The notes under the pieces are model-generated. The model saw nothing but the letters and a program-made list of their open reading frames with translations. It had not been told where the DNA came from and searched no databases. A DNA stretch of 64,000 bases from Candidatus Gastranaerophilales bacterium (lineage in GTDB: Bacteria; Cyanobacteriota; Vampirovibrionia; Gastranaerophilales; Gastranaerophilaceae), in NCBI GenBank assembly GCA_944322785.1, contig CALUPW010000001.1, positions 248,001-312,000 of the forward strand. The letters run 5' to 3'. The position numbers were made by a program, and so were the translations under genes. Position 1 is the stretch's first letter, and the number at the start of each line of letters is the position of its first letter. Positions 1 through 64,000 of this stretch are shown here, one piece after another.

Positions 1-338
1 CCAAAATGCCCGGAAGTTTCTGGGAAGCATTCAGAGGCAATCCGTCAAATTCGAAACGTGCAATGAATATTTATGACTATTTGACATACAATTATCCTTC
101 AAAAGTTAAAGCAGGTTATGCATGCAACGAATACAGATTCTTTTTAACTTATGCGGATCCGATTGTCGAAAAAAGAAATTCAAGTGAAAGAAAACTTGAA
201 AAATTTAATAAAGAACAGGCTAAAAAGAAAGCAGAACGTACCAAACAAATTGCTCAATACAAAGCAACCGGCGGACTTACCGGATGGGATGCAACATATA
301 TTCTTCTTGAAAACTTTGCAAATTCATCAGAAAAGTAG
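1..338 (+). CDS. C-terminal part of an unrecognised protein (open at left edge)
   Basis: The reading frame is open through the first base, so the true start lies outside the window. The first ATG inside (position 6) has no ribosome binding site. The visible 110 or so residues are basic and rich in Lys, Asn and Tyr. A strongly charged stretch around residues 58-85, likely helical, is followed by an aromatic tail. I do not recognise a family. The gene ends 24 bases before a clear intrinsic terminator, so it is the last gene of its transcript. Confidence 0.6.
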   Translation, partial: KMPGSFWEAFRGNPSNSKRAMNIYDYLTYNYPSKVKAGYACNEYRFFLTYADPIVEKRNSSERKLEKFNKEQAKKKAERTKQIAQYKATGGLTGWDATYILLENFANSSEK

Positions 339-361
339 AAGTTTAAAAGTGTGTTTTAAAG

Positions 362-397
362 GGCGCTGCGGGTTTTATCCGCAGCGCCTAATTTTTG
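362..397 (+). terminator. Intrinsic terminator
   Basis: A 10-bp GC-rich perfect stem (GGCGCTGCGG at 362-371 pairing with CCGCAGCGCC at 379-388) closes a 7-base loop and is followed by TAATTTTT. It ends the transcript of the partial left-edge gene. Confidence 0.9.
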
Positions 398-409
398 ATA
401 ATCTTTTTA

Positions 410-438
410 TTGACAGAATTGTTAAAATATATTAAGAT
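410..438 (+). promoter_or_regulatory. Sigma70-type promoter
   Basis: TTGACA at 410-415, a 17-base spacer, and TAAGAT at 433-438. It lies just after the preceding terminator and about 25 bases before the AGGAGG ribosome binding site (456-461) of the gene starting at 470. Confidence 0.7.
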
Positions 439-469
439 ATAGACTGTTAAAATTTAGGAGGATTTAAGA

Positions 470-1000
470 ATGTCTGACACATTGCAACCAATAAACTGCC
501 CGGCATGCAACAAGGAAATGGTAAAGGTATTTGTACCCGAAGAAGGGATAAACATTGATATTTGTCTGAACGGATGCGGCGGAATATATTTTGACAACAG
601 AGAGTTTAAAAAGTTTGATGAAAAAGCGGAAAGCATCGATGAAATTTTAAAGGCAATTGAAGGAAAAACTTTTGCACTTGTTGACGAAAGTCTGCCGAGA
701 ACCTGTCCTGTCTGCGGTTCAAAAATGGTAAAAAATTATTCAAGTGCAAACAAAACAATTCAGATAGAAGAATGTTACAGCTGCGGCGGCAAATTTTTGG
801 ATAACGGAGAACTGCAAAAAATAAGAGCAGAATTTGATACAGAAGAAGAACGCTCTCAAGCTACAATGCAGGAACTTTATAACACTGTCGGCGGAAAGCT
901 GAAAGAGCTGGACGAACAGAGAGCGGAAGCAAGAGCAAACCTTTCACCTCTAAATCGTCTTTTTAATTCTCTGATTTACGGCGGAAGCTCTCATTTGTAA
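470..1000 (+). CDS. Double zinc-ribbon (TFIIB-type) protein
   Basis: A 176-residue soluble protein with two tandem zinc ribbons of the zf-TFIIB type. The first runs from CPAC (about residue 11) to CLNGCGGIYFDNRE. The second runs from CPVC (about residue 80) to CYSCGGKFLDNGEL. The tandem ribbons suggest gene duplication. The C-terminal 50 residues are charged and probably helical. The start is supported by AGGAGG eight bases upstream. Such proteins are widespread but lack an assigned biochemical role; metal binding is the only safe prediction. It has its own promoter and shares a bidirectional terminator with the next gene. Confidence 0.85.
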   Translation: MSDTLQPINCPACNKEMVKVFVPEEGINIDICLNGCGGIYFDNREFKKFDEKAESIDEILKAIEGKTFALVDESLPRTCPVCGSKMVKNYSSANKTIQIEECYSCGGKFLDNGELQKIRAEFDTEEERSQATMQELYNTVGGKLKELDEQRAEARANLSPLNRLFNSLIYGGSSHL

Positions 1001-1032
1001 AAAATTCTGTTAATAATACGGATTAATTTAAC

Positions 1033-1068
1033 AAAAGACTTTGGATTTTACCAAAGTCTTTTGTTATT
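1033..1068. terminator. Bidirectional terminator between convergent genes
   Basis: A 12-bp perfect stem, AAAAGACTTTGG (1033-1044) and CCAAAGTCTTTT (1051-1062), encloses the 6-base loop ATTTTA. T-runs occur in both directions. The minus-strand gene that follows terminates inside the hairpin flank. Confidence 0.85.
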
Positions 1069-2440
1069 TTGTAACTTCCGATTTTAAATAATCAATTTTT
1101 TCAAGGGTATCACTTTCAAAATAAATCCTTAAGAGCGGCTCTGTTCCGCTAGGTCTTATGAGTATCCAGCTTGTATTGTCGTCCAGATAAAGCTTTACGC
1201 CGTCTTTAAAATCCTTTTTAAGAATTTTAAAATTGCCGATTGCATTTAAATTTTTAAATTTTTCAATAAGAGGTTTGACATCTGATTGTTTTTCAAGTTT
1301 TTTGTCAATTCTGTCATTATAAAATCTGCATCCCACAAAATCGCAAAGTTCCTTTTGAAGCTCAACAAGAGGTTTACCTGAATATGCCATAGCCTCCAGA
1401 ATAAGAAGGTTTGCAAGAATGCCGTCTTTTTCCGGAATATGCCCTTGAATACTCAGTCCGCCGCTTTCCTCGCCTCCGATTACCGGATTGTATTTCCGCA
1501 TGGCATCACCCACATGTTTAAACCCGACTGCAGTTTCAATAACTTTTACCCCGAGTTTTTCGGCTGTTTTGTCCAGAAGAAGACTTGCCCCGACTGTCTT
1601 TACAATCGCACCTTCAAGTTTTTTATGATTTTTCAAATGCATTAACAAAATCGCAATAATTTCATTCGGAGAAACATATTCCCCGTTTTCATTTATAACC
1701 CCGAATCTGTCCGCATCACCATCATTTGCAAATCCTGCTGAATTAGGATTTGCTTTTACCTCATAAATTAAATCTTTTAAAAACTTCGGTTTCGGCTCCG
1801 GCATCCCGCCGCCAAAATTTGTGTCATGAAACATGTGAAGGCTTTTAAACTTTATCCCGTGATTTGTCAAAATTTTGTCAAAATATCCGATACTTGCCGA
1901 ATATAGTCCGTCAAAAATTATATTTGTTTTTAGATTTTTGATTTTGTTAATATCAACAAGGGCTTCAATATGTTTAAAATAATCTTTTGAAAAATCGTAC
2001 TTTTCAATTTTGCCCTCTGCAAAAGATGTAAATTCTTTATCAAGATTTGAAACAATTTCATCCGTAATGTCAGAGGTCGCAGGGCCTGCGTAATCAGGGA
2101 TGAATTTTATTCCGAGATATTCCGGCGGATTGTGTGATGCCGTAAACATTAAGGCACAGGCGTTTAAAAGTTTTGCATTATATGCAAGTACAGGTGTCGG
2201 AATTATTTTGTCGCTGTACAAAACTCTAAATCCAAGTTTTTTTAATACTTCCGCAGCGATATTTGAAAATTCATCCGCTTTACTTCTCGGGTCATAACCG
2301 ATTATTACAAGTTTCTCACCGCCGAAATTATCATAAATATACTTGCCGGCAGCTTTTACAACTCTTACAACATTATCTTCCGTAAAATCTTCTCCAACTA
2401 CAGCACGCCAGCCGTCTGTTCCGAATTTTATTTTGTTCAT
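1064..2440 (-). CDS. Phosphoglucomutase/phosphomannomutase family enzyme
   Basis: An alpha-D-phosphohexomutase of 458 residues, normal for the family. It interconverts hexose-1-phosphate and hexose-6-phosphate in the cytosol. All four signature loops are visible: the phosphoserine loop TASHNPP (S102), the magnesium loop DGDADR (about residue 240), the sugar-binding GGEESGG, and the phosphate-binding RPSGTEPLLR near the C-terminus. Substrate choice (glucose, mannose or glucosamine) cannot be read from sequence; GGEESGG fits glucose/mannose types better than GlmM. AAAGGG precedes the ATG. The gene is transcribed away from pheA. Confidence 0.93.
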   Translation of the reverse strand: MNKIKFGTDGWRAVVGEDFTEDNVVRVVKAAGKYIYDNFGGEKLVIIGYDPRSKADEFSNIAAEVLKKLGFRVLYSDKIIPTPVLAYNAKLLNACALMFTASHNPPEYLGIKFIPDYAGPATSDITDEIVSNLDKEFTSFAEGKIEKYDFSKDYFKHIEALVDINKIKNLKTNIIFDGLYSASIGYFDKILTNHGIKFKSLHMFHDTNFGGGMPEPKPKFLKDLIYEVKANPNSAGFANDGDADRFGVINENGEYVSPNEIIAILLMHLKNHKKLEGAIVKTVGASLLLDKTAEKLGVKVIETAVGFKHVGDAMRKYNPVIGGEESGGLSIQGHIPEKDGILANLLILEAMAYSGKPLVELQKELCDFVGCRFYNDRIDKKLEKQSDVKPLIEKFKNLNAIGNFKILKKDFKDGVKLYLDDNTSWILIRPSGTEPLLRIYFESDTLEKIDYLKSEVTK

Positions 2441-2445
2441 TTGAA

Positions 2446-2474
2446 TTGCCCTTTTATCCGCTTTCTGTTACAAT
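2446..2474 (+). promoter_or_regulatory. Promoter for pheA
   Basis: TTGCCC (2446-2451), a 17-base spacer, then TACAAT (2469-2474) with an extended TG one base before the -10. It lies in the divergent gap between the hexomutase and pheA. Confidence 0.6.
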
Positions 2475-2503
2475 TATATTTGAAACAGGGAGTTTAGTAA
2501 ACA

Positions 2504-3349
2504 ATGGATTTTTCAAATGTTGAAAAAATTGCGTATTTAGGACCGGAAGCTTCATTTTCCGAAATGGCAGCGGATATTTTCCGCCAAAAATATGACATCA
2601 AGGCAAGACCCGAAAAAATGATGACAATCAGACAGGTTATTGAATTTGTCGATGAAACCCCCAATGTTTTAGGAGTGCTTCCGCTTGAAAATTCACTTGA
2701 AGGATCGGTGAGAGAATCTCTTGACAATCTTATGCTTACTAAAAATCCCGATATCCGGATGCTTTCACAGGTAATTATGCCGATTAAACACTGCCTGCTT
2801 GCAAGAACAACGGAATTTTACAGTATTACGGGTATAATTTCTCATCCGCAGGCTCTTGCACAATGTCAGAATTTTATACATGACGAATTGCCAAGGAATT
2901 TGAATATTATTGAGGCGACAAGTACGGCGGAAGCGGCCAGAAGTCTTGCTAATTACAATTTGACATACGCTGCAATCGGAAGCCGTAAAACTGCCGAAGT
3001 TTACAATCTGAATATCCTTCGTGAAAATATAAATGATGATCAGACTAATCAGACAAGATTTGTTCTTATAGGAAACTTTGATACCGAAATCACCGGAAAC
3101 GATAAGACTTCCCTTGTTTTTGCAACAGAAAATAAGCCCGGTGCTTTAATGGATATCTTAAATATTTTTTATCAAAATAAAATTAACCTTTCATATATTG
3201 TGTCCCGTCCTTCTAAAATAAATTTCGGAGATTACAATTTTATAGTTAATTTTGACGGACATATCAAAAATCCAAAAATAAAAGAGGCTGTTGAACAGTT
3301 GAAAGAAAAAACTACGTTTTTCAGATTTTTCGGCTCATATTCCAAATAG
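2504..3349 (+). CDS. pheA: Prephenate dehydratase
   Basis: Converts prephenate to phenylpyruvate in phenylalanine synthesis. The N-terminal catalytic domain (about residues 8-185) opens with YLGPEASFSE, contains PLENSLEGSV and ends in the conserved NQTRFVLIG. The TRF threonine is the family's catalytic residue. A C-terminal ACT domain (about 200-280, KTSLVFATENKPGALMDIL onward) should bind phenylalanine for feedback control. Its usual ESRP motif appears as VSRPS. The length of 281 residues is typical of the monofunctional enzyme; no chorismate mutase domain is fused. Confidence 0.95.
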   Translation: MDFSNVEKIAYLGPEASFSEMAADIFRQKYDIKARPEKMMTIRQVIEFVDETPNVLGVLPLENSLEGSVRESLDNLMLTKNPDIRMLSQVIMPIKHCLLARTTEFYSITGIISHPQALAQCQNFIHDELPRNLNIIEATSTAEAARSLANYNLTYAAIGSRKTAEVYNLNILRENINDDQTNQTRFVLIGNFDTEITGNDKTSLVFATENKPGALMDILNIFYQNKINLSYIVSRPSKINFGDYNFIVNFDGHIKNPKIKEAVEQLKEKTTFFRFFGSYSK

Positions 3350-3358
3350 ATTTCATGA

Positions 3359-3389
3359 TTGACAAAACCTCAATACCCTGTGATAAAAT
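3359..3389 (+). promoter_or_regulatory. Strong sigma70-type promoter
   Basis: A perfect TTGACA at 3359-3364 is followed by GATAAAAT at 3382-3389, 17 bases to GATAAA or 19 to TAAAAT. The same TTGACA...GATAAAAT layout recurs at 28,378. It drives the tail-fibre-like gene. Confidence 0.7.
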
Positions 3390-3439
3390 GGTTTTAAAGC
3401 CTTATTAAACAGTTCTCAAATGTTGCCGGAAAGGCATAT

Positions 3440-4261
3440 ATGACAAATTCTTTAATTCCATATTCATTTACACCAGGTACAAAAGCAAAAGCCGAGGAAG
3501 TAAATGCAAACTTTAATGCGCTTGCGGATAAAATAGACGAAAATAATTCAACTGCGGTTCATGCCGATACGGAATCAACCCTTACAGGCAAAAAAACATT
3601 CACCAAGCCGATTTATTCAACGGTTAATAATAGTGATACAAGCGGAAATTTAGTTGTGCAGAATGTAGATGACGGAGATACCATAGATGCGTTAATAGCT
3701 ATGACTACCGATGGTATTTGCTGCGGATCGGTTCGTTTTATAAATGAGGACGGACAGAATTCTGCAAGACTAGTTGCAGCCGGCGAAGACGGTAATATGG
3801 ATAATTCCTTGCAGGTTGTGAATATTAACGGAAAATGTTATGCAACCTGTCCTACATATACCGACAACTATGCAGACAAATCTAATAAAATTGTTACAAC
3901 AAATTATCTTGCGGATCACTGGACAACAACAAAAGCAACAACAACAAGCACTGCCTCTGCAGCACGTCCTGCAGTAGTAGTAGAAAATTACCGAAACGGG
4001 AGTTCATGGTATAGGAAATGGTCAGACGGATTTATCGAGCAGGGCGGCAGAACGACGATGGGCGATACATACGGAGAAGTTCTGAAATTTCTGGTACCGT
4101 TTTCATCGACAGATGATGCACGTAACAACTATATAATAGTCGGTGTTCTAGGTGCAATGAATGCAACCTCAAACCTCGGGATATTATCATACGGTTATAC
4201 GGGTGTAAATATAGATAACAGTGTAGGCGGGACTTATCACTGGTATGCGGCCGGATATTAA
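3440..4261 (+). CDS. Phage tail fibre-like protein
   Basis: A 273-residue protein. The N-terminus FTPGTKAKAEEVNANFNAL is a common opening of phage tail proteins. A short Thr/Ser/Ala-rich linker (about 178-190) leads to a C-terminal receptor-type tip. The segment WYRKWSDGFIEQGG matches the conserved start of many tail-fibre tip domains, followed by a Gly/Tyr-rich beta-type end. GGAAAGG precedes the ATG. No capsid, terminase or baseplate genes lie nearby, so this is an orphan or domesticated tail gene that probably works with the next small gene. A role in surface binding is inferred. Confidence 0.7.
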   Translation: MTNSLIPYSFTPGTKAKAEEVNANFNALADKIDENNSTAVHADTESTLTGKKTFTKPIYSTVNNSDTSGNLVVQNVDDGDTIDALIAMTTDGICCGSVRFINEDGQNSARLVAAGEDGNMDNSLQVVNINGKCYATCPTYTDNYADKSNKIVTTNYLADHWTTTKATTTSTASAARPAVVVENYRNGSSWYRKWSDGFIEQGGRTTMGDTYGEVLKFLVPFSSTDDARNNYIIVGVLGAMNATSNLGILSYGYTGVNIDNSVGGTYHWYAAGY

Positions 4262-4318
4262 TTTTTAAGAACATAGATACTTTGGACAAAAAAAAATAAA
4301 CACAAGGAGATTTGTAAA

Positions 4319-4798
4319 ATGAGTTATAAACTGGAAAAACCATACACGGATGTTCAATATGCGGATTTTGTAGTAGAGCATAACCACCAAAACGGTCGTA
4401 ATATTGAAATAACCGAAGATGCAGCCTACGCACTGGAACCTAACGAAATGCTGGGAGAAGACGGGGTTCCTGTAATCAATCCGAATTATGAAGCGGAACT
4501 GGCACAGAAAAAACGAGCACGTCTGGATAAGCTGAATTTGACGGCAGCAGACGTTGAACGTGCGATATACAAAGCAAAGGGGATGGACTTTGAGGATGTA
4601 ATCAAGAAAGTTGAAGAGTTAAATAGTGACACAAACCCTTCAACCAGTATTGACATCAAGGCCTTGAAAATAGAACTCAAAGCCAACAACTTTTACCGTG
4701 GAAACCCCTACATAAATGCGGTTGGCACACTTTTAGGCTTTACGTCCGAGCAGTTGGATGAATTCTTTGAAACCAATGATTATACTAAGCTGGTGTAG
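4319..4798 (+). CDS. Unrecognised protein paired with the tail-fibre gene
   Basis: A 159-residue acidic protein with a strong AAGGAG site. The middle (about 60-100) is helical and charged, including QKKRARLDKLNLTAADVERA. The C-terminal part resembles small helical phage proteins found next to tail fibres. No signal peptide or membrane segment is present. It lies 57 bases behind the tail-fibre gene without an obvious terminator between, so co-transcription is likely. A role in fibre assembly is possible but is only inferred from position. Confidence 0.6.
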   Translation: MSYKLEKPYTDVQYADFVVEHNHQNGRNIEITEDAAYALEPNEMLGEDGVPVINPNYEAELAQKKRARLDKLNLTAADVERAIYKAKGMDFEDVIKKVEELNSDTNPSTSIDIKALKIELKANNFYRGNPYINAVGTLLGFTSEQLDEFFETNDYTKLV

Positions 4799-4801
4799 GT
4801 A

Positions 4802-4903
4802 GTTGAAAAGTTGAATGGTTGATTAGTTGAAAGGTGGAAAGGTTGAACAGTTGAAAGGTTTATTAGCGAGCCGTTCAACCTATCAACCTTCACCCGTTCA
4901 ACC
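4802..4903. repeat. GTTGAANN 8-bp repeat element without a gene
   Basis: Seven tandem octamers of GTTGAANN type (4802-4857, for example GTTGAAAA, GTTGAATG, GTTGAAAG, GTTGAACA) are followed after a short spacer by inverted copies (CCGTTCAA, CCTATCAA and relatives, 4871-4903). The whole can fold into a long imperfect hairpin. The same octamers border the four-helix-bundle gene at 6302. This copy looks like an empty or deleted version of that element. It begins four bases after the stop codon of the preceding gene. Confidence 0.85.
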
Positions 4904-4962
4904 AAATTAGCAGGTCGGGCATACCTGCCTGACATCTATCTAAAAAGTAAGTTTATATTTAT

Positions 4963-4988
4963 GCGCCGGTAATACCGGCGCTTTTTTT
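4963..4988 (+). terminator. Intrinsic terminator upstream of tyrS
   Basis: An 8-bp stem, GCGCCGGT (4963-4970) and ACCGGCGC (4974-4981), with a 3-base loop, is followed by seven T. It separates the phage-like gene pair and repeat element from tyrS. Confidence 0.9.
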
Positions 4989-5030
4989 GTTTAAATATCT
5001 TAACTTCAACTCCTTATTGATTTTTGTTTT

Positions 5031-5039
5031 TGATACAAT
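5031..5039 (+). promoter_or_regulatory. Extended -10 promoter of tyrS
   Basis: TGATACAAT is an extended -10 element 22 bases before the tyrS ATG. No good -35 hexamer is visible at the expected distance. The leader is too short for a T-box riboswitch. Confidence 0.45.
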
Positions 5040-5061
5040 TAAATCAACAAGGAGAGAATAA

Positions 5062-6285
5062 ATGGTTGATATAAGAGAAGAATTTATAGAACAGGCAAAG
5101 AAACTTGCAAGAGGCGCCGAGGTTTTGCCGGGCGGAATTGAAGAACTTGCGGTAAAATTGCAGCACGCAAAAGATACAAACACACCTTTACGTGTAAAAC
5201 TCGGAATGGATCCGACACGACCTGATTTACACCTAGGGCACACTGTTGTAATGAGAAAATTAAGAGAATTTCAAAAACTCGGCCATAAGGTCGTTTTGAT
5301 AGTCGGCGGGGCGACCGCAATGGTCGGCGATCCTTCCGGAAAGTCCGAAACTCGTCCGTCTTTAACCAAAGAGCAGGTTGAGGAAAATGCAAAATCATAT
5401 TTTGAACAGATGTCAAAAGTTGTGGATGTTGAAAAAGCTGAAGTTACAAACAATGCTGACTGGCTTCACAAAATGAGTTTTACGGAACTGTTGACGCTGG
5501 CGGCCAAAATTACGGTTGCACAGATGATGACAAGAGATGATTTTGCAAAAAGATACTCTGAAGGTCGTCCTATTTCGGTTCATGAATTTTTCTATCCTTT
5601 GATGCAGGCTTATGATTCTGTTGAAATTGATGCAGATATTGAACTCGGCGGAACGGATCAGAGATTTAATACCCTTCTGGGGCGTCAAATTCAAGAAGCT
5701 TACGGCAAAAAATATCCGCAGATGGTTATGCTGCTTCCGTTGATTGAAGGCACAGACGGACTTGTCAAAATGTCCAAAACTTACCCTGAACACTGCATTT
5801 CACTCACTGACAGCGCAAATGATATGTTCGGCAAATTGATGAGCATTCCCGACACGTTGATTGTAAAATATTTTACTCTTTTGACCGACGTATCGGATGA
5901 TGAATTAAAAGAGATTGAAAGTTCTCTTAAAAATCCGTCCGTCAACCCGCGTGATTTAAAACTCAAACTTGCATATACAATTACGGAAGAATACCACGGA
6001 AAAGAGGAGGCCGAAAAAGCTCAGGCGGAATTTATTAATGTAGTATCAAACAAGGGACTTCCCTCAGATATTGAAGAAGTAAAAGTCGAGCCGGGCAAAA
6101 ACATTCTTGACCTTCTGGTAGAATTAAAGTTTGTCCAGAGTAAGGGCGAAGCAAAACGTCTTATACAGGGCGGCGGAGTTAAAATAGACGGCGAAAAGAT
6201 TGCCGATATGACTTATACTCTAAACTTCACTGACAGTGTAATATTGCAGGCAGGAAAAAGAAAATTTATGAAGTTGAAGAGTTGA
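5062..6285 (+). CDS. tyrS: Tyrosyl-tRNA synthetase
   Basis: A class I aminoacyl-tRNA synthetase charging tRNA-Tyr. The 407 residues show the HIGH-type motif HLGH (57-60), the Rossmann core with GGTDQRFN, and KMSKT (236-240) in place of KMSKS. A C-terminal S4 RNA-binding domain (about 345-405) is also present. The spacing fits the shorter TyrZ-like bacterial group. AAGGAG sits just upstream of the ATG. The last codons and the TGA stop (6273-6285) lie inside a GTTGAANN repeat array, so an insertion at the 3' end has rewritten the final residues without harming the S4 domain. Confidence 0.96.
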   Translation: MVDIREEFIEQAKKLARGAEVLPGGIEELAVKLQHAKDTNTPLRVKLGMDPTRPDLHLGHTVVMRKLREFQKLGHKVVLIVGGATAMVGDPSGKSETRPSLTKEQVEENAKSYFEQMSKVVDVEKAEVTNNADWLHKMSFTELLTLAAKITVAQMMTRDDFAKRYSEGRPISVHEFFYPLMQAYDSVEIDADIELGGTDQRFNTLLGRQIQEAYGKKYPQMVMLLPLIEGTDGLVKMSKTYPEHCISLTDSANDMFGKLMSIPDTLIVKYFTLLTDVSDDELKEIESSLKNPSVNPRDLKLKLAYTITEEYHGKEEAEKAQAEFINVVSNKGLPSDIEEVKVEPGKNILDLLVELKFVQSKGEAKRLIQGGGVKIDGEKIADMTYTLNFTDSVILQAGKRKFMKLKS

Positions 6286-6725
6286 AAGGTTGAACAGTTG
6301 AATGGTTAATTTAAATGAGTCTTATAAATTTGGATTTGAAAAATTAGAAGTCTGGCAAAATTCAATACAGTTATCAAAACTAATTTATTACCTCACTTTG
6401 TCATTTCCTAAAGAAGAAATCTACGGGCTTACTTCGCAAATAAGGCGGGCAATGATTTCAGTTTCTTCAAATATTGCAGAAGGCTCAAGTAAAAATTCTC
6501 TAAAGGATCAAGCCAGATTTTCAGAAATTGCATTTGGAAGTTTGCTTGAAGTTTTAAATCAAATAATTTTGGCATATGAATTATCTTATATATCAGAAGA
6601 AAATTATATTGATTGCAGAAATAAAATAGAAATTATTTCAAGACAACTGAATGCACTGAGAAAATCACAAATGGACAGAACTAATAAATAGCCGTTCAAC
6701 CGTTTAACTTTTCAACCATTCAACC
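6273..6725 (+). mobile_element. Repeat-bounded element carrying a four-helix-bundle gene
   Basis: The left edge is GTTGAAGA, GTTGAAAG, GTTGAACA, GTTGAATG in exact 8-bp register (6273-6304). The right edge is the inverted set CCGTTCAA, CCGTTTAA, CTTTTCAA, CCATTCAA (6692-6723). One gene fills the space between. The inverted arrangement, the reuse of the octamers at 4802 and the intrusion into tyrS suggest a small transposable or recombinogenic unit. No transposase is encoded, so movement would need help from elsewhere. Confidence 0.6.
6302..6691 (+). CDS. Four-helix-bundle protein (23S IVS/bAvd-like family)
   Basis: A 129-residue protein with the hallmark motifs of the four-helix-bundle family, whose members include proteins of 23S rRNA intervening sequences and relatives of the Avd accessory protein. 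These are FEKLEVWQNSIQLSK, the GLTSQIRRAMISVSSNIAEG signature, and ARFSEIAFGSLLEV. The family forms positively charged barrels that bind nucleic acid. The ATG at 6302 lies inside the left octamer array and has no Shine-Dalgarno sequence, so translation may depend on read-through from tyrS 16 bases upstream. Its cellular role is unknown. Confidence 0.88.
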   Translation: MVNLNESYKFGFEKLEVWQNSIQLSKLIYYLTLSFPKEEIYGLTSQIRRAMISVSSNIAEGSSKNSLKDQARFSEIAFGSLLEVLNQIILAYELSYISEENYIDCRNKIEIISRQLNALRKSQMDRTNK

Positions 6726-6738
6726 AGAGGAATGTTTT

Positions 6739-7401
6739 ATGTTCAAAATCCTAAAACGAGGAATCACAAAAGTAAAAGAAGATATAAAAGTTATTTACGA
6801 CAAAGATCCTGCCGCAAATAATTTATTAGAGGTAATTTTGTGTTATCCGGGACTTCATGCGCTTATTGCATATCGTTTTGCACACAGACTTTACAAATGG
6901 CATATCCCGCTTATCCCACGTGTAATTTCATATATTACAAGAATAATTACAGGGATTGAAATCCACCCTGCGGCAAAAATCGGCAGAAGATTTTTTATTG
7001 ACCATGGAGAAGGTGTTGTAATCGGAGCCACAACGGTAATCGGGGATGACGTTTTGATTTACCAGCAGGTAACGCTCGGCGGAACAGGAAAAGAGCAGGG
7101 CAAACGCCACCCGACTTTAGGACATGGCGTAATAGTCGGTGCGGGTGCAAAAGTTTTAGGTAACATTACCCTTGGGGATTACGTTCGAGTAGGCGCAGGT
7201 TCTGTTGTTGTGGAAGACGTACCGGAATATTCGACGGTTGTCGGCGTTCCGGGCAGAATAGTCCGGCGAAAAATTAAGGACAAAAACGGTGTTTTGATGC
7301 ACAACAGAATTCCGGATCCTGTCAAGTGTGAACTTAACCGATTGAAATATGAGGTTCAGGAATTGAGGGAAAAATTAGATAAAATTGAAAAATTAAGTTA
7401 A
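6739..7401 (+). CDS. cysE: Serine O-acetyltransferase
   Basis: Acetylates serine with acetyl-CoA, the first step of cysteine synthesis. The N-terminal helical part (1-65) precedes a left-handed beta-helix of hexapeptide repeats (about 70-170). Characteristic stretches are IHPAAKIGRRFFIDHGEGVV with the catalytic His/Asp pair, then QQVTLGGTG, GHGVIVGAGAKVLGN and VVGVPGRIV. The length (220) matches the short CysE/EpsC type. A helical C-terminal tail follows. AGAGGAATG precedes the ATG, 14 bases after the repeat element. Confidence 0.94.
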   Translation: MFKILKRGITKVKEDIKVIYDKDPAANNLLEVILCYPGLHALIAYRFAHRLYKWHIPLIPRVISYITRIITGIEIHPAAKIGRRFFIDHGEGVVIGATTVIGDDVLIYQQVTLGGTGKEQGKRHPTLGHGVIVGAGAKVLGNITLGDYVRVGAGSVVVEDVPEYSTVVGVPGRIVRRKIKDKNGVLMHNRIPDPVKCELNRLKYEVQELREKLDKIEKLS

Positions 7402-7418
7402 AAGAAAGGGGTGCAATT

Positions 7419-7619
7419 ATGTATCACGTTTACACAGAAAAAAATCGTTCAGATTTAACCAAAACATTAATCGGAGATTTCAAAGATTACGATGAAGCAA
7501 TGGACGCTGCCGAAAAAGCGATTGAAGAACATCCGGAGCTTAATTACATCGTTGAGGAAACAGACGGACACTTCAACAGCTACGGCGAACTTGTCGCAGA
7601 AGTTGTTGCAAAATCATAG
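7419..7619 (+). CDS. Small acidic protein of unknown function
   Basis: A 66-residue soluble protein, rich in Glu and Asp, with an N-terminal beta-type stretch and a central helix (DYDEAMDAAEKAIEEHPEL). AAAGGGG precedes the ATG. It follows cysE by 17 bases and ends at a strong terminator, so it is the last gene of the cysE transcript. I do not recognise a family. Confidence 0.7.
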   Translation: MYHVYTEKNRSDLTKTLIGDFKDYDEAMDAAEKAIEEHPELNYIVEETDGHFNSYGELVAEVVAKS

Positions 7620-7623
7620 TTTT

Positions 7624-7658
7624 AGCGGCAGACAATTTGTCTGCCGCTTATTTTATTT
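7624..7658. terminator. Terminator between convergent genes
   Basis: An 11-bp perfect stem, AGCGGCAGACA (7624-7634) and TGTCTGCCGCT (7638-7648), with a 3-base loop is followed by TATTTTATTT. It ends the cysE transcript and overlaps the 3' end of the opposite gene. Confidence 0.9.
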
Positions 7659-7976
7659 AATTTCTTTTCCAGTCTTCGGGTCATAATCGAAAACTACTTT
7701 GGGAGTAGTGCCATCTTGCTGATAAGATATATCTCTGCTTAACGGTTTTCCGCCGCCATGTGAGTTGGGCTGTGCTTTAGGATTTTTTGAAGAGTCTGCC
7801 ATGTCAGAAGCATTCTTCACAGCTCTGCTAAACCAGCCGTTTCTATGCCCGATTATTCCGATGGTTGCAAGTCCGATTGCGCCCAAACCAAGCATTATAT
7901 TTTGAGATGTCAAATATTTCTGCAGCCCTTCTTTTTCATGTTCCGGCTTTTTATCAGACTGATTAGAATGATTCAA
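7653..7976 (-). CDS. Small single-pass membrane protein, unknown
   Basis: About 107 residues: a charged N-terminus, one predicted membrane helix (about 28-44, IMLGLGAIGLATIGIIG), then a polar, proline-rich tail. The only usable start in frame is a TTG at 7976, with AGGAG only two bases away, which is unusually close. The frame stays open upstream to about position 8056 without an ATG, GTG or TTG. It would encode CRPNFQGAL, which resembles the N-terminal signature of other proteins in this window. The start is therefore uncertain. Confidence 0.55.
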   Translation of the reverse strand: MNHSNQSDKKPEHEKEGLQKYLTSQNIMLGLGAIGLATIGIIGHRNGWFSRAVKNASDMADSSKNPKAQPNSHGGGKPLSRDISYQQDGTTPKVVFDYDPKTGKEIK

Positions 7977-8151
7977 CGCTCCTTGAAAATTCGGTCTGCA
8001 ATAATTTGAATATTTAACACCTACTATACTTTTGCCTTCACAACAATATTAAAACAGAATAAAATCGTTATTTGCTAAATAAAAAGGACATATTTACAAT
8101 ATGTAATAATTGTTTATGGTAAAATATCACAGAGATAGGAGAGATTAGAGG

Positions 8152-9117
8152 ATGAAAGCTGTAGTATTTGACGAAGGATTGAAACTTGTAAACGATTATG
8201 AAAAACCCGTGCCTGAAAAAGGCGAAGCTTTGATAAAAGTGACGCTCGCCGGAATTTGTAACACGGATTACGAAATCACAAAAGGCTATATGGGCTATAA
8301 AGGAATTCTCGGGCATGAAGCTGTCGGGGTTGTGGTAGACGTAAACGGGGAGGACAAATCATTAATCGGCAAACGAGTTGTATCTGAAATCAGCTACGGC
8401 TGCAAAGAACCTGACTGCAAATATTGTGCCGAAAAGCTTTACCGTCACTGCCCGAGTCGTCATACTCTCGGAATCTGGAGAAAAGACGGCTGTTTTGCAG
8501 AATACTTTACAATGCCGACGGAAGTTCTTTTTGAAGTCCCAGACAATGTTCCTGATGAACAGGCGGTTTTTGTCGAACCTCTTGCTGCTGCATGCGAAAT
8601 TACAGAACAGTTGCATATCAAACCTTTTGAAAAAGTAATTGTATTGGGTGACGGAAAATTGGGGCTTATTACAGCCTTAACTTTGAATGCGCAGAATATC
8701 GACGTCATTTTAGTCGGCAAACATCAGAACAAACTCGATATTGCAAAGGCTCAAGGAGTTGAAACAAAACTTTTGAATGATTTGAAAATCGAAAAAATAT
8801 ATGATGTCGTTGTAGAGGCAACCGGTTCAATTTCCGGTTTTGAAACCGCTCTTGCTCTCACCAAACCCCGTGGAACCCTTGTTTTAAAAAGTACTGTTGC
8901 CGCATCAAAAGAATTCAACCTTGCACCTATCGTTATTGATGAAATTACTGTTCTCGGCTCCCGCTGCGGCCAATTCGCCCCTGCGTTAAGATTGTTAAAA
9001 TCAGGGAAAATAGATTTTTCGCCGCTTATTTCTGCAAGATATAAAGCAGATGACGCAATTGAAGCTTTTGAAAAAAATAAAGAAAAAGAAACTTTAAAAG
9101 TTTTATTGGAATTTTAA
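8152..9117 (+). CDS. Zinc-dependent alcohol dehydrogenase (MDR family)
   Basis: A medium-chain dehydrogenase of 321 residues. The catalytic zinc ligands are the Cys in GICNTD (about 36) and GHEAVG (about 55-60). The structural zinc cysteines lie in CKEPDCKYCAEKLYRHC. The Rossmann segment VIVLGDGKLGLI begins near residue 162. It is likely to oxidise a polyol, sugar alcohol or threonine-like substrate with NAD(P); the substrate cannot be set from sequence. AGAGG is next to the ATG, and an extended -10 (TGGTAAAAT, 8117-8125) lies upstream. It is only distantly similar to the second MDR at 21,983. Confidence 0.88.
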   Translation: MKAVVFDEGLKLVNDYEKPVPEKGEALIKVTLAGICNTDYEITKGYMGYKGILGHEAVGVVVDVNGEDKSLIGKRVVSEISYGCKEPDCKYCAEKLYRHCPSRHTLGIWRKDGCFAEYFTMPTEVLFEVPDNVPDEQAVFVEPLAAACEITEQLHIKPFEKVIVLGDGKLGLITALTLNAQNIDVILVGKHQNKLDIAKAQGVETKLLNDLKIEKIYDVVVEATGSISGFETALALTKPRGTLVLKSTVAASKEFNLAPIVIDEITVLGSRCGQFAPALRLLKSGKIDFSPLISARYKADDAIEAFEKNKEKETLKVLLEF

Positions 9118-9141
9118 AAGATTTTGGGATAATATTAAATC

Positions 9142-10263
9142 ATGGCTTACGAAGGTAAAAAAACAGTAAAACTGCTGGATAAATACATCTTAAGACAAGT
9201 CATTGAAATGTTTTTGATGGGTGTTTGCGTATTTACGTCAATAATTTTTGCCTCAGACACATTCATCACATTAATAAAGCAGATTTCGCATTTCGGAATT
9301 CCGTTTAAAGTTGCATTGATGATGATTATTTTAAACCTTCCGCAGGTAATTGTTATGACAATTCCGATGGGTGTTCTTCTTGCAACGGTTATGACATTGA
9401 ACGGGTTGAGTTTGAAATCAGAGATTACTGTTATGAGAGCATGCGGAATCGGACTTAACAGAATTGCCAAACCGATTTTTATATTTGCGGTCGTGATGTC
9501 ATTATTCAGCTTTTTTATAAACGAAACAATTGTTCCAATAATGACAAAACAGTCAAAAGATTTGGCATTGTGGGCACTGGGGCAGAAAAATATTCCTGAC
9601 GGCAAACAGAACTTTGTTTTTAAAGAATTGAGCAAAGAAGGAACATTAAAACGATTGTTTTATGTAGGTTACTGCGAAGACAAAATCCTGCACAACATAA
9701 CGCTTCTTGATACATCAAAAGACGGTACAATTCAAATTCTGCAGGCTGATGAAGGCAAAACAAGCCCTGAAGGCTGGAATTTTCAAAAAGGAGCTGTATA
9801 TACAGTCGGCGACAACGGAAAGGTCTTGAATACAGCACTGTTTGAAGATTCTATTCTAAGATTCGGAATGGATCTTTCCAAAGAAATGAATAAAAACATG
9901 GCAAAAGAAATGAATTTTTCTCAGCTTGTCAAATTCCTTTCAAGCGGAACAGGCGAACTTGATGAAAAACAACGGAATATTCTTGTAATTGAGCTGTATG
10001 ACAAACTTGCGCTGCCTCTGACAACCATTGCTCTTGTTTTAATAGGTGTTCCGCTTGCTATAACCCCGCCGAGAGTACGGTATAACCGTGGTTTTTTGTT
10101 TAGTATTCTGATAATATTTGCATATTATCTAATCCGAGCACTTTCAATCTCATTCGGTGAAGCCGGTTCCATTGCGCCGTTTCTGGCAGCATGGATGCCA
10201 AATATAGTTTTGACAATTGCAGGTCTTGCGCTTTATTACAAAAAAGTTTATACAATAGAATAA
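9142..10263 (+). CDS. LptF/LptG-family permease
   Basis: A 373-residue inner-membrane protein of the YjgP/YjgQ family. This is the transmembrane part of the LptB2FG ABC transporter that extracts lipopolysaccharide from the inner membrane. The opening LLDKYILRQVIEMFLMG is typical. Three N-terminal membrane helices lead to NETIVP, followed by a periplasmic beta-jellyroll region (about 140-270) and three C-terminal helices. It cannot be assigned as LptF or LptG alone. No Shine-Dalgarno is seen; a TAATAT box six bases before the ATG could mean a leaderless start. No lptB or partner permease is nearby. Confidence 0.88.
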   Translation: MAYEGKKTVKLLDKYILRQVIEMFLMGVCVFTSIIFASDTFITLIKQISHFGIPFKVALMMIILNLPQVIVMTIPMGVLLATVMTLNGLSLKSEITVMRACGIGLNRIAKPIFIFAVVMSLFSFFINETIVPIMTKQSKDLALWALGQKNIPDGKQNFVFKELSKEGTLKRLFYVGYCEDKILHNITLLDTSKDGTIQILQADEGKTSPEGWNFQKGAVYTVGDNGKVLNTALFEDSILRFGMDLSKEMNKNMAKEMNFSQLVKFLSSGTGELDEKQRNILVIELYDKLALPLTTIALVLIGVPLAITPPRVRYNRGFLFSILIIFAYYLIRALSISFGEAGSIAPFLAAWMPNIVLTIAGLALYYKKVYTIE

Positions 10264-10304
10264 AAACGCAAAAAAATATTTTCCCGTTTTTTAGGATAAG
10301 CAAC

Positions 10305-10880
10305 ATGAACGAAAATTTCTTTTCATCCAACTTTAAAAGATTAAACGATTATGACTTGAACATTCTGAATGACAAAACTTTAAAGGATGTTGATGATGAA
10401 TCTCTGCGTCTTGAGCTTTTGATAAACGAAAAAGAAGAAGCACTTGAAAAACTTAACGAAAAAATTAAAGGGAGAGAATTAATCGGCAAACTTCTTGATG
10501 TAATGGAATTAAAGCTTCAGGCAAAGCAGCTGGAAAATGAAATTAAAGAATTAAAAGAAGAATTTACCAAAAATAATTTTAAAATGCGTTTGAAAACGCA
10601 AAAGCCGAAAATAAAAAAGAAACTTCCGCTGATAATCCGTATTCAAAGGTTTATTTCACGAAAACTTTTCGCAAAAATTTCAAAAAAATTCAAATCAATT
10701 GCGGATTTAAGCGAGTCGCTCGACACGCTTGAAAGTATCAACGAAAATGTGGATGAACTTATCGCAATGAAAGTTCCCTACGGCGAAACAAAAGCAAATT
10801 ATGAAAAACTTACGGCATATTTGTACCGTGCAAACAGAATCCACTCTGAAATCGCTAAAAAGATGAATAAAATTAAGTGA
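10305..10880 (+). CDS. Coiled-coil protein of unknown function
   Basis: 191 residues, very rich in Lys and Glu. A long coiled coil (about 35-95) carries heptads such as LRLELLINEKEEALEKLNEK. A basic patch (about 98-135) follows, then more helix. No signal peptide or membrane helix is seen. I place the start at the ATG at 10,305 because AGGATAAG precedes it; a longer frame overlapping lptF has no ribosome site. It is 41 bases behind the permease gene and probably co-transcribed. Function unknown. Confidence 0.7.
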   Translation: MNENFFSSNFKRLNDYDLNILNDKTLKDVDDESLRLELLINEKEEALEKLNEKIKGRELIGKLLDVMELKLQAKQLENEIKELKEEFTKNNFKMRLKTQKPKIKKKLPLIIRIQRFISRKLFAKISKKFKSIADLSESLDTLESINENVDELIAMKVPYGETKANYEKLTAYLYRANRIHSEIAKKMNKIK

Positions 10881-10992
10881 AACTAATCCGTATTGAAAAT
10901 CTGCTCTGCATTATTTAAAATTTGCGCAGGCAGATTTTTGTAGTAGAATATCAGTGTGTAAAAGTACAATTTTAAACAAAAAGGAAGAGAAT

Positions 10993-12675
10993 ATGAAAAC
11001 ACTTTCACCGTTACAAATCGAAAGATTAAAGTATCAACCGAAACTTCCGGCCTGTCTTGCATTAGGTATAAACAGTCTGGAAATGGTTGAAGGAGAAGCA
11101 ACTCAATCAGTAAGAGATCAGGAGCAAATTAAAAATCTCTTTAAAAACACTTACGGAAAACCGGTTGTAACTTTCAAAAATTCAATATCAATGTCAGTTT
11201 CAGAACCGAAAAATGTCGGCGTAATTCTTTCAGGCGGACAGGCTCCGGGCGGACACAATGTTATTGCGGGTTTGTATGATGCATTAAAACAGGCAAATTC
11301 ATCTAACAAACTTTACGGATTTTTGGGCGGTCCCTCAGGAATTATTGATGGAAAATATGTCGAATTTACCGATGAATTTATTGATCAGTACAGAAACACC
11401 GGCGGATTTGATATCATCGGTTCCGGTCGTACAAAACTCGAAACCGAAGAACAATTCCAAAAATCACTGGAAGTTTGCAGAAAATTAAATATCAAAGCTG
11501 TTGTAATTATCGGCGGTGACGATTCAAATACAAACGCAGCTCTTTTAGCGGAATGGTTTGTAAAAAATAATACCGGAATTCAGGTTATCGGATGCCCGAA
11601 AACAATCGACGGCGATTTAAAAAATGACCAGATTGAAATATCATTCGGATTTGACACTGCAACAAAAACTTACGCCGAATTAATCGGAAATATTCAACGT
11701 GATGCCAATTCAGCTAAAAAATACTGGCACTTTATAAAAATTATGGGAAGAAGCGCATCTCACGTTGCTCTGGAAGCCGCTCTTCAAACACAGCCGAATA
11801 TCACAATGATTTCCGAGGAAGTTGAAGCAAAAAAAATGTCATTAGAACAAATAATTAACTACATGACAGATATAATTGTAAAACGTGCAAACAAAGGTAA
11901 AAATTTCGGTATCGCAATTATTCCCGAAGGTTTAATTGAATTTATTCCGGAAATGAAATCTATGATTGCAAACTTAAATGATATCATGGCAACACTTGAA
12001 TCTGATCCTAATTTTGTAAATGCAACAACAATCAGAGAAAAATTCGATATTGTTGAAAACAGACTTGATGAAGCAAACGCAAAAGTTTACAATTCACTTC
12101 CTGTTTTGATTAAAGGTCAACTTCTTGCAGACCGTGACCCTCACGGAAATGTTCAGGTTTCAAAAATCGAAACTGAAAAATTATTAATTGAAATGATTGA
12201 AACAAGACTGGACGAATTAAAATCTCAAGGCGAATATATCGGTAAATTTTCAGCACAGTCACACTTCTTCGGATATGAAGGAAGATGTGCATTCCCGTCA
12301 AACTTTGATGCAGATTACTGCTATTCACTTGGTTTTAATGCATTTGCCCTAATCAACTTCGGTTTGACAGGATATCTTTCATCTGTAAGAAATCTGACAA
12401 AACCTGCTGATGAATGGGTTGCCGGCGGTGTTCCTTTAACAATGATGATGAATATGGAAAAACGCCACGGTGAAATGAAACCTGTTATTCAAAAAGCTCT
12501 TGTTGAACTTGATGGGCCTGTTTTCAAACAATTGGAAGAAAACAGAGAAGATTGGGCTATGAATGACCGATATTTATTCCCCGGAGCAATTCAATACTTC
12601 GGACCTTCATGTGTTTGTGATACAACCACCTGCACTTTACAACTTGAAAGAGAAAAATCTCTTGTAAATGCATAA
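10993..12675 (+). CDS. pfp: Pyrophosphate-dependent 6-phosphofructokinase
   Basis: Phosphorylates fructose-6-phosphate reversibly with PPi in glycolysis. The long type (560 residues) shows [15 protein letters not shown] (phosphate donor loop), GGPSGI, and GGDDSNTNA, where Asp replaces the Gly of ATP-PFKs and marks PPi use. [11 protein letters not shown] (catalytic TIDxD) and [14 protein letters not shown] are also present. The start at 10,993 is set by AAGGAAGAG; an upstream in-frame ATG has none. A palindromic terminator follows. PPi-PFK points to an anaerobic, energy-saving glycolysis. Confidence 0.95.
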
Positions 12676-12695
12676 TGGAAATTATTTAATAAGGC

Positions 12696-12725
12696 AAATG
12701 CGCCGGTCAATTGACCGGCGCATTT
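12696..12725. terminator. Perfect-palindrome bidirectional terminator
   Basis: AAATGCGCCGGTCAA (12,696-12,710) is followed directly by its exact complement, ending in a T-tract on both strands. It serves pfp and the convergent gene. Confidence 0.9.
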
Positions 12726-12744
12726 TATAATGAAATTTTAAATC

Positions 12745-14100
12745 TTACTTTATCGTGATTAATTTATATTTTCTTACTCCGATTCCTAAATCCGCTGCGG
12801 CTTCAACCGTGTGGATTCCGTGTTTTGCCTCAATTCTCTCAATCAGAGATTTTTTACCTGCATCATTTGATTGATAAATCAAATCAACACAAGCCTGATC
12901 AATTGCAACCGGATCGTCTGAACCTAAAATTCCGATGTCTGCAATTTCAGGTTTTGCCGGATTGTTGTTGCAATCACAGTCAATTGACATTCTTGTCATT
13001 ACATTTATAAATGTGATATTCCCTTTCATATAATCCATAACTGATTTGTCTGCATCAGCCATTGCTTCCAAAAATTTGTCCTGCTCACATGTCCACATTT
13101 CATCCGGTTTTCCTGCACCGTGAATGTAGGCTTTGCCGTGAGAAGAAGCAACGCCGATTGACATGTTTTTTAATGCGCCGCCAAAACCGCCCATTTGATG
13201 CCCTTTAAAGTGTGAGAGCATGAGCATTGAATCATAATTCTTTAGGTGAGAACCTACATAATTAACTTTTATTTGTTTTCCGTCGGGAACAGGAAGTTCC
13301 ATTTCGCCATCTTCATCCATTATGTCGACTTTTGCGATTTTATCAAATCCGTGTTCCTTAATTGCTTGTTTATGTTCTTCTGTTGTGTCTCTTTTCCCTT
13401 CATAAGCTGTGTTGCATTCAACAATGGTTCCCTTTAGATGTTTTACAATCGGTTCAACAAATTCAGGCTGTAAAAAGTTATGACCGCCGGGTTCACCGGA
13501 ATGTAATTTTACTGCAGTTTTTCCGGTTAATTTTTTCCCTATAGTTTTGTACATTTCAACAAGATTGTCGGATGTAATATCCGGTGTAAAATATACAACC
13601 GCTGTATCCGGATGCATTTTTTTATAAATCATTCCATAAGCCTGAGTTGCATTTTCCGCATTTTTTGTCAATTCTTCAAACGGGCATAAACCTGTGTTTG
13701 ATTTGTTTTGAATTTCGTCAACCGTCTTTGCAGCTTCAAATTTGATGTTGTTTTTCTTTAAAATTTCTTTTGCGGGTTTTGACATTTTGTTGGCATAAAC
13801 ATATTCCGCATCTCCGTAAACATACAAATACGCAGCTGCACGCCCGACAGTTCTGTCAAAAATGTATTTGCCTTTAAAATTGTCTTTGTCAAGATAATTT
13901 AAAGGCGGCAAAAGTCCCCGTTCTTCAAAAGTTTCAGTTTCTCCGTCTTTGTTGTAGACAACAAGAGTCGATGTTTTCAATTTTTCAATAAGCATTGATT
14001 TTGTTTCTTTTGAAAGTTTTTCTGTTTTGCTGTAAGCAGGCAGAATCATAAACATAAATGCCATTATACCCAGAACAGCAACTTTTAAAAATTTTTTCAT
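12745..14100 (-). CDS. Exported DUF1893-DUF362 fusion protein
   Basis: 451 residues. A Sec signal peptide (1-24, ending PAYS) is followed by a DUF1893-like domain (about 30-145). Its marks are STLVVYNKDGE, RGLLPPL, the DRTVGRAAAYLYV helix and the closing GLCPFEELT. A DUF362 domain then runs from about 150 to the end (VKLHSGEPGGHNFL, MLMLSHFKGHQMGGFGGALKN, DPVAIDQACVDLIY). DUF362 proteins are often iron-sulfur centre proteins, but only a few cysteines (CDCN) are here, without a ferredoxin motif. A G-rich ribosome site precedes the ATG. Function is unknown; export of this pair is notable. Confidence 0.8.
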   Translation of the reverse strand: MKKFLKVAVLGIMAFMFMILPAYSKTEKLSKETKSMLIEKLKTSTLVVYNKDGETETFEERGLLPPLNYLDKDNFKGKYIFDRTVGRAAAYLYVYGDAEYVYANKMSKPAKEILKKNNIKFEAAKTVDEIQNKSNTGLCPFEELTKNAENATQAYGMIYKKMHPDTAVVYFTPDITSDNLVEMYKTIGKKLTGKTAVKLHSGEPGGHNFLQPEFVEPIVKHLKGTIVECNTAYEGKRDTTEEHKQAIKEHGFDKIAKVDIMDEDGEMELPVPDGKQIKVNYVGSHLKNYDSMLMLSHFKGHQMGGFGGALKNMSIGVASSHGKAYIHGAGKPDEMWTCEQDKFLEAMADADKSVMDYMKGNITFINVMTRMSIDCDCNNNPAKPEIADIGILGSDDPVAIDQACVDLIYQSNDAGKKSLIERIEAKHGIHTVEAAADLGIGVRKYKLITIK

Positions 14101-14153
14101 AATATACCCCCCCGTTCTTTATAGAATTAGTATATAACAAATATGATGAATTT

Positions 14154-15125
14154 TTAAAAATTATCATATCCGGATTGAAATAGACAAACGATACTATTTC
14201 GTAATCTTTTTACTAAAACATACGAAAACCAAAATCTTAATCTTGTAAAAAATAATTTTATAATACTGATAAAAGAAGGTGTTTTTAAAGCTGTTATAAA
14301 AAGACGAAATCCGTAATATTTGATTTTTTTATTTTTCAACTGTTTTTCAACTTCATTATAATAAATTTTAAACTGTTCATCTGTCATGTATTTAAGGAAT
14401 TTTTCATTTAAAGAAAATACGTGTGGAAGTCCATAATAAAACAAATTAGTATCTTCAAGTTTTTCAGAACAACGCCAGAATTCATAATTTTTAATTTTAA
14501 AAATACAGATATTTTTAAATCCGGCAGATTTCAAATCATTTTTCAAAGTCTTTTCGTCAAAATTTGTCAAAGGATCATAAAATTCATTCCGGACTTTATC
14601 TTCAACAGCTTTATAAAATTCAAAATTTTTTGTAGTTTTGGGGTTTAAATAATCATAAATTCTAAAAGTTTTATCACAAAATATTACATCAAAAAGCGAA
14701 ATTTGACTGTCTTTTTTTAGAATTCTGTAATATTCGTTTAAAACATTTTGTTTATTTACACAATACATCGTGACAGCACGTTCAAGAATTCTATCCGCAG
14801 AACAGTCTTCAAGAGGTATTTTTTCATCTATAGCTGCATCAATCAGTTTATAATTTTCTCTGATATTATTTTTTTCAATGATTTCCCTGCAGTAATTAAG
14901 GCACTCTTTATCCTTGTCAATTGCGATAACATTTAAATTTTTAAACTTCTTAAAAACCCGGAAACCTATAAGTCCCAGCCCTGTACCCGCATCCACAACA
15001 GTTAAATTATCTTTGATTCTTCCCAGAAAGATAATTCTGTCCGCAAGTTTGTCAAGATAAGTTTTGTATTCATCATATATTGGTTTAAGCCAGTTTTTCC
15101 AGCTCTCTTTGTATCCTTCTTCCAT
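14154..15125 (-). CDS. Class I SAM-dependent methyltransferase
   Basis: 323 residues. The Rossmann methyltransferase core (about 35-200) has motif I VVDAGTGLGLIGF, an acidic end of strand 2 (VIAIDKD), and the post-motif LEDCSADRILERAV. The C-terminal third is basic and aromatic, with a hydrophobic stretch near 275-300. The substrate is unknown; a small molecule is more likely than DNA because no NPPY motif is seen. No Shine-Dalgarno: TATAAT lies exactly six bases before the ATG, so the mRNA is predicted leaderless. Divergent from the transporter at 15,196. Confidence 0.8.
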   Translation of the reverse strand: MEEGYKESWKNWLKPIYDEYKTYLDKLADRIIFLGRIKDNLTVVDAGTGLGLIGFRVFKKFKNLNVIAIDKDKECLNYCREIIEKNNIRENYKLIDAAIDEKIPLEDCSADRILERAVTMYCVNKQNVLNEYYRILKKDSQISLFDVIFCDKTFRIYDYLNPKTTKNFEFYKAVEDKVRNEFYDPLTNFDEKTLKNDLKSAGFKNICIFKIKNYEFWRCSEKLEDTNLFYYGLPHVFSLNEKFLKYMTDEQFKIYYNEVEKQLKNKKIKYYGFRLFITALKTPSFISIIKLFFTRLRFWFSYVLVKRLRNSIVCLFQSGYDNF

Positions 15126-15131
15126 AAATTA

Positions 15132-15159
15132 ATTATATCTTTTTTATTTAAAAAATCAA
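15132..15159 (-). promoter_or_regulatory. Promoter giving a leaderless methyltransferase mRNA
   Basis: On the minus strand: TTGATT (15,159-15,154), a 16-base spacer, TATAAT (15,137-15,132), six bases, then the ATG at 15,125. Transcription should begin at or next to the start codon. Confidence 0.65.
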
Positions 15160-15160
15160 C

Positions 15161-15189
15161 TTTACTTTTTTCATGAAAAGTGCCATAAT
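15161..15189 (+). promoter_or_regulatory. Promoter giving a leaderless CDF transporter mRNA
   Basis: TTTACT (15,161-15,166), a 17-base spacer ending in TGC (extended -10), CATAAT (15,184-15,189), six bases, then the ATG at 15,196. It lies back to back with the minus-strand promoter. Confidence 0.65.
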
Positions 15190-15195
15190 TCCTTT

Positions 15196-16089
15196 ATGCA
15201 AAACGTTTTTGAAAAAAAACTTGCGGCAGGACTTTCAATCGGTTCCAATGCTGTGATTATAATTTTAAAACTTATCGCAGGAATTGTTTCCGGAAGTATC
15301 AGTATAATTTCCGAGGCCATTCACTCATTGAGTGATTTTTTAGCATCTGTTCTTACTTTCTTTGCTGTTATGAAATCTTCTGAGCCTGCCGACAAAGAAC
15401 ATCCTTTCGGGCATGGAAGATATGAGGATATGTCAGGGTTTATTGAAGGCGGTTTGATTATTTTTGCCGCAATTTTTATTATTTATGAAGCCGGTAAAAA
15501 ATTAATCTTCGGCGTAACTATGGAAAACGAATCTTTCTGGGGAATTTCTGTTATGGCAATTGCGGTTCTGTCAAATTTTCTGGTAAGTTCGTATCTTTTC
15601 AAAGTCGCCCAAAAAACAAACTCCATTTCATTGTATGCAGACGGCGAACACTTGAGAACGGATATCTGGTCTTCTCTTGGAGTTCTTCTCGGTTTAATTT
15701 TGATAAAAATAACAGGTTTAATGGTCTTAGACCCGATAATTGCAATCGTTGTTGCATGTTTTATTCTGAAAACAGGTTTTATTATTTCAAAAACTACCTT
15801 AAACAATCTTCTTGACGGCTCATTACCGCAGGCGGATCTGGATAAAATCGAAAATATTATTACAAATATGAAAAACGAAGGTATTTTAGGCTATAAATCC
15901 CTTAAAGCAAGAAGTTCCGGTCCGGAAAAACTTATTGAGATGACGCTTCTGTTCCCGAAACAAATGACAATTGAAACATGTCACAATATTTGCGACAAAA
16001 TTGAGGATAAAATCAGAGATGAGATGGGTATATGCAACATTTCAATTCATGCGGAGCCTGAATGCGAAAGATGTTTAAAAAGACTGTAA
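15196..16089 (+). CDS. Cation diffusion facilitator (CDF) transporter
   Basis: A 297-residue inner-membrane metal/proton antiporter exporting Zn2+, Fe2+, Mn2+ or similar. It has six membrane helices in the first 210 residues. The paired metal sites are HSLSD (43-47) in helix 2 and HLRTD in helix 5. KEHPFGHGRYE in the first cytoplasmic loop is diagnostic of the family. The C-terminal cytoplasmic domain (about 210-297) ends with a Cys/His-rich stretch (HAEPECERC). The HxxxD pair favours zinc or manganese over iron-type DxxxD. The start is predicted leaderless. Confidence 0.92.
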   Translation: MQNVFEKKLAAGLSIGSNAVIIILKLIAGIVSGSISIISEAIHSLSDFLASVLTFFAVMKSSEPADKEHPFGHGRYEDMSGFIEGGLIIFAAIFIIYEAGKKLIFGVTMENESFWGISVMAIAVLSNFLVSSYLFKVAQKTNSISLYADGEHLRTDIWSSLGVLLGLILIKITGLMVLDPIIAIVVACFILKTGFIISKTTLNNLLDGSLPQADLDKIENIITNMKNEGILGYKSLKARSSGPEKLIEMTLLFPKQMTIETCHNICDKIEDKIRDEMGICNISIHAEPECERCLKRL

Positions 16090-16149
16090 GTTTTTTAAAT
16101 TATGAGTTATCATGTAATTAAAGACATTTTGATAAAGGATTTATAAATT

Positions 16150-16956
16150 ATGAAATCAGTTAAAGAAGTAGCTCTGGAAACTAAAATTATAAAACGGCTT
16201 GAAAAAAATCCGGTTTGTCTTGAACTTGTCAATTATCTTTTTGCAGACGAAGAACTTCAGGAGATGCAGGAATATGCCAACAACGTTTCAATAAAAAGAC
16301 TCGGATATAATGATCATGGTCCCGTTCACATGCGTCAGGTTGTCGGGAATGCAATAAAAATGCTGAATATTTTGCAGGATTCCGGCATAAAAACTTCGTT
16401 AGAGGCTGAGGAAATCGGAACATTTGAGGACAGCATGTGTGCGGTTATTCTTGCCGGACTAATGCATGATTTGGGTATGATGATTGGACGCCAGGGACAT
16501 GAAGATATGTCTGTAATTCTTGCAAAACCCATAATCGAACGAGCTTTATTGCATATTCTTCCTGAAGATTTGCACAGGCGTGTTGTTATCAAATCACTTG
16601 CAATTGAAGCGATAATCGGTCATATGTCTTCTAAAAAAATTCATTCTATTGAAGCTGGAATTATATTGATTGCCGACGGCTGTGATATGACAAAAGGCCG
16701 TGCCAGAATTCCGCTTTCAATTAATACAACGCCAAAAGTCGGGGATATTCACAAATATTCCGCAAATGCCATAAACCGTATCGGTATTCATCACGGCGAG
16801 CGGAAACCTATAAAGATAGATATTGAAATGTCAGGTGATGTGGGATTTTTCCAGATTGAGGAAGTCCTTTTGACGAAAATTGATTCAAGCCCTGCAAAAC
16901 AATATGTCGAACTTTATGCGGGCGTTGAAGGTCAGGAACGCAAATGTTATTTATAA
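16150..16956 (+). CDS. HD-domain phosphohydrolase-like protein
   Basis: 268 residues with a complete HD-type metal site: H in NDHGPVH (about 56-60), the HD dyad in AGLMHDLGM (106-107), downstream His residues (EAIIGHMSSKKIHS), and D in LIADGCDM. Such enzymes hydrolyse phosphate esters, often nucleotides or cyclic dinucleotides; the substrate is not evident. A C-terminal alpha/beta region (about 215-268) follows the HD fold. AAAGGA precedes the ATG. The last six bases overlap the convergent ybaK gene. Confidence 0.82.
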   Translation: MKSVKEVALETKIIKRLEKNPVCLELVNYLFADEELQEMQEYANNVSIKRLGYNDHGPVHMRQVVGNAIKMLNILQDSGIKTSLEAEEIGTFEDSMCAVILAGLMHDLGMMIGRQGHEDMSVILAKPIIERALLHILPEDLHRRVVIKSLAIEAIIGHMSSKKIHSIEAGIILIADGCDMTKGRARIPLSINTTPKVGDIHKYSANAINRIGIHHGERKPIKIDIEMSGDVGFFQIEEVLLTKIDSSPAKQYVELYAGVEGQERKCYL

Positions 16957-17424
16957 ATTTGTGATACCGGCAAGCTTAAATCTGATTATTTTACCTAAAT
17001 CATTAAGACTCATTTCAACCTGATAGCCTATTTTGCCTGCGCTGAAAATTATTGTGTCAAAATTTTTTGCGGATATGTCGATTGTTGTGTCAAAAAACTT
17101 TTTCATGCCAATGGGCGAGCAGCCGCCGTGAATGTATCCGGTGAGCGGCAAAAGTTCTTTGGATTTAATCATTTCAACGGATTTTTCCCCGACAGCATGA
17201 GCTGCTTTTTTTAAATCCAGCTCCCCTTCAACAGGAACCATAAAAACATAGTATTTTTTTGATTTTGAAACGGTTACAAGAGTTTTAAAAACCTGTTTAG
17301 GATTTTGACCCAGAACATTTGCAACTTCAACTCCGCTTATTGCATCGGTTTCTGTGTAGGAAGATGACTTATATTTTATTTTGTGTGCATCAAGCATTCG
17401 CATTACATTTGTTTTAAATTCCAT
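16951..17424 (-). CDS. ybaK: Cys-tRNA(Pro)/aminoacyl-tRNA deacylase (YbaK family)
   Basis: A 157-residue editing enzyme that hydrolyses mischarged Cys-tRNA(Pro). YbaK/EbsC family marks are FKTLVT, the Lys-containing KKAAHAVGEKSVEMI, and GYIHGGCSPIGMKK (the conserved GGCSPIG loop). The single-domain length matches YbaK rather than the ProRS insertion domain. Its start overlaps the end of the DUF4186 gene upstream by 11 bases, so the two are translationally coupled. At its 3' end it overlaps the HD gene by six bases. Confidence 0.92.
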   Translation of the reverse strand: MEFKTNVMRMLDAHKIKYKSSSYTETDAISGVEVANVLGQNPKQVFKTLVTVSKSKKYYVFMVPVEGELDLKKAAHAVGEKSVEMIKSKELLPLTGYIHGGCSPIGMKKFFDTTIDISAKNFDTIIFSAGKIGYQVEMSLNDLGKIIRFKLAGITNL

Positions 17425-17770
17425 TATTTACCTGCCTTTTTAACCATTCCATTATCAAATCAACCAGATATTCCTGCTGTTTTTCCGAAAGTTCGACATC
17501 TTTCGGAAATTTGTGCCATTTATTAATACAGCTGCGGCAGCATGTAGCTGTTGCATGCTGTGCGGTAAAAACAGGATGTCCTTTTGTAGGAGTTTGCTTT
17601 CCGTCGTTTGGAATGTATGCCGGCGCAATCCGTTTTTTTATAAAATCTTCTGCATGTGATTTTATAACGTCAAAACCTTTTTCATCAAAATATTTACGGT
17701 CTTTTTCCTTTAACTTAAATCTGCTGCGAAATTCAGATTTTGACAACTTTTTAAAAATATCATCGTACAT
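17414..17770 (-). CDS. DUF4186 family protein
   Basis: A 118-residue soluble protein with the DUF4186 signature: FRLK-type N-terminus (KLSKSEFRSRFKLKEKDRKY), then NDGKQTPTKGHPVFTAQHAT, ACC-type CCRSCINKWH and a C-terminal helical LIMEWL. The conserved Cys pair and His residues suggest a metal site; function is unknown. The ATG at 17,770 has no Shine-Dalgarno, but TGC-TAATTT sits exactly six bases before it (17,785-17,777), so the mRNA is probably leaderless. First gene of a two-gene operon with ybaK. Confidence 0.82.
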   Translation of the reverse strand: MYDDIFKKLSKSEFRSRFKLKEKDRKYFDEKGFDVIKSHAEDFIKKRIAPAYIPNDGKQTPTKGHPVFTAQHATATCCRSCINKWHKFPKDVELSEKQQEYLVDLIMEWLKRQVNNGI

Positions 17771-17913
17771 AACAATAAATTAGCACAAAAGTTTTTTAAT
17801 AACTTGACATATCAGCTATTTGCAAAAGAAAATAAATTTGTTAAAATAAATTTACAAAATATATAGCAAAAAAATTTTTGGGGTGTTTTATAATTTTCAA
17901 ACGGAGGCATTTA

Positions 17914-18567
17914 ATGCAGGTAAATTTTACGGGAATAAAAAATATAGGTTTTATACAATCTTGTTGTATATATAAACCGGCTGAACATTCAAACGGAACA
18001 AATACGGTTATAACGCAGGAAGAATATCCGCTACAACGGGACGGATATTTGATGAATATTCAGCTTACGGATGATTATAACGGCAAACATTTAACTAATT
18101 TTAAAAAAGCGCTTGAGAAATCAGGACTATCGTTTTATGAATACAAACATCCCGTAAATAAAAATTTTTTAAATATTCTTGCAACTGAAGATACCTACGA
18201 TGAAGGTGAATTTGAAGAAAGTTACTCGGATTTTACTCTGAATGGTAAACCGTTAGAGGTTACTGATAAAACGCTTCCGATATTTTCATATCTCGCAAAA
18301 CTGGTTCGTGAAATAAGCTTAAAACCGAAAAAAGAATTTGTTGTAAATTCGGATTATTTAGCAAGCGATGACCTTAATGAAGGACTTATCATAGGACAAG
18401 ATATGCAGAAAATTTGCGGTAAAGATTTTGAAAAGGTAATTCTAGATGCTCATGACCCGAAGTTTGTAAAAAAGGGCGCAGCTGCCATAGACAACATAAT
18501 AATGGATACTATGGAAAATTATTTTACGTTAGAGCCGGTGTGCGGGGAATATAATAACAAAAATTAA
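17914..18567 (+). CDS. Lineage-specific protein with N-terminal VNFTG motif
   Basis: 217 residues from the ATG at 17,914, which has GGAGG seven bases upstream; a longer frame from 17,878 has no ribosome site. The opening MQVNFTGIKNI resembles the [N/T]F[T/R/Q]G signature seen near other N-termini in this window. The rest is a mixed alpha/beta acidic protein without signal peptide, membrane helix or known motif. I do not recognise a family. It probably belongs to a group restricted to this bacterial lineage. Confidence 0.65.
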   Translation: MQVNFTGIKNIGFIQSCCIYKPAEHSNGTNTVITQEEYPLQRDGYLMNIQLTDDYNGKHLTNFKKALEKSGLSFYEYKHPVNKNFLNILATEDTYDEGEFEESYSDFTLNGKPLEVTDKTLPIFSYLAKLVREISLKPKKEFVVNSDYLASDDLNEGLIIGQDMQKICGKDFEKVILDAHDPKFVKKGAAAIDNIIMDTMENYFTLEPVCGEYNNKN

Positions 18568-18661
18568 TATTTAAAGCTTGCTTTGAGCCTTATTTTATGC
18601 GATAAATTTAAAATAACGGACTGCTATTAATAACGTATTTTGCAGCAGCAAAGAGGTGAAA

Positions 18662-19651
18662 ATGTCGGTATTAGTTTTAGGCGGAGCGGGTTATATAGGT
18701 TCTCATACGGTTTATGAACTTGTAGATAGAGATGAGGATGTTGTAATTGCAGACAATCTTCAGACAGGATATATGGATGCAGTTCACCCAAACGCACGTT
18801 TTTATGAAGGCGATATTAGGGACGAAAACTTTTTAAATGCTTTGTTTAATGAAGAAAAAATAGATTCCGTCATCCATTTTGCGGCAAACTCGCTTGTGGG
18901 CGAAAGCATGACAGATCCTTTAAAATACTATGATAACAACCTTTACGGTACAATGGTGCTTTTAAAATCCATGGTTAAAAACGGGATTAACAAAATAGTT
19001 TTTTCTTCTACTGCCGCAACTTACGGCGAGCCGGAAAATATTCCGATACTTGAAAGTGATTTAAAAGAGCCGACAAATACATACGGCGAAACAAAACTTG
19101 CTATGGAAAAAATGATTAAATGGGTTTCCATGGCGCATGATTTAAGATTTGTTTCTCTTCGCTATTTCAATGCCTGTGGAGCGCACAAATCAGCGAAAAT
19201 AGGTGAGGCGCACAAACCTGAAACACATTTAATTCCTTTAATTTTGCAGGTTCCAAACGGACGCCGGGGGCATATAAATATTTTCGGCGATGATTATGAT
19301 ACGCCGGATGGAACATGTATTAGAGATTATATCCATGTAACGGATTTGGCTCAAGCGCATATTTTGGCTGTAGAATACCTTCAAAAAGGCGGTGAAAATA
19401 ATATTTTCAATCTCGGAAACGGTGTAGGCTTCAGTGTAAAAGAAGTCGTTGAAACCGCACGCAAAGTTACGGGACATCCCATTCCCGCAGTAATATCTCC
19501 CCGTCGTGCGGGTGATCCTGCAAGGCTGGTGGCTTCATGTGAAAAAGCAAAACAAATTCTGGGCTGGAAACCATCGTATACAGAGTTGGATGAAATAATC
19601 GACTCTGCCTGGAACTGGCATAAAAATCACCCTGATGGATTTATACATTAA
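18662..19651 (+). CDS. galE: UDP-glucose 4-epimerase
   Basis: Interconverts UDP-glucose and UDP-galactose (or the GlcNAc/GalNAc pair) using bound NAD. Extended short-chain dehydrogenase fold: GGAGYIGSH nucleotide loop at the N-terminus, SSTAATYG with the catalytic Ser/Thr, the YGETK catalytic Tyr-Lys pair, and CIRDYIHVTDLA. GAHKSAKIGEAHKPETHLIP is typical GalE. The length is 329 residues. AGAGGTG supports the ATG at 18,662 rather than the in-frame GTG two codons earlier. It stands alone, so a role in surface polysaccharide supply is more likely than galactose use. Confidence 0.94.
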   Translation: MSVLVLGGAGYIGSHTVYELVDRDEDVVIADNLQTGYMDAVHPNARFYEGDIRDENFLNALFNEEKIDSVIHFAANSLVGESMTDPLKYYDNNLYGTMVLLKSMVKNGINKIVFSSTAATYGEPENIPILESDLKEPTNTYGETKLAMEKMIKWVSMAHDLRFVSLRYFNACGAHKSAKIGEAHKPETHLIPLILQVPNGRRGHINIFGDDYDTPDGTCIRDYIHVTDLAQAHILAVEYLQKGGENNIFNLGNGVGFSVKEVVETARKVTGHPIPAVISPRRAGDPARLVASCEKAKQILGWKPSYTELDEIIDSAWNWHKNHPDGFIH

Positions 19652-19689
19652 TAATTCAAATTTATTCTGTGAATTAGTTAAATATGAAA

Positions 19690-19734
19690 ACTAATCGGTA
19701 CGGTTATATGAATATCTTGTCCGATTAGTATTTT
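19690..19734 (+). terminator. Probable terminator of galE
   Basis: ACTAATCGG (19,690-19,698) pairs with CCGATTAGT (19,721-19,729) across a 22-base loop, followed by ATTTTG. The long loop makes it weaker than the others in this window. Confidence 0.55.
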
Positions 19735-19791
19735 GTGTAATTTTTTCCTCAGACCTGTGTGCTTTAATAAAAATGTAATAAGGAAAGATTT

Positions 19792-20364
19792 ATGTATAAA
19801 AACGTATTAAACATTTTATCTCTTACATTGCTTATTTCACTTGTTTTTGCCTGCTGCGCTCAGGCTGATGAAATAAAATTTGATAACAGAAGCTTTATTT
19901 TAAAAGCAACTGCTCAATCTCTCAATGTTCCGGATGCCTTGAATGAATATTTCCCGAAAAATGAAAATCATGAGAGTTGGACGGAAATGCTCGGGATTTA
20001 TCACCTTCCGCAGGAAAAAGACCCGATAAAATATGCGGAAAAATTTGATAAAGAAATCGAAAATAATGAGACATGCGTTTTGTTGAAATTTGTAAAAAAC
20101 AAAAAAACAGATCAGGCTGTAATAAGTTATCTGGAAAACGGAAATGAAAACGGTAAAAACTTTTTTACCTATAACGTTTACAAATACGAAAAAAATCCGA
20201 TTAAAGGAATTACAGAATTTAAATATTCAGTAAAATATTTCTTTAAAACAAACGAAGAAATCGTAACGATTGCAAATACGGTTCGAGCCGAAAACGACAA
20301 ATATATGACAATGCTGATATCTTCGCCTATTCCTCCTATTGTGGAAAAACAGCTTGCGCCGTAG
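19792..20364 (+). CDS. Secreted protein of unknown function
   Basis: 190 residues. A signal peptide (1-25) has the hydrophobic core ILSLTLLISLVFACCAQA; the double Cys is close to a lipobox but lacks the usual small residue at -1. The mature part is mixed alpha/beta with many Lys, Glu and Asn and ends in Pro-rich SSPIPPIVE. AAGGAAAG precedes the ATG. The protein is likely periplasmic. No family recognised. Confidence 0.65.
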   Translation: MYKNVLNILSLTLLISLVFACCAQADEIKFDNRSFILKATAQSLNVPDALNEYFPKNENHESWTEMLGIYHLPQEKDPIKYAEKFDKEIENNETCVLLKFVKNKKTDQAVISYLENGNENGKNFFTYNVYKYEKNPIKGITEFKYSVKYFFKTNEEIVTIANTVRAENDKYMTMLISSPIPPIVEKQLAP

Positions 20365-20368
20365 TTAA

Positions 20369-20755
20369 TTAAAACGGCATTCCGTACATGTTTTGCAATC
20401 CGTTCTGCATCATAAACATCTGCTGGCTGCTGTCGTAGTTTTGCGGGAATTGTTCAAAACTCATAGGTGCTGTTTTCATTTTCCCGTCAGAATTTTTCTT
20501 GATTTCATGAGGTTCACGCTGGGCAGCTTTTTCCTCTTTATTTCTCTGTAAAAATTTCGGAAGCGGCATTGCATAATCATCAGCGTTTTCCGAAGCTTCA
20601 TCATGTTTGTAATTTGAATACATAAAACCGTTCAAATCCTGTCCGTAACCTTCCGGAGGCACATAGTTATTGGCGTTTCCCCGATGTTCCGTTTCTGCAA
20701 TCGCTGCGGACGCCGCAAGTGTAATACATAAAATCAATGTTAAAACTTTTTTCAA
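20369..20755 (-). CDS. Small secreted Asn/Gln/Met-rich protein
   Basis: 128 residues from a TTG start at 20,755, chosen because GGAGG lies nine bases upstream and the resulting protein opens with a clean signal peptide (KKVLTLILCITLAASAAIA). The mature part is hydrophilic and low-complexity, with a Met/Gln/Asn-rich C-terminus (QQMFMMQNGLQNMYGM). It is probably unstructured in the periplasm or outside the cell. Convergent with the gene at 19,792, the stops being only a few bases apart. Family unknown. Confidence 0.65.
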   Translation of the reverse strand: MKKVLTLILCITLAASAAIAETEHRGNANNYVPPEGYGQDLNGFMYSNYKHDEASENADDYAMPLPKFLQRNKEEKAAQREPHEIKKNSDGKMKTAPMSFEQFPQNYDSSQQMFMMQNGLQNMYGMPF

Positions 20756-20860
20756 TTTCCAGTCCTCCGTCAGGTTATTTGAGGGCTTTGCCCGAATAAT
20801 TATTAATAACATTATAACAAAAATTTTTTTGCAGGCAAGATTAATAATTCTAAAGAATTA

Positions 20861-20889
20861 TTGCAAAGCTGCTAAAAGTCTGCTACAAT
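20861..20889 (+). promoter_or_regulatory. Promoter of the HExxH protein gene
   Basis: TTGCAA (20,861-20,866), a 17-base spacer ending in TGC (extended -10), and TACAAT (20,884-20,889). An AATAATTC/GAATTATT inverted repeat (20,842-20,861) lies immediately upstream and could be an operator. Confidence 0.65.
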
Positions 20890-20912
20890 ATTAGCAGAAA
20901 GAAGGTTAGGTA

Positions 20913-21311
20913 ATGATAAGTCCGGTAAGATTGTACACAAACAACTATTCCTCCGCACAAAATCAACAGCGGCAGGATATGATTAATCAAAGGTATAACG
21001 AAATTTATTCTCATGAACTTGCGCATCAAAGAGCAGGAGGAAGTCTTGCCGGCGGTATTGTTATTGAACGTGATGCCAACGGGATTCCAATCGGCGGGCA
21101 TGTGCCTATAAAAATGCCTGCGCTCGATAAAAATAATCCCGACAAAACTATAAAAGATGCAAATACTGTAATTAGTTCTGCGATGGCACCGTCTGATCCT
21201 TCCGATCAGGATTACCGTGTTGCAAATCAGGCAAGAATGATTAAATTTCAAGCAGAAAATTATAAAAAAGAGCACCCGCAGGTCGGACAAAAATTGAATT
21301 TAGTCGGATAA
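20913..21311 (+). CDS. SprA-related HExxH protein
   Basis: 132 residues. The centre (about 30-65) carries HELAHQRAGG (HELAH matches HExxH), then SLAGGIVIERDANGIPIGGH. This matches the conserved block of the SprA-related putative metalloprotease family. There, HExxH plus a downstream His would bind zinc. The protein is much shorter than typical members and has no signal peptide, so it is a minimal version of the domain. Proteolytic activity is inferred only. It has its own promoter; the next gene begins three bases after its stop. Confidence 0.75.
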   Translation: MISPVRLYTNNYSSAQNQQRQDMINQRYNEIYSHELAHQRAGGSLAGGIVIERDANGIPIGGHVPIKMPALDKNNPDKTIKDANTVISSAMAPSDPSDQDYRVANQARMIKFQAENYKKEHPQVGQKLNLVG

Positions 21312-21314
21312 TTT

Positions 21315-21533
21315 ATGAAAAAATTTTTAATTGTTTTTATAATACTTATTTTTGAGTGTTTGACATTTCCGCAGGCAGTTCCGGCAGAACCCGTTATGTT
21401 TAATGTACAGACACAGAAGGTTCATAAAATAACCTGTCCGCACGCTAAAAAATGCACCAAAAATTGTATAAAAATTGAGAGAAAAGATGCCTACGTTCAG
21501 GGTGGAAAACCCTGCAAAACCTGCGGCGGATAA
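21315..21533 (+). CDS. Small secreted cysteine-rich protein (Ada-like metal motif)
   Basis: 72 residues: a signal peptide (1-24) followed by a compact Cys-rich module (VHKITCPHAKKCTKNC, then GGKPCKTCGG). The spacing, with a final G-x-PCxxC, is like the zinc-binding module of Ada and of extracellular nucleases (x-H-x3-C ... PCxxC). It is probably a secreted zinc-binding peptide. The three-base gap behind the HExxH gene implies co-translation and perhaps a functional link. Confidence 0.7.
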   Translation: MKKFLIVFIILIFECLTFPQAVPAEPVMFNVQTQKVHKITCPHAKKCTKNCIKIERKDAYVQGGKPCKTCGG

Positions 21534-21547
21534 AAAAAATTGAAAAA

Positions 21548-21579
21548 GGCGGACTGATTTATCAGTCCGCCGGAATTTT
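21548..21579. terminator. Terminator between convergent genes
   Basis: GGCGGACTGAT (21,548-21,558) pairs with ATCAGTCCGCC (21,561-21,571) and is followed by GGAATTTTTA. It serves the 20,913-21,533 pair and borders the opposite gene. Confidence 0.88.
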
Positions 21580-21821
21580 TATTTATGAGCTTTTTTATCA
21601 GCCTCTTTCATCGCTTTCTTTTCAGCTTCTTCGGCCTTTTTCTCCGCATGTTTTTCCTTCATTTCATCAACTTTTGCCTCTACTTTGTCTTTTACATGTT
21701 CGGCACCTTTTTTGACGTTTTCTTTGATATCATGCGCTTTATCTTTTATATCTTCTGCGGCGTGTTCCGCTTTTTCTTTTAAAGTTTCTTTGTTTTTATC
21801 ATTCATTTTTTCGTCTTTCAT
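21579..21821 (-). CDS. LEA/YtxH-like charged helical protein
   Basis: 80 residues, almost entirely Lys, Glu, Ala and Asp in 11-residue amphipathic repeats (KEKAEHAAEDIKDKAHDIKE, then KKGAEHVKDKVEAKVDEMKE). This pattern matches late-embryogenesis-abundant and apolipoprotein-like stress proteins, which stay disordered in water and fold on membranes or on drying. There is no signal peptide. AGGAG precedes the ATG. A general stress role is inferred from composition alone. Confidence 0.7.
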   Translation of the reverse strand: MKDEKMNDKNKETLKEKAEHAAEDIKDKAHDIKENVKKGAEHVKDKVEAKVDEMKEKHAEKKAEEAEKKAMKEADKKAHK

Positions 21822-21982
21822 TATTTTTTCTCCTAAAAATTATCTGATACACAATCGACAAATTGATTATAAATTATTTTAAAAAACTTTTAATTACTCA
21901 AATGTTTAATGTATCATTTGAATTGTAAGACGTTTTGATAATATATTATTGAAGTATTTTTGAGTTTAAAAAGGAGATTTAT

Positions 21983-23023
21983 ATGAAAGCGCTTGTATAT
22001 AACAGAGATTTTGAAGGGAATATAAAACTTTGCGAAAGAAAAGAACCTCAAATAATCAATTCAAAAGATGCAATAGTAAAAGTTACGCTTTCAACGATAT
22101 GCACGAGTGATTTGCATATCATAAAAGGTTTTGTGCCGGTAGCAAAAAACGATACTGTTCTGGGGCATGAATTTGTCGGAGAAATTGTAGCTGTCGGCGA
22201 TGATGTAAAAAATCTTTCAATCGGGGACAGAGTATGCGCAAATTGTGAAACTTTCTGCGGAGAGTGTTATTTTTGTAAAAGAGGTTTTATAAACAACTGT
22301 GTTAACGGCGGCTGGGAGCTTGGCTGCAGGATTGACGGATGTCAGGCTGAGTATGTTAGAGTTCCGTATGCGGAAAACGGGTTAACAAAACTGCCGGAGG
22401 GTGTAAGTTATGAATCGGCATTGTTTGTGGGGGATATTTTGTCAAGCGGATATTTTGGCACTGAAATGTGCGAAATAAAAGATGGTGATACAATTGCCGT
22501 AATAGGAGCAGGCCCTGTCGGGTTGTGCGCCATGATGTGTGCAAAATATATGAAAGCCGGCAAAGTTATTGCAATTGATATTGATGAAACAAGACTAAAG
22601 ATTGCATCAGATAAAGGGCTTGCGGATTTTGTATTCAATCCCCAAAATTGTGATATTGAAAATGAAGTTAAAAAACTGACTGAAAACCGTGGTGCGGACG
22701 GGGTAATTGAGTGCGCCGGTGTCAAAGAAACTTTTGAAATGAGCTGGAAAATCGCACGACCAAATGCAATTGTCGGGGTGGTTGCAATGTATGAAGAACC
22801 GCTTAGCTTGCCGCTTCCGGATATGTACGGTAAAAATCTTACATTTAAAACCGGCGGTGTTGATGCGATACACTGTCAAAAACTTGTGAAATTGATTGAA
22901 GAAAAGAAAATTTCAACCGATTTTTTGATTACGCAAAAGTTTAAACTTGAAAATATTATTGAGGCCTACCGATATTTTAACGACAAGCCGCAGGGTTGTT
23001 TAAAGATTGCAATAACACCGTAA
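21983..23023 (+). CDS. Zinc-dependent alcohol dehydrogenase (MDR family)
   Basis: 346 residues with full zinc MDR marks: the catalytic Cys in TICTSD (about 41), GHEFVGE (about 62), and structural zinc cysteines in CETFCGECYFCKRGFINNC. The NAD loop is VIGAGPVGLCAM (about 174). The Asp following strand 2 (AIDIDE) favours NAD over NADP. A secondary alcohol, butanediol or threonine-type substrate is likely but not resolved. AAGGAG precedes the ATG. It stands alone, with no operon partners. Confidence 0.9.
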   Translation: MKALVYNRDFEGNIKLCERKEPQIINSKDAIVKVTLSTICTSDLHIIKGFVPVAKNDTVLGHEFVGEIVAVGDDVKNLSIGDRVCANCETFCGECYFCKRGFINNCVNGGWELGCRIDGCQAEYVRVPYAENGLTKLPEGVSYESALFVGDILSSGYFGTEMCEIKDGDTIAVIGAGPVGLCAMMCAKYMKAGKVIAIDIDETRLKIASDKGLADFVFNPQNCDIENEVKKLTENRGADGVIECAGVKETFEMSWKIARPNAIVGVVAMYEEPLSLPLPDMYGKNLTFKTGGVDAIHCQKLVKLIEEKKISTDFLITQKFKLENIIEAYRYFNDKPQGCLKIAITP

Positions 23024-23105
23024 AAATTTTAATATTTTTTGAAAGACGACCAAGGCAGAAATTTTAGATAATTCTCGGACGCCATAGAATAGAAGCAGTT
23101 GCATG

Positions 23106-23141
23106 ACAGAAAAAACGGTCTTTTAAAGACCGTTTTTCTGT
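23106..23141. terminator. Bidirectional terminator
   Basis: ACAGAAAAAACGGTCTTT pairs with AAAGACCGTTTTTCTGT, giving A/T flanks on both sides. It lies between the dehydrogenase gene and the convergent cupin gene. Its core AACGGTCTTT is the same as that of the terminator at 29,693. Confidence 0.85.
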
Positions 23142-23446
23142 TAAATTTTTATCAAAAGAAATTTGCTGTCTTTGTTTGCAAGAACTTTGTGCTGTTCATC
23201 TTTTTTAAAGAGCAAAATTTCACCTTTTTCAACTTTAAATTTTTCTGCGTCAAAATGAAGTTCAATTTCGCCTTCCAGAACGTAAACAGCTGCATCACAA
23301 ATTGATGTATGAGTGTCAATAATTTCTCCTTTTTTAATTGCAATTACGCTTAAACTTCCGTCCCCCTGTTCCATCAAAACTTTTTTGTCAAATTTTTCAT
23401 CATCAAGATTTGCTATGTCTTTTGCTTTTAAAACATTGTAAAACAT
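23141..23446 (-). CDS. Cupin-domain protein
   Basis: A 101-residue single-domain beta-barrel cupin. Motif 1 is degenerate: HTSICDAAVYVLEGEIELHF has His and a Glu-position variant, and motif 2 reads ILLFKKDEQHKVLA with one His. Metal binding may be retained. AAGGAG precedes the ATG. Small cupins of this type sense or bind small ligands; the ligand is unknown. Confidence 0.8.
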   Translation of the reverse strand: MFYNVLKAKDIANLDDEKFDKKVLMEQGDGSLSVIAIKKGEIIDTHTSICDAAVYVLEGEIELHFDAEKFKVEKGEILLFKKDEQHKVLANKDSKFLLIKI

Positions 23447-23613
23447 AAAATTCTCCTTATTTTCTATCCTTTTAAATTAAAAATTCCGGACAAAACATTT
23501 TCATCCCCCGGACGGTTAGAATTTAAGAAAATATTTTTAAAGAAAAAATATTGACTATTCTGATAGCTATTTTGTGCAAGGAAATTTCAAGGGAAAAATT
23601 TCATAGTAAAAGT

Positions 23614-24330
23614 ATGAAAAAAATTTTATCAATATTTTTAATAATGTTATTGGGCTTGACGGCTTATGCAGAACCCTGCAGCACTCAGGAACAGGTGCTG
23701 GGATATGAACATATGTTCTGTGAAAAAGGAACACAAGAATCTAAAGTTGTGATTACAAATATGCGTAATATTCTCTGTAAAGGGAATGCTTTTAAAGTTG
23801 TTTATGACTGCAAATTTCAATCCGAATGTGCAAAAGCCGGCGATAAAATAAATTTTACCGTTCCTGAAAGTATTTATACTCAGGAAGGGACTCTTTTGAT
23901 ACCTGCCTGTTCAAAAGTTACAGGAACAATTATCAGAATTGAAAAGCAAAGACCGCCAAATAAAAATGCACGGGTATATTTTAATTTTGATTGTCTGATT
24001 TTTCCTGACGGCACATCTGTAGCAATGAGTGCAAGACCTGCGACAAAAAACGGAGAATTAAAAGAGAACGGATGGCATACTGCAGGCAAACTTGTCGGCA
24101 GCACACTCGGACTCGGGATAATCGGAGCCGGTGCTGCAACAGGTTTTGCGTTTATACCAAATCCGCACAGGTTCGGAACCGCTTATGCAATCGGGATTCC
24201 TGTCGGAACCGGCGTTGGTTTGCTTGCAGGACTTTTTACTCCGGGGCTTAAGTATCATGCAAAAGAGGGTGAAAGTTTGATAATTGTCTTGTGTGAAAAT
24301 CTTGCGCTTGAGAAACAGTGCTCAAATTAA
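23614..24330 (+). CDS. Secreted protein with glycine-zipper segment, unknown
   Basis: 238 residues from the ATG at 23,614, which gives a signal peptide (KKILSIFLIMLLGLTAYA); an upstream in-frame start adds only a non-signal extension. The mature part has six or more Cys, a beta-rich centre resembling the C-terminal barrels of VirB10/TrbI-like proteins (GTLLIPACSKVTGTIIRIE), and a Gly/Ala-rich hydrophobic segment (about 165-215). The VirB10 resemblance is weak and no secretion genes are nearby. Probably envelope-associated. Confidence 0.6.
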   Translation: MKKILSIFLIMLLGLTAYAEPCSTQEQVLGYEHMFCEKGTQESKVVITNMRNILCKGNAFKVVYDCKFQSECAKAGDKINFTVPESIYTQEGTLLIPACSKVTGTIIRIEKQRPPNKNARVYFNFDCLIFPDGTSVAMSARPATKNGELKENGWHTAGKLVGSTLGLGIIGAGAATGFAFIPNPHRFGTAYAIGIPVGTGVGLLAGLFTPGLKYHAKEGESLIIVLCENLALEKQCSN

Positions 24331-24360
24331 AATAACTTGTGAGAGGTTTTCTGCTAACAG

Positions 24361-24708
24361 TCAGAATGACGCATTATCATAATTTATTTCGGATTTTTCA
24401 TCAGTTGCCTCAAGTTTAAAAATTACCGGCCGAAGTCCGTCGTTACAGCTGCAAATTGCAACCCCGGGGACTTTTATCCAGTCGCCAAAGTAGAAAAGTT
24501 CTTTCCCTGAACCATGCGCAAGTGCAAAAACATATTGATAAATCGCTTTCCAGGCTTCATCGCAAAATCCTTCCGGTTTTGCATAATCAGCATAAAAAAT
24601 TTGTCCGGCTTTCATCATCGGGCATACAGTTAAACCGTCAATACCGTATTCTTTTGCAAGTTCCTCATCAAGTGTTGTTTTCAAAACGGTTATTTTAACC
24701 TTATTCAT
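24361..24708 (-). CDS. TIGR04076 family protein
   Basis: 115 residues from the ATG at 24,708 (AAAAGGAG upstream). The pattern fits the TIGR04076 family: VKITVLKTTLDEELAKEY, then VCPMMKAGQIF, FCDEAWKAIYQYVFALAHG, and CSCNDGLRPVIFKLEA. Conserved cysteines suggest a redox or metal role, but function is unknown. It is the last gene of the minus-strand tat operon, 33 bases after tatC. Confidence 0.8.
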   Translation of the reverse strand: MNKVKITVLKTTLDEELAKEYGIDGLTVCPMMKAGQIFYADYAKPEGFCDEAWKAIYQYVFALAHGSGKELFYFGDWIKVPGVAICSCNDGLRPVIFKLEATDEKSEINYDNASF

Positions 24709-24741
24709 AATAAACTCTCCTTTTAAACATAATATCAAAAA

Positions 24742-25479
24742 TTAACTTTCGTCAGATTTTTTTTCAAGAAATTTCGCACAGTAAAGTCCTGCCTCAAATA
24801 AAAGCCATGTCGGAACCCCGAGCATAAGCTGGCTTACAACATCGGGCGGTGTAAAAATTGCGGCAAGTATCAAAATTCCGACAATAATATAAGGCCGTGC
24901 TTTTTCTAATGTTGCAACTTTTATCAGTCCGAATTTTACACCCGCAAGAACAATCAGAGGAAATTGAAACATAAGTCCGAAAGCAAGCATCATAGCACCG
25001 GCAAGATTTATAAAGTTTGCAAGTCCCAGTGTCGGCTCAAGATTTGTGGTTGCAAATGCCAGTGAAAAATTCATTATTAACGGCAATATTAAAAATATGC
25101 AGAACAAATTGCCTGAAAGAAAAAGAATTGTTGCAAGAAAAATAGTTCTGTTAAAAAATTTTCTTTCATGTTCGTAAAGTGCAGGGAATACAAATATTTT
25201 GACCTGTGAAATTATATAGGGAAATGCAATCACAAATGAAAGAATTATTCCTGCCTTAAGCTGGATTATAAAAACCTCCATCGGCGAAAAATAGTGAAGT
25301 TTTGAAATGCCTTCAGGTATTGACGTTTTTATTAAAAAATTAATAAACTTCGGTGCAAGATAAAATCCGGCAGGCGACAAAAGAGCAACCGAGGCAATTG
25401 ATTTAATCAGCATGCTTCTTAAGGCTTCCAGATGTTCAATAAAAGATTGTTCCTGCTGGTTATTGTCCGTCGGTTCCAT
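24742..25479 (-). CDS. tatC: Sec-independent translocase TatC
   Basis: The receptor subunit of the twin-arginine translocase. About 245 residues with six membrane helices. Signature segments are SFIEHLEALRSMLIKS near the N-terminus, YFSPMEVFIIQLKAG, FPALYEHERKFF, and FTPPDVVSQLMLGVP. The start at 25,479 overlaps the 3' end of tatA by 20 bases; a longer frame to 25,521 only reads through tatA coding sequence. It would recognise the RR signals encoded by its operon neighbours. Confidence 0.95.
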   Translation of the reverse strand: MEPTDNNQQEQSFIEHLEALRSMLIKSIASVALLSPAGFYLAPKFINFLIKTSIPEGISKLHYFSPMEVFIIQLKAGIILSFVIAFPYIISQVKIFVFPALYEHERKFFNRTIFLATILFLSGNLFCIFLILPLIMNFSLAFATTNLEPTLGLANFINLAGAMMLAFGLMFQFPLIVLAGVKFGLIKVATLEKARPYIIVGILILAAIFTPPDVVSQLMLGVPTWLLFEAGLYCAKFLEKKSDES

Positions 25480-25678
25480 TTTTTTTGACTTCTGCTTCTG
25501 CAGCTTTTTGAGCGTTTTCACTCAACTCCTGCGCTTCTTTTTTCAATGTTTCTTTTGCATTTTTAAATTCATAAGCGGCACGACCGAGAGCTTTTGCAAG
25601 TTCAGGAATTCTTTTTGAACCGAAAAGAAGTAATATTACAACAATAATTAAAAATATTTCAGTAAATCCGATTGACAT
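25460..25678 (-). CDS. tatA: Sec-independent translocase TatA
   Basis: 72 residues: an N-terminal membrane helix (FTEIFLIIVVILLLF), the hinge FGSKRIPELAKALG, an amphipathic helix and a charged tail. There is no second TatA/TatB paralogue in the operon, so this is a minimal TatAC system of the kind known in Gram-positive and some other bacteria. It overlaps tatC. Confidence 0.93.
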   Translation of the reverse strand: MSIGFTEIFLIIVVILLLFGSKRIPELAKALGRAAYEFKNAKETLKKEAQELSENAQKAAEAEVKKNGTDGQ

Positions 25679-25727
25679 AAATTCTCCTATCTTTTTTATT
25701 AAAGTTATGTTGGATTCTGCAATTTTA

Positions 25728-27047
25728 TTATATCCGAGTTTGTTTGTTTATTGCAACTATTTCAATTGCATTAACAGGACAGATAATTTTGCAGGCGCCG
25801 CAGCCGATACAATTTTGCGGGTTGTAAACAGGCTTTTCTCCAAATTTATGAGAGATTGCACCTTTTGGACATATGTGTGCACAGAGTCCGCATTTGCTGC
25901 AAATATCATAATCAAATTTAACAAGTCCGATTCTGGTATTTTGTTTTTCCTCAAGTGTCATCTTTTTTATTGCACCTGTCGGGCAGACGTCCGAACAGTT
26001 TTTGCAGTCATACTGACATTTGCCGGAGGTATAATCAATATATACGGTTTCGTGTTCTTTGTCAGATTTTTTAAGAACTTTGCCTTTGCAATGTTCTACA
26101 CATAGCCCGCAGTTTGTGCATTTTTGTAAAAATTCTTCCTGAGAGGATGCCCCTGGCGGGAGGATGTATCTGTTTTTAATATTTTCTATTATGATTTTTG
26201 CAATATCTTTGCCTTTTGCAAAAATTCCGATTGCTGCAGCCGCAATTATACCTGTTGTTATAAACGTTCTTCTTGAAGGTTTGAATTCTATATTTTCTTT
26301 TTTATGTCCGTAAATAATTCCGTTTGCGGGACATTTTGCAACGCATCTCATACAGCGGATACATCTTTCGTTGTCAAGAGTCTTTTCTTTAGAATTTACA
26401 GCACCCGTCGGGCATTCTTTTTCGCACTGTCCGCAGCTTACACAGACTTCATCGGATATGTAAAGCTTTTTATATCCGAATTTTGCACAAAGCCCTAGAG
26501 CTGTTCCGACAGGGCAGATTGTTGTACAAAAAATTCTGTTTTTCCACAAAACAAGAGCGAGCAAAATTATAAACGGAATAAAAACAGTTACCGAAACATT
26601 TTTTATATTAAGAAATCCGCTCAAAATGTTTCCGAAGTTTGAATACGGTTCAAGAAACCTTAAGACGGCCGGAATTTTCAAAATTAAAAACGCAATTACA
26701 ATTGTAAAAATTGTATATCTTATATAATAAAAGTTTTTGGTTTTCCCGCTTTTTCTGTTAAAAATTCCGCCGATAATATCCTGCAGAATTCCAAAAGGGC
26801 AGACGGTGGAACAATAAAAACGTCCGAATAAAAATGCTATTGCAAAATGCAGCAATACAACAATAAGTGTTATGATTGAAAAATCCGAAATCCATTTGGC
26901 AACGGCAGGGCCGGGATTAAGTTCCATAATCGCCGTAAAGGGTTTGTAATCCGGCAAAAATGCAAGAATTGAAAGTATAAAAATAAGAGCGGCAAAAAAT
27001 ATTCTGATAATGTATGCTTTTTTATTACCACGGAATTTTTTAAACAT
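25728..27047 (-). CDS. Membrane polyferredoxin, NapH-like fused to Tat-type NapG-like part
   Basis: 439 residues. Residues 1-175 form about four membrane helices with two NapH/YccM motifs (YCSTVCPFG, FCTTICPVG). Two ferredoxin motifs follow (CVSCGQCEKECP, about 202; CIRCMRCVAKCP, about 229). An internal twin-arginine segment, PSRRTFITTG plus hydrophobic core (257-278), comes next. Four more Cys clusters complete the protein (CTNCGLCVEHC, CQYDCKNCSDVCP, CSKCGLCAHICP, CIGCGACKIICP). The arrangement implies electron transfer across the membrane, with the C-terminal half exported by Tat. Its start shares one base with the stop of the aldo/keto reductase gene. Confidence 0.85.
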   Translation of the reverse strand: MFKKFRGNKKAYIIRIFFAALIFILSILAFLPDYKPFTAIMELNPGPAVAKWISDFSIITLIVVLLHFAIAFLFGRFYCSTVCPFGILQDIIGGIFNRKSGKTKNFYYIRYTIFTIVIAFLILKIPAVLRFLEPYSNFGNILSGFLNIKNVSVTVFIPFIILLALVLWKNRIFCTTICPVGTALGLCAKFGYKKLYISDEVCVSCGQCEKECPTGAVNSKEKTLDNERCIRCMRCVAKCPANGIIYGHKKENIEFKPSRRTFITTGIIAAAAIGIFAKGKDIAKIIIENIKNRYILPPGASSQEEFLQKCTNCGLCVEHCKGKVLKKSDKEHETVYIDYTSGKCQYDCKNCSDVCPTGAIKKMTLEEKQNTRIGLVKFDYDICSKCGLCAHICPKGAISHKFGEKPVYNPQNCIGCGACKIICPVNAIEIVAINKQTRI

Positions 27048-28285
27048 TATGCCTGCTTAACTTTTTTGTATTCATTGTGAACTTTTTCCAGAAGAGTCGG
27101 AATGTCAAGCTGTTGAGGACATTTTGATTTACACAGACCGCATTTTATACATTTGTCTGCACGTTCGGACTCTTTTAATGCTTCGTAATGACTAATAAAG
27201 CTTGTTTTTTTATTTTCTCTGTTGTCATACATATATTGGTTGTATATTGAAAATATTCCGGCAATATTGACGCCTACAGGGCATTCACAATAACGGCATG
27301 ATGTACAGCCGATTGCAAGTTTTTTCAAATGTGCCGCAATCGCATTTGTATAAACTTCATCTTCTTCTTTTGAAAGCGGGGTTAAGTTTGTAAATGTTTT
27401 AATATTATCTTCAAGATGTTCGGGTTCTGTCATTCCGCTAAGCATTGTCAAAATGCCTTCTTTACCGGCGAGCCATCTGAAAGCCCAGGATGCTGTGCTT
27501 GCATTCGGGTTATATGTTTTCAAAATTTTTGTTGCTTCATCATTAAGATTTGCAAGAGCGCTTCCTCGAAGCGGTTCCATTATTACAATCGGAAGGTTTG
27601 CTTTTCGTGCGACGTTATATTGTTCCTCCCCACGGCAAGCTTTCCAGTCAAGTCTGTTCAATTGAAGCTGTACAAAATCCCAGCCTTTATGAAAATCAAT
27701 TATTTCCTGCAAAAGTTCCGGGGTGTCATGGTGTGAAAATCCTAAATATCTGATTTTGCCTTCCGCTCTCATCTTTTCAAGAAATGGGATTACATTATAT
27801 TTTTTTGTACTTTCCCAGTTCATTTTGTTTAAACAGTGGACAAGATAGAAGTCAAAGTATCCTGTTTTGCATCTTTTTAATTGCTCGTTAAAAATTTTCT
27901 CTACCTCGTCTTCTTTTTCAAGCATCATAACCGGCATTTTTGTTGTCAAATTATATGAACTTCTTTCATATTTCTTTAATGCTCTGCCCATTGCGGCCTC
28001 ACTGCCGCCACCCATGTACATGTATGCAGTGTCAAAATAATTTATGCCGGCAGTCAATGCCCGTTCAACCATTTTTTGGTTCAATGCCTCATCAATTGCA
28101 CCGTTTTCTAAAGTCGGAAGCCGCATGCAGCCGAATCCGAGTTTTGAAATTTCTAAATCTTTGAATTTTGTTGTGGAAATACCGTTTATAACTTCGGGTG
28201 TTACTGTTTTAAAGGTGCATCCGCTCAACAATACCGCACCGCCCGTAAATAATAAAGAATTCTTGATAAATTCACGTCTGTTCAT
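27047..28285 (-). CDS. Tat-exported lipoprotein aldo/keto reductase with 4Fe-4S domain
   Basis: 412 residues. The N-terminus has a Tat signal (NRREFIKNS, RR at 3-4) ending in a lipobox LLSGC (C23), so a Tat-exported lipoprotein is predicted. The aldo/keto reductase barrel (about 40-320) shows FDTAYMYMGGGSE, TTKMP (catalytic Lys) and FYLVHCL. The C-terminus has two cysteine clusters (CTSCRYCECP and CIKCGLCKSKCP). Reductases with this layout are widespread, but the lipoprotein Tat signal is less usual. Electrons could come from the adjacent polyferredoxin. First gene of the operon. Confidence 0.87.
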   Translation of the reverse strand: MNRREFIKNSLLFTGGAVLLSGCTFKTVTPEVINGISTTKFKDLEISKLGFGCMRLPTLENGAIDEALNQKMVERALTAGINYFDTAYMYMGGGSEAAMGRALKKYERSSYNLTTKMPVMMLEKEDEVEKIFNEQLKRCKTGYFDFYLVHCLNKMNWESTKKYNVIPFLEKMRAEGKIRYLGFSHHDTPELLQEIIDFHKGWDFVQLQLNRLDWKACRGEEQYNVARKANLPIVIMEPLRGSALANLNDEATKILKTYNPNASTASWAFRWLAGKEGILTMLSGMTEPEHLEDNIKTFTNLTPLSKEEDEVYTNAIAAHLKKLAIGCTSCRYCECPVGVNIAGIFSIYNQYMYDNRENKKTSFISHYEALKESERADKCIKCGLCKSKCPQQLDIPTLLEKVHNEYKKVKQA

Positions 28286-28329
28286 GTCTTCGCCGTTATT
28301 TTTACAATTTCCCCTCTCTTAATTTTATA

Positions 28330-28357
28330 ATAATACTTATAGTCCCTTTTAAGTCAA
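28330..28357 (-). promoter_or_regulatory. Promoter of the tat-redox operon
   Basis: On the minus strand: TTGACT (28,357-28,352), a 16-base spacer, TATTAT (28,335-28,330), about 45 bases before the reductase ATG. Confidence 0.6.
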
Positions 28358-28377
28358 GTTTTTATTTTAATTTAATC

Positions 28378-28408
28378 TTGACAGGTTGTTTCATTTTGAG
28401 GATAAAAT
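28378..28408 (+). promoter_or_regulatory. Sigma70-type promoter
   Basis: A perfect TTGACA (28,378-28,383), 17 bases, then GATAAAAT (28,401-28,408). The layout is the same as at 3,359. It faces away from the tat operon promoter 20 bases apart. Confidence 0.7.
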
Positions 28409-28426
28409 TTAAAAGGATATGATGTT

Positions 28427-29710
28427 ATGGATTATCAGTCCCGTTTAAACATTACATATAAACCTCAAACTTTCAGAGGAAGTTTTTATAACGCAACCGC
28501 ATTTATCCAATCCCATACTTTGTTGAATCGGGGATTGACCAATATCGGCGGCTGTGCAATCCCGCATGCAATTATGTCCAATACAAAAGAGGAAGCTCTC
28601 GAACGTATAGGAATGTCAGCATTGACAGTTTCTTTTGCTTTTATTATGCCTTTATTTCTGCTACCGAAATATAACAGGTATTTCCTTTCAAAAAACGGAA
28701 TAGTTAAAAATTTTCAAAATAATGAAAAGAAAATTATTCAGGTATCAAAAGAATATTTAACAGGAGATGCTGTTAAAATGATTGACGGAATAAAAAAGTC
28801 CGCAAAACAGTTTAATGCGGAAAAGGATTTTGAAAATATTTTATCACGTTTTAAAGGGCGGGAAGAAGAACTTCGTAAAAAACTTTTAAAAGCCCATGAA
28901 GGAATTTTGCGTTCGGATTTTATGTCGACCGGACTTCTTATGGGAAGTATTCCGTGGATTGCGACAGAAATTACAGAATTGAAAACCGGTCGTAAAGGTT
29001 TTTCCGCAACTTTTGATATGTTGGAAGAAAAAAACGTTCCAAAACAGGGAAATCATAAAGATAAACTTAACAGGATTATCGGGACACTTTTATTTGCCTT
29101 AATTCCGGGAGTTATAATTTCAAAAGTGGTGACTTCTGGTTTGAACGGTAAAAGTTTAAATTTTATCAAGAAAAATGCAGAAAATTTTAACTATACATCG
29201 GGCGTCAGTATGTCCAAAACCGTTAATGCATTAAAGTGGGCATTTACAGGGTTCCTTGCCAAATTGCCGTCATCACGTGACAAATATGAACTTCGGGACA
29301 GAGCAGCACGAGAGGGCGGAACTTTTATTATGTTTTTCGGCGGTGATTTTTTAATCAACAATACTTTAGGGCGTTTGTCCGACAGATATCTCGGGACAAA
29401 AATTATGAAAACTGATGGGGATAAAAATGCAGGATTTTTCAAAAAATTCACCTATCCAATCAGAAATTTCCGCAAAATTGACGGCATGAAAAATGTTTCG
29501 ACGGATGTGATAAAAAAAACAAAAAATATCGGTGCATTTTTATACTGGGTTTCATTAATAAGCAACATGGCTATTTTAGGGTTTACCCTGCCCCATTTTT
29601 TAAATAAAATGTTGAAAAATTCTATTGAAAAAGATAAATTAAAAAATCATCTGCCGATTAAAAATCAAATCAGTTTCGAAGGATGGATAAACAAAAAACG
29701 GTCTTTATAA
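28427..29710 (+). CDS. Lineage-specific multi-pass membrane protein
   Basis: 427 residues; AAAAGGA precedes the ATG. The N-terminus has YKPQTFRGSFYNATAF, again with the F-x-G signature. At least four hydrophobic segments follow (about 62-82, 205-228, 300-315, 370-395), separated by Lys-rich loops. No transporter or enzyme motif is recognised. Its TAA stop lies inside the terminator hairpin. Probably an inner-membrane protein of unknown role specific to this lineage. Confidence 0.65.
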   Translation: MDYQSRLNITYKPQTFRGSFYNATAFIQSHTLLNRGLTNIGGCAIPHAIMSNTKEEALERIGMSALTVSFAFIMPLFLLPKYNRYFLSKNGIVKNFQNNEKKIIQVSKEYLTGDAVKMIDGIKKSAKQFNAEKDFENILSRFKGREEELRKKLLKAHEGILRSDFMSTGLLMGSIPWIATEITELKTGRKGFSATFDMLEEKNVPKQGNHKDKLNRIIGTLLFALIPGVIISKVVTSGLNGKSLNFIKKNAENFNYTSGVSMSKTVNALKWAFTGFLAKLPSSRDKYELRDRAAREGGTFIMFFGGDFLINNTLGRLSDRYLGTKIMKTDGDKNAGFFKKFTYPIRNFRKIDGMKNVSTDVIKKTKNIGAFLYWVSLISNMAILGFTLPHFLNKMLKNSIEKDKLKNHLPIKNQISFEGWINKKRSL

Positions 29711-29722
29711 AGACCGTTTTTT
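29693..29722. terminator. Terminator overlapping a stop codon
   Basis: A 14-bp perfect stem, AAAAAACGGTCTTT (29,693-29,706) and AAAGACCGTTTTTT (29,709-29,722). The last codons and the TAA (29,708-29,710) of the upstream gene are within it. It can act on both strands. Confidence 0.9.
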
Positions 29723-29769
29723 ATATATCTGGTTTTGCATTGAAATTCTGTTTAAAATGCAGGCGGAAC

Positions 29770-30363
29770 CTATTTAAGAGTTTTAGAGAGCCACTCTGTT
29801 ATTTGTTCATCTGTTTTATTGTCGCCTCTTTCATAAACTTCAAAACCCTCAAGAACTTTTGCCTCAGGAGCCAGTTTTGCCATATCGGTGAATGTTGATG
29901 ATGCACCGCCGCCTCCGTGTGTACAGAACGGAATTATAGTTTTGCCGCCGGTATTGTTTTCTTTAAGAAAAGTCTTGACCGGAGATGCCATTGTGTACCA
30001 CCAGACAGGTGTTCCAAGAATTATAACATCATACTTTTCAATACCGGAAACTTTTTCCTTAAGCTCCGGATAAAAGTCAGCCTGTTTTTCTTTTTTTGCC
30101 TGTTCAACTACCGTATTGTAATTTTGCGGGTATGGTGTTGAAGGTTCAATTTTAAATAAATCTCCGCCCGTTTTCGCCTGAATTTTCTTTGCAATAAATT
30201 CGGTATTGCCTGAATGTGAAAAATAGGCAATTAAAATGTTTTTATCACTCATAACAGCTCCTTCCTTTTGTGAAGATTGTGCAAATGTGTAAGTCAACCA
30301 TCCTGCCGCTGCCAGAATTATAACAGCAGGGATAATAAAAAACAGTTTATTAAATTTTTTCAT
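29770..30363 (-). CDS. Membrane-anchored flavodoxin
   Basis: 197 residues. An N-terminal membrane anchor (about 7-28) is followed by a flavodoxin domain. The FMN phosphate loop is FSHSGNTEFIAKKI (about 49-62), with aromatic isoalloxazine loops at TPVWWYTMASP and CTHGGGGASST. It is an electron carrier or quinone/flavin reductase of the Flavodoxin_4 type, likely displayed on the outer face of the inner membrane. GAGG precedes the ATG. It may serve redox chains of the nearby Tat-exported proteins, but that link rests only on location. Confidence 0.85.
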   Translation of the reverse strand: MKKFNKLFFIIPAVIILAAAGWLTYTFAQSSQKEGAVMSDKNILIAYFSHSGNTEFIAKKIQAKTGGDLFKIEPSTPYPQNYNTVVEQAKKEKQADFYPELKEKVSGIEKYDVIILGTPVWWYTMASPVKTFLKENNTGGKTIIPFCTHGGGGASSTFTDMAKLAPEAKVLEGFEVYERGDNKTDEQITEWLSKTLK

Positions 30364-30489
30364 TTTCCAACCTCGTTAGTTTTTGTTAAATTCTCATTAT
30401 TAAATTTGGCGAGATAATGATTGTGTAAAAAATATTTATTATTATAACACTGGGTACGGGTAATTCGTCAACCCCTGATTTATTGAAAA

Positions 30490-31038
30490 TTATACAGCAG
30501 AGCTTTTTGCGGGAATAAAAAATGAGGCGGTATCGACTCCTTCAAGTTCAAGAAGTTTGATTTTGGTATCAATACCGCCTGCGTATCCGGTCAAATTGCC
30601 GTTGGCACCTATTACTCTGTGACAGGGAATTATAATTGAAATCGGATTGTGTCCGACAGCGCCTCCGACAGCCTGCGGTGAAATTTTTTGTATATTTCTT
30701 TTTCGGGCGAGAATGTTCGCAATCTCACCATAGGTAGTTACTTCACCGTATGGTATATGGCATAAAATTTCCCATACGGATTTTCTAAAATCACTGCCTT
30801 CGGGTTTTAGGGGAAGTTCTGAAATAAGTGGTTTCTCTTTTGCAAAATACCTGTCAAGCCAGTCTTTTGTATTTTTAAAAACAGGAAGATTATCTTGAAT
30901 TGCCGGTGATTTTGAAATCGTTGATCCGAAATATTTTTGTCCTTCAAGCCATACTCCCGTAATATTTTCACCATCGCTTGCAAGTGTTGTTTGGCCTAAC
31001 TGTGTTTTATATTTTGTGATAAACATAATTTTCTCCAT
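30490..31038 (-). CDS. ogt: Methylated-DNA--protein-cysteine methyltransferase
   Basis: A suicide repair protein removing methyl groups from O6-methylguanine. The active site is IIPCHRVIG, preceded by the helix-turn-helix and arginine-finger region IPYGEVTTYGEIANILA. The NLTGYAGG loop follows. Two starts compete. The ATG at 31,038 lies exactly six bases after an extended -10 (TGC-TATTAT) and would be leaderless (182 residues). The ATG at 31,026 has GGAG upstream (178 residues). I prefer 31,038 but cannot exclude the shorter one. No Ada regulatory domain is fused. Confidence 0.9.
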   Translation of the reverse strand: MEKIMFITKYKTQLGQTTLASDGENITGVWLEGQKYFGSTISKSPAIQDNLPVFKNTKDWLDRYFAKEKPLISELPLKPEGSDFRKSVWEILCHIPYGEVTTYGEIANILARKRNIQKISPQAVGGAVGHNPISIIIPCHRVIGANGNLTGYAGGIDTKIKLLELEGVDTASFFIPAKSSAV

Positions 31039-31084
31039 TTTATTATAATAGCACTTCAAAAAATAAAAATGTCATCAATAAATT

Positions 31085-31144
31085 AGAGTAAGGTAAGATA
31101 TTTTAAATTAATTAAAATTTAAAATTCTGTCTTACTCTTTTTTT
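31085..31144 (+). terminator. Terminator-like hairpin with no upstream gene
   Basis: AGAGTAAG (31,085-31,092) pairs with CTTACTCT (31,131-31,138) around an AT-rich 38-base loop, followed by TTTTTTA. No plus-strand gene ends here, so either a short untranslated RNA ends at this point or it is a relic. Confidence 0.45.
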
Positions 31145-31238
31145 ATAACAATAATCCGGAAAGGCGGTGAGATTTATGGAAAAATAATAAAAATATAATA
31201 AAAACCTTTGTTTTTGGAGATATTTTTAAACTTGAATA

Positions 31239-31268
31239 TTGACGGCATTAAGAAGTAAATGGTAAAAT
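31239..31268 (+). promoter_or_regulatory. Sigma70-type promoter
   Basis: TTGACG (31,239-31,244), an 18-base spacer ending in TGG (extended -10), TAAAAT (31,263-31,268). It lies 24 bases before the ATG at 31,292. Confidence 0.65.
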
Positions 31269-31291
31269 AGACAGGTGGTTAAAATAGGGAA

Positions 31292-31795
31292 ATGCGTCAG
31301 ATGAAAAGACTCCTGATCTTGGTTATAACAATAATGATTTTAGCGCAAACGGCATTAGCATTCGGCACATACCGTACGCTTGATTTTTCAAACGGAGAAT
31401 CAGAGAAACAGGCAGGCAAAATTCTATATGAATATGTATTGAAAGAATTAAATAAAACGCCGGAAGAAGCAAAAGATTTTGCACGAATAGAACCTGAAAC
31501 AGTAAAAGCCTTTGAAGTTGACCTGAATGATGACGGAGAAAAAGAGATTGTAGGTATTGTGTATTCAACATTTTACCTTGGAACTGCCGGATATTCCTTG
31601 TTTATTTTACAAAAACAACAGAGCGGGTATAAAGATATATCCATTTTAGTGTTTGAGCCGCAGAAAAAGGTCTATATTTTGAAAAACAAAACAAACGGAT
31701 ATCATTATATAAAGCTTTCAGGCTCAAACCACAATTGTGTACAATATGTGGCAAAGTATAAAGATGGTATGTACCAGTGGTCATACAAACAATAA
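31292..31795 (+). CDS. Secreted protein with a calcium-loop-like motif, unknown
   Basis: 167 residues. A signal peptide (1-25, core LLILVITIMILAQTALA) is followed by a small domain containing DLNDDGEKEIVG. This Asp-rich loop, like an FG-GAP or EF-hand calcium loop, is followed by beta strands. The start may be the ATG at 31,292 or the one three codons later. Likely periplasmic. No family is recognised. Confidence 0.65.
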   Translation: MRQMKRLLILVITIMILAQTALAFGTYRTLDFSNGESEKQAGKILYEYVLKELNKTPEEAKDFARIEPETVKAFEVDLNDDGEKEIVGIVYSTFYLGTAGYSLFILQKQQSGYKDISILVFEPQKKVYILKNKTNGYHYIKLSGSNHNCVQYVAKYKDGMYQWSYKQ

Positions 31796-31903
31796 GTTTA
31801 AATAATAAACATTGTCATTGAGTAGAAATATAGATAGCATAAGCAAACGGGTATCGCGGACAGTACCTGAATTTTGCAATGAAAACAAGAAAGGGAACAT
31901 TTT

Positions 31904-32893
31904 ATGGGAAAAACACTAGACGATTTTTTTGAAGCACTTGGACAAAGAGAATCAAGCGGAAACTATAAAGCTGTGAATTCGGTTGGATTTATTGGAAAAT
32001 ACCAGATGGGTGAAGCAGCCATGGTTGATGCAGGTTATTATAAACCGAAACCAAATGGTAATTATAATAACAAATGGGATGGACAATTTACAGGAAAAGA
32101 TGGTGTTTATAGTGTCGAAGATTTTTTAAGTAGCCCTCAAGCTCAGGAACATGCACAACGCATATATAAACAACGTCAATGGGGATATATAAAACCTTAT
32201 GCATTAACATATGATGGAAAAATAATAAATGGCATTCAAATCACTCAATCAGGCATGTTAGCTGCAGCTCATTTACTTGGACAGGAAAACTTGAAAAAAT
32301 ATCTTCAAAGTAACGGGAAGTATATTCCTAAGGATGGTTATGGAACAAGTATAGAAGAATATTTAAAGAAATTTGGCGGGTATGATGTATCTGAAATAAC
32401 AGGGCTAAAAAGTGACAGCACCGTTCATGTACAGCCACAAACAGCCAAACCTGTAACTCCTACTCAGCCTTCACAGTTATTTAAAGTTGGAATTGAGATG
32501 AATGTAGACCAAAACGGCAACCACATCTTCACCCCTCAGGAAATAGGCGAAATGACACCTGATGAATTTTACAAGAACCTTCCGATTATAGAACAGCAAT
32601 TAAAAGATGGTTTAATAAAACCTCAAAAACAAGAAGTAGACTATTCCGGCTACCTAAATCCCGCAACGGGCGACGGCAAAATCTTTTCACGAGAAGCAAT
32701 TTCTCAAATGACGGGCGATGAATACACCAACAATGAATCAGCAATAATGGCGCAGTTAAAGAGTATCGGAATACCTTATGAATCAGACCTGGAACTTGCA
32801 AGTATGCGAGGCGGGCTTGTTTACGTAAGACCTTATACACGTAGCGACGGCACAGAAGTCCGGGGTTACTGGCGCTCTGCACAATCAGTATAA
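31904..32893 (+). CDS. Phage-type lysozyme/transglycosylase-like protein
   Basis: 329 residues without a signal peptide. The N-terminal 165 residues have the soluble transglycosylase/lysozyme look (ALGQRESSGNYKAVNS, with candidate catalytic Glu 15, then GFIGKYQMGEAAM). A Thr/Pro/Gln linker (about 175-190) leads to two related modules (FTPQEIGEMTPDEFYKN and FSREAISQMTGDEYTNN). The end is GLVYVRPYTRSDGTEVRGYW, a tail seen in many surface-delivered proteins. A strong AAGAAAGGG site precedes the ATG. An endolysin or tail-associated wall hydrolase is plausible. Confidence 0.65.
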   Translation: MGKTLDDFFEALGQRESSGNYKAVNSVGFIGKYQMGEAAMVDAGYYKPKPNGNYNNKWDGQFTGKDGVYSVEDFLSSPQAQEHAQRIYKQRQWGYIKPYALTYDGKIINGIQITQSGMLAAAHLLGQENLKKYLQSNGKYIPKDGYGTSIEEYLKKFGGYDVSEITGLKSDSTVHVQPQTAKPVTPTQPSQLFKVGIEMNVDQNGNHIFTPQEIGEMTPDEFYKNLPIIEQQLKDGLIKPQKQEVDYSGYLNPATGDGKIFSREAISQMTGDEYTNNESAIMAQLKSIGIPYESDLELASMRGGLVYVRPYTRSDGTEVRGYWRSAQSV

Positions 32894-33082
32894 AATTAAG
32901 CAGGCGGTCGAACAGGCTTGCAATCCGCATCTTGGATTTTCTCCACGCTTGAATAGTTTCGCCTTTAAGCCTGACGGTTAAGCCGGCTCATATTCTCGCT
33001 TTCTGACTAACTCGCTTGCGCTAATATCGTTCGTCTGCAAATCCGCTCGAACGCAATGTGCGTCCTCATCGCTATCCATAAC

Positions 33083-33121
33083 AAATAAGACAGGATAGGT
33101 TATTACCATCCTGTCTTATTT
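33083..33121 (+). terminator. Intrinsic terminator-like hairpin
   Basis: AAATAAGACAGGAT (33,083-33,096) pairs perfectly with ATCCTGTCTTATTT (33,108-33,121) around an 11-base loop. Confidence 0.8.
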
Positions 33122-33133
33122 ACCACAGAATTT

Positions 33134-33171
33134 ACGAGTTCAGAACTTGGTTATTAGAAAATGTGGCATAA
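33134..33171 (+). repeat. 38-bp direct repeat, left copy
   Basis: Begins ACGAGTTCAGAACTTGG and ends GGCATAA. It is about 80 percent identical to the copy at 34,244-34,281. The differences are scattered and mostly transitions. The two copies flank the HEPN gene. Confidence 0.75.
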
Positions 33172-33221
33172 ATTTGAATACTTTTGAACTATAATGAATT
33201 AGTAATTATGGAGTACCATTA

Positions 33222-34217
33222 ATGAAAGCATATATTGTTTTGCCTATTTATAATGTTTCAGTTGATAGCGATGTCCTTAATACCGAACTTCTTGATGGTT
33301 ATAAAATAATTTCTAACAAAATATTTTTTGAAGAGTACAAGTCTAAAGTAATAACTAATGAACATACTGCTTTTGTTCGTTGGCTTGAAGAAGATATTGA
33401 AATTCCTAAGGCAGGTATGATGGTAACACGTCCATTGGCTCAATATCTGATTATCAAAGAATATGAAATAGAACATGATTATGACAATACGGTCTTCACC
33501 AATTTTCAGAATTTAGAAAGAGGATTATTGAATCATTTGTTATTAGCATTAAGATTAACTCAAAAGGGAAGATGTCAAGTTAATCGTTGTTATCAATTTA
33601 CAGCAAATACCCAAGGGACTATCGCCATTGATTTTTCAACGAATCTTGAATGTATGTATGGTTGGTTATCCACAGATGAAGCACTATATGAGGATATTTA
33701 TGAATTTACCTCTGAAACCATCAAAAAATTAAAAGAAACTTGCCTTATAGTTCGTCCTTATTCTACTGAAGCTATTGTTCCTATTGGTTATTTTATGCAG
33801 TACTACAATACTACAAGCACTTACGACAGAATTGTAAAATTAGCCATTGTGCTTGAAAGTTCTGTGCTTGCAGGTCTTGAACAGGAGTTAAACTATAGAT
33901 TAAAATTAAGAGCTTCAGCCTTCCTGAAACACGATTGCAGAAAAATGTTAGATATTCTTTATCAGTTGAGAAGTTGCATTGTTCATAATGGATATATTAA
34001 AAAAGATTGTTTTGATACGTTAAAGAAATTTCTAAAGGATAAAGATTGTTCTGATACTAAAGCTCTTTTTGTGTTTATAAAGGATTATATAGAACCTTTG
34101 GTGAGAGAAATCTTATATAAAGCTTTTGAAGAATTTGCACGGCATGAAAAAGTAAACAATTTTAATCAACTTTTTTCTAACGTTGACAATAAAATATTTG
34201 AGTATTTGATTAATTAG
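33222..34217 (+). CDS. HEPN-domain (Apea-like) protein, putative defence RNase
   Basis: 331 residues. The C-terminal region (about 200-300) matches the Apea-like HEPN pattern: a long helix KLAIVLESSVLAGLEQELNY, then YRLKLRASAFL, and LYQLRSCIVHNG, where R250-x4-H255 is the HEPN catalytic motif. HEPN proteins of this type are metal-independent RNases common in anti-phage systems. The N-terminal 180 residues are not recognised and may sense or bind a trigger. GGAG precedes the ATG. It sits alone between two 38-bp repeats, next to another unknown gene, at the start of a defence-rich island. Confidence 0.7.
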   Translation: MKAYIVLPIYNVSVDSDVLNTELLDGYKIISNKIFFEEYKSKVITNEHTAFVRWLEEDIEIPKAGMMVTRPLAQYLIIKEYEIEHDYDNTVFTNFQNLERGLLNHLLLALRLTQKGRCQVNRCYQFTANTQGTIAIDFSTNLECMYGWLSTDEALYEDIYEFTSETIKKLKETCLIVRPYSTEAIVPIGYFMQYYNTTSTYDRIVKLAIVLESSVLAGLEQELNYRLKLRASAFLKHDCRKMLDILYQLRSCIVHNGYIKKDCFDTLKKFLKDKDCSDTKALFVFIKDYIEPLVREILYKAFEEFARHEKVNNFNQLFSNVDNKIFEYLIN

Positions 34218-34243
34218 CATAAAGTGGGATTCCTACTAAATTG

Positions 34244-34281
34244 ACGAGTTTAGAACCTGGCTACTTGAGAATGAGGCATAA
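34244..34281 (+). repeat. 38-bp direct repeat, right copy
   Basis: Begins ACGAGTTTAGAACCTGG and ends GGCATAA, in the same orientation as the copy at 33,134. It lies about 70 bases before the next gene. Confidence 0.75.
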
Positions 34282-34351
34282 TGTTTCTTATTAAGCAGCT
34301 AATATAAAAGAAATATTCATATTTTTGTTTATTTTATGGTATGCTAACGAC

Positions 34352-35311
34352 ATGAATGAGATTGTTATAAATTCAATTAATTCAAAATGCTATCAGCCTA
34401 ATATTGTAATTGCCATATTTCTTATCTTATATAAATCAGCAGAGATAATTTTTTATAAGAAACATTTAGAAAATTCAGAGGCTGAATTTACGGATTTTAT
34501 TGATAAACTTATTAATTCAGTAAAAGTAAACAAATACTTTAGTTATTCTGGAGATAAAGAATATTTGCATATAATATCAAAAAAAGAAAATGATATTAGT
34601 ATTACTTTATATATTGATAAGAATAAGTACCATGACTTAAACTATGAAAAAATAAGTTATATACAACAGTTTTCACTTTATTTTAAAAAATATCTAAGTT
34701 TATTAAAAACAGATGACCTTCATGATGAAATAAGAAACATGCCATCTTGGGAAACATTATCAACTAATTTTATAAATTCTATTGATAAAAGTTGCAATCC
34801 AAAAGATTATAAAATATTTGGGTTTGAACATATACAGGCAATAGCTTACTATATGGTTAATAATGCTTTAAAAGTTAAAAAAATTGAAATAGCCCCCAAC
34901 CCCCATAATAATAGTAACTTCTTGGAAGATGTTTCATGGAATATAAAAATAACACTTTCTTTAAAAATGTTTTTTAAATATTTCAATTATAACAATTCAA
35001 AATCATTAACCATAGAACAAGTAACTCCCCAAAGATATTCCCTAAAAGAACAAATAATAATTAATTTAGTACATGAATATATGAGAGAAGATGGCTGTAA
35101 AATACCTCTTGAAGATATACTAGAAAAAATAAATCCAGACTGGGATGAAAATACAAAAATATACAAAAATTATAAAAAATATGTAAGTAATCTTGTATCG
35201 AGATTAAATAAAAAATATCTGCATAATATGGGGCATAAGCTAATTCAAGGCAAGGATTCTCAAGGTTATTTCATTGCTTATAATTATAATGAGGAAATTG
35301 AGGAAATCTAA
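34352..35311 (+). CDS. Unrecognised protein with possible C-terminal winged helix
   Basis: 319 residues, very rich in Lys, Asn and Ile, with AT-rich codons. The N-terminal 30 residues are weakly hydrophobic. The last 90 or so (SLKEQIIINLVHEYMREDGC onward, ending QGKDSQGYFIAYN) look like a winged helix followed by a beta hairpin. The ATG at 34,352 follows TGG-TATGCT by exactly six bases, so it is predicted leaderless; a TTG nine codons upstream would precede that promoter. It follows the second 38-bp repeat and may form one unit with the HEPN gene. Function unknown. Confidence 0.6.
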   Translation: MNEIVINSINSKCYQPNIVIAIFLILYKSAEIIFYKKHLENSEAEFTDFIDKLINSVKVNKYFSYSGDKEYLHIISKKENDISITLYIDKNKYHDLNYEKISYIQQFSLYFKKYLSLLKTDDLHDEIRNMPSWETLSTNFINSIDKSCNPKDYKIFGFEHIQAIAYYMVNNALKVKKIEIAPNPHNNSNFLEDVSWNIKITLSLKMFFKYFNYNNSKSLTIEQVTPQRYSLKEQIIINLVHEYMREDGCKIPLEDILEKINPDWDENTKIYKNYKKYVSNLVSRLNKKYLHNMGHKLIQGKDSQGYFIAYNYNEEIEEI

Positions 35312-35561
35312 GGAATACGGTATGCTATATTTGTTTCATAATCAGAAAACAAAATAGCAAATAACGGGTATCCTTTTGCTACTATTCTGATTCGACATAC
35401 AAAAAACGTAAAAGTTTCAAAACACATGCAATACGTTAGTTTATTGAGTGAAAAGTGCTTTTACACAGGCTCTCGAGAAAGAAGCAACCGCTAAACAATG
35501 CTATCCATTAGCTTTTTAGATGGTTATTTTGTAATGAAAAAATCACAATAAAGGTAAAACA

Positions 35562-35711
35562 GTGAAAGTAGTAAAAACCCACAACTTCATAGAGATTACA
35601 AAGAAAGAATTTCAGCAATATCAGCCTGAACCGATTACAGATACACAGGCTATTGAAATTCAAAATAATCTCTTTGGTGTTGTGGAGCTTCTGCTTAAAT
35701 GGAGTACATAG
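35562..35711 (+). CDS. Small conserved-looking protein before replication module
   Basis: 49 residues from a GTG start with AAAGG upstream. The segment TQAIEIQNNLFGVVELLLKW shares spacing with TAEEIENNLKSFFIVLIEWF in the 46-residue protein at 55,435. Each stands before a replication-type gene group. An amphipathic or membrane-touching helix is likely at the end. The function is unknown; a copy-control or accessory role is a guess from position. Confidence 0.5.
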   Translation: MKVVKTHNFIEITKKEFQQYQPEPITDTQAIEIQNNLFGVVELLLKWST

Positions 35712-35843
35712 TAAATAAATTCGATGAGAGACCACACTAGTCTATATAATAGATGCACTCTACTACATTCACATACAGTTTCAACCAATACACCCATAAA
35801 AACACAATGGATTATATTCTTAAGTAAGAAAGGACAACAGAAG

Positions 35844-37244
35844 ATGCGACCGCTAATAAAAGAAGATAAGAGTAATGTAAAGCAATTATCATACTGTGTA
35901 AGTATTAAACGCTTGGAGACACTTATAACAGATTACTGTAATGAGAATACTATTGACAGTGAACCTTTAGTTGAAGCATTACATAACAGTATTGAGAACA
36001 TGTATAGTGATAAGTACCCGAACACTCTTATAGTCAATGAGAGACTATTAAATATACTTGAAAACAATCTGAATGAGATTGCTAAAGGATTAAAGTATAA
36101 GGTAACAGATGAAGAACAGCAGGAGAACTTTTACTGGTTTTTACTACAACATATATTAAGAGAAGTAGGGAGGTTTAAACACCATCAACTAAAAGAAACA
36201 GTCTGGAAACTGCTTAAGGTTAGACCCTATAAACATGTAGAGGGTAAATATGAAGTTGATGATGATAAGTCTGTAGATGCACCTAGTAATATACTATTTA
36301 ACTTTAATACGGATGCTTATCTGAGACATAATCTTGAAGAAACATTTGTTGAAGCCATTTCTTATTGTTATGCTATTGCTCACTTTATCTTGCTAAATAT
36401 CGTATTCAGCAGTGTAGAACCAGTATTAAGAAAAAATGATGTAATTGAATTTATACAGAATTTTTTCTTGAGTGTAGGATTACCAATGACAGAGCTGGGT
36501 ATTGAATGTAATTACACGTTAAATGGATTTTATTTTAGTGAGTTATATGCTGAATTATTACAACTAACAACAGACAAAAAGAACCTGTTGATTACAACTG
36601 ATGTAAATACTCCGAGTATAACATTCACCTACAGAAATGACAGTGTAAACTTTAATATTCCTGATTTTTATTATGATGAAGCTGTAACACCTACGCAAAG
36701 AGAGTATCAGAAGAGAACTGACAACAATGGTAAACATCCCATTTCTCTAAAAATATATGGCAGTGGTCGGAGTATGACAATATATCTGTCTGTGTATGGG
36801 GTTGGTAACTTAATGAACCTTATACCTGAAGGCTTTTCGGAATATGCTCATGCTCTGCTATATGCTGAACATAAATTATTTACCATTGCTGCAAAAGGCT
36901 TTTTTAAAATAATCAGACATACAGAAGAATTCAAGACGGAGTTTAGGTCGATAGAGCCTGACTATACAACAAGAGTGATTGCTTTCCTTATGGGTAAAAC
37001 TAATAGTATACAGAAAAGTATTATTATAAGCGAGTTATACAACCTTGATGATACTGAAATATCTGAAATACTTAATAATAATTTTAATAGAAATGCAACT
37101 AAACAAAAGGCTGAAATTCGGGCATTAATCACTGATACAAGAAATTATGTAAAGGAACATCCTGCAAAATCGAGATTATTAACCTTGTATAAATACTGGG
37201 ATTGGGCAGATTCAGTGAGAGTATCAGAAGGTAAAGTATTATGA
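35844..37244 (+). CDS. Unrecognised 466-residue protein, operon partner of Rep
   Basis: The start at 35,844 is chosen for AAAGGA upstream; a longer frame from 35,724 lacks one. Mostly helical ends surround a beta-rich middle (about 250-330, with SLKIYGSGRSMTIYLSVYG). No signal peptide or known motif. The stop overlaps the ATG of the Rep-like gene by four bases (ATGA), so the two are coupled and probably act together, for instance in replication or its control. Low-GC, islands-type codon use. Confidence 0.6.
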   Translation: MRPLIKEDKSNVKQLSYCVSIKRLETLITDYCNENTIDSEPLVEALHNSIENMYSDKYPNTLIVNERLLNILENNLNEIAKGLKYKVTDEEQQENFYWFLLQHILREVGRFKHHQLKETVWKLLKVRPYKHVEGKYEVDDDKSVDAPSNILFNFNTDAYLRHNLEETFVEAISYCYAIAHFILLNIVFSSVEPVLRKNDVIEFIQNFFLSVGLPMTELGIECNYTLNGFYFSELYAELLQLTTDKKNLLITTDVNTPSITFTYRNDSVNFNIPDFYYDEAVTPTQREYQKRTDNNGKHPISLKIYGSGRSMTIYLSVYGVGNLMNLIPEGFSEYAHALLYAEHKLFTIAAKGFFKIIRHTEEFKTEFRSIEPDYTTRVIAFLMGKTNSIQKSIIISELYNLDDTEISEILNNNFNRNATKQKAEIRALITDTRNYVKEHPAKSRLLTLYKYWDWADSVRVSEGKVL

Positions 37245-38518
37245 CTAATAAACCTGTTGTTACTGCAAAATCTCTGCTCTGTACCAAGGTGGATAAATTA
37301 CGCTTTTGTTGTGATAGGTTAAACATAGACCTTACCACTCTTGAAGATATTGAAGCCTCGGCAAAGGAACAATTTTATGGAGCTTTAAAGTTTACCAAAG
37401 GTAAGTTTTCATTCATCGAAATAACACCTACAAGACTGAAAAGGGAAAATGAACAGCAACATAATCTTCAAAGACCATGTCAATTACTGTTTAGTGAAGC
37501 ACTGAATAATACATTCTTATTAGAAACAGATGTTCAAAATCGTTTCTGGTGCAGCAATATTCATATCGCAATTGATGTTGTTGTGCCAAGACCGATTCAG
37601 AATTATATACATTTTTTAGGCGGTTTAAAATACAGGTTCCTAGTACCCAATACGCATTCAACAAGCCTTAATAATAAAAGTTTATACCTTGCACCTGCAA
37701 AAATCAAGAAAAGTGCAAAGAATTACACAGAAAGACACCTAATAAAGTTCTATGATAAAAGCCAGGAGTATATTGACAAACATAACACATCTATTGTTCA
37801 TCTAAATGAGTCACTGAGTGAGGATGAAATTAATATACTGGGTGAAGCCTATAACAGAAATGAACATACTGTTGACCTCAGCAGAATAAACCTTTTACGG
37901 ATTGAGGTTGAATTAAAAGGAGCAAAATTTTTAGAATCTCTTGCAAACCATTTCGAGGGAAACAGGTTTAATAACAGGCTGACATACAATAGAATAATAC
38001 AGACACTTGATAGAAACACATTTAAAAATATTATTGAGAATTATCTTATTGAGCACTTGAATAAGTACATATTTAGTCAGTTTACTGAAAATGTAACAGA
38101 GAATACTTCTGATTCTTATACAAAATTTGCTGCTGAATTTCTGACAAACTCAGGCAATATATATAAGTACAAAAATACTTTCAAAGAATTTTTACATATA
38201 GACAAGAATCTGGAGAGAAATTTTAGTAACCTTGTAACTAAAAGCAAACAATACGTAAGTCAAAATGCTTTGTTTAATGAGTTGAGAGAGGCAATAGAAT
38301 CCAGTCTGGAGTTCAATCGCTCATTATCAGAAGCACTCAATACAGAACCGGTACATGGTAACGAGTTACAGTATAATAACATCACCGGCATGAGAAAGGA
38401 AAAATGGTCGAATTTCTGCACAATGCTTAACGATGTTATAAGTCTCTGCAGGGCATACTGTAACAGTTTAAAGCAGATTCTGCTGATATACCCTGTACCA
38501 ATCTGGGACGACAGTTGA
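37241..38518 (+). CDS. Replication initiator-like protein (phage gene II/X type)
   Basis: 425 residues. The central part has the marks of rolling-circle initiators of the filamentous-phage gene II/X and related plasmid families: a strand-rich N-terminal region, LIKFYDKSQEYI (about 166), then LLRIEVELKGAKFLESLA (about 223), where a hydrophobic-R-x-E strand precedes a helix. Tyrosine nickase residues cannot be assigned without alignment. The C-terminal 150 residues are helical and specific. It is coupled to the gene before it and followed by two hairpins. Confidence 0.55.
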   Translation: MTNKPVVTAKSLLCTKVDKLRFCCDRLNIDLTTLEDIEASAKEQFYGALKFTKGKFSFIEITPTRLKRENEQQHNLQRPCQLLFSEALNNTFLLETDVQNRFWCSNIHIAIDVVVPRPIQNYIHFLGGLKYRFLVPNTHSTSLNNKSLYLAPAKIKKSAKNYTERHLIKFYDKSQEYIDKHNTSIVHLNESLSEDEINILGEAYNRNEHTVDLSRINLLRIEVELKGAKFLESLANHFEGNRFNNRLTYNRIIQTLDRNTFKNIIENYLIEHLNKYIFSQFTENVTENTSDSYTKFAAEFLTNSGNIYKYKNTFKEFLHIDKNLERNFSNLVTKSKQYVSQNALFNELREAIESSLEFNRSLSEALNTEPVHGNELQYNNITGMRKEKWSNFCTMLNDVISLCRAYCNSLKQILLIYPVPIWDDS

Positions 38519-38524
38519 TACTCA

Positions 38525-38581
38525 GACCTCAATAATAGAGGTCGCTTGTATAAAGAATTTTAATTCTTTACATTCTTTTTT
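38525..38581 (+). terminator. Two hairpins ending the Rep operon
   Basis: GACCTC/GAGGTC (38,525-38,530 and 38,538-38,543) is followed by TAAAGAATT/AATTCTTTA (38,551-38,559 and 38,562-38,570) and a T-rich tract to 38,581. The second palindrome could also be a protein-binding site. Confidence 0.6.
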
Positions 38582-38606
38582 GCACCGGCAGTTGGAGTAT
38601 GGTGCA
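38581..38606. repeat. TGCACC/GGTGCA inverted repeat before the recombinase gene
   Basis: TGCACC (38,581-38,586) and GGTGCA (38,601-38,606) are separated by 14 bases. The same hexamers recur after the gene, so this is a candidate recombinase-binding or crossover site. Confidence 0.5.
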
Positions 38607-38622
38607 GAAAGGAAGAGTTGGA

Positions 38623-39186
38623 ATGAAAAATTTAGTAGAACCAATTAAAAACAAAAAGGATATTGAGGCAGTAGAAAAGTTTCTGGAGTTACACAGCAAA
38701 CGTAATCGGCTTATCTTTGCTTTTGGAATTAATACAGGGTTAAGAGTATCGGATATATTAGGTTTGAACGTTGAGGATGTGAAGGACAAAAATTATGTTG
38801 AAATACGAGAAAAGAAAACTGGTAAGTATAAGAGATTTCCGTTAAATTCAAAATTAAAGGCTCTGATTAAAGATTACCTGAAAGAACGGGAAAATTTGTA
38901 TGTTATTGGAGATGAAACTCCTTTGTTTGTCGGAAAGAAACATCACAGGCTGCACAGGTCGCAGGTGTACAGATTTTTAAATGAAGCGTGCGAACAACTG
39001 GGGATTTCCGCTAATATAGGGACTCATTCAATGAGGAAGAGTTTTGGCTACCATTTTTATAAAAAGTTCAATGACGTTGCTCTGTTACAAAAAATTCTAA
39101 ACCATTCATCACCGGCAATTACTTTGAGGTACATCGGTATCGCTCAGGATGAAATAGATAACTCATACTATAACTTTGAACTCTAA
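38623..39186 (+). CDS. Small tyrosine recombinase (catalytic domain only)
   Basis: 187 residues from the ATG at 38,623 (GGAAGAG upstream). Phage-integrase catalytic fold with R41 in TGLRVSD, THSMR (H135-x2-R138), H161 in LNHSSP and nucleophile Y170 in RYIGI. There is almost no N-terminal core-binding domain, as in minimal XerA-like and plasmid recombinases. It could resolve, integrate or invert DNA at the TGCACC sites on both sides. It lies between the Rep module and the restriction-modification genes. Confidence 0.88.
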   Translation: MKNLVEPIKNKKDIEAVEKFLELHSKRNRLIFAFGINTGLRVSDILGLNVEDVKDKNYVEIREKKTGKYKRFPLNSKLKALIKDYLKERENLYVIGDETPLFVGKKHHRLHRSQVYRFLNEACEQLGISANIGTHSMRKSFGYHFYKKFNDVALLQKILNHSSPAITLRYIGIAQDEIDNSYYNFEL

Positions 39187-39382
39187 TGCACCAAAAATAT
39201 ATGCACCCTAATATTTAAACGAGTGCATATACTACCACAGTTTAATAGTAGTTTGAAAAGACAATTATGTCAATGGTGCATAAAATTAATGTTAAATAAT
39301 ATGACTGTTAAATTAAATTAATAATTTTTAAATATTTTCCAAAGGTATAGTCCGAGATAAATATTTGGGTGCATAAAATTAA
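39187..39382. repeat. Cluster of TGCACC/GGTGCA motifs and a 15-bp direct repeat
   Basis: TGCACC at 39,187 and 39,202, GTGCA at 39,223, and GGTGCATAAAATTAA at both 39,275 and 39,368 (93 bases apart). The tract is otherwise AT-rich and noncoding and contains the start region of the restriction-modification operon. It is likely a recombination site array, possibly also a promoter region. Confidence 0.6.
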
Positions 39383-39390
39383 GGAATTTT

Positions 39391-40050
39391 ATGGCACCGG
39401 TATTGGAAAAAGAAGTTCAGGTCAAAAGTGCGGAAAGGGTTAGAAATCACGGGGAAGTTTTAACTGCAAGGCGAGAAGTTGAAGCAATGCTTGACCTTGT
39501 CAAGAACGAATCTGAAAGAATCGACAGTCGGTTTTTAGAGCCTGCCTGCGGAACAGGCAACTTTCTTACAGCAATACTGGAAAGGAAACTTAAAACTGTT
39601 GCAGACAGATACAGGACAAAAGAAGCTGACTTTGAAATCCAGATGCTTTCCGCACTCGGGAGTATTTATGGAATTGACCTGTTAGAGGATAATATCAAAG
39701 AATCACAGGAGCGGATGTTTGAGATTGCCTGTGATTGTTATAAAAAATCTCTGAAAAAACTTCCCGATGAAACTTTTCAAAACATAATGAAATTTGTTCT
39801 CTCTAAAAATATTTTGCAGGGAGACAGCCTTAATGGGATTGATAAAATTATTTTCACCCAGTGGACGCTTATAGGGTACCAGATTAAACGTGAAGAGTAT
39901 TCTTTTGCCCAAATGAATCAACAGGCAGAGATTATGAATACTCCGCTTTTTGCGGCTTTGCAAAATGAAAAGGGAGAGGATGTATTTATTCCACAGCCTG
40001 TAAAAACGTATCCGGCGGTGTTCTATAGAAATTTACTGGAGGGCTGCTGA
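39391..40050 (+). CDS. Restriction-modification: small N6-adenine methylase-like subunit
   Basis: 219 residues. The opening RNHGEVLTARREVEAMLDLV is typical of N6-adenine methylases with an amino-terminal SAM domain. FLEPACGTGNFL (about 49-60) is an intact motif I. No NPPY catalytic motif is present; after ILQGDSL the chain diverges. It thus looks like a SAM-binding partner without its own catalytic loop. The stop and the next ATG share one base, so the subunit pair is coupled. AAGGA precedes the ATG. Confidence 0.8.
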   Translation: MAPVLEKEVQVKSAERVRNHGEVLTARREVEAMLDLVKNESERIDSRFLEPACGTGNFLTAILERKLKTVADRYRTKEADFEIQMLSALGSIYGIDLLEDNIKESQERMFEIACDCYKKSLKKLPDETFQNIMKFVLSKNILQGDSLNGIDKIIFTQWTLIGYQIKREEYSFAQMNQQAEIMNTPLFAALQNEKGEDVFIPQPVKTYPAVFYRNLLEGC

Positions 40051-41609
40051 TGAGTTTTCTGCAAGAGTTACATAAGCCTGATATTTTGGATTGTATTTCT
40101 CATTTATCTTCTGACGAAGTTTTTACACCACCTAGAGTGGTTAATGAAATGCTTGATACTCTTCCGCAGGAGTTATTCAAAAGCCCTGATACAAAGTTTT
40201 TGGACCCTTGCAGTAAATCGGGTGTTTTTTTAAGAGAAATTGCAAAAAGGTTAATTGATGGTCTTGCTGATAAAATCCCTGATTTAGAAAAGAGATTAGA
40301 CCACATATTTAAAAATCAGCTTTTCGGATTGGCTATAACAGAATTGACAGCATTACTTTCAAGACGGTCGGTTTACTGTTCAAAAGATGCAAGCGGAGAA
40401 TATTCCGTTGTACATTTTGACAATCCGGAAGGGAATATTGAATATAACAGAACCTATCATATATGGTTCAAAGATAAGTGTATGATGTGCGGAGCTTCAA
40501 AATCCGAGTATGACAGAGGGGAGGAGCTCGAAACACACGCCTACTCCTTTATTCATACCGACGAGCAGAGAAACTCCGCCTTGTTTAAGAGGTTAAAGGA
40601 GATGAAATTTGATGTCATAATCGGCAATCCGCCGTATCAGTTGAGTACGGGAGGGAGTGTTGAGGCTCAATCCCTACCGTTATACCAAAAATTTGTAGAA
40701 CAGGCAAAGAAATTAAACCCAAGATATATTACTATGATTATACCGTCAAGATGGATGAATGGAGGTTTTGGATTAGACAATTTTAGAAATGACATGCTGA
40801 ATGATAAAAGAATTAGAAAACTTCATGATTTTTTTGACGCAAATGAATGTTTTCAAGGAATATCATTGCCTGGAGGTGTATGTTACTTCTTATGGGATAG
40901 AGATAATCAAGGCATATGCGAAATTCACACACATAAAGATAATAAAGAAATAGTTGTTTCTAATAGATATTTATTAGAAGAAGGGCTAACATCTTTTATA
41001 AGATTTAGTGAAGCATTAAGTATTTTAAAAAAAGTAAAAAAATATCAAGAGCCTTCTTTTTCAGATATTGTAAGTCCAAGAGACCCCTTTGGACTCAATT
41101 ATTATGAAAATGGTAGTGAAAGAATGTTTAAGCTATTTCATAAAGAAAGACAAGAGGGGGACTGTGAAATTTATTACAATGGTTGGCAACGTGAGGGTAT
41201 CTGTTTTGCAAATAGAAGTAAAGTAACTACTCGATTAGATGCAATTGATTTATATAAAGTTTTTATATCTAAGGCAAATGGAGCTGCAAGTAATAAAATT
41301 CCATATAGCGTTTTATCAAAGCCTTTTATCGGTAAACCTAATACCATTTGTAACATGACTTATTTAATGATTGGACCATTTGAAAATAATATTGAAGCCG
41401 AAAATGTTCAAAAGTACATATGTACAAAATTTTGTCGATTTTTAGTAAGTCTAATGAAAAACACTCAAAATGCGCTTAAAAAAGTATATGAGTTAGTTCC
41501 CATGCAAGATTTCAACGAAGAATGGACGGATGAAAAACTTTATAAAAAATACGGGCTAACTCAGGAAGAAATTGATTTTATTGAGTCTATGATTAGACCA
41601 ATGGAGTAA
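40050..41609 (+). CDS. Eco57I-type N6-adenine DNA methylase
   Basis: 519 residues. The N-terminal SAM fold is EVFTPPRVVNEMLDTLP with variant motif I FLDPCSKSGVFLREI. Catalytic motif IV NPPY occurs at about residue 193 (FDVIIGNPPYQLS), followed by LNPRYITMIIPSRWM (motif of Eco57I-like enzymes). The C-terminal half is a target-recognition region. The CMMCG-type Cys pair near residue 148 may bind zinc. Works with the small methylase-like gene before it and the helicase-nuclease after it. Confidence 0.88.
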   Translation: MSFLQELHKPDILDCISHLSSDEVFTPPRVVNEMLDTLPQELFKSPDTKFLDPCSKSGVFLREIAKRLIDGLADKIPDLEKRLDHIFKNQLFGLAITELTALLSRRSVYCSKDASGEYSVVHFDNPEGNIEYNRTYHIWFKDKCMMCGASKSEYDRGEELETHAYSFIHTDEQRNSALFKRLKEMKFDVIIGNPPYQLSTGGSVEAQSLPLYQKFVEQAKKLNPRYITMIIPSRWMNGGFGLDNFRNDMLNDKRIRKLHDFFDANECFQGISLPGGVCYFLWDRDNQGICEIHTHKDNKEIVVSNRYLLEEGLTSFIRFSEALSILKKVKKYQEPSFSDIVSPRDPFGLNYYENGSERMFKLFHKERQEGDCEIYYNGWQREGICFANRSKVTTRLDAIDLYKVFISKANGAASNKIPYSVLSKPFIGKPNTICNMTYLMIGPFENNIEAENVQKYICTKFCRFLVSLMKNTQNALKKVYELVPMQDFNEEWTDEKLYKKYGLTQEEIDFIESMIRPME

Positions 41610-41616
41610 TAAAATA

Positions 41617-41680
41617 CGTCACCCTGAATTTAGTTCAGGGGCTATTATTTACAAAGATTCTGAAACAAGTTCAGAATGAC
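41617..41680. repeat. Palindromic intergenic repeat
   Basis: Two adjacent hairpins: CCCTGAA...TTCAGGG (41,622-41,640) and GATTCTGAA...TTCAGAATGAC (41,657-41,680). They are bordered by GTCA/TGAC ends. This form is common in dispersed palindromic repeats of many bacteria. No other full copy was noticed in this window. Confidence 0.65.
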
Positions 41681-41701
41681 AACAAAATATAAGGAAAATT
41701 T

Positions 41702-44212
41702 ATGGCAGACATTCTTAACAGCAACAAAATTCCTCGAATATACGCATACACCGAACCGCAGTTTAAAAATACTCCGTGGAAAAACAAACGCAGAGGCAGC
41801 GGCTTAATTAAAGTCGGGTTCACAACAAAATCCGCTCATGAAAGAATATCTGAACAGTTCGGAACAAACAAACCCATTGACAACCCTTATGAAATACTAC
41901 TGGATGAAGTTGCTATAAGAAATGACGGAACATATTTTACTGATTTTGATGTCCATAAAGTTCTCGAAAAAGCGGGATATTACAGATTCCCTAGCTCTGA
42001 ATGGTTTGAATGCACCTTAGATGAAGTTAAAGAAGCTATCTTTGCAGTTAAGAACCATAAAACAGATATAACCAAACGTATTGCCACTTTTAAAATGCGT
42101 CCTGAGCAGGAACGTGCAGTTAAGATTACAAGCGAATATTTCCGAAAATACCCTTACGAAAAAGAAGGCAAAACTCCGCACTTTTTGTGGAATGCTAAAA
42201 TGCGTTTTGGTAAAACTTTTACTTCATACCAGTTAGCTAAAGAAATGGGCTGGAAAAGAGTTTTAGTTCTTACTTTTAAACCCGCTGTTCAAAACTCTTG
42301 GGAAGATGATTTGAAATCTCATGTTGATTTTAAAGACTGGCAGTTTATTTCAAGAGACGGCTTACAATATAAGGATATTAATCGACATAAACCTTTTGTA
42401 TGGTTTGCAAGTTTTCAAGATGTACTAGGCAAAACCGAAGCTGGCGGTATTAAACCGAGAAATGAAGTTATTCACCAAATTCCTTGGGATTGTATAATTT
42501 TAGATGAATATCATTTTGGTGCTTGGAGAGAGTCGGCAAAAGATTTATATGACGCTGAAGACAAAAAAGAACAGGCAAAACAAGACGGCGAAGGTTTAGA
42601 CTATTACAGTGAAGAACAAATGCCTTTGACAACAGATGCGTATTTATATCTTTCAGGGACACCGTTCAGAGCCTTAAATAACGGAGAATTTTTAGAAGAC
42701 CAGATTTTCAACTGGACATATACAGATGAACAACGTGAAAAAAAACTCTGGAATGAACAAGACGAAATCAATCCTTATGCTGAGCTTCCTAAAATGGTTA
42801 TGATGACATATAAAATGCCTGATGAGATTAAGCAGATTGCGCTGAATGGAGAATTTGACGAGTTTAGTTTGAATGAGTTTTTCTCTGCCTCTGACGCAAA
42901 CGGAGATTGCAAATTCAAATATGAAAGGGAAGTTGTAAACTGGTTGAATTTAATCAGAGGGCAGTATAAACCAACAGCAATAGATGAACTTAAGGTTGGT
43001 AAAAAACCTCCAATGCCATATTCGGATATAAGACTTTTAAATGCCTTAAACCATACATTCTGGTTTTTGCCCTCTGTGGCAAGCTGCAAAGCTATGGGTA
43101 ACCTTCTCAAAAATCATCCATTTTATAAGGAATACAAAATTATTGTTTGTGCCGGAGCTGAAGCCGGCATGGGAGTTGATGCATTAAAACCTGTAAGAGA
43201 AGCAATTAAGGATGGTTTTTCGACAAAAACAATAACATTATCCTGCGGAAAACTTACAACAGGTGTAACAGTGCCGGAATGGGGCGGAATATTTATGCTA
43301 AGGGATACATCAAGCCCTGAAACATACTTCCAATCAGCCTTCAGAGTTCAATCACCTTGGACAGTCAAAAATCCTGATGGACTAAACCCTAACGAAAAAG
43401 CAATAATAAAAGAAACCTGTTATGTATTTGATTTTGCACCTGACAGAGCATTGAAGCAGATTGCAGATTATAGTGCCAGATTGAACTTTAACACGAAAGA
43501 AACACCTGAACAAAAGGTAGAAGAATTTATAAGTTTCTTGCCCGTACTCTGCTATGACGGTTCACACATGGATATAATAAACGCTAATGAGCTTCTTGAC
43601 CTCGTTGTTGCAGGAACAGGTTCTTCAATGCTTGCACGAAGATGGGAAAGTGCATTGCTAGTTAATGTTGATAATCCGACTTTAACAAAGTTATTGGAAA
43701 ATGAAAAAGCAATGGAAGCCTTATCACGTATTGAAGGATTTAGAAATCTGAACAAAGAATTGGCAACGCTTGTAAACAAATCAGAAGCTCTTAAAAAAGC
43801 CAAGCAAGAGAAAAAAGAATCACTTTCTAAACATGAAAAGAAAGAACTTACTGAGCAGGAAAAAGAGATTAAATCAAAGCGTAGGGAAATTCAGGAAAAA
43901 CTTCTTAAATTTGCAACCAGAATCCCTGTATTTATGTACCTTACAGACTACAGAGAGCAAACACTTATGGATGTTATCAAACAACTTGAACCCGAGTTGT
44001 TTAAAAAAGTTACAGGCTTAACTATTCCTGATTTTGAACTTCTTGTAAGTATCGGTATTTTTAACGAACAAATAATGAACTCTGCTGTATTTGCTTTCAA
44101 ACGCTATGAGGACACAAGTTTATCATACACTGGCATAAGCAAGCATAAAGAACTTGTTGTAGGCGGCTGGAATACAAAAATGGAAAAAGAAGAATACGTA
44201 AACATGGAATAA
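41702..44212 (+). CDS. Restriction-type GIY-YIG nuclease/DEAD helicase
   Basis: 836 residues. An N-terminal GIY-YIG-like domain of the T5orf172/MUG113 kind (about 8-115: IPRIYAYTEP, GLIKVGFTTKSAHERI, SEWFECTLDEVKEAI) is fused to a superfamily 2 helicase. Walker A is AKMRFGKTF (about 165), the DEAH-like box is ILDEYHFG (about 267), motif III is LYLSGTPFRAL, and the motif VI region is SPETYFQSAFRVQSP. Nuclease plus translocase next to the methylases makes this the restriction subunit. A charged coiled coil (about 690-740) follows the motor. Confidence 0.88.
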   Translation: MADILNSNKIPRIYAYTEPQFKNTPWKNKRRGSGLIKVGFTTKSAHERISEQFGTNKPIDNPYEILLDEVAIRNDGTYFTDFDVHKVLEKAGYYRFPSSEWFECTLDEVKEAIFAVKNHKTDITKRIATFKMRPEQERAVKITSEYFRKYPYEKEGKTPHFLWNAKMRFGKTFTSYQLAKEMGWKRVLVLTFKPAVQNSWEDDLKSHVDFKDWQFISRDGLQYKDINRHKPFVWFASFQDVLGKTEAGGIKPRNEVIHQIPWDCIILDEYHFGAWRESAKDLYDAEDKKEQAKQDGEGLDYYSEEQMPLTTDAYLYLSGTPFRALNNGEFLEDQIFNWTYTDEQREKKLWNEQDEINPYAELPKMVMMTYKMPDEIKQIALNGEFDEFSLNEFFSASDANGDCKFKYEREVVNWLNLIRGQYKPTAIDELKVGKKPPMPYSDIRLLNALNHTFWFLPSVASCKAMGNLLKNHPFYKEYKIIVCAGAEAGMGVDALKPVREAIKDGFSTKTITLSCGKLTTGVTVPEWGGIFMLRDTSSPETYFQSAFRVQSPWTVKNPDGLNPNEKAIIKETCYVFDFAPDRALKQIADYSARLNFNTKETPEQKVEEFISFLPVLCYDGSHMDIINANELLDLVVAGTGSSMLARRWESALLVNVDNPTLTKLLENEKAMEALSRIEGFRNLNKELATLVNKSEALKKAKQEKKESLSKHEKKELTEQEKEIKSKRREIQEKLLKFATRIPVFMYLTDYREQTLMDVIKQLEPELFKKVTGLTIPDFELLVSIGIFNEQIMNSAVFAFKRYEDTSLSYTGISKHKELVVGGWNTKMEKEEYVNME

Positions 44213-44269
44213 GTCCAAATCTGACGCATCAATATTCTAAAATAAAATATCACCAAGAAAGGATTTAAA

Positions 44270-44326
44270 ATGGAACTATTAATCGGACTAATATTATTGT
44301 ATTTTGCAGCATTCAGTGATGAATAA
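44270..44326 (+). CDS. Predicted 18-residue hydrophobic peptide
   Basis: MELLIGLILLYFAAFSDE from an ATG with a good AAGAAAGGA site eight bases upstream. One short membrane-inserting helix is possible. It lies between the restriction gene and the next secreted protein gene. Such peptides can be toxins or membrane modulators; nothing here proves expression. Confidence 0.35.
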   Translation: MELLIGLILLYFAAFSDE

Positions 44327-44358
44327 ATGAAACCTTACTATCAAGAAAGGATTGTATT

Positions 44359-44988
44359 TTGAATTATAAAAAATATTTCTTAGTAATAACTTTAATTATT
44401 TGCTTAGGTTTGCCAGTCTCAGCAAGCCCATACACTGATTATTGCGAAACAGTTGTCAATCAAATGATAGAGGTGCTGGGATTTTCTGATGATTATTTAT
44501 TAAACTATCCTGTCAGAGTAGATGTTGAAATTATGCCTGACGGCTCTGTCAAAAATGTGTATATAACAGATTACATGCGAAGACGTCAGGTAAAATGGGA
44601 AAACAAAATTCTTGATACGACTTTCCCATCTCATAACCTTATGAAAGGTATAGGCGGAGGTCCGGCTGTTTCGGTTGTCGAACGTCTTATTAAAAAATCC
44701 GAATTAAAGAGAATGGAGCAGGAAAAGTTTTTGTTTAACTTGCGTTCAGCCCTGATGGACGGTTTTTCCTATCCAGCAAAGAATCAAAACTTAAAAGCAA
44801 AAGTAAGATACACTGTAGATAAAATGGGACGGTTAAGAAACTACGAACTGGTTGAAAGTTCAGGTAATACTTCCTTTGACAATGCTGTATTAAAGTTCCT
44901 CGATAACAGGCAGAATTATACAGTGATGTATCTTCCAAATCTGCAAACTGATACTTATACTGATACCGTAATGTTTAGAAGTAAATAG
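44359..44988 (+). CDS. Secreted TonB-C-like protein
   Basis: 209 residues from a TTG start with AAGAAAGGA upstream. A signal peptide (1-23, YFLVITLIICLGLPVSAS) precedes two related halves. The second (about 125-205, KAKVRYTVDKMGRLRNYELV, SSGNTSFDNAVLKFL) has the TonB C-terminal domain pattern. The first (VRVDVEIMPDGSVKNVYITD) is a looser copy. Without a membrane anchor or ExbB/D nearby, energy transduction is doubtful; a periplasmic binding role is more likely. A similar domain occurs in the gene at 59,773. Confidence 0.65.
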   Translation: MNYKKYFLVITLIICLGLPVSASPYTDYCETVVNQMIEVLGFSDDYLLNYPVRVDVEIMPDGSVKNVYITDYMRRRQVKWENKILDTTFPSHNLMKGIGGGPAVSVVERLIKKSELKRMEQEKFLFNLRSALMDGFSYPAKNQNLKAKVRYTVDKMGRLRNYELVESSGNTSFDNAVLKFLDNRQNYTVMYLPNLQTDTYTDTVMFRSK

Positions 44989-45091
44989 ATATATTCTATG
45001 AAAAGTGTACTTTTCGTGGACTGTTTTGATTCTGCTAAAATCATTAATTTTTCGTAAGGTATTTTCCGCAAAGAAGGTACATGAAACGCAC

Positions 45092-45685
45092 CTAACTTTT
45101 TATGGACTCTGAATACTTATAAAACGTACTCTTTGCAATATTGCACATGGACATAACGTCCTTAACTTTAATCAATCCTTGTGAATAAAGTTCATACGCT
45201 CTTATAAAATCTTTCGGAATTTCTGCTTTAGGTCTGCCAAATTTAACCCCTCTTTGTTTTGCGGATGCAATGCCTTCTGACTGTCTTGTTTTAATATTCA
45301 TTCTCTCTCGCTCTGCAACATAGCCAAGTAATTTAAGGATAATATCTGTAATTAATCTGCCTGTTAATCCGTTTTGATTATCTCGGGTATTTAAAACAGG
45401 CATGTCAAGAACCTGTATATCAACGCCCATATTAACAATGGCTTCCCATTCATTGCATATCTGTTTATAATTCCTGCCAAATCTATCAATTGAATGCACT
45501 ATAACAAGGTCTCCGGCTCTTAATTGTGCTTTCATTTGCTGATACTTTTCACGACCTACAAAATTTTTCCCCGAAGCCTTTTCAATTATAATTTCATCAA
45601 CTTTTAATCCTCTAAGGCTGTCTAGTTGCCTATCTTCCTTTTGCTCACGTGTTGACACTCTAATGTATGCAAATATTTTTCCCAT
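45092..45685 (-). CDS. Small serine recombinase (resolvase/invertase)
   Basis: 197 residues. The catalytic domain has YIRVSTREQ (nucleophile S11), DLVIVHSIDRFGRN, and GLTGRLITDIILKLLGYVAERERMN. A C-terminal helix-turn-helix of the Hin/resolvase type follows (KVKDVMSMCNIAKSTFYKY). Last gene of a minus-strand group of four. The dyad GAAAAGT-GT-ACTTTTC at 45,000-45,015 lies just beyond its 3' end and could be a crossover site. Confidence 0.9.
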   Translation of the reverse strand: MGKIFAYIRVSTREQKEDRQLDSLRGLKVDEIIIEKASGKNFVGREKYQQMKAQLRAGDLVIVHSIDRFGRNYKQICNEWEAIVNMGVDIQVLDMPVLNTRDNQNGLTGRLITDIILKLLGYVAERERMNIKTRQSEGIASAKQRGVKFGRPKAEIPKDFIRAYELYSQGLIKVKDVMSMCNIAKSTFYKYSESIKS

Positions 45686-45688
45686 AAA

Positions 45689-45901
45689 TCAATTCACTTT
45701 CTTTGCTCTTATGTAATAACCAGTTGTGCAATATTCACTTAAATGGAAGCCGTGGTTATAGAAAAATATTTCTCGACCGTTATTTAGGGCTTTTAATGCT
45801 CGTTTTCTTAACTCTGCATAAATAGTATCTCTGTCATTGCCTTGTATAATAAGTTCTTTTTTATCTCCGTACTTGTAATATAGTGAAAAAATCTTTGCCA
45901 T
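45689..45901 (-). CDS. Small unknown protein upstream of resolvase
   Basis: 70 residues, basic, mixed alpha/beta, with Tyr-rich ends (IFSLYYKYGD, CTTGYYIRAKK). AAGGA precedes the ATG. Its TGA lies three bases before the resolvase ATG, so the two are coupled. Family not recognised. Confidence 0.6.
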   Translation of the reverse strand: MAKIFSLYYKYGDKKELIIQGNDRDTIYAELRKRALKALNNGREIFFYNHGFHLSEYCTTGYYIRAKKVN

Positions 45902-45942
45902 TATCTTTAAATCCTTCTTTTATAAAGTGGTATTGAATCCCC

Positions 45943-46551
45943 CTATGCTACTAACTCATTTCCAATCTGTTTGCTGTCTGAAATTTCCTCAATTCCATAT
46001 TGGTTAATAAATCCATTCCACATGCTGATAAATTCCGGATAAGCATACTCACCATCGCATGATATTCTTACATACTCTTCCCCTGTATATAGCTTTTCAA
46101 AAGGTTTATCGCCTATGTATTTGTCCAAATCATAGTCATAGTTGCATTCTTCATCACCTACAATAAAGCTTATCTTTAAATCCTCAATCTTTAATGAGCA
46201 AGGCTCTTTATCCGATTGCTGTTCTTTAATATTAATAATCATTCCGCCGTTGTTGTTATCCGTCTTTGAGAAGTATCTTTTAATAACCTTCTTATCAAAT
46301 ATATCCGGTATTCTTTTACTGTCTTTTCTAAAATTCTTCTCTTCATAGAGTGAATCCTCATCATCAATGACTGTCATAAAGTCTTTAAGTGTTTTAGCCG
46401 GATAATAATTATTAGTTATCATCTCAAGGAATGCTTTAATAAAATGATTGTGCATAACTCGACCTATACCCCATTGATGATGAACTAACCTTATATTTAC
46501 TTTACCGTTCCAATATGTCCGCTTAACTAAAAATGCTGTTCTTTGCCCCAT
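45943..46551 (-). CDS. Unrecognised phage/plasmid-type protein
   Basis: 202 residues, with AAAGGA upstream. The N-terminal RTAFLVKRTYWNGKVNIRLV and VHHQWGIGRVMHNHFIKA are distinctive; the rest is acidic with many Asp, Glu and Tyr. No signal peptide, membrane helix or catalytic motif. The operon position, between a small coiled-coil gene and a resolvase, suggests accessory element function. Confidence 0.6.
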   Translation of the reverse strand: MGQRTAFLVKRTYWNGKVNIRLVHHQWGIGRVMHNHFIKAFLEMITNNYYPAKTLKDFMTVIDDEDSLYEEKNFRKDSKRIPDIFDKKVIKRYFSKTDNNNGGMIINIKEQQSDKEPCSLKIEDLKISFIVGDEECNYDYDLDKYIGDKPFEKLYTGEEYVRISCDGEYAYPEFISMWNGFINQYGIEEISDSKQIGNELVA

Positions 46552-46607
46552 TGCTTTATATCCTTTCGTTTTAACTGCCTGCTTTGCTGATAGTGTAGGG
46601 ATTAACC

Positions 46608-46901
46608 CTACACGATATCGAATTTCATGTAACTTGATACTTTTAACAACGCTTTATAAAGCTCTGCATACTTAGTCTTTAATGTCTTAGTATCTACATT
46701 ATTTCTTGTAATTTCCGTTAATTTAAACGTAAATGCACCAGCTTGAAGCTCCATAACATTTGCCTTGTTCATAATGTCTTTAACTTCTGCAACTTTTTCA
46801 TCCCTAAGCTCCTTAAGTTCAGCAATTTTTGCTTCAATTGATTTGATAACTCTTGCGTTATCCTCTAAATTAACATTAGTTGTAATTACTTGTGCTGTCA
46901 T
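46608..46901 (-). CDS. Small coiled-coil phage-like protein
   Basis: 97 residues. A coiled coil (about 15-45, RVIKSIEAKIAELKELRDEK) is followed by a small domain ending KTLKTKYAELYKALLKVSSY. Similar C-terminal patterns occur in small phage proteins near recombination genes. AAAGGA precedes the ATG. First gene of the minus-strand group, transcribed divergently from the HTH gene at 47,055. Confidence 0.6.
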   Translation of the reverse strand: MTAQVITTNVNLEDNARVIKSIEAKIAELKELRDEKVAEVKDIMNKANVMELQAGAFTFKLTEITRNNVDTKTLKTKYAELYKALLKVSSYMKFDIV

Positions 46902-46975
46902 CGTTTCCGTCCTTTCTTTTGTTTTATACCTTACGTTATCATGATGTATCGACTTTTAGCATTTGTCAATAGCTC

Positions 46976-46996
46976 TTTTATGTTTTCGACATAAAA
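46976..46996. promoter_or_regulatory. Inverted repeat operator candidate
   Basis: TTTTATGT (46,976-46,983) and ACATAAAA (46,989-46,996), a perfect 8-bp dyad with a 5-base centre, lie in the divergent gap. They would suit binding by the HTH protein encoded at 47,055. An extended -10, TGTTATACT (47,029-47,037), follows for the plus-strand gene. Confidence 0.55.
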
Positions 46997-47054
46997 CTTT
47001 ACGAAAACGTGAGATATTTACAAAATGGTGTTATACTGATTAAGTGAGGTAAAC

Positions 47055-47348
47055 ATGAGTAATCCAGAAACACCAAAATATATTGCGACAGATGAACGAA
47101 AAGAACAGGCTAGGAGGCTTGTAAAAGACTTTTTACAAGAACAGCACACATCAATATATAGATTAGCAAGAATGCTAAACGAGAAATACGGTCGCTCGGC
47201 TTCTGATTCAAACTTGTTAAATAAACTTGCTAGGTCGTCTTTTAAAGTAACAGAACTTATGGACATTGCAGAATTATTCGACTATGAAATAAAATTTGTT
47301 CCTAAAACCTCAATAGAGGGTCATGCAAATAGCTCCCAAAAGCCTTAA
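47055..47348 (+). CDS. Small HTH regulator (DUF6471-like)
   Basis: 97 residues. RRLVKDFLQEQHTSIYRLAR and SDSNLLNKLARSSFKVTELM form a Cro/C1-like helix-turn-helix in which the N-K-L-x-R-x-x-F motif matches DUF6471-type proteins. GAGG precedes the ATG. It probably controls the divergent minus-strand group through the dyad at 46,976. Confidence 0.65.
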   Translation: MSNPETPKYIATDERKEQARRLVKDFLQEQHTSIYRLARMLNEKYGRSASDSNLLNKLARSSFKVTELMDIAELFDYEIKFVPKTSIEGHANSSQKP

Positions 47349-47734
47349 ATATGTAACATACAGAGGACTAAGCCCATTTGATACCTTTGCACCGTAATGA
47401 TTTTTGTGGTGTTAATTTATCTGTTTTTAACGGTAAAGTATTTATAACCACCTTATTCTTTAGTTTAGAGACATTATCAATATTTTTGTTAGATATCCTT
47501 CATTATAAGCTGATTTACATATATTCTTTAAGCGTGGTTTAACTTTCGATTATAATTTTACTGCGATAGAGGCGGTAATATATTGATATAATTGACTTAT
47601 CTTATGTATTTTTATAGTGATTATTTACACAAAGAGTAATAAATATATAAGCTAAAATAAACCCAATCCTGTGTATGCTATAATTAGCAATATAGTTAGG
47701 AGCCTCATGTAAAGTATAAGAGAAAAGGTATTGC
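47349..47734. other. Noncoding region before the Gabija-like operon
   Basis: 386 AT-rich bases with no gene that has both a start site and coding character. Visible signals are an extended -10 (TGCTATAAT, 47,676-47,684), AGGAG at 47,698 with a start-stop ATGTAA at 47,707, and AAAAGG before the operon's ATG. Many short TTTA/TAAA runs occur but no clear terminator for the HTH gene. Confidence 0.5.
47676..47712 (+). promoter_or_regulatory. Promoter and start-stop leader of the Gabija-like operon
   Basis: TGC-TATAAT (47,676-47,684) is followed by AGGAG (47,698-47,702) and ATG-TAA (47,707-47,712), a start codon directly followed by a stop. The real ATG is at 47,735. A ribosome initiating here would release at once, which could dampen translation of the downstream genes. 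Confidence 0.45.
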
Positions 47735-49426
47735 ATGCAGATTGTAGAAGTTGATATTAAGAATTTTAGGGGTATTAAGTCTTTTAAACAGTCTTTTTAT
47801 AACAAAAAATTAGTTTGCCTTATTGGTAGGGGAGATAGTGGAAAATCTACTATTCTTGACGCAATAGCTTATGCGTTATCACCGAACTGGAATGTACCAT
47901 TTAATGATAATGATTTTTATAATGGAGATACTTCGACTCCTATTACTATTGATATTTCTATTATGGTACCTGAAAATTTTTTGCCAGAAGATAAGTATGG
48001 TATGTACTTGAGGGGGTGGGATACCGTCAATAATGAGATTCGTAGCGAGCTTAAAGAAGAATATGAACGTATTATTACTATTAGATTAGAGATAGCTGAT
48101 GATTTAGAACCTCACTGGTATGTTTATAATGAATGTCAGGAAGAAAATAAGAAAGACATTAATAATAAAGATAGAGCTAGATTTAACTGTTTTATGGTTT
48201 CAGATTACCTTGAAAAACACTTTACTTGGGGCAGTGGAACTCCACTTTATGCTATTTCAAAAGGGGATATGGATTTAAGTGAATATAATAGTAAATTTAT
48301 AAAGCCTATTAGAGATGCTGTTAATAAAATAAACGAGAATGATTTTAGCTCTTTAAATAAATGTTTCGAGGATTCTATATCTTCTGAATTGATACATATA
48401 GCTAATACTAAAACTAAATTGGAGGCAAGAGATGTTCATTTTAGTATAAACAAATTATCACTTCATGATGAAAATGGTATACCTTATCGATTGAAAGGTA
48501 AAGGTAGTAAACGTTTGTTATCTACTTCAATACAGCTAGCAACTGTTAAAGATGGTGGTATCACTCTAATAGATGAAATCGAACAAGGGTTAGAACCCGA
48601 TAGGATAAAAAAACTTGTAAATTTAATTAAAACTACTGCTCAAGACAGCGATAGTCAAATCTTTATAACAACTCATTCAAATAATGTTATAACCGAACTT
48701 GGCGCTGAAAATATCTTTATAATAAGACGAAACGATAGTGATTGTACAGTAATCGCAAAAGAAGTTCCCAAAGAATTAACCGATATTGTTAGAGCTTGCG
48801 CAGAAGCATTTTTTGCCAAAAAGGTAATAGTTTGTGAAGGTAAAACCGAAGTCGGAATTTGTAGAGCAATAGACAATTATTTAAAAGCAAACAACAGGCA
48901 TATAATGTCCTATTACGGTTGCATAGCAATCGAAGGAACGGGTTCAAATTTTGCAAAACGCAGCCAAGCAATTAAAAACTTAGGATTTGAAACCTTAGTA
49001 CTTTGTGACTCAGACATAGGATGCACGCCATCTAAAGAGGATTTGAGGAATATTGGTGTAATATTATGTGATTGCGAAGAGGGCAATAAAATTGAAACAC
49101 AAATTTTTAAAGACATACCATATGAAGCTGTTAAAGAAATTGTTCAATATGCTATAGAAGAAAGATACAACTCTGATGAAAGTCATTTTTTTGATTCTGC
49201 TAAGGCAAAAAATTCAGAATTTCCTAGTGATTGGAAAGATAATGATTGTGAATTGGTTAGAAAAACCCTGGCTGATATTTCTACTATTAAAGATAAAGAG
49301 TGGTTTAAAAGAATTGATAGGGGTGAAGAATTAGGCAATCTCATTTTTAAATACTTTGATAATATTAATGATGAAGCCTGCTTAAAGAAACAATTAAATC
49401 AAATCATGAGGTGGATTGAAAGTTAA
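47735..49426 (+). CDS. gajA: Gabija GajA-like OLD-family ATPase/nuclease
   Basis: 563 residues. An ABC-type ATPase domain has Walker A GRGDSGKST (31-39), signature-region KGSKRLLSTS and Walker B GGITLIDEIEQGLEPD. A TOPRIM nuclease domain follows, VIVCEGKTEVGICRAI (Glu near 368) and LVLCDSDIG (DxD near 425). Length and layout match GajA, which nicks DNA when NTPs fall during phage infection. Its stop shares one base with the helicase start, as in Gabija operons. Another OLD-UvrD pair type cannot be fully excluded. Confidence 0.82.
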   Translation: MQIVEVDIKNFRGIKSFKQSFYNKKLVCLIGRGDSGKSTILDAIAYALSPNWNVPFNDNDFYNGDTSTPITIDISIMVPENFLPEDKYGMYLRGWDTVNNEIRSELKEEYERIITIRLEIADDLEPHWYVYNECQEENKKDINNKDRARFNCFMVSDYLEKHFTWGSGTPLYAISKGDMDLSEYNSKFIKPIRDAVNKINENDFSSLNKCFEDSISSELIHIANTKTKLEARDVHFSINKLSLHDENGIPYRLKGKGSKRLLSTSIQLATVKDGGITLIDEIEQGLEPDRIKKLVNLIKTTAQDSDSQIFITTHSNNVITELGAENIFIIRRNDSDCTVIAKEVPKELTDIVRACAEAFFAKKVIVCEGKTEVGICRAIDNYLKANNRHIMSYYGCIAIEGTGSNFAKRSQAIKNLGFETLVLCDSDIGCTPSKEDLRNIGVILCDCEEGNKIETQIFKDIPYEAVKEIVQYAIEERYNSDESHFFDSAKAKNSEFPSDWKDNDCELVRKTLADISTIKDKEWFKRIDRGEELGNLIFKYFDNINDEACLKKQLNQIMRWIES

Positions 49427-50976
49427 TGACTTATGATGAATTACTTGAAAATTTTTTATCGAAACATAAAAGTTTGCTAATTTCACCAGCTGGCTATGGT
49501 AAAACTTATACAATAGTAGAATGTGTTAAGAAAGCTCAGGGTAAGAGCTTAATTCTAACCCATACCCATGCAGGAATTGCAGCAATAAAAAAGAAATTGC
49601 TTTCAGCTAATGTTTCAAAAGATAAATACCAAGTGGAAACAATCACAAGCTATGCCCAGAAGTATGTTAAATCCTTTTACGTGGGTGAAATACCATCTAT
49701 AGATGCGCAGACGAATAATTATTGGCAATTTATCCTGGAAAAAGCAGAAAGTATTTTCAAAATATCACATATAAGAGAGGTTATACACTCCACATACAAT
49801 AATCTGTTTGTTGATGAGTATCAAGATTGTACCATTTCACAGCATAAAATGATTTTAGCTCTTGCAGAAATTCTCCCTACCCATATACTAGGAGACCCTT
49901 TACAGGGAATTATGGAATTTGGTGAAAAATTAGTTGATTTTACCAATGACTTAACGGACTTTGATATTTTGCCTGAACTTGATATTCCTCATCGCTGGTA
50001 TCAAGATGGAAATAATAGACAATTAGGTGATTTTCTTAAAGATGTACGAGCAAAACTTATAGATGATATTCCACAAAGTATTGATTTAAATTGTATTTCT
50101 AATGATATTATTACTGTTGTAAAAACAAATGAAGAAATTTATGACACGGAATTTCTAAGTAATCCTGAAAATCGTTATAAAAAATGTATTAAACAATTAA
50201 TTAACAATCCAAACCACAATCCTATTTATGAGAGTCTTTTAATATTAGTTCCCGAATATCCTACTAGTACTCGACCGCATGGCACCATTACTGATAGAGC
50301 GAAAATTAAGAACATAATTGATTTTAACCATCAACTAGAGTTATTAGAGGCAATCGACGGTAAAGATTTCTATAATTTAGCTAAAGATATTGATACTCTA
50401 ATCTCAAGTATTCATAATGCAAGGTTGCCTATCAAAAAGATTAAAGAAAATGTTTTAGAAAAATTATTTAATAAAACGGATATAAATACATGGATTAAGG
50501 ACAGTACGATAATAAATAAACGTAACCCAGAAGAAAAACAAAAAGCTGAAACATTAAAAATTTTAATCACTAATTTTATAGAAACCCCATCGGCTAAAAA
50601 CCTCTACTTATTATTGAAATTTCTCAAAGATAACTTAAAATTGAAAAATCAACGTTATTCCTTATTAAAAAGTATCTTGGATTGTTTATGTGCTGAAAAT
50701 ACAGAATCCATTTATAAAGCTATGATTAACCAGAGAAATAGAATAAGAAGAGTGGGACGGAAAGTTGAAGGAAAGTGTCTTGGCACAACAGCCCTTACTA
50801 AAGGATTAGAGTTTGATACCGTAGCAATTTTAGATGCACATAACTTTACTTGTCCTAAAAATCTTTATGTAGCATTAACACGAGCTTCTAAAAAATTAAT
50901 AATTTTCTCTAAAACTTTAACATTAACTTTCCGGCAAGAATATGGCAATTTACCGGCAAAATATTTATTCCCATAA
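49426..50976 (+). CDS. gajB: Gabija GajB-like UvrD-type helicase
   Basis: 516 residues, superfamily 1. Walker A is SPAGYGKTYTI (20-30), Walker B is LFVDEYQDC (about 129), motif III ILGDPLQGIMEF, the motif IV-type Arg region DIPHRWYQD, and motif VI LYVALTRASKKLII near the end. It is shorter than UvrD, as is GajB. GajB is thought to sense DNA ends made during infection and activate GajA. Its 3' end overlaps the convergent ATPase gene by 12 bases. Confidence 0.8.
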   Translation: MTYDELLENFLSKHKSLLISPAGYGKTYTIVECVKKAQGKSLILTHTHAGIAAIKKKLLSANVSKDKYQVETITSYAQKYVKSFYVGEIPSIDAQTNNYWQFILEKAESIFKISHIREVIHSTYNNLFVDEYQDCTISQHKMILALAEILPTHILGDPLQGIMEFGEKLVDFTNDLTDFDILPELDIPHRWYQDGNNRQLGDFLKDVRAKLIDDIPQSIDLNCISNDIITVVKTNEEIYDTEFLSNPENRYKKCIKQLINNPNHNPIYESLLILVPEYPTSTRPHGTITDRAKIKNIIDFNHQLELLEAIDGKDFYNLAKDIDTLISSIHNARLPIKKIKENVLEKLFNKTDINTWIKDSTIINKRNPEEKQKAETLKILITNFIETPSAKNLYLLLKFLKDNLKLKNQRYSLLKSILDCLCAENTESIYKAMINQRNRIRRVGRKVEGKCLGTTALTKGLEFDTVAILDAHNFTCPKNLYVALTRASKKLIIFSKTLTLTFRQEYGNLPAKYLFP

Positions 50977-52182
50977 ATTATTTATCGGAACAGTATACAT
51001 GCCATTCTTCCAGTGCATTGTACGCTCACCTGTATATATAACTATCCCTGTAAAAGGTTTATCTTTTGCCATGTTATCTCTAAACCATTCTAAATGTTTA
51101 AAGGAATCTAATTTAATATCGGTGCCGGATTTTACTTCTATACCATAGATGGCATTATCTGTTTCTATAATAAAGTCTATTTCACGTTTCCTACTATCTC
51201 TATAATGAGATAACACAACATTTCGTTCCAACTCTACCTGTGGTATTAACTGATTGTATACAAAAGTTTCTGTAAGTTTACCGGATTTATCACTATCTTT
51301 ATAAACCTCTTTTTCGTTCCAATTTAAAATCGAACACATAAGACCAGTATCACATATAAAATACTTATCTCTATCGTTAGCTGTTTCATAATCTCTACTA
51401 AACCAAGCCGGTACAGAGTCTATTAGATAAACTTTTTCTAGGAGGCTTAAATATTCATCTAGTGTAGGTCTTGATATAGCAAGTTCCCTTGATAAATCAG
51501 ACTTGGTTATAAATTTAGAAGAATATGCGTTAATAATATTAAACAGCATTCTTAACTTTGTTTGACGTTTTATGTTAGCAATGTATTTTAAGTCATGGTC
51601 AAGGATTAAGTCTGTATAGTCCTCATACCACTCTTTTACGTTTATTTCATCTTGATGTAATAAGGGTTCTGGAAATCCGCCTTTAAAGGCTATTTCAATA
51701 ATTTTACGTTTATCATAACCGTTATTATTTATAAATTCCTTGTTGATTAAACGGTTAAAAAATTTAGGTTGTAAGTCTAAAAATTCACCATAAGTAAAGG
51801 GTCTTAAGCGAATTTTCTTTGCTCTGCCGGCTAAGGATTCTTTAACAGACGGCAGGCTTTGAATATCCGCAGAGCCGGTTATTATATATTGTCCGTACCT
51901 TGTATCTGTATCCACAACCTTTTTAATTGCAGTAATAAGTTTAGGTACCCTCTGAATTTCATCAATAATCATGGTTTGCTTGTTATGCTTAATAAAACCA
52001 TTAGGGTCAGAGTTTGCAACATCTTCTTCATCATCAAGAGTAACGTATTCAAAGTCATTAGGTTTGGCAAGTTCAAATGCAAGAGTCGTTTTACCGCATT
52101 GTCTTGCACCTACAAGGACTGTAACTCGTCTGGTTGCAAGCGAAGTTTTAATTTTATCTTCAATCCATCTTTGCTTTACCAT
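50965..52182 (-). CDS. DUF4143-type AAA ATPase
   Basis: 405 residues from the ATG at 52,182. The AAA domain has Walker A VGARQCGKTTLA, Walker B QTMIIDEIQRVP and sensor YIITGSADIQSL. The DUF4143 C-terminal domain includes ELAISRPTLDEYLSLLEKVY and ends with a PD-(D/E)XK-like REIDFIIETDNAIYGIEVKS. These are common in accessory DNA, but their role is unknown. The promoter TTTACA-N17-TATAAT overlaps the longer start at 52,209, so I use 52,182, which lies six bases after TATAAT and would be leaderless. Four phased repeats precede it. Confidence 0.87.
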   Translation of the reverse strand: MVKQRWIEDKIKTSLATRRVTVLVGARQCGKTTLAFELAKPNDFEYVTLDDEEDVANSDPNGFIKHNKQTMIIDEIQRVPKLITAIKKVVDTDTRYGQYIITGSADIQSLPSVKESLAGRAKKIRLRPFTYGEFLDLQPKFFNRLINKEFINNNGYDKRKIIEIAFKGGFPEPLLHQDEINVKEWYEDYTDLILDHDLKYIANIKRQTKLRMLFNIINAYSSKFITKSDLSRELAISRPTLDEYLSLLEKVYLIDSVPAWFSRDYETANDRDKYFICDTGLMCSILNWNEKEVYKDSDKSGKLTETFVYNQLIPQVELERNVVLSHYRDSRKREIDFIIETDNAIYGIEVKSGTDIKLDSFKHLEWFRDNMAKDKPFTGIVIYTGERTMHWKNGMYTVPINNLWE

Positions 52183-52188
52183 GATTGG

Positions 52189-52217
52189 ATTATAGCATTC
52201 TTTTACCATTTTGTAAA
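52189..52217 (-). promoter_or_regulatory. Near-consensus promoter of the DUF4143 ATPase gene
   Basis: On the minus strand: TTTACA (52,217-52,212), a 17-base spacer ending TGC, TATAAT (52,194-52,189), six bases, then ATG. The -35 box is part of the first 23-bp-phased repeat, which suggests repression by a repeat-binding protein. Confidence 0.75.
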
Positions 52218-52291
52218 GTATAAGAACGTTAAAATGTAAAATATATACCTGTCATTTTGTAAAATATAGGTATGCAATTTTGTAAAATACA
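52208..52291. repeat. Four 15-bp repeats at exact 23-bp period
   Basis: ATTTTGTAAAGTATA (52,208), AAAATGTAAAATATA (52,231), ATTTTGTAAAATATA (52,254) and ATTTTGTAAAATACA (52,277) start exactly 23 bases apart. Spacers differ. The array fills the gap between the ATPase promoter and the 3' end of the methylase gene. It resembles iterons or a cooperative operator. Confidence 0.85.
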
Positions 52292-52295
52292 TGTC

Positions 52296-52868
52296 TTAAT
52301 TTATCCATTTAATTACTGTTTCGCCTTTATAACCTTTTACCCACACAAACCACGCATAGGCAATAGCACTGCTATTGTATGTTTTAAAATCCCCATTTTT
52401 AGCACAATTTATACGACTACTTGATATATAAATAGTTTTAGGCGGATATACGGTAAAAAGTTTCTTCCTGCTTTGACTTTCGAGAAATAAGACTTTAAGG
52501 AACATACAGACTTTTCTTCCATTATCAACTTTACTCAAAGCGTGTTCGACAAATTCCTGTGCGTACTTGTAAGGCGGATTAGTGACTATATCGCCGTTGT
52601 GATATGACTCGTCATTGGATAAAAAATCTTCTACAGTGCCATACCCCCTATCTATAAGGTCTGTTGCTTTATATAGTTTTCCTGCTTCAACAAACACTTT
52701 TGCAAGGTGTCCTGCACCACAGGCACATTCCCAGATGTTACTTAAATCCGGCTCAACTTTTAACAGTAACCTGCCTGCAATGGGGTCTGTTGCATAGTAG
52801 TCGTTACTTTCTCTTACTCCTTTTGCATGATTTGTTGCACCCTGATTGATAAATGTACTTTCTTTCAT
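52296..52868 (-). CDS. Phage-type DNA adenine methylase
   Basis: 190 residues. Motif I is WECACGAGHLAKVF (about 45-58) and the catalytic motif is IVTNPPYKYA (about 96-105). The SNDYYATDP opening is typical of small phage N6-adenine methylases. No restriction partner is adjacent; it may protect the element's DNA. AAGGATAAGAGC precedes the ATG. The first of its group, divergent from the large recombinase gene. Confidence 0.85.
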   Translation of the reverse strand: MKESTFINQGATNHAKGVRESNDYYATDPIAGRLLLKVEPDLSNIWECACGAGHLAKVFVEAGKLYKATDLIDRGYGTVEDFLSNDESYHNGDIVTNPPYKYAQEFVEHALSKVDNGRKVCMFLKVLFLESQSRKKLFTVYPPKTIYISSSRINCAKNGDFKTYNSSAIAYAWFVWVKGYKGETVIKWIN

Positions 52869-52939
52869 GCTCTTATCCTTGCTAAATTACATGAAAGAAT
52901 TTAGCCTGTTAACCTCTCTACAACTGGCTAGACACATTA

Positions 52940-52974
52940 TATATTGTCAAGCACTTAGTGTGTTTGACAATATA
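52940..52974. promoter_or_regulatory. Long dyad operator between methylase and recombinase genes
   Basis: TATATTGTCAA (52,940-52,950) and TTGACAATATA (52,964-52,974) form perfect 11-bp arms. The centre contains CACTTAGTG, itself a small palindrome. Each arm includes a TTGACA -35-like box facing outward, so one bound protein could control both directions. Confidence 0.65.
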
Positions 52975-53084
52975 AGGGGATTTTATCAATGCCCTTATGT
53001 AGAAAGATATTTTCTATCAGTAATTTTTGACGGTATGATACAGAGTTCCGACCATTTCTGAAAAATTGATGCTATAATTAACCT

Positions 53085-54578
53085 ATGGAACAAAGAATTA
53101 AAGCTGTAATCTATGCTCGTGTAAGTTCAGAAGAACAAAAGAAAGAAGGTTTTTCAATCCCTGCTCAACTTGATTTGTTGCACGATTTTGCACATAAAAA
53201 TAACATTGAAATAGTAAAAGAATTTGAAGAAGCTGAAACCGCTAAACAAGCAGGCAGGCATAAATTCAATGAAATGTTAAAGTTCCTAAAGAAGAATAAA
53301 GACGTAACAAATATTCTTTGTGAAAAAACAGACCGTTTATACAGAAACTTTAAAGATTATGTAGATTTAGATGTTGATACAACCGGTTATACGGTTTATT
53401 TGGTAAAAGAAGGTGTTGTATTAAGCCCTTCATCGACTTCTCACGAAAAACTTGTTCATGGGTTAAAAGTATTATTAGCCAAAAACTTTATTGATAACCT
53501 TAGGGAAGAAACGCAAAAAGGTCGACTAAAGAAAGCAAGTCAAGGTTATTTTATCGGTCAAGTTCCTTATGGATATAAGAAATTAGACCCTCGGACAACT
53601 GTTATAGATGAAGAAAAAGCACCTTTTGTAAGGCGTGCTTTTGCATTGTATGCAACAGGAATATCTTTAGAAAGAGTGAAAGAGCAGTTGTATGAAGAAG
53701 GGTTTATTTATCAATCTGCCCACAAAAAGATTTCTAAGGGGCAACTTGGCAAAATGCTTCAAAATATCAATTATTTAGGAGTATTAAAGTTCAGGGATGT
53801 TATTTATGCAGGACAACATCCACCTATCATATCCCAAGAGTTATTTGATAAAGCACAGTTATCATTTAGAAAGGATAACAAACCTCTATACCGAGATGAC
53901 CATAATTTTGCACTTGCAGGCATGATGACCTGTGCAAAATGCGGTTGTGCTATTACCGCTGAAATCAAGAAAGGTAAGTATGTCTATTACCACTGTACCG
54001 GCGGTAAGGGAAAATGTGAACAGAAGAAAATTTACATTAATGAACTTGATTTAATGCCACAGTTTGACGAAGCTGTTAAAGCTGTAAGCCTAGCACAAAA
54101 GCATATTGATTACATTAAACAAGGTTTGAAAGAAAGCTTGGCAGACAAAAAAGAATTCTCTGAACAAATGCGTAGCAATCTTAAAGCAGAAGAAAGCAGG
54201 ATAAGACATAGACTTGATAAGATTACTAATGAGTATTATGACGATTTAGTAGACGCTAAGCTTTATAATGAAAAACGTGCCCAATGGAATAAAGATTTAG
54301 ATGAAATCATGATAAAACTCGAAGCTCTTCATAATGCAGAGAAAAAATATTATGAAGAAGGAGTTAGAATTATAGAAACTCTGAAAAATGTTTATATCCT
54401 GTATAAACAGCAAACTCCTACCGAACAGAGAAAATTATTAAATTACTTACTATCGAACTGCAAGTTAGAAGGCAGAAAAGTAAGCTATGACTATAACTTA
54501 CCTTTCTCTTATTTCATAAATTTTGACTCTTGTCGCAAAAAATACCCCAGTGAGGTTGATAGTAGAATAAAATACTAA
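53085..54578 (+). CDS. Large serine recombinase (integrase)
   Basis: 497 residues. The catalytic N-terminal domain has YARVSSEEQ (nucleophile S14), EKTDRLYRNFKDYVDL and HEKLVHGLKVLLAKNF. A recombinase domain (about 160-270, GQVPYGYKKLD) follows, then a zinc ribbon (CAKCGC...YYHC, about 285-312) and a coiled coil (about 350-450) of the integrase type. It integrates or excises an element at att sites. TGC-TATAAT lies six bases before the ATG, so it is predicted leaderless. Paralogous to the gene at 62,253, most strongly in the catalytic half. Confidence 0.94.
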   Translation: MEQRIKAVIYARVSSEEQKKEGFSIPAQLDLLHDFAHKNNIEIVKEFEEAETAKQAGRHKFNEMLKFLKKNKDVTNILCEKTDRLYRNFKDYVDLDVDTTGYTVYLVKEGVVLSPSSTSHEKLVHGLKVLLAKNFIDNLREETQKGRLKKASQGYFIGQVPYGYKKLDPRTTVIDEEKAPFVRRAFALYATGISLERVKEQLYEEGFIYQSAHKKISKGQLGKMLQNINYLGVLKFRDVIYAGQHPPIISQELFDKAQLSFRKDNKPLYRDDHNFALAGMMTCAKCGCAITAEIKKGKYVYYHCTGGKGKCEQKKIYINELDLMPQFDEAVKAVSLAQKHIDYIKQGLKESLADKKEFSEQMRSNLKAEESRIRHRLDKITNEYYDDLVDAKLYNEKRAQWNKDLDEIMIKLEALHNAEKKYYEEGVRIIETLKNVYILYKQQTPTEQRKLLNYLLSNCKLEGRKVSYDYNLPFSYFINFDSCRKKYPSEVDSRIKY

Positions 54579-54738
54579 AGTTGGTTATTATTTAAACAAA
54601 AGTATAATTGTTATACATGCGATAAAACTTAATGTATTTTTGGAAATTTTTTTTTGTTTAAATATTTTTAAACACATCGCTATGCTTAATTCAAAGCGAC
54701 GTTTTAATACAAACAGCAACTTTAATTGTTGCTACATT

Positions 54739-55263
54739 TTATTTTTTATTTTTAGTTTTTACCAATGGATTATTCCATTTTTTATTATATTCTGCATTCA
54801 TTTTCTGATCATATATAGTAATTTTTCGTTCATTTTCAGGAGAATTTTGACGATTATAAGCAGGTATTTGTATAAAAGTTATATTTTTATCATCCTGACA
54901 TATTAACAGTTTTGCGTTATAACAACTAATTCTTATATCTTTTTTGTTCGACTGTTCTTCTATGCATTTAGTATTAAATTGTACTTTTCTTGCTAGCTTA
55001 TAATATTTTTCTGTTGGATGTAATGCTGTTTCTAAGTCATTTGCATTAAAAAAATCATTTTCAAGTATATTAAACAAAAGCGAAAGTATACGTTTGGTAT
55101 TTCGTGTATATTTATAATCCATTGTATCAGGCTCATAGAAAGTGTGCTTGCAACTTTTACATCTATAACGTTGTTTATTATTACGAGAACCATATTTAAT
55201 TGCTCTTCCATCACATTGTGGGCAAAGAGGATTATTTTTTTGGGGGTTGTTTTTATCGCTCAT
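54739..55263 (-). CDS. Zinc-ribbon protein resembling IS1 InsA
   Basis: 174 residues. The N-terminal zinc ribbon CPQCDGRAIKYGSRNNKQRY then CKSCKHTFYEP closely follows the DNA-binding ribbon of IS1-type InsA and related transposases. The rest is a Lys/Asn-rich helical part with no DDE catalytic domain. It could be a remnant or a repurposed DNA-binding protein. TTGCAA-N17-TATAAT lies exactly six bases before the ATG (55,298-55,270), so it is predicted leaderless. Confidence 0.65.
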   Translation of the reverse strand: MSDKNNPQKNNPLCPQCDGRAIKYGSRNNKQRYRCKSCKHTFYEPDTMDYKYTRNTKRILSLLFNILENDFFNANDLETALHPTEKYYKLARKVQFNTKCIEEQSNKKDIRISCYNAKLLICQDDKNITFIQIPAYNRQNSPENERKITIYDQKMNAEYNKKWNNPLVKTKNKK

Positions 55264-55269
55264 AATTTG

Positions 55270-55298
55270 ATTATAAACATAAATCTATTATTTTGCAA
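55270..55298 (-). promoter_or_regulatory. Promoter giving a leaderless InsA-like mRNA
   Basis: On the minus strand: TTGCAA (55,298-55,293), 17 bases, TATAAT (55,275-55,270), six bases, then the ATG at 55,263. Confidence 0.7.
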
Positions 55299-55434
55299 CC
55301 ATATTGGCTAAAAAATATTGTTATTTTTTTAATTTTTCCCGGAAATGTTTATCAATTCTGCATTTTACGACCTAAGACATAAAACGTATACGGCTAAGTA
55401 AAACAAATTACGGAACAATACAGGAGAAAATAAG

Positions 55435-55575
55435 ATGAAAAAAGATGTAAATAAAAAAACATTTCTAGATTTTGCAGAAAGAACAATTTCAGATGAAACA
55501 GCGGAAGAGATTGAAAACAATCTGAAAAGTTTCTTCATTGTACTCATAGAATGGTTTGCAAATAGTAATAGCTAA
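55435..55575 (+). CDS. Small protein before second replication module
   Basis: 46 residues, with AGGAG upstream. TAEEIENNLKSFFIVLIEWF has the same T-A-x-E-I-x-N-N-L...W spacing as the 49-residue protein at 35,562. It stands 21 bases before the Rep-like gene, as the first gene of that operon. A hydrophobic C-terminal helix is likely. Function unknown. Confidence 0.55.
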   Translation: MKKDVNKKTFLDFAERTISDETAEEIENNLKSFFIVLIEWFANSNS

Positions 55576-55596
55576 AAAGGAAAGGAGACTTAAACA

Positions 55597-56325
55597 ATGA
55601 TTACGAACGATATCGACACATTTATGGTAAGAGCAGAAAAAGACACTTATTGTGCAAAATCATTAATCCCAACTTCAAAATTTGATTCTATACATGCGTG
55701 GATAGATCGTAAGAGTGATGAATTGTGTTTGCGTGTAAGTGCAAAAGTTCTTAAAACCCCTGATAAAGCTGGTAGTATCTTATCAGTAACAGATATTGAA
55801 CGACTTGTGCCGATTATTAAAAGTCATACAGGTGTATGCCTAACTACAGATTGTCTCTGTAATGCGAGATTAACACGTGTAGATATAAAAAGGGATATAC
55901 ATTTTAAAACAGATACATTAAAACATGTTATATCAAGCTTTCGAGAAATGTGCTGTATCAGTACTTATAAAAATGAAATCCTGACATATTATAACGATGT
56001 CGGTTATGAAAATAGTTTGGTAATTAAATCAACTTTTAAAACAGTTAAAGATTCTATCTGCATATATGACAAATTATATGAAATGTGGCTAAAACGTAAT
56101 AATGACAAAGGGTATTATTATAGCTTCTCTGATAATTTTAAAAAAGATTACAAAGATGTTATACGTTTTGAACGGCGTTTACAGTGGGCAAAGGCATTAA
56201 GAAAAGCATTGCACATTCCACAGCGTGAAACGGTTACTTTATTGCATGTATTTAATTATCCTTATGATTTGGTTGCGGATAAAGTTGAAAGTTTGTTAGG
56301 TAATTTCGAGGAGATTATAAAATGA
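55597..56325 (+). CDS. Replication initiator-like protein (phage X / plasmid Rep type)
   Basis: 242 residues, with AAGGAGA upstream. The core NARLTRVDIKRDIHF (about 88), ICIYDKLYEMWLK (about 151) and DVIRFERRLQWAKALRKAL (about 187) follow the pattern of filamentous-phage gene II/X and small rolling-circle Rep proteins (R-x-D strand, Y-D-K, hydrophobic R-F-E strand). Shares this layout with the larger protein at 37,241. The stop overlaps the next ATG by four bases. An integrated rolling-circle plasmid or phage origin module is the likely source. Confidence 0.6.
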   Translation: MITNDIDTFMVRAEKDTYCAKSLIPTSKFDSIHAWIDRKSDELCLRVSAKVLKTPDKAGSILSVTDIERLVPIIKSHTGVCLTTDCLCNARLTRVDIKRDIHFKTDTLKHVISSFREMCCISTYKNEILTYYNDVGYENSLVIKSTFKTVKDSICIYDKLYEMWLKRNNDKGYYYSFSDNFKKDYKDVIRFERRLQWAKALRKALHIPQRETVTLLHVFNYPYDLVADKVESLLGNFEEIIK

Positions 56326-56564
56326 AACCATTAAGTTACATAAAGGAATTAGGAATTGATGCACTTCTTGATAAGTGTCAGAATAATTTAAAAATGGTAC
56401 AAGCACATCTTATACGTGAATGTCATATAGCTGAAACTGATAGTGTGAAATATGTCATGAAACTTATAAAAAATCGGCAGAAGGCTCGAGAATTTAGAAG
56501 CATTTCTCCATCTTCTGTGAAAGATACTATTCTTCGTATATTAAAGGAGGAATTCAGATGTTAA
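56322..56564 (+). CDS. Small helical protein in replication operon
   Basis: 80 residues, mostly helical, with a basic C-terminus (KLIKNRQKAREFRSI). It overlaps the Rep-like gene before (4 bases) and the gene after (7 bases), so translation is tightly coupled. It may regulate replication. No family is recognised. Confidence 0.6.
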   Translation: MKPLSYIKELGIDALLDKCQNNLKMVQAHLIRECHIAETDSVKYVMKLIKNRQKAREFRSISPSSVKDTILRILKEEFRC

Positions 56565-57001
56565 CCAATTTGTTTAAGCGTATACGTAAAAAGGGTTATT
56601 TAATGGTGGGTTATAGCTTTTTAAAAGCTCTCGGTTGTCTATCAGCCCTAGTATTAGAACGATTGCTAACAGAATATCAACATGCTAACAGGCATGAGTG
56701 GATTTATAAAGGTTATTTCTGTATTAACATCGTATATATTGCAGATTACATCGGCTTTACAAAAGCTGATGTGATTGAAGCAATAAATAGTTTATTTGCT
56801 CTAAATTTCATAGATTTAATACACCTAGAAGGTGATTTTTATGGGGTCTATATTAATGAAGACGAAATTTACGATTTTGAAAAAACTATAGAGGCAGAAA
56901 AAGATTTCAAACAATGGGATTATAAGCTGTATTCCTTACAACGAAATGGGTTTATATTTATGTTATCAAATAATGTAGAAATACAAGAAGATGAGCCGTA
57001 G
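56558..57001 (+). CDS. Unknown protein, possibly winged-helix
   Basis: 147 residues with a perfect AAGGAGG upstream. The middle (FCINIVYIADYIGFTKADV, then EAINSLFALNFIDL) resembles the helix-turn-helix and wing of DnaD/replication-type domains. A shorter start at the methionine in GYLMVGYSF is possible. An accessory DNA-binding protein of the replication module is inferred. Confidence 0.55.
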   Translation: MLTNLFKRIRKKGYLMVGYSFLKALGCLSALVLERLLTEYQHANRHEWIYKGYFCINIVYIADYIGFTKADVIEAINSLFALNFIDLIHLEGDFYGVYINEDEIYDFEKTIEAEKDFKQWDYKLYSLQRNGFIFMLSNNVEIQEDEP

Positions 57002-57028
57002 AAAGTAAAACAGAAAGGTATAGAAGCA

Positions 57029-57247
57029 ATGACAAGACTTGTTGATGTAAAAGTAGACAGGAAAATAATAAAATTAAGGAATATACGTAAACAGTTACTT
57101 CCATTAAATTTAGGAATAGAAGAGGTTGCAGATAAGAACTTTGCCTCTGGTCTGAAAATAGCAATTGCTAAAGAAAACATTTTGCTTAAAACTGTATTTA
57201 GACTATTTAGGCATTTCGGACAGCAAATTATTAAGAAAAAATACTAA
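57029..57247 (+). CDS. Small basic protein, probably frameshifted
   Basis: 72 residues in this frame, with AAAGG upstream. Near position 57,190 the coding character moves to another frame, which reads on as DYLGISDSKLLRKNTKNAF, then ends ...NKNKD at the TAA at 57,322. The last residues of the listed frame (RHFGQQIIKKKY) look less protein-like. Either a frameshift has broken a gene of about 97 residues or a second short gene overlaps. Last gene of the operon before a terminator. Confidence 0.45.
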   Translation: MTRLVDVKVDRKIIKLRNIRKQLLPLNLGIEEVADKNFASGLKIAIAKENILLKTVFRLFRHFGQQIIKKKY

Positions 57248-57334
57248 AAATGCTTTTAATAAATATCTTGCTACAATTGATAAAACAGAACAAGCAGAAA
57301 AGTTTAATAAAAATAAAGATTAACCCCAAAATGC

Positions 57335-57375
57335 AAAAGGTTGACAATCCATACACGAGGAAGTTAACCTTTTTT
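57335..57375 (+). terminator. Terminator of the second replication operon
   Basis: AAAAGGTTGAC (57,335-57,345) pairs with GTTAACCTTTT (57,363-57,373, one G-T pair), followed by more T. From here to 57,611 I see no supported gene. Confidence 0.7.
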
Positions 57376-57611
57376 AAATATTTGCTCATTGGCGATTTAT
57401 CGCTGATTTAACAGGAGTTTTAGACGACTGCTGATAATTTATGTATACCTGCAACGATAACCGCAAGCAACATTAAAAATGAACTAACGGACATAGCAAA
57501 AACGTAGTAGCAAAATTCAAAATTATTACAGAAAGAAAAATGAGCGGACTGGCATGGAAATATTTTTAAAACAACAGCTATATTTAATGTGCAGAACAAC
57601 AAATGATAAAA

Positions 57612-57965
57612 TTAATTTTGTTCTGTCGCACCAATTTTTAATCCCTTTTGTGCTATCTGTAAAGCTTCAAGATAATATTTTCTTTCTGCATCATTTTTTG
57701 CAGAGTTCAATATGTGCAAAGCTTTTGTATAATTTTTATCAGGTTGTTTAATATCTGTTGCAGATAAATCATCAATCTCATACACATCAAAATTAAGAAC
57801 TAAAGCAAGCTTTTTAAGTATATGATAAGTCGGCATATGTCTGCCTTTTTCAATTCTGGAAAGATGTTTATTATCAATCCCTATTTTTTCTGCAAGTTGT
57901 TCTTGTGTAAGCCCTTGAGATTTTCTTAAAAGACGAATTTTTTCACCTAGATTATTCTGTAACAT
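57612..57965 (-). CDS. XRE-family HTH regulator
   Basis: 117 residues from the ATG at 57,965 (AGAGG five bases upstream; a GTG two codons earlier overlaps the ribosome site). The helix-turn-helix is IRLLRKSQGLTQEQLAEKIG then NKHLSRIEKGRHMPTYHIL (about 8-60). A helical C-terminal tail (ALHILNSAKNDAERKYYLEA) may mediate dimerisation. It is divergent from the zinc-ribbon membrane genes and is their probable repressor. Confidence 0.88.
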   Translation of the reverse strand: MLQNNLGEKIRLLRKSQGLTQEQLAEKIGIDNKHLSRIEKGRHMPTYHILKKLALVLNFDVYEIDDLSATDIKQPDKNYTKALHILNSAKNDAERKYYLEALQIAQKGLKIGATEQN

Positions 57966-58118
57966 TAACACCTCTTTCTTTTAATTTTTGATAAAAGTAA
58001 GAGATTTATACACCGTAAATTGACGATAAATAATAGCTTAATAAATCGTAATACATATAGAAAAATATTTTATTCGTGTTAATATAAACATGGAAGTTCA
58101 AAATAATAGGAGTGCATT

Positions 58119-58637
58119 ATGTCTGATGAAACAATTAAGTGCCCGAAATGTGGGTTAGAAAACAGCGGAAAAGATAATTTTTGTCAATCTTGTGGGGCAA
58201 AATTAAAAGAGATTGTAAATGATAATATTAAAACTAAAGCATTACAACAAATACAAACGAAAAAAAATTTAATGTTTTCTTTTGTAACAGAAATTATAGC
58301 ATTTTTTACAATTGTATTTTTTACATCTGTAGCTCCTGTATTTCATGTTGTAGATGTATTACAAACTAGGATTAGTAATACAGATAATGTTTTTGAGCAA
58401 CTGTATGCTTCAATCACTTTTGTAGAACAATCAATCGTAATTGTCATAGGTTTATTATTTATTTTTGCACTATGGAGTGTATTCAAGTTCAATAGAATAG
58501 AGCAAAGAATTGTAGAAATGCAGAATTTAGCAGAACCAGAAGCAACACAAAGGTTATTGACTTGGTTCGGTTTTGGTGTTGGAATAATAATTTTTGTTAT
58601 TCTATCTTTTTTAGGTGTTACAGTTTTTGTGAGGTAA
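58119..58637 (+). CDS. Zinc-ribbon membrane protein 1
   Basis: 172 residues. The N-terminal zinc ribbon CPKCGLENSGKDNFCQSCGA (8-27) is followed by three predicted membrane helices (about 50-72, 105-124, 147-170). The ribbon should face the cytoplasm. AGGAG precedes the ATG. First of four consecutive genes starting with the same ribbon; the group probably forms one envelope complex. Biochemical role unknown. Confidence 0.75.
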   Translation: MSDETIKCPKCGLENSGKDNFCQSCGAKLKEIVNDNIKTKALQQIQTKKNLMFSFVTEIIAFFTIVFFTSVAPVFHVVDVLQTRISNTDNVFEQLYASITFVEQSIVIVIGLLFIFALWSVFKFNRIEQRIVEMQNLAEPEATQRLLTWFGFGVGIIIFVILSFLGVTVFVR

Positions 58638-58640
58638 AAT

Positions 58641-58823
58641 ATGATTTGTAAAAATTGCGGAAATGAAATAACTGATAGTCAAAAATTTTGTACAAATTGT
58701 GGAATGTCTAAATTCGATAACATATTTAAACATGAGAGTTTAGAGCTACAAGTGCTATTAAAGTGTGCTATTATTGCAATTGCAATAGGAATAATTTTTC
58801 TGCTACTTAATATCACGCAGTAA
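58641..58823 (+). CDS. Zinc-ribbon membrane protein 2 (small)
   Basis: 60 residues: zinc ribbon CKNCGNEITDSQKFCTNCG (3-21) and one membrane helix (about 38-56, LKCAIIAIAIGIIFLLL). Three bases separate it from the gene before and three from the gene after, so all are co-translated. Minimal member of the group, possibly an assembly or sensing subunit. Confidence 0.75.
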   Translation: MICKNCGNEITDSQKFCTNCGMSKFDNIFKHESLELQVLLKCAIIAIAIGIIFLLLNITQ

Positions 58824-58826
58824 GGA

Positions 58827-59786
58827 ATGACTATGCACTGTCCGAGGTGTGGAAAAGAATTAAACGAAAATCAAAAGTTTTGCAGTGAATGCGGAGCAAA
58901 GATTGGCAACAGTGATATGTTTGAAATTATTAACATCAAATGGGTTGTAATATCACTTGTGGCTGTAGTTCTTGTCTTTGGCACATGTATACTTGCAACG
59001 CAAAACAATAATCTTCCTGTGGATACAAAAGAAAACATTGAGGTAGTAGAAGATACAACTACTGTTGATGATACTACGGAATATCCAGTAGAAGAAGAAC
59101 AGAAACCGCAAAGACCGATAACACCAAAACCAAAATGCATTTATGAAACTTCTGACGGAGTATGTTTTACAACACAAATATTTAAGGTTACACCAATGGA
59201 CTATTATGATTGTACAGGCGGTTGGACAACATATGAAGTAGAAAGACCTGCGGGAGAAGAAGCTCGTTCTTATGGAATAACATTATGCAGGTATAAATAT
59301 GATAATTGGGCAGGAGCTACAAAAATGTGCGGAGATTGGGGGTATAAACTGCCAAGTGAATATGATTTAACTTCATTAGCAAAAGATATATTTGGGATAA
59401 ATATAAGTAATGTACCTAATGAGCGTTCTTATATACCCAATCAGGCAGAAGTAAATACGGTACCTATAAAAGCATTAAATCTTTATGCTGCACCAAATGC
59501 ACTATGGGAAGATACAGAGGAATCTTCAAGTTCTGCTTATATACGTGGACTTGGATTTTTAGATACTTTTAACAAAGGATATACAGAAAGATTTATAGGT
59601 AGCAGATATTATAATGTAACAACAGACCGTGCAATATGCGTATATGACCCGTATGGAGTTGCAAAAACCAAATATGTTCCGCCAAAACCGAAACCTGTAC
59701 AAACTTCAACCCCACAACCACCAGTACAACAATCACCAGCAGCAGATGAAAAGTACAATAAAGAGGCCGAAAATGCGTTATTCTAA
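58827..59786 (+). CDS. Zinc-ribbon membrane protein 3 with lectin-like exterior
   Basis: 319 residues: zinc ribbon (CPRCGKELNENQKFCSECG, 5-23), membrane helix (about 37-55), an acidic Thr/Glu/Pro linker, then a Cys-containing extracytoplasmic domain (about 105-280). NWAGATKMCGDWGYKLPSEY recalls the W-x-x-A-x-x-x-C-x-x-x-G-x-x-L-P start of C-type-lectin and DUF1566-like folds, and RAICVYDPYG its end. The tail is Pro/Gln-rich. It may bind a surface or envelope ligand. The end overlaps the next gene by 14 bases. Confidence 0.68.
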   Translation: MTMHCPRCGKELNENQKFCSECGAKIGNSDMFEIINIKWVVISLVAVVLVFGTCILATQNNNLPVDTKENIEVVEDTTTVDDTTEYPVEEEQKPQRPITPKPKCIYETSDGVCFTTQIFKVTPMDYYDCTGGWTTYEVERPAGEEARSYGITLCRYKYDNWAGATKMCGDWGYKLPSEYDLTSLAKDIFGINISNVPNERSYIPNQAEVNTVPIKALNLYAAPNALWEDTEESSSSAYIRGLGFLDTFNKGYTERFIGSRYYNVTTDRAICVYDPYGVAKTKYVPPKPKPVQTSTPQPPVQQSPAADEKYNKEAENALF

Positions 59787-60474
59787 TTTGTTTATAACCT
59801 TATTACTTCTATTTGCCTGTTCAAATATCTGTTATGCAGAAAACTGGGAAGAGGCATTCAATGGCAATAAAGAAATTTATATTGATACAGACAGCGTAAA
59901 TTATCATAATAATAGTTTGTATTACAGTGTAAAATATTTCGATAACAACCTTAGAGCAGATGTAGTTGCAATAATTCAAAATAAAGAAGGCAACGCAGGA
60001 GTTGTATCTACATGCAAACTTTATGAGTATCAACAAAATTTTATTAATGCGTTAACCCCCAAAATTGCACCTGAATTAAAACCTCTAAATACAAATTCCC
60101 TGCTGTTTAATGCAAACGCAAGAGCAATAGAAATAAATAATAAAAATCAACAAAAATCACAAAGTATCAATAAAGCAGATAATGTGGATTTTAGACCATA
60201 TATGCGAAGATTACAACGCAGAATAAAGAGGAATTGGGAACCACCCAAAGGAAGCGAGACAAAAAAAGTTGTTGTATTGTTCAAGATTGGAAAAGATGGG
60301 AGTTTACTCTCAAGTGAAATCTTCAAGACCTCTGGGGATAAGGCAGCAGACAAAGCCGCATTAATGGCAATTGCCATATCTGCCCCTTATGAACCACTTC
60401 CAAAAACATACACAGAAGAAAGCATAGATATACAATTTACGTTTGATTATAATATAATAGGTTCAAGTAGGTAA
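59773..60474 (+). CDS. Secreted TonB-C-like protein
   Basis: 233 residues from the ATG at 59,773 (AAAGAGG upstream), giving a signal peptide (NLFITLLLLFACSNICYA). A unique domain (about 24-115) is followed by a TonB C-terminal domain (about 135-228, YMRRLQRRIKRNWEPPKG, KIGKDGSLLSSEIFKTSG, KAALMAIAISAPYEPLP). This full TonB-C pattern without an N-terminal anchor is like TolA/TonB-type periplasmic adaptors. It lies inside the zinc-ribbon gene group and presumably acts with it. Confidence 0.75.
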   Translation: MRYSNLFITLLLLFACSNICYAENWEEAFNGNKEIYIDTDSVNYHNNSLYYSVKYFDNNLRADVVAIIQNKEGNAGVVSTCKLYEYQQNFINALTPKIAPELKPLNTNSLLFNANARAIEINNKNQQKSQSINKADNVDFRPYMRRLQRRIKRNWEPPKGSETKKVVVLFKIGKDGSLLSSEIFKTSGDKAADKAALMAIAISAPYEPLPKTYTEESIDIQFTFDYNIIGSSR

Positions 60475-61196
60475 TGAAAATGAATTGTCCAAACTGTGGA
60501 AGTGAATTAAAAGAAAATCAAAAGTTTTGTACAAACTGCGGAAGCAAAATTAGCACCCAAAATATTAACTCTTCTTTACAAACATGGGTAGTAATTTTGC
60601 TTGTGATATGGGCATTAGCTTTAATAACTTATGCAATTTTAAAACCAAATAAAGTTACTACTACGGTACCAGAAACAAAACAGGAACAAATAACCCAAAC
60701 CCCTGCACAGATTTTACAGCAGATTGATGAATTACAAGCAAGATATTTTAATATTGTAAAAAGAAATGATGTTTTGCTTCAAATATATGACAGTGAAGAG
60801 CATCAACAGGATATTAACGATTTAAATAAGCTTTTTAAGGAAGTTGAAGAAAAAATTGATAAAAATAATTATTATTTGCAAAAATATTATGGAATAGAGC
60901 AACAGTATGCTCAAAATCCCGGAACGACACAACGTGATATGGATGAATTTGCGTCAAAAGAATATGAAGCTGTTGACGGTTTATTAAACGAAACATATCA
61001 AGCAGTAAAAGCAAAAATTCCTCCTGAGGACTTTAAACATCTTATTACAAGTGAACTACAGTGGCTTAAAGAGGTTGAAGATTATTACAATGTATATACG
61101 CAACAGGGCTTTGGCACAATTGGACCTCTTATAAATTTTAACTATGAATGCAATATGAGAAAATTTAGAACATTATTGTTAATGCTTTATCTTTAA
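60474..61196 (+). CDS. Zinc-ribbon membrane protein 4 with LprI-like domain
   Basis: 240 residues: zinc ribbon (CPNCGSELKENQKFCTNCG, 4-22), membrane helix (about 36-54), a coiled linker (about 80-145), then a domain resembling DUF1311/LprI lysozyme inhibitors (DMDEFASKEYEAVDGLLNET, SELQWLKEVEDYY, NYECNMRKFRTLLL). Lysozyme inhibition would fit an envelope-protecting role; this is inferred from the weak family match. Start and preceding stop share one base (TAATG). Confidence 0.7.
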   Translation: MKMNCPNCGSELKENQKFCTNCGSKISTQNINSSLQTWVVILLVIWALALITYAILKPNKVTTTVPETKQEQITQTPAQILQQIDELQARYFNIVKRNDVLLQIYDSEEHQQDINDLNKLFKEVEEKIDKNNYYLQKYYGIEQQYAQNPGTTQRDMDEFASKEYEAVDGLLNETYQAVKAKIPPEDFKHLITSELQWLKEVEDYYNVYTQQGFGTIGPLINFNYECNMRKFRTLLLMLYL

Positions 61197-61420
61197 TCTT
61201 CTAATGCTTGTTTAACCAGATTATCAATATTATTTATAAATACATCAAACTTCTCACATTGTTTTGAGTTTTTAACCTGTTCTTTTTTATTTCGCCAGTA
61301 CTGTAAATCTCGGGTATAATGCTCTGTTTCTTTTACCTTTGTTTTTTCCAATTGATTGATTTTATTTTTATATCTGTCTTTTATCTGCTGAATTTTTCTG
61401 TTGATTTTTTCAATATCCAT
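61193..61420 (-). CDS. Small coiled-coil protein
   Basis: 75 residues, almost all one helix (KINRKIQQIKDRYKNKINQL, then KKEQVKNSKQCEKFD). AAAGGAAAC precedes the ATG. Its stop overlaps the end of the convergent LprI-like gene by four bases. Function unknown. Confidence 0.6.
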   Translation of the reverse strand: MDIEKINRKIQQIKDRYKNKINQLEKTKVKETEHYTRDLQYWRNKKEQVKNSKQCEKFDVFINNIDNLVKQALED

Positions 61421-61599
61421 AGTTGTTTCCTTTATTTTAATAGAAAAAGTTGCAGTAGGACTTAAAAACGAACGTTTTTATTTTACTGATTAGTAAACTG
61501 AAAAGGCGTGATTTTTTGTATATAAGGGTTGATAATAAAAATATAAAAGATAGGTTTTTAAGTAACGGCAGGCATTTTAGCTTAGAAAGGAGACAAAAC

Positions 61600-62196
61600 A
61601 TGGCAACATATGCTTATTTAAGAGTAAGTACAATAGAACAAAATACAGAGAAGAACAAACTTGATGTGTTGAAATTCGCAAACGATAAAAAGTTAGGTAA
61701 CGTTGACTTTGTAGAAGAACAAATCAGCGGAAAAGCAAATTTTAAAAACAGACAACTTGGAGCATTGTTAGAAAAAATGAAACAGGGAGATATTTTAATT
61801 GTTCCGGAGCTTTCAAGGATAGCAAGGTCAATAACGCAGATATTTGAAGTAATAGACATAACTAAGCGTAAAGGCATAACCTTGTATTCAATAAAAGAAG
61901 ATTTTTCAAACAATGATAAAACAATAACATCTACCGTAACAACAACAATATTTGCACTTGTGGCACAGATAGAACGGGATTTAATAAGTATGAGAACTAT
62001 AGAAGCTTTGCACGCAAAGAAAGCAAGCGGAGTAAAACTCGGCAGACCAAAAGGCAGAGGCAAATCAAAACTTGATGAAAACAAAGAAGAAATATTAAAA
62101 CTGATTGAATTAAAAGTGCCAAAAACAATAATAGCAAGACAATACAACACTTCTACTGCTAATCTGCATAGGTTTTTGAAATTCTGTAATGCATGA
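61600..62196 (+). CDS. Small serine recombinase (invertase/resolvase)
   Basis: 198 residues from the ATG at 61,600 (AAAGGAG); a longer frame has no ribosome site. YLRVSTIEQ holds the nucleophile S10. Then LIVPELSRIARSITQIFEVI, IFALVAQIERDLIS, and the GVKLGRPKGRG hinge into a C-terminal helix-turn-helix (IIARQYNTSTANLHRFLK). Only moderately similar to the resolvase at 45,092. It is 56 bases before the large recombinase. Confidence 0.9.
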   Translation: MATYAYLRVSTIEQNTEKNKLDVLKFANDKKLGNVDFVEEQISGKANFKNRQLGALLEKMKQGDILIVPELSRIARSITQIFEVIDITKRKGITLYSIKEDFSNNDKTITSTVTTTIFALVAQIERDLISMRTIEALHAKKASGVKLGRPKGRGKSKLDENKEEILKLIELKVPKTIIARQYNTSTANLHRFLKFCNA

Positions 62197-62252
62197 AACT
62201 TTAAAAAGTTGAGTATAATAACTGGGCGACAACCCCAGAAAGAAGGAAACTT

Positions 62253-63755
62253 ATGTTAAAGCAAAAAATTAAAGCAGTAACTTATTGTCGTGTATCAAGT
62301 GTGGAACAGGAAAAAGGGTTTTCAATATCTGCACAAAAAGAACTGTTAAATCAGTTTGCAGAAAAACATAATATTGAAATAGTAAAAGAATTTTCAGAGG
62401 CTGAAACTGCAAAAAATGCAGGAAGACATAAATTTAATGAGATGTTGCAGTTTTTAAAAAAGAACAGTGAAGTTAATACAATTCTCGTGGAAAAAACAGA
62501 TCGGCTTTATCGTAATTTTAAAGATTATGTAGATTTAGATGTGGACAAAACAGGTTATAATGTGTATTTAGTTAAAGAAGGTGTAGTCCTGACTTCACAA
62601 TCTTCATCACATGAAAAACTTATGCATGGTTTAAAGGTGTTAATTGCAAAAAATTTCATAGACAATTTGCGGGAAGAAACACAAAAAGGTAGAAAAAAGA
62701 AAGTGGAAGAAGGCTTTTTTATAGGTCAAGTTCCCTATGGATATAAAAAACTTGATAAGTGTACAACTGTTTTACATGAGCAAAGAGCCAAATTTGTTAA
62801 GCGTGCATTTGAATTATATGCACAAGGAAATATTTCATTAAAAAATCTAGTACAACAGTTATACAAAGAAGGTTATATTTACACATCAAGCCATGCAAAA
62901 ATATCATCAGGTCAACTTGAAAAAATGTTGAAAAATGAAAGTTATATCGGATGTATAAGATACAGAGGTAAATTATATAGTGGCAAACATCCTTCAATAG
63001 TATCAGAACAGTTGTTTATGAAAACACAAAAGGCATTTAAAAAAGACGGAAAACCTGATACAAAATGCGGACATAATTTTTTGTATAAAGGAATGCTCAA
63101 ATGTGCCGAATGCGGTTGTGCTATTACAAGTGAGATTAAAAAAGGTAAATGGATTTATTATCATTGTACAGGAAATTCTAAAGTTCCATGTGTACAGAAG
63201 AAAAATTACATAAAACAGGAAGAATTAGATTTACAAGTTGATGAAGCAATTAAGCGTGTTGTAATAGATGATAGTCTGTCAGATTATATTAATGTACTAC
63301 TTGAAGACAGCTATAAAGAAATGCAGGTTAATACAAAACAGAAGTATGATTATTTAACAACGGAGATTAAAAAGGCACAGACACGTAAGGATAAATTGCT
63401 TGAAATGTATATGGATAATGATATAGACAAAGATGTTTGGACAAAGAAAACATCTGATATAGATACACAATTAAATTTACTTACAAAACAGCTTGAAACG
63501 ATGGATTTATCAGAAAAGCAGTTTATAGATGAAGGGAAAAATATTATTGAGGTTGCCAAACAGACATATAATTTGTATAAACAACAGACAATAGAAGAAA
63601 AACGCAGATTGTTAGATGTAATCTTTGAGAGCATAACTGTTAAAGATAGGCTTATACACTACACATACAAGAAACCCTTTTGTTACTTTGCACAATGTGA
63701 TTTAGACGATGTTAGCGGAATTGTAGACTACATAAAGCAGAATATTAACAAATAA
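62253..63755 (+). CDS. Large serine recombinase (integrase), paralogue
   Basis: 500 residues with the same domain order as the gene at 53,085. The catalytic domain has YCRVSSVEQ (S15), EKTDRLYRNFKDYVDL and KNFIDNLREETQKGR. The recombinase domain starts at GQVPYGYKKLD, followed by a zinc ribbon (CAECGC...YYHC) and a coiled coil (about 345-460). GAAGGAAA precedes the ATG, so unlike its paralogue it has a normal leader. Its position at the right end of the accessory DNA, 160 bases from a tRNA gene, fits the integrase of the outer or second element. Confidence 0.94.
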   Translation: MLKQKIKAVTYCRVSSVEQEKGFSISAQKELLNQFAEKHNIEIVKEFSEAETAKNAGRHKFNEMLQFLKKNSEVNTILVEKTDRLYRNFKDYVDLDVDKTGYNVYLVKEGVVLTSQSSSHEKLMHGLKVLIAKNFIDNLREETQKGRKKKVEEGFFIGQVPYGYKKLDKCTTVLHEQRAKFVKRAFELYAQGNISLKNLVQQLYKEGYIYTSSHAKISSGQLEKMLKNESYIGCIRYRGKLYSGKHPSIVSEQLFMKTQKAFKKDGKPDTKCGHNFLYKGMLKCAECGCAITSEIKKGKWIYYHCTGNSKVPCVQKKNYIKQEELDLQVDEAIKRVVIDDSLSDYINVLLEDSYKEMQVNTKQKYDYLTTEIKKAQTRKDKLLEMYMDNDIDKDVWTKKTSDIDTQLNLLTKQLETMDLSEKQFIDEGKNIIEVAKQTYNLYKQQTIEEKRRLLDVIFESITVKDRLIHYTYKKPFCYFAQCDLDDVSGIVDYIKQNINK

Positions 63756-63873
63756 TTCGGTTTTTAGTCGAACTATTGCAAATGCACTTATAGCGTACAA
63801 TTTGCGATTTTTTATGTGAATTTAGCAAATATTGCAAATATTATTTAATCGAACTCTCAAAAAGCAATAATAA

Positions 63874-63904
63874 AGAGGGTTTGAAGCATATCAACCCTCT
63901 GTTT
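63874..63904. terminator. Weak terminator between integrase and tRNA
   Basis: AGAGGGTTTGA (63,874-63,884) pairs with TCAACCCTCT (63,891-63,900), one bulge, then GTTTT. It could end both the integrase and the minus-strand tRNA transcript. Confidence 0.55.
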
Positions 63905-63914
63905 TACAAAAAAA

Positions 63915-63988
<74 letters not shown>

Positions 63989-64000
63989 TTGGATCCAGAG

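Follow-up and report, generated by a model that had tools for sequence, protein, structure and literature searches.

IVP genes, the name used here for members of PF05635/TIGR02436 ('23S rRNA-intervening sequence protein' or S23p), lie, in many bacterial phyla, between inverted arms made of short tandem repeats, and the repeat units track the ancestry of the encoded protein, occur in mirrored order in the two arms and are usually abundant as cognate arrays in the genomes that carry the gene. Carriers of a given IVP version usually also hold its unit in dozens to hundreds of arrays, and gene and repeats therefore look like a single, so far unrecognised mobile element. The best explanation, and in our judgement a probable one, is a selfish element resembling the intervening sequences (IVSs) of 23S rRNA, in which the IVP gene occupies the loop of a hairpin and the arms are tandem arrays of a lineage-specific unit of 7-9 nt. 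IVP/S23p genes are common and have no assigned function, and a gene-specific repeat word offers a direct, testable substrate for their product. The link also joins three questions: the role of the IVS protein, the origin of 23S intervening sequences, and the source of the intergenic heptamer arrays of cyanobacteria, Xanthomonas and others.

Two array loci around tyrS

The window, a 64,000-nt stretch from a Candidatus Gastranaerophilales genome (G000), contains two array loci on either side of a tyrosyl-tRNA synthetase gene, with the following features:

4802..4860, + strand: left arm of a gene-less hairpin; seven degenerate GTTGAANN units, beginning right after the stop codon of ORF 4319-4798
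4871..4903, - strand: right arm of the gene-less hairpin; complementary units
5062..6285, + strand: tyrS (tyrosyl-tRNA synthetase), between both elements; its final codons and stop fall in the second element's left arm
6273..6304, + strand: left arm of the gene-bearing element; four GTTGAANN units, with pairing that reaches about 6311
6302..6691, + strand: IVP / S23p four-helix-bundle gene; 129 aa, PF05635 / TIGR02436
6695..6725, - strand: right arm of the gene-bearing element; complementary units
6739..7401, + strand: downstream cysE-like serine acetyltransferase gene; the genus-wide comparison used the tyrS|cysE gap

The loop of the first hairpin (4802-4903) is 10 nt long, and that of the second holds the 129-codon gene. 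A first-pass annotation had described exact 8-bp arrays with inverted partners; both loci are present as it said, but the units are degenerate (variants of GTTGAANN include GTTGATTA, GGTGGAAA and GTTAAACG) and the second right arm spans 6695-6725. The window holds 11 matches to three consecutive GTTGAANN units at up to three mismatches; shuffled sequence gives an expectation of 0.24. Chance tandem repeats were ruled out by the shuffles and by the control genes described below.

The tyrS gene, which ends at 6285, takes its stop codon from the left arm of the element around the IVP gene, whose own start codon (6302) is in that arm's last unit. In predicted RNA folds, the arms close around the whole gene (6262-6735, z -3.5), and the gene-less locus forms a hairpin (4795-4910, z -4.0). 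At 6262-6285 the array has overwritten the end of tyrS, where the C-terminus reads KLKS followed by the array stop, compared with KLVK in most relatives.

The window IVP, a single copy in its genome, matches PF05635 with an E-value of 6e-35 and 120 bits (curated cut-off 33.8), and its second family score is 112 bits against a cut-off of 24. Its AlphaFold model is a four-helix bundle (pLDDT 94), closest to 2GSC (TM 0.95) and more remotely similar to Avd (4dwl) and to the chains of the ribonucleoprotein of diversity-generating retroelements (DGRs; 8ub7); the first-pass placement in the four-helix-bundle family of 23S rRNA IVS proteins and Avd relatives was therefore correct. Genes above the family cut-off occur in 44 of the 191 genomes sampled in the organism's family and in 115 of the 292 sampled phylum-wide. 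We take the protein to be under constraint because dN/dS of close IVP gene pairs is mostly 0.03-0.23 (one distant pair gives 0.31). The IVP has no catalytic domain, a point against the element reading.

The match to Avd and to the DGR ribonucleoprotein fold is what favours retrotransposition through a reverse transcriptase (RT) partner, on the pattern of Avd in DGRs. We find this very improbable, since RTs show no association with IVPs, being detected in 17 of 44 IVP genomes and 65 of 147 others (a hand count), and no RT was detected in G002, a genome with two IVPs and more than 200 arrays. The RTs of the window's genome lie at C1:19 kb and on C12, apart from the IVP at C1:254 kb. Avd itself resembles PF05635 (PMC10053308), and DGR Avd and IVP share a related pentameric four-helix-bundle fold; unlike the window IVP, which has no RT beside it, bAvd genes have an RT nearby and are without flanking arrays. 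Downstream of the bAvd genes at L121-L126, which also have an RT nearby, a sequence similar to GAGCAGAGNGTGCTATTTTATCTCGTCGGCAGCGG is conserved in most.

Inverted arms and lineage-specific units

Within the organism's family, we compared 51 strong IVP copies with 20 weak PF05635 matches of bAvd type. Inverted complementarity between the flanks exceeded that of dinucleotide shuffles in 50 of the 51 IVP copies and in none of the 20 bAvd matches. The mean tandem score of IVP flanks was 19 of 24, against about 13 when shuffled, and an inverted score of at least 12 was reached by 47 of 51 IVP genes versus 4 of 220 size-matched control genes from the same genomes. Many copies in a wider set (80 genome contigs from other phyla, 48 viral contigs and other cyanobacteria) are likewise flanked by arrays, mostly with a period of 7 and some with 8 or 9; a strict test demanding both arms and equal period was passed by 57 of the 145 readable copies. 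Left-arm purine polarity, which is true in the family, does not extend to all of the wider set and was rejected as a universal rule.

The unit varies among IVP copies, with GTTGAANN, GTGAAGN, GTGAATAA, GTGAAAA, GTGACTAA, GGCGATAAG, GCACTAAG, AGAAGGC and others represented. The first-pass annotation had named GTTGAANN as the octamer of the element: it does occur at both window loci, but every IVP lineage has a unit of its own and GTTGAANN is only one among the many; it was dropped as a defining feature given the 7-9 nt range of unit length. Arrays flank nearly every copy of the gene and, genome-wide as they are, stay linked to it by their unit, the opposite of the unrelated scatter against which the same annotation had set its proposal.

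Between copies at different places, array similarity rises with protein identity, from a mean of 4.2 at 20-30% through 4.7 (40s), 5.9 (50s) and 7.6 (60s) to 10.5 (70s), and it is greater still for copies at the same place. At tyrS|cysE in G002 and G007, members of the window's own genus, both the protein clade and the unit are different, and the nearest relatives of the window IVP (L078 and L081) belong to another genus and have place and unit type in common with it. Since units track protein ancestry, and since another clade at the same place has another unit, arms and gene are inherited together, with lineage-wise drift of the unit. Unit variants follow a mirrored order in the two arms to a degree that unit-shuffling does not reproduce (p 8e-7), which is the behaviour of true inverted repeats.

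Places occupied in the family include groES|groEL, rimP|nusA, tyrS|cysE and the gap before lpxD (all but tyrS|cysE named by reading the flanking translations). IVP copies lie between co-directional neighbours in 44 of 45 cases in the family and 57 of 67 in the wider set; orientation counts from viral contigs gave no co-directional bias but were set aside, ORF calling being unreliable in GC-rich contigs. Stop codons occur in 2.0 of the 3 frames of left arms and in 1.56 after shuffling (p 4e-10). Such a context would also suit an element that is mainly a device for RNA processing or operon decoupling, with arms that form an RNase III substrate containing stops, an IVP that binds this substrate and regulates the neighbours, and mobility as an incidental property. 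The orientation bias, the stable stem, the excess of stops and the cutting of the Coxiella IVS by RNase III all agree with this account; we nonetheless give it little chance of being correct, because occupancy of the same gap is patchy within one genus (8 of 14 species are empty) and gene-less copies are dispersed by the hundreds.

Gene-less copies and arrays in carrier genomes

Of 14 species compared in the genus, eight have an empty tyrS|cysE gap (10-40 bp), three (G003, G006 and G013) have gene-less arrays there and three (G000, G002 and G007) a gene-bearing element. These states agree with the first-pass suggestion of a full and an empty copy of one small element. By their sequence, gene-less hairpins such as 4802-4903 look like ORF-less derivatives of the gene-bearing element. 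That hairpin is missing upstream of tyrS in the readable relatives (G003 and G008 fall outside this comparison). No target-site duplication is evident at tyrS|cysE or in a further genome, G096, when compared without a clean strain-level empty site, and no insertion event was caught between close strains, which counts against the element reading.

G096 contains three ORF-less elements of about 140 bp, which have a common loop (86-97% identity); their sequence sharing stops at the arms, beyond which no outer terminal repeat is present. The common loops, together with shared sequence ending at the arms, indicate that these three spread as units. The conserved loop of these elements (L348 at 18565 and 19753, L349 at 267) is AT-rich, and before each stands a stretch resembling TCCTTT, which may be a ribosome-binding site in complement. 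The same boundaries bear on mobilisation in trans by a transposase, for instance a Y1/IS200-type enzyme working on the hairpins or a DDE enzyme that uses ends lying beyond the arms. Although hairpin ends resemble REPIN logic and some cyanobacterial copies lie inside units with outer IS-like ends, the lack of an outer repeat in G096 and the identity of the conserved gene inside the element, which is an IVP and not a transposase, make this improbable.

In G270 (L311-L319), near-identical IVP copies lie within larger units, most of them beginning TAACTGACGTTACGCA, and were apparently multiplied by another mobile element; we rejected these recent duplicates as proof of IVP-driven transposition because they are inside larger MITE-like units. 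Armed IVP elements in G311 (L323, L324) lie within outer inverted ends, GGCTCTTC, that resemble IS ends. Some copies, those of G270 and G311, were evidently multiplied by other elements, a further point against the element reading. The pair of IVPs in G231 is a duplication exceeding the 4.3 kb read.

Genome-wide array counts came from pattern searches and from 20-kb stretches, the genus comparison covering the 14 species. Four of the five units tested in the genus abound in the genome carrying an IVP with that unit. GTGAAGN arrays number 231 in G002 and 50 in G007, both carriers, and at most 5 in other members of the genus, and GGCGATAAG arrays number 108 in the carrier G002, 7 in G007, 1 in G004 and otherwise 0. 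Two enrichments were predicted beforehand: 89 GTGAATAA arrays in the carrier G007 against 0-3 in other members (the backwards control pattern is uninformative here because the unit is nearly identical when reversed), and 90 GTGAAAA-type arrays in the carrier G013 against 0-4. A carrier's own arms make up only a few of its array matches. The exception, and a point against the element reading, is GTTGAANN, with 224 arrays in G002, 208 in G007, 27 in G005, 20 in G003 and 18 in G000, the only one of these genomes with an IVP of that unit.

A further sample comprised twelve carrier genomes (eleven as 20-kb stretches, plus the window; three are from the same genus). Own-unit arrays occurred at 21/Mb versus 3.1/Mb for foreign units, and the own-unit total was 28 versus a permutation mean of 5.7 (P 1e-5). 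Among the 25 arrays inspected, 22 were intergenic; both orientations occurred within one cluster at 4 of 25 own-unit sites at the stringency used, and many hairpins were seen. The carriers G056, G162 and G085 had no own-unit amplification in the stretches read, which counts against the element reading.

Arrays might instead spread without the IVP, through slippage, recombination or template switching, leaving the gene as a passenger with good survival in gaps rich in arrays. Two observations agree with such spread. GTTGAANN arrays are plentiful in genomes without that IVP, and in G002 and G007 four array families stand in the fixed order GTGAAG-GTTGAA-GCACTAAG-GGCGATAAG, with tandem copies too, which points to amplification by recombination. 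We nevertheless regard spread without the IVP as unlikely: every tested unit except GTTGAANN peaks in its carrier genome, two of them as predicted; the sisters G002 and G007 differ in array content as they differ in IVPs; nearly all family IVPs are armed, whereas 98% of control genes are not; and the IVP is under purifying selection. Gene and arrays could also be linked by common inheritance, with the IVP not acting on the arrays.

The four-family block at L301 (G002:C2:60000-62500) is arranged as a nested mirror image, and composite blocks of this kind (L301, L307 and L381) lie near many contig ends in G002. Their structure suggests elements inserted into one another and then amplified. At L301 and L303 of the same genome, dispersed GTCATTCTGAG...GAAGAATCTC hairpins adjoin the arrays.

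A proposed mechanism and known systems

In the IVS-like selfish element that we favour, a pentameric IVP would recognise its own unit, perhaps in RNA or single-stranded DNA with each subunit binding one repeat, and together with host enzymes would promote the copying of hairpins bounded by the arms, the cutting and copying being performed by the host enzymes. Targets would be gaps between co-directional operon genes or the loops of existing hairpins, and ORF-less hairpins like 4802-4903 would be non-autonomous copies. In the transcript the arms could form a double-stranded stem, a candidate RNase III substrate by analogy with the 23S rRNA IVSs, and RNase III cutting combined with the stop codons in the arms might render the insertion tolerable. 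The arrays would presumably be the means by which the IVP gene spreads.

The 23S rRNA IVS of Coxiella burnetii contains an S23p ORF, a 28-bp stem and tandem GACAGAT heptamers, and is excised by RNase III (PMC4990558, 2016). Three or four of these heptamers precede the ORF, in strain-variable number, and 23S IVSs take the place of hairpin tetraloops (PMC4990558). The elements described here have the same protein family and an ORF in a loop closed by terminal inverted repeats; unlike the IVS, the window's element lies between tyrS and cysE, not in an rRNA gene, and IVP elements have lineage-specific units and dispersed gene-less copies. In that account the Coxiella heptamers are not generalised beyond 23S rRNA. 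In our reading, gene-bearing 23S IVSs and the intergenic IVP elements may be a single kind of element. We think it possible, without leaning towards it, that they represent a widespread class of mobile DNA whose sole protein, a pentameric four-helix bundle without enzymatic activity, recognises a 7-9-nt word particular to its lineage and drives the spread of hairpins made of tandem copies of that word, with 23S IVSs and part of the unexplained heptamer excess of bacterial genomes among its products.

RAYT genes are likewise flanked by their own repeat type, and their cognate repeats are extragenic, in inverted pairs and tandem clusters, with several families per genome (PMC3116915). IVP genes resemble them in that their flanking repeat type is also scattered through the genome, and GTTGAANN arrays are also plentiful in non-carriers; the IVP element differs in that its gene encodes a PF05635 four-helix bundle rather than a Y1 tyrosine transposase and its arms are short tandem arrays rather than REP palindromes. 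Like MITEs, the IVP elements are short, with terminal inverted repeats and many non-autonomous copies, but no parent transposase is known for them, and no target duplication was evident at tyrS|cysE or in G096.

Cyanobacterial STRRs are intergenic heptamer arrays. They were reportedly treated by Mazel in 1990, small dispersed repeats inside Nostoc heptamer arrays are said to have been described by Elhai in 2008, and a study by Mrazek in 2007 reportedly belongs beside these two. Intergenic heptamers (GGGAATC and similar) are known from Xanthomonas and Nostoc, with 70 close inverted pairs among 186 repeats in Xanthomonas (PMC4692102), and intergenic arrays of the heptamer TAACTGA from Beggiatoaceae (PMC4679880). 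Neither paper draws a tie to the IVP, with no mention of four helix or S23. IVS elements, the heptamer repeats of Xanthomonas, Nostoc and Beggiatoaceae, and RAYT/REPIN systems are thus already known; no statement of a general link between IVPs and cognate inverted arrays was found in the open-access literature searched. In Xanthomonas/Pseudoxanthomonas (L174, L188), an IVP gene lies between apparent carA and carB genes, with GGGGACC heptamers before it and no right arm.
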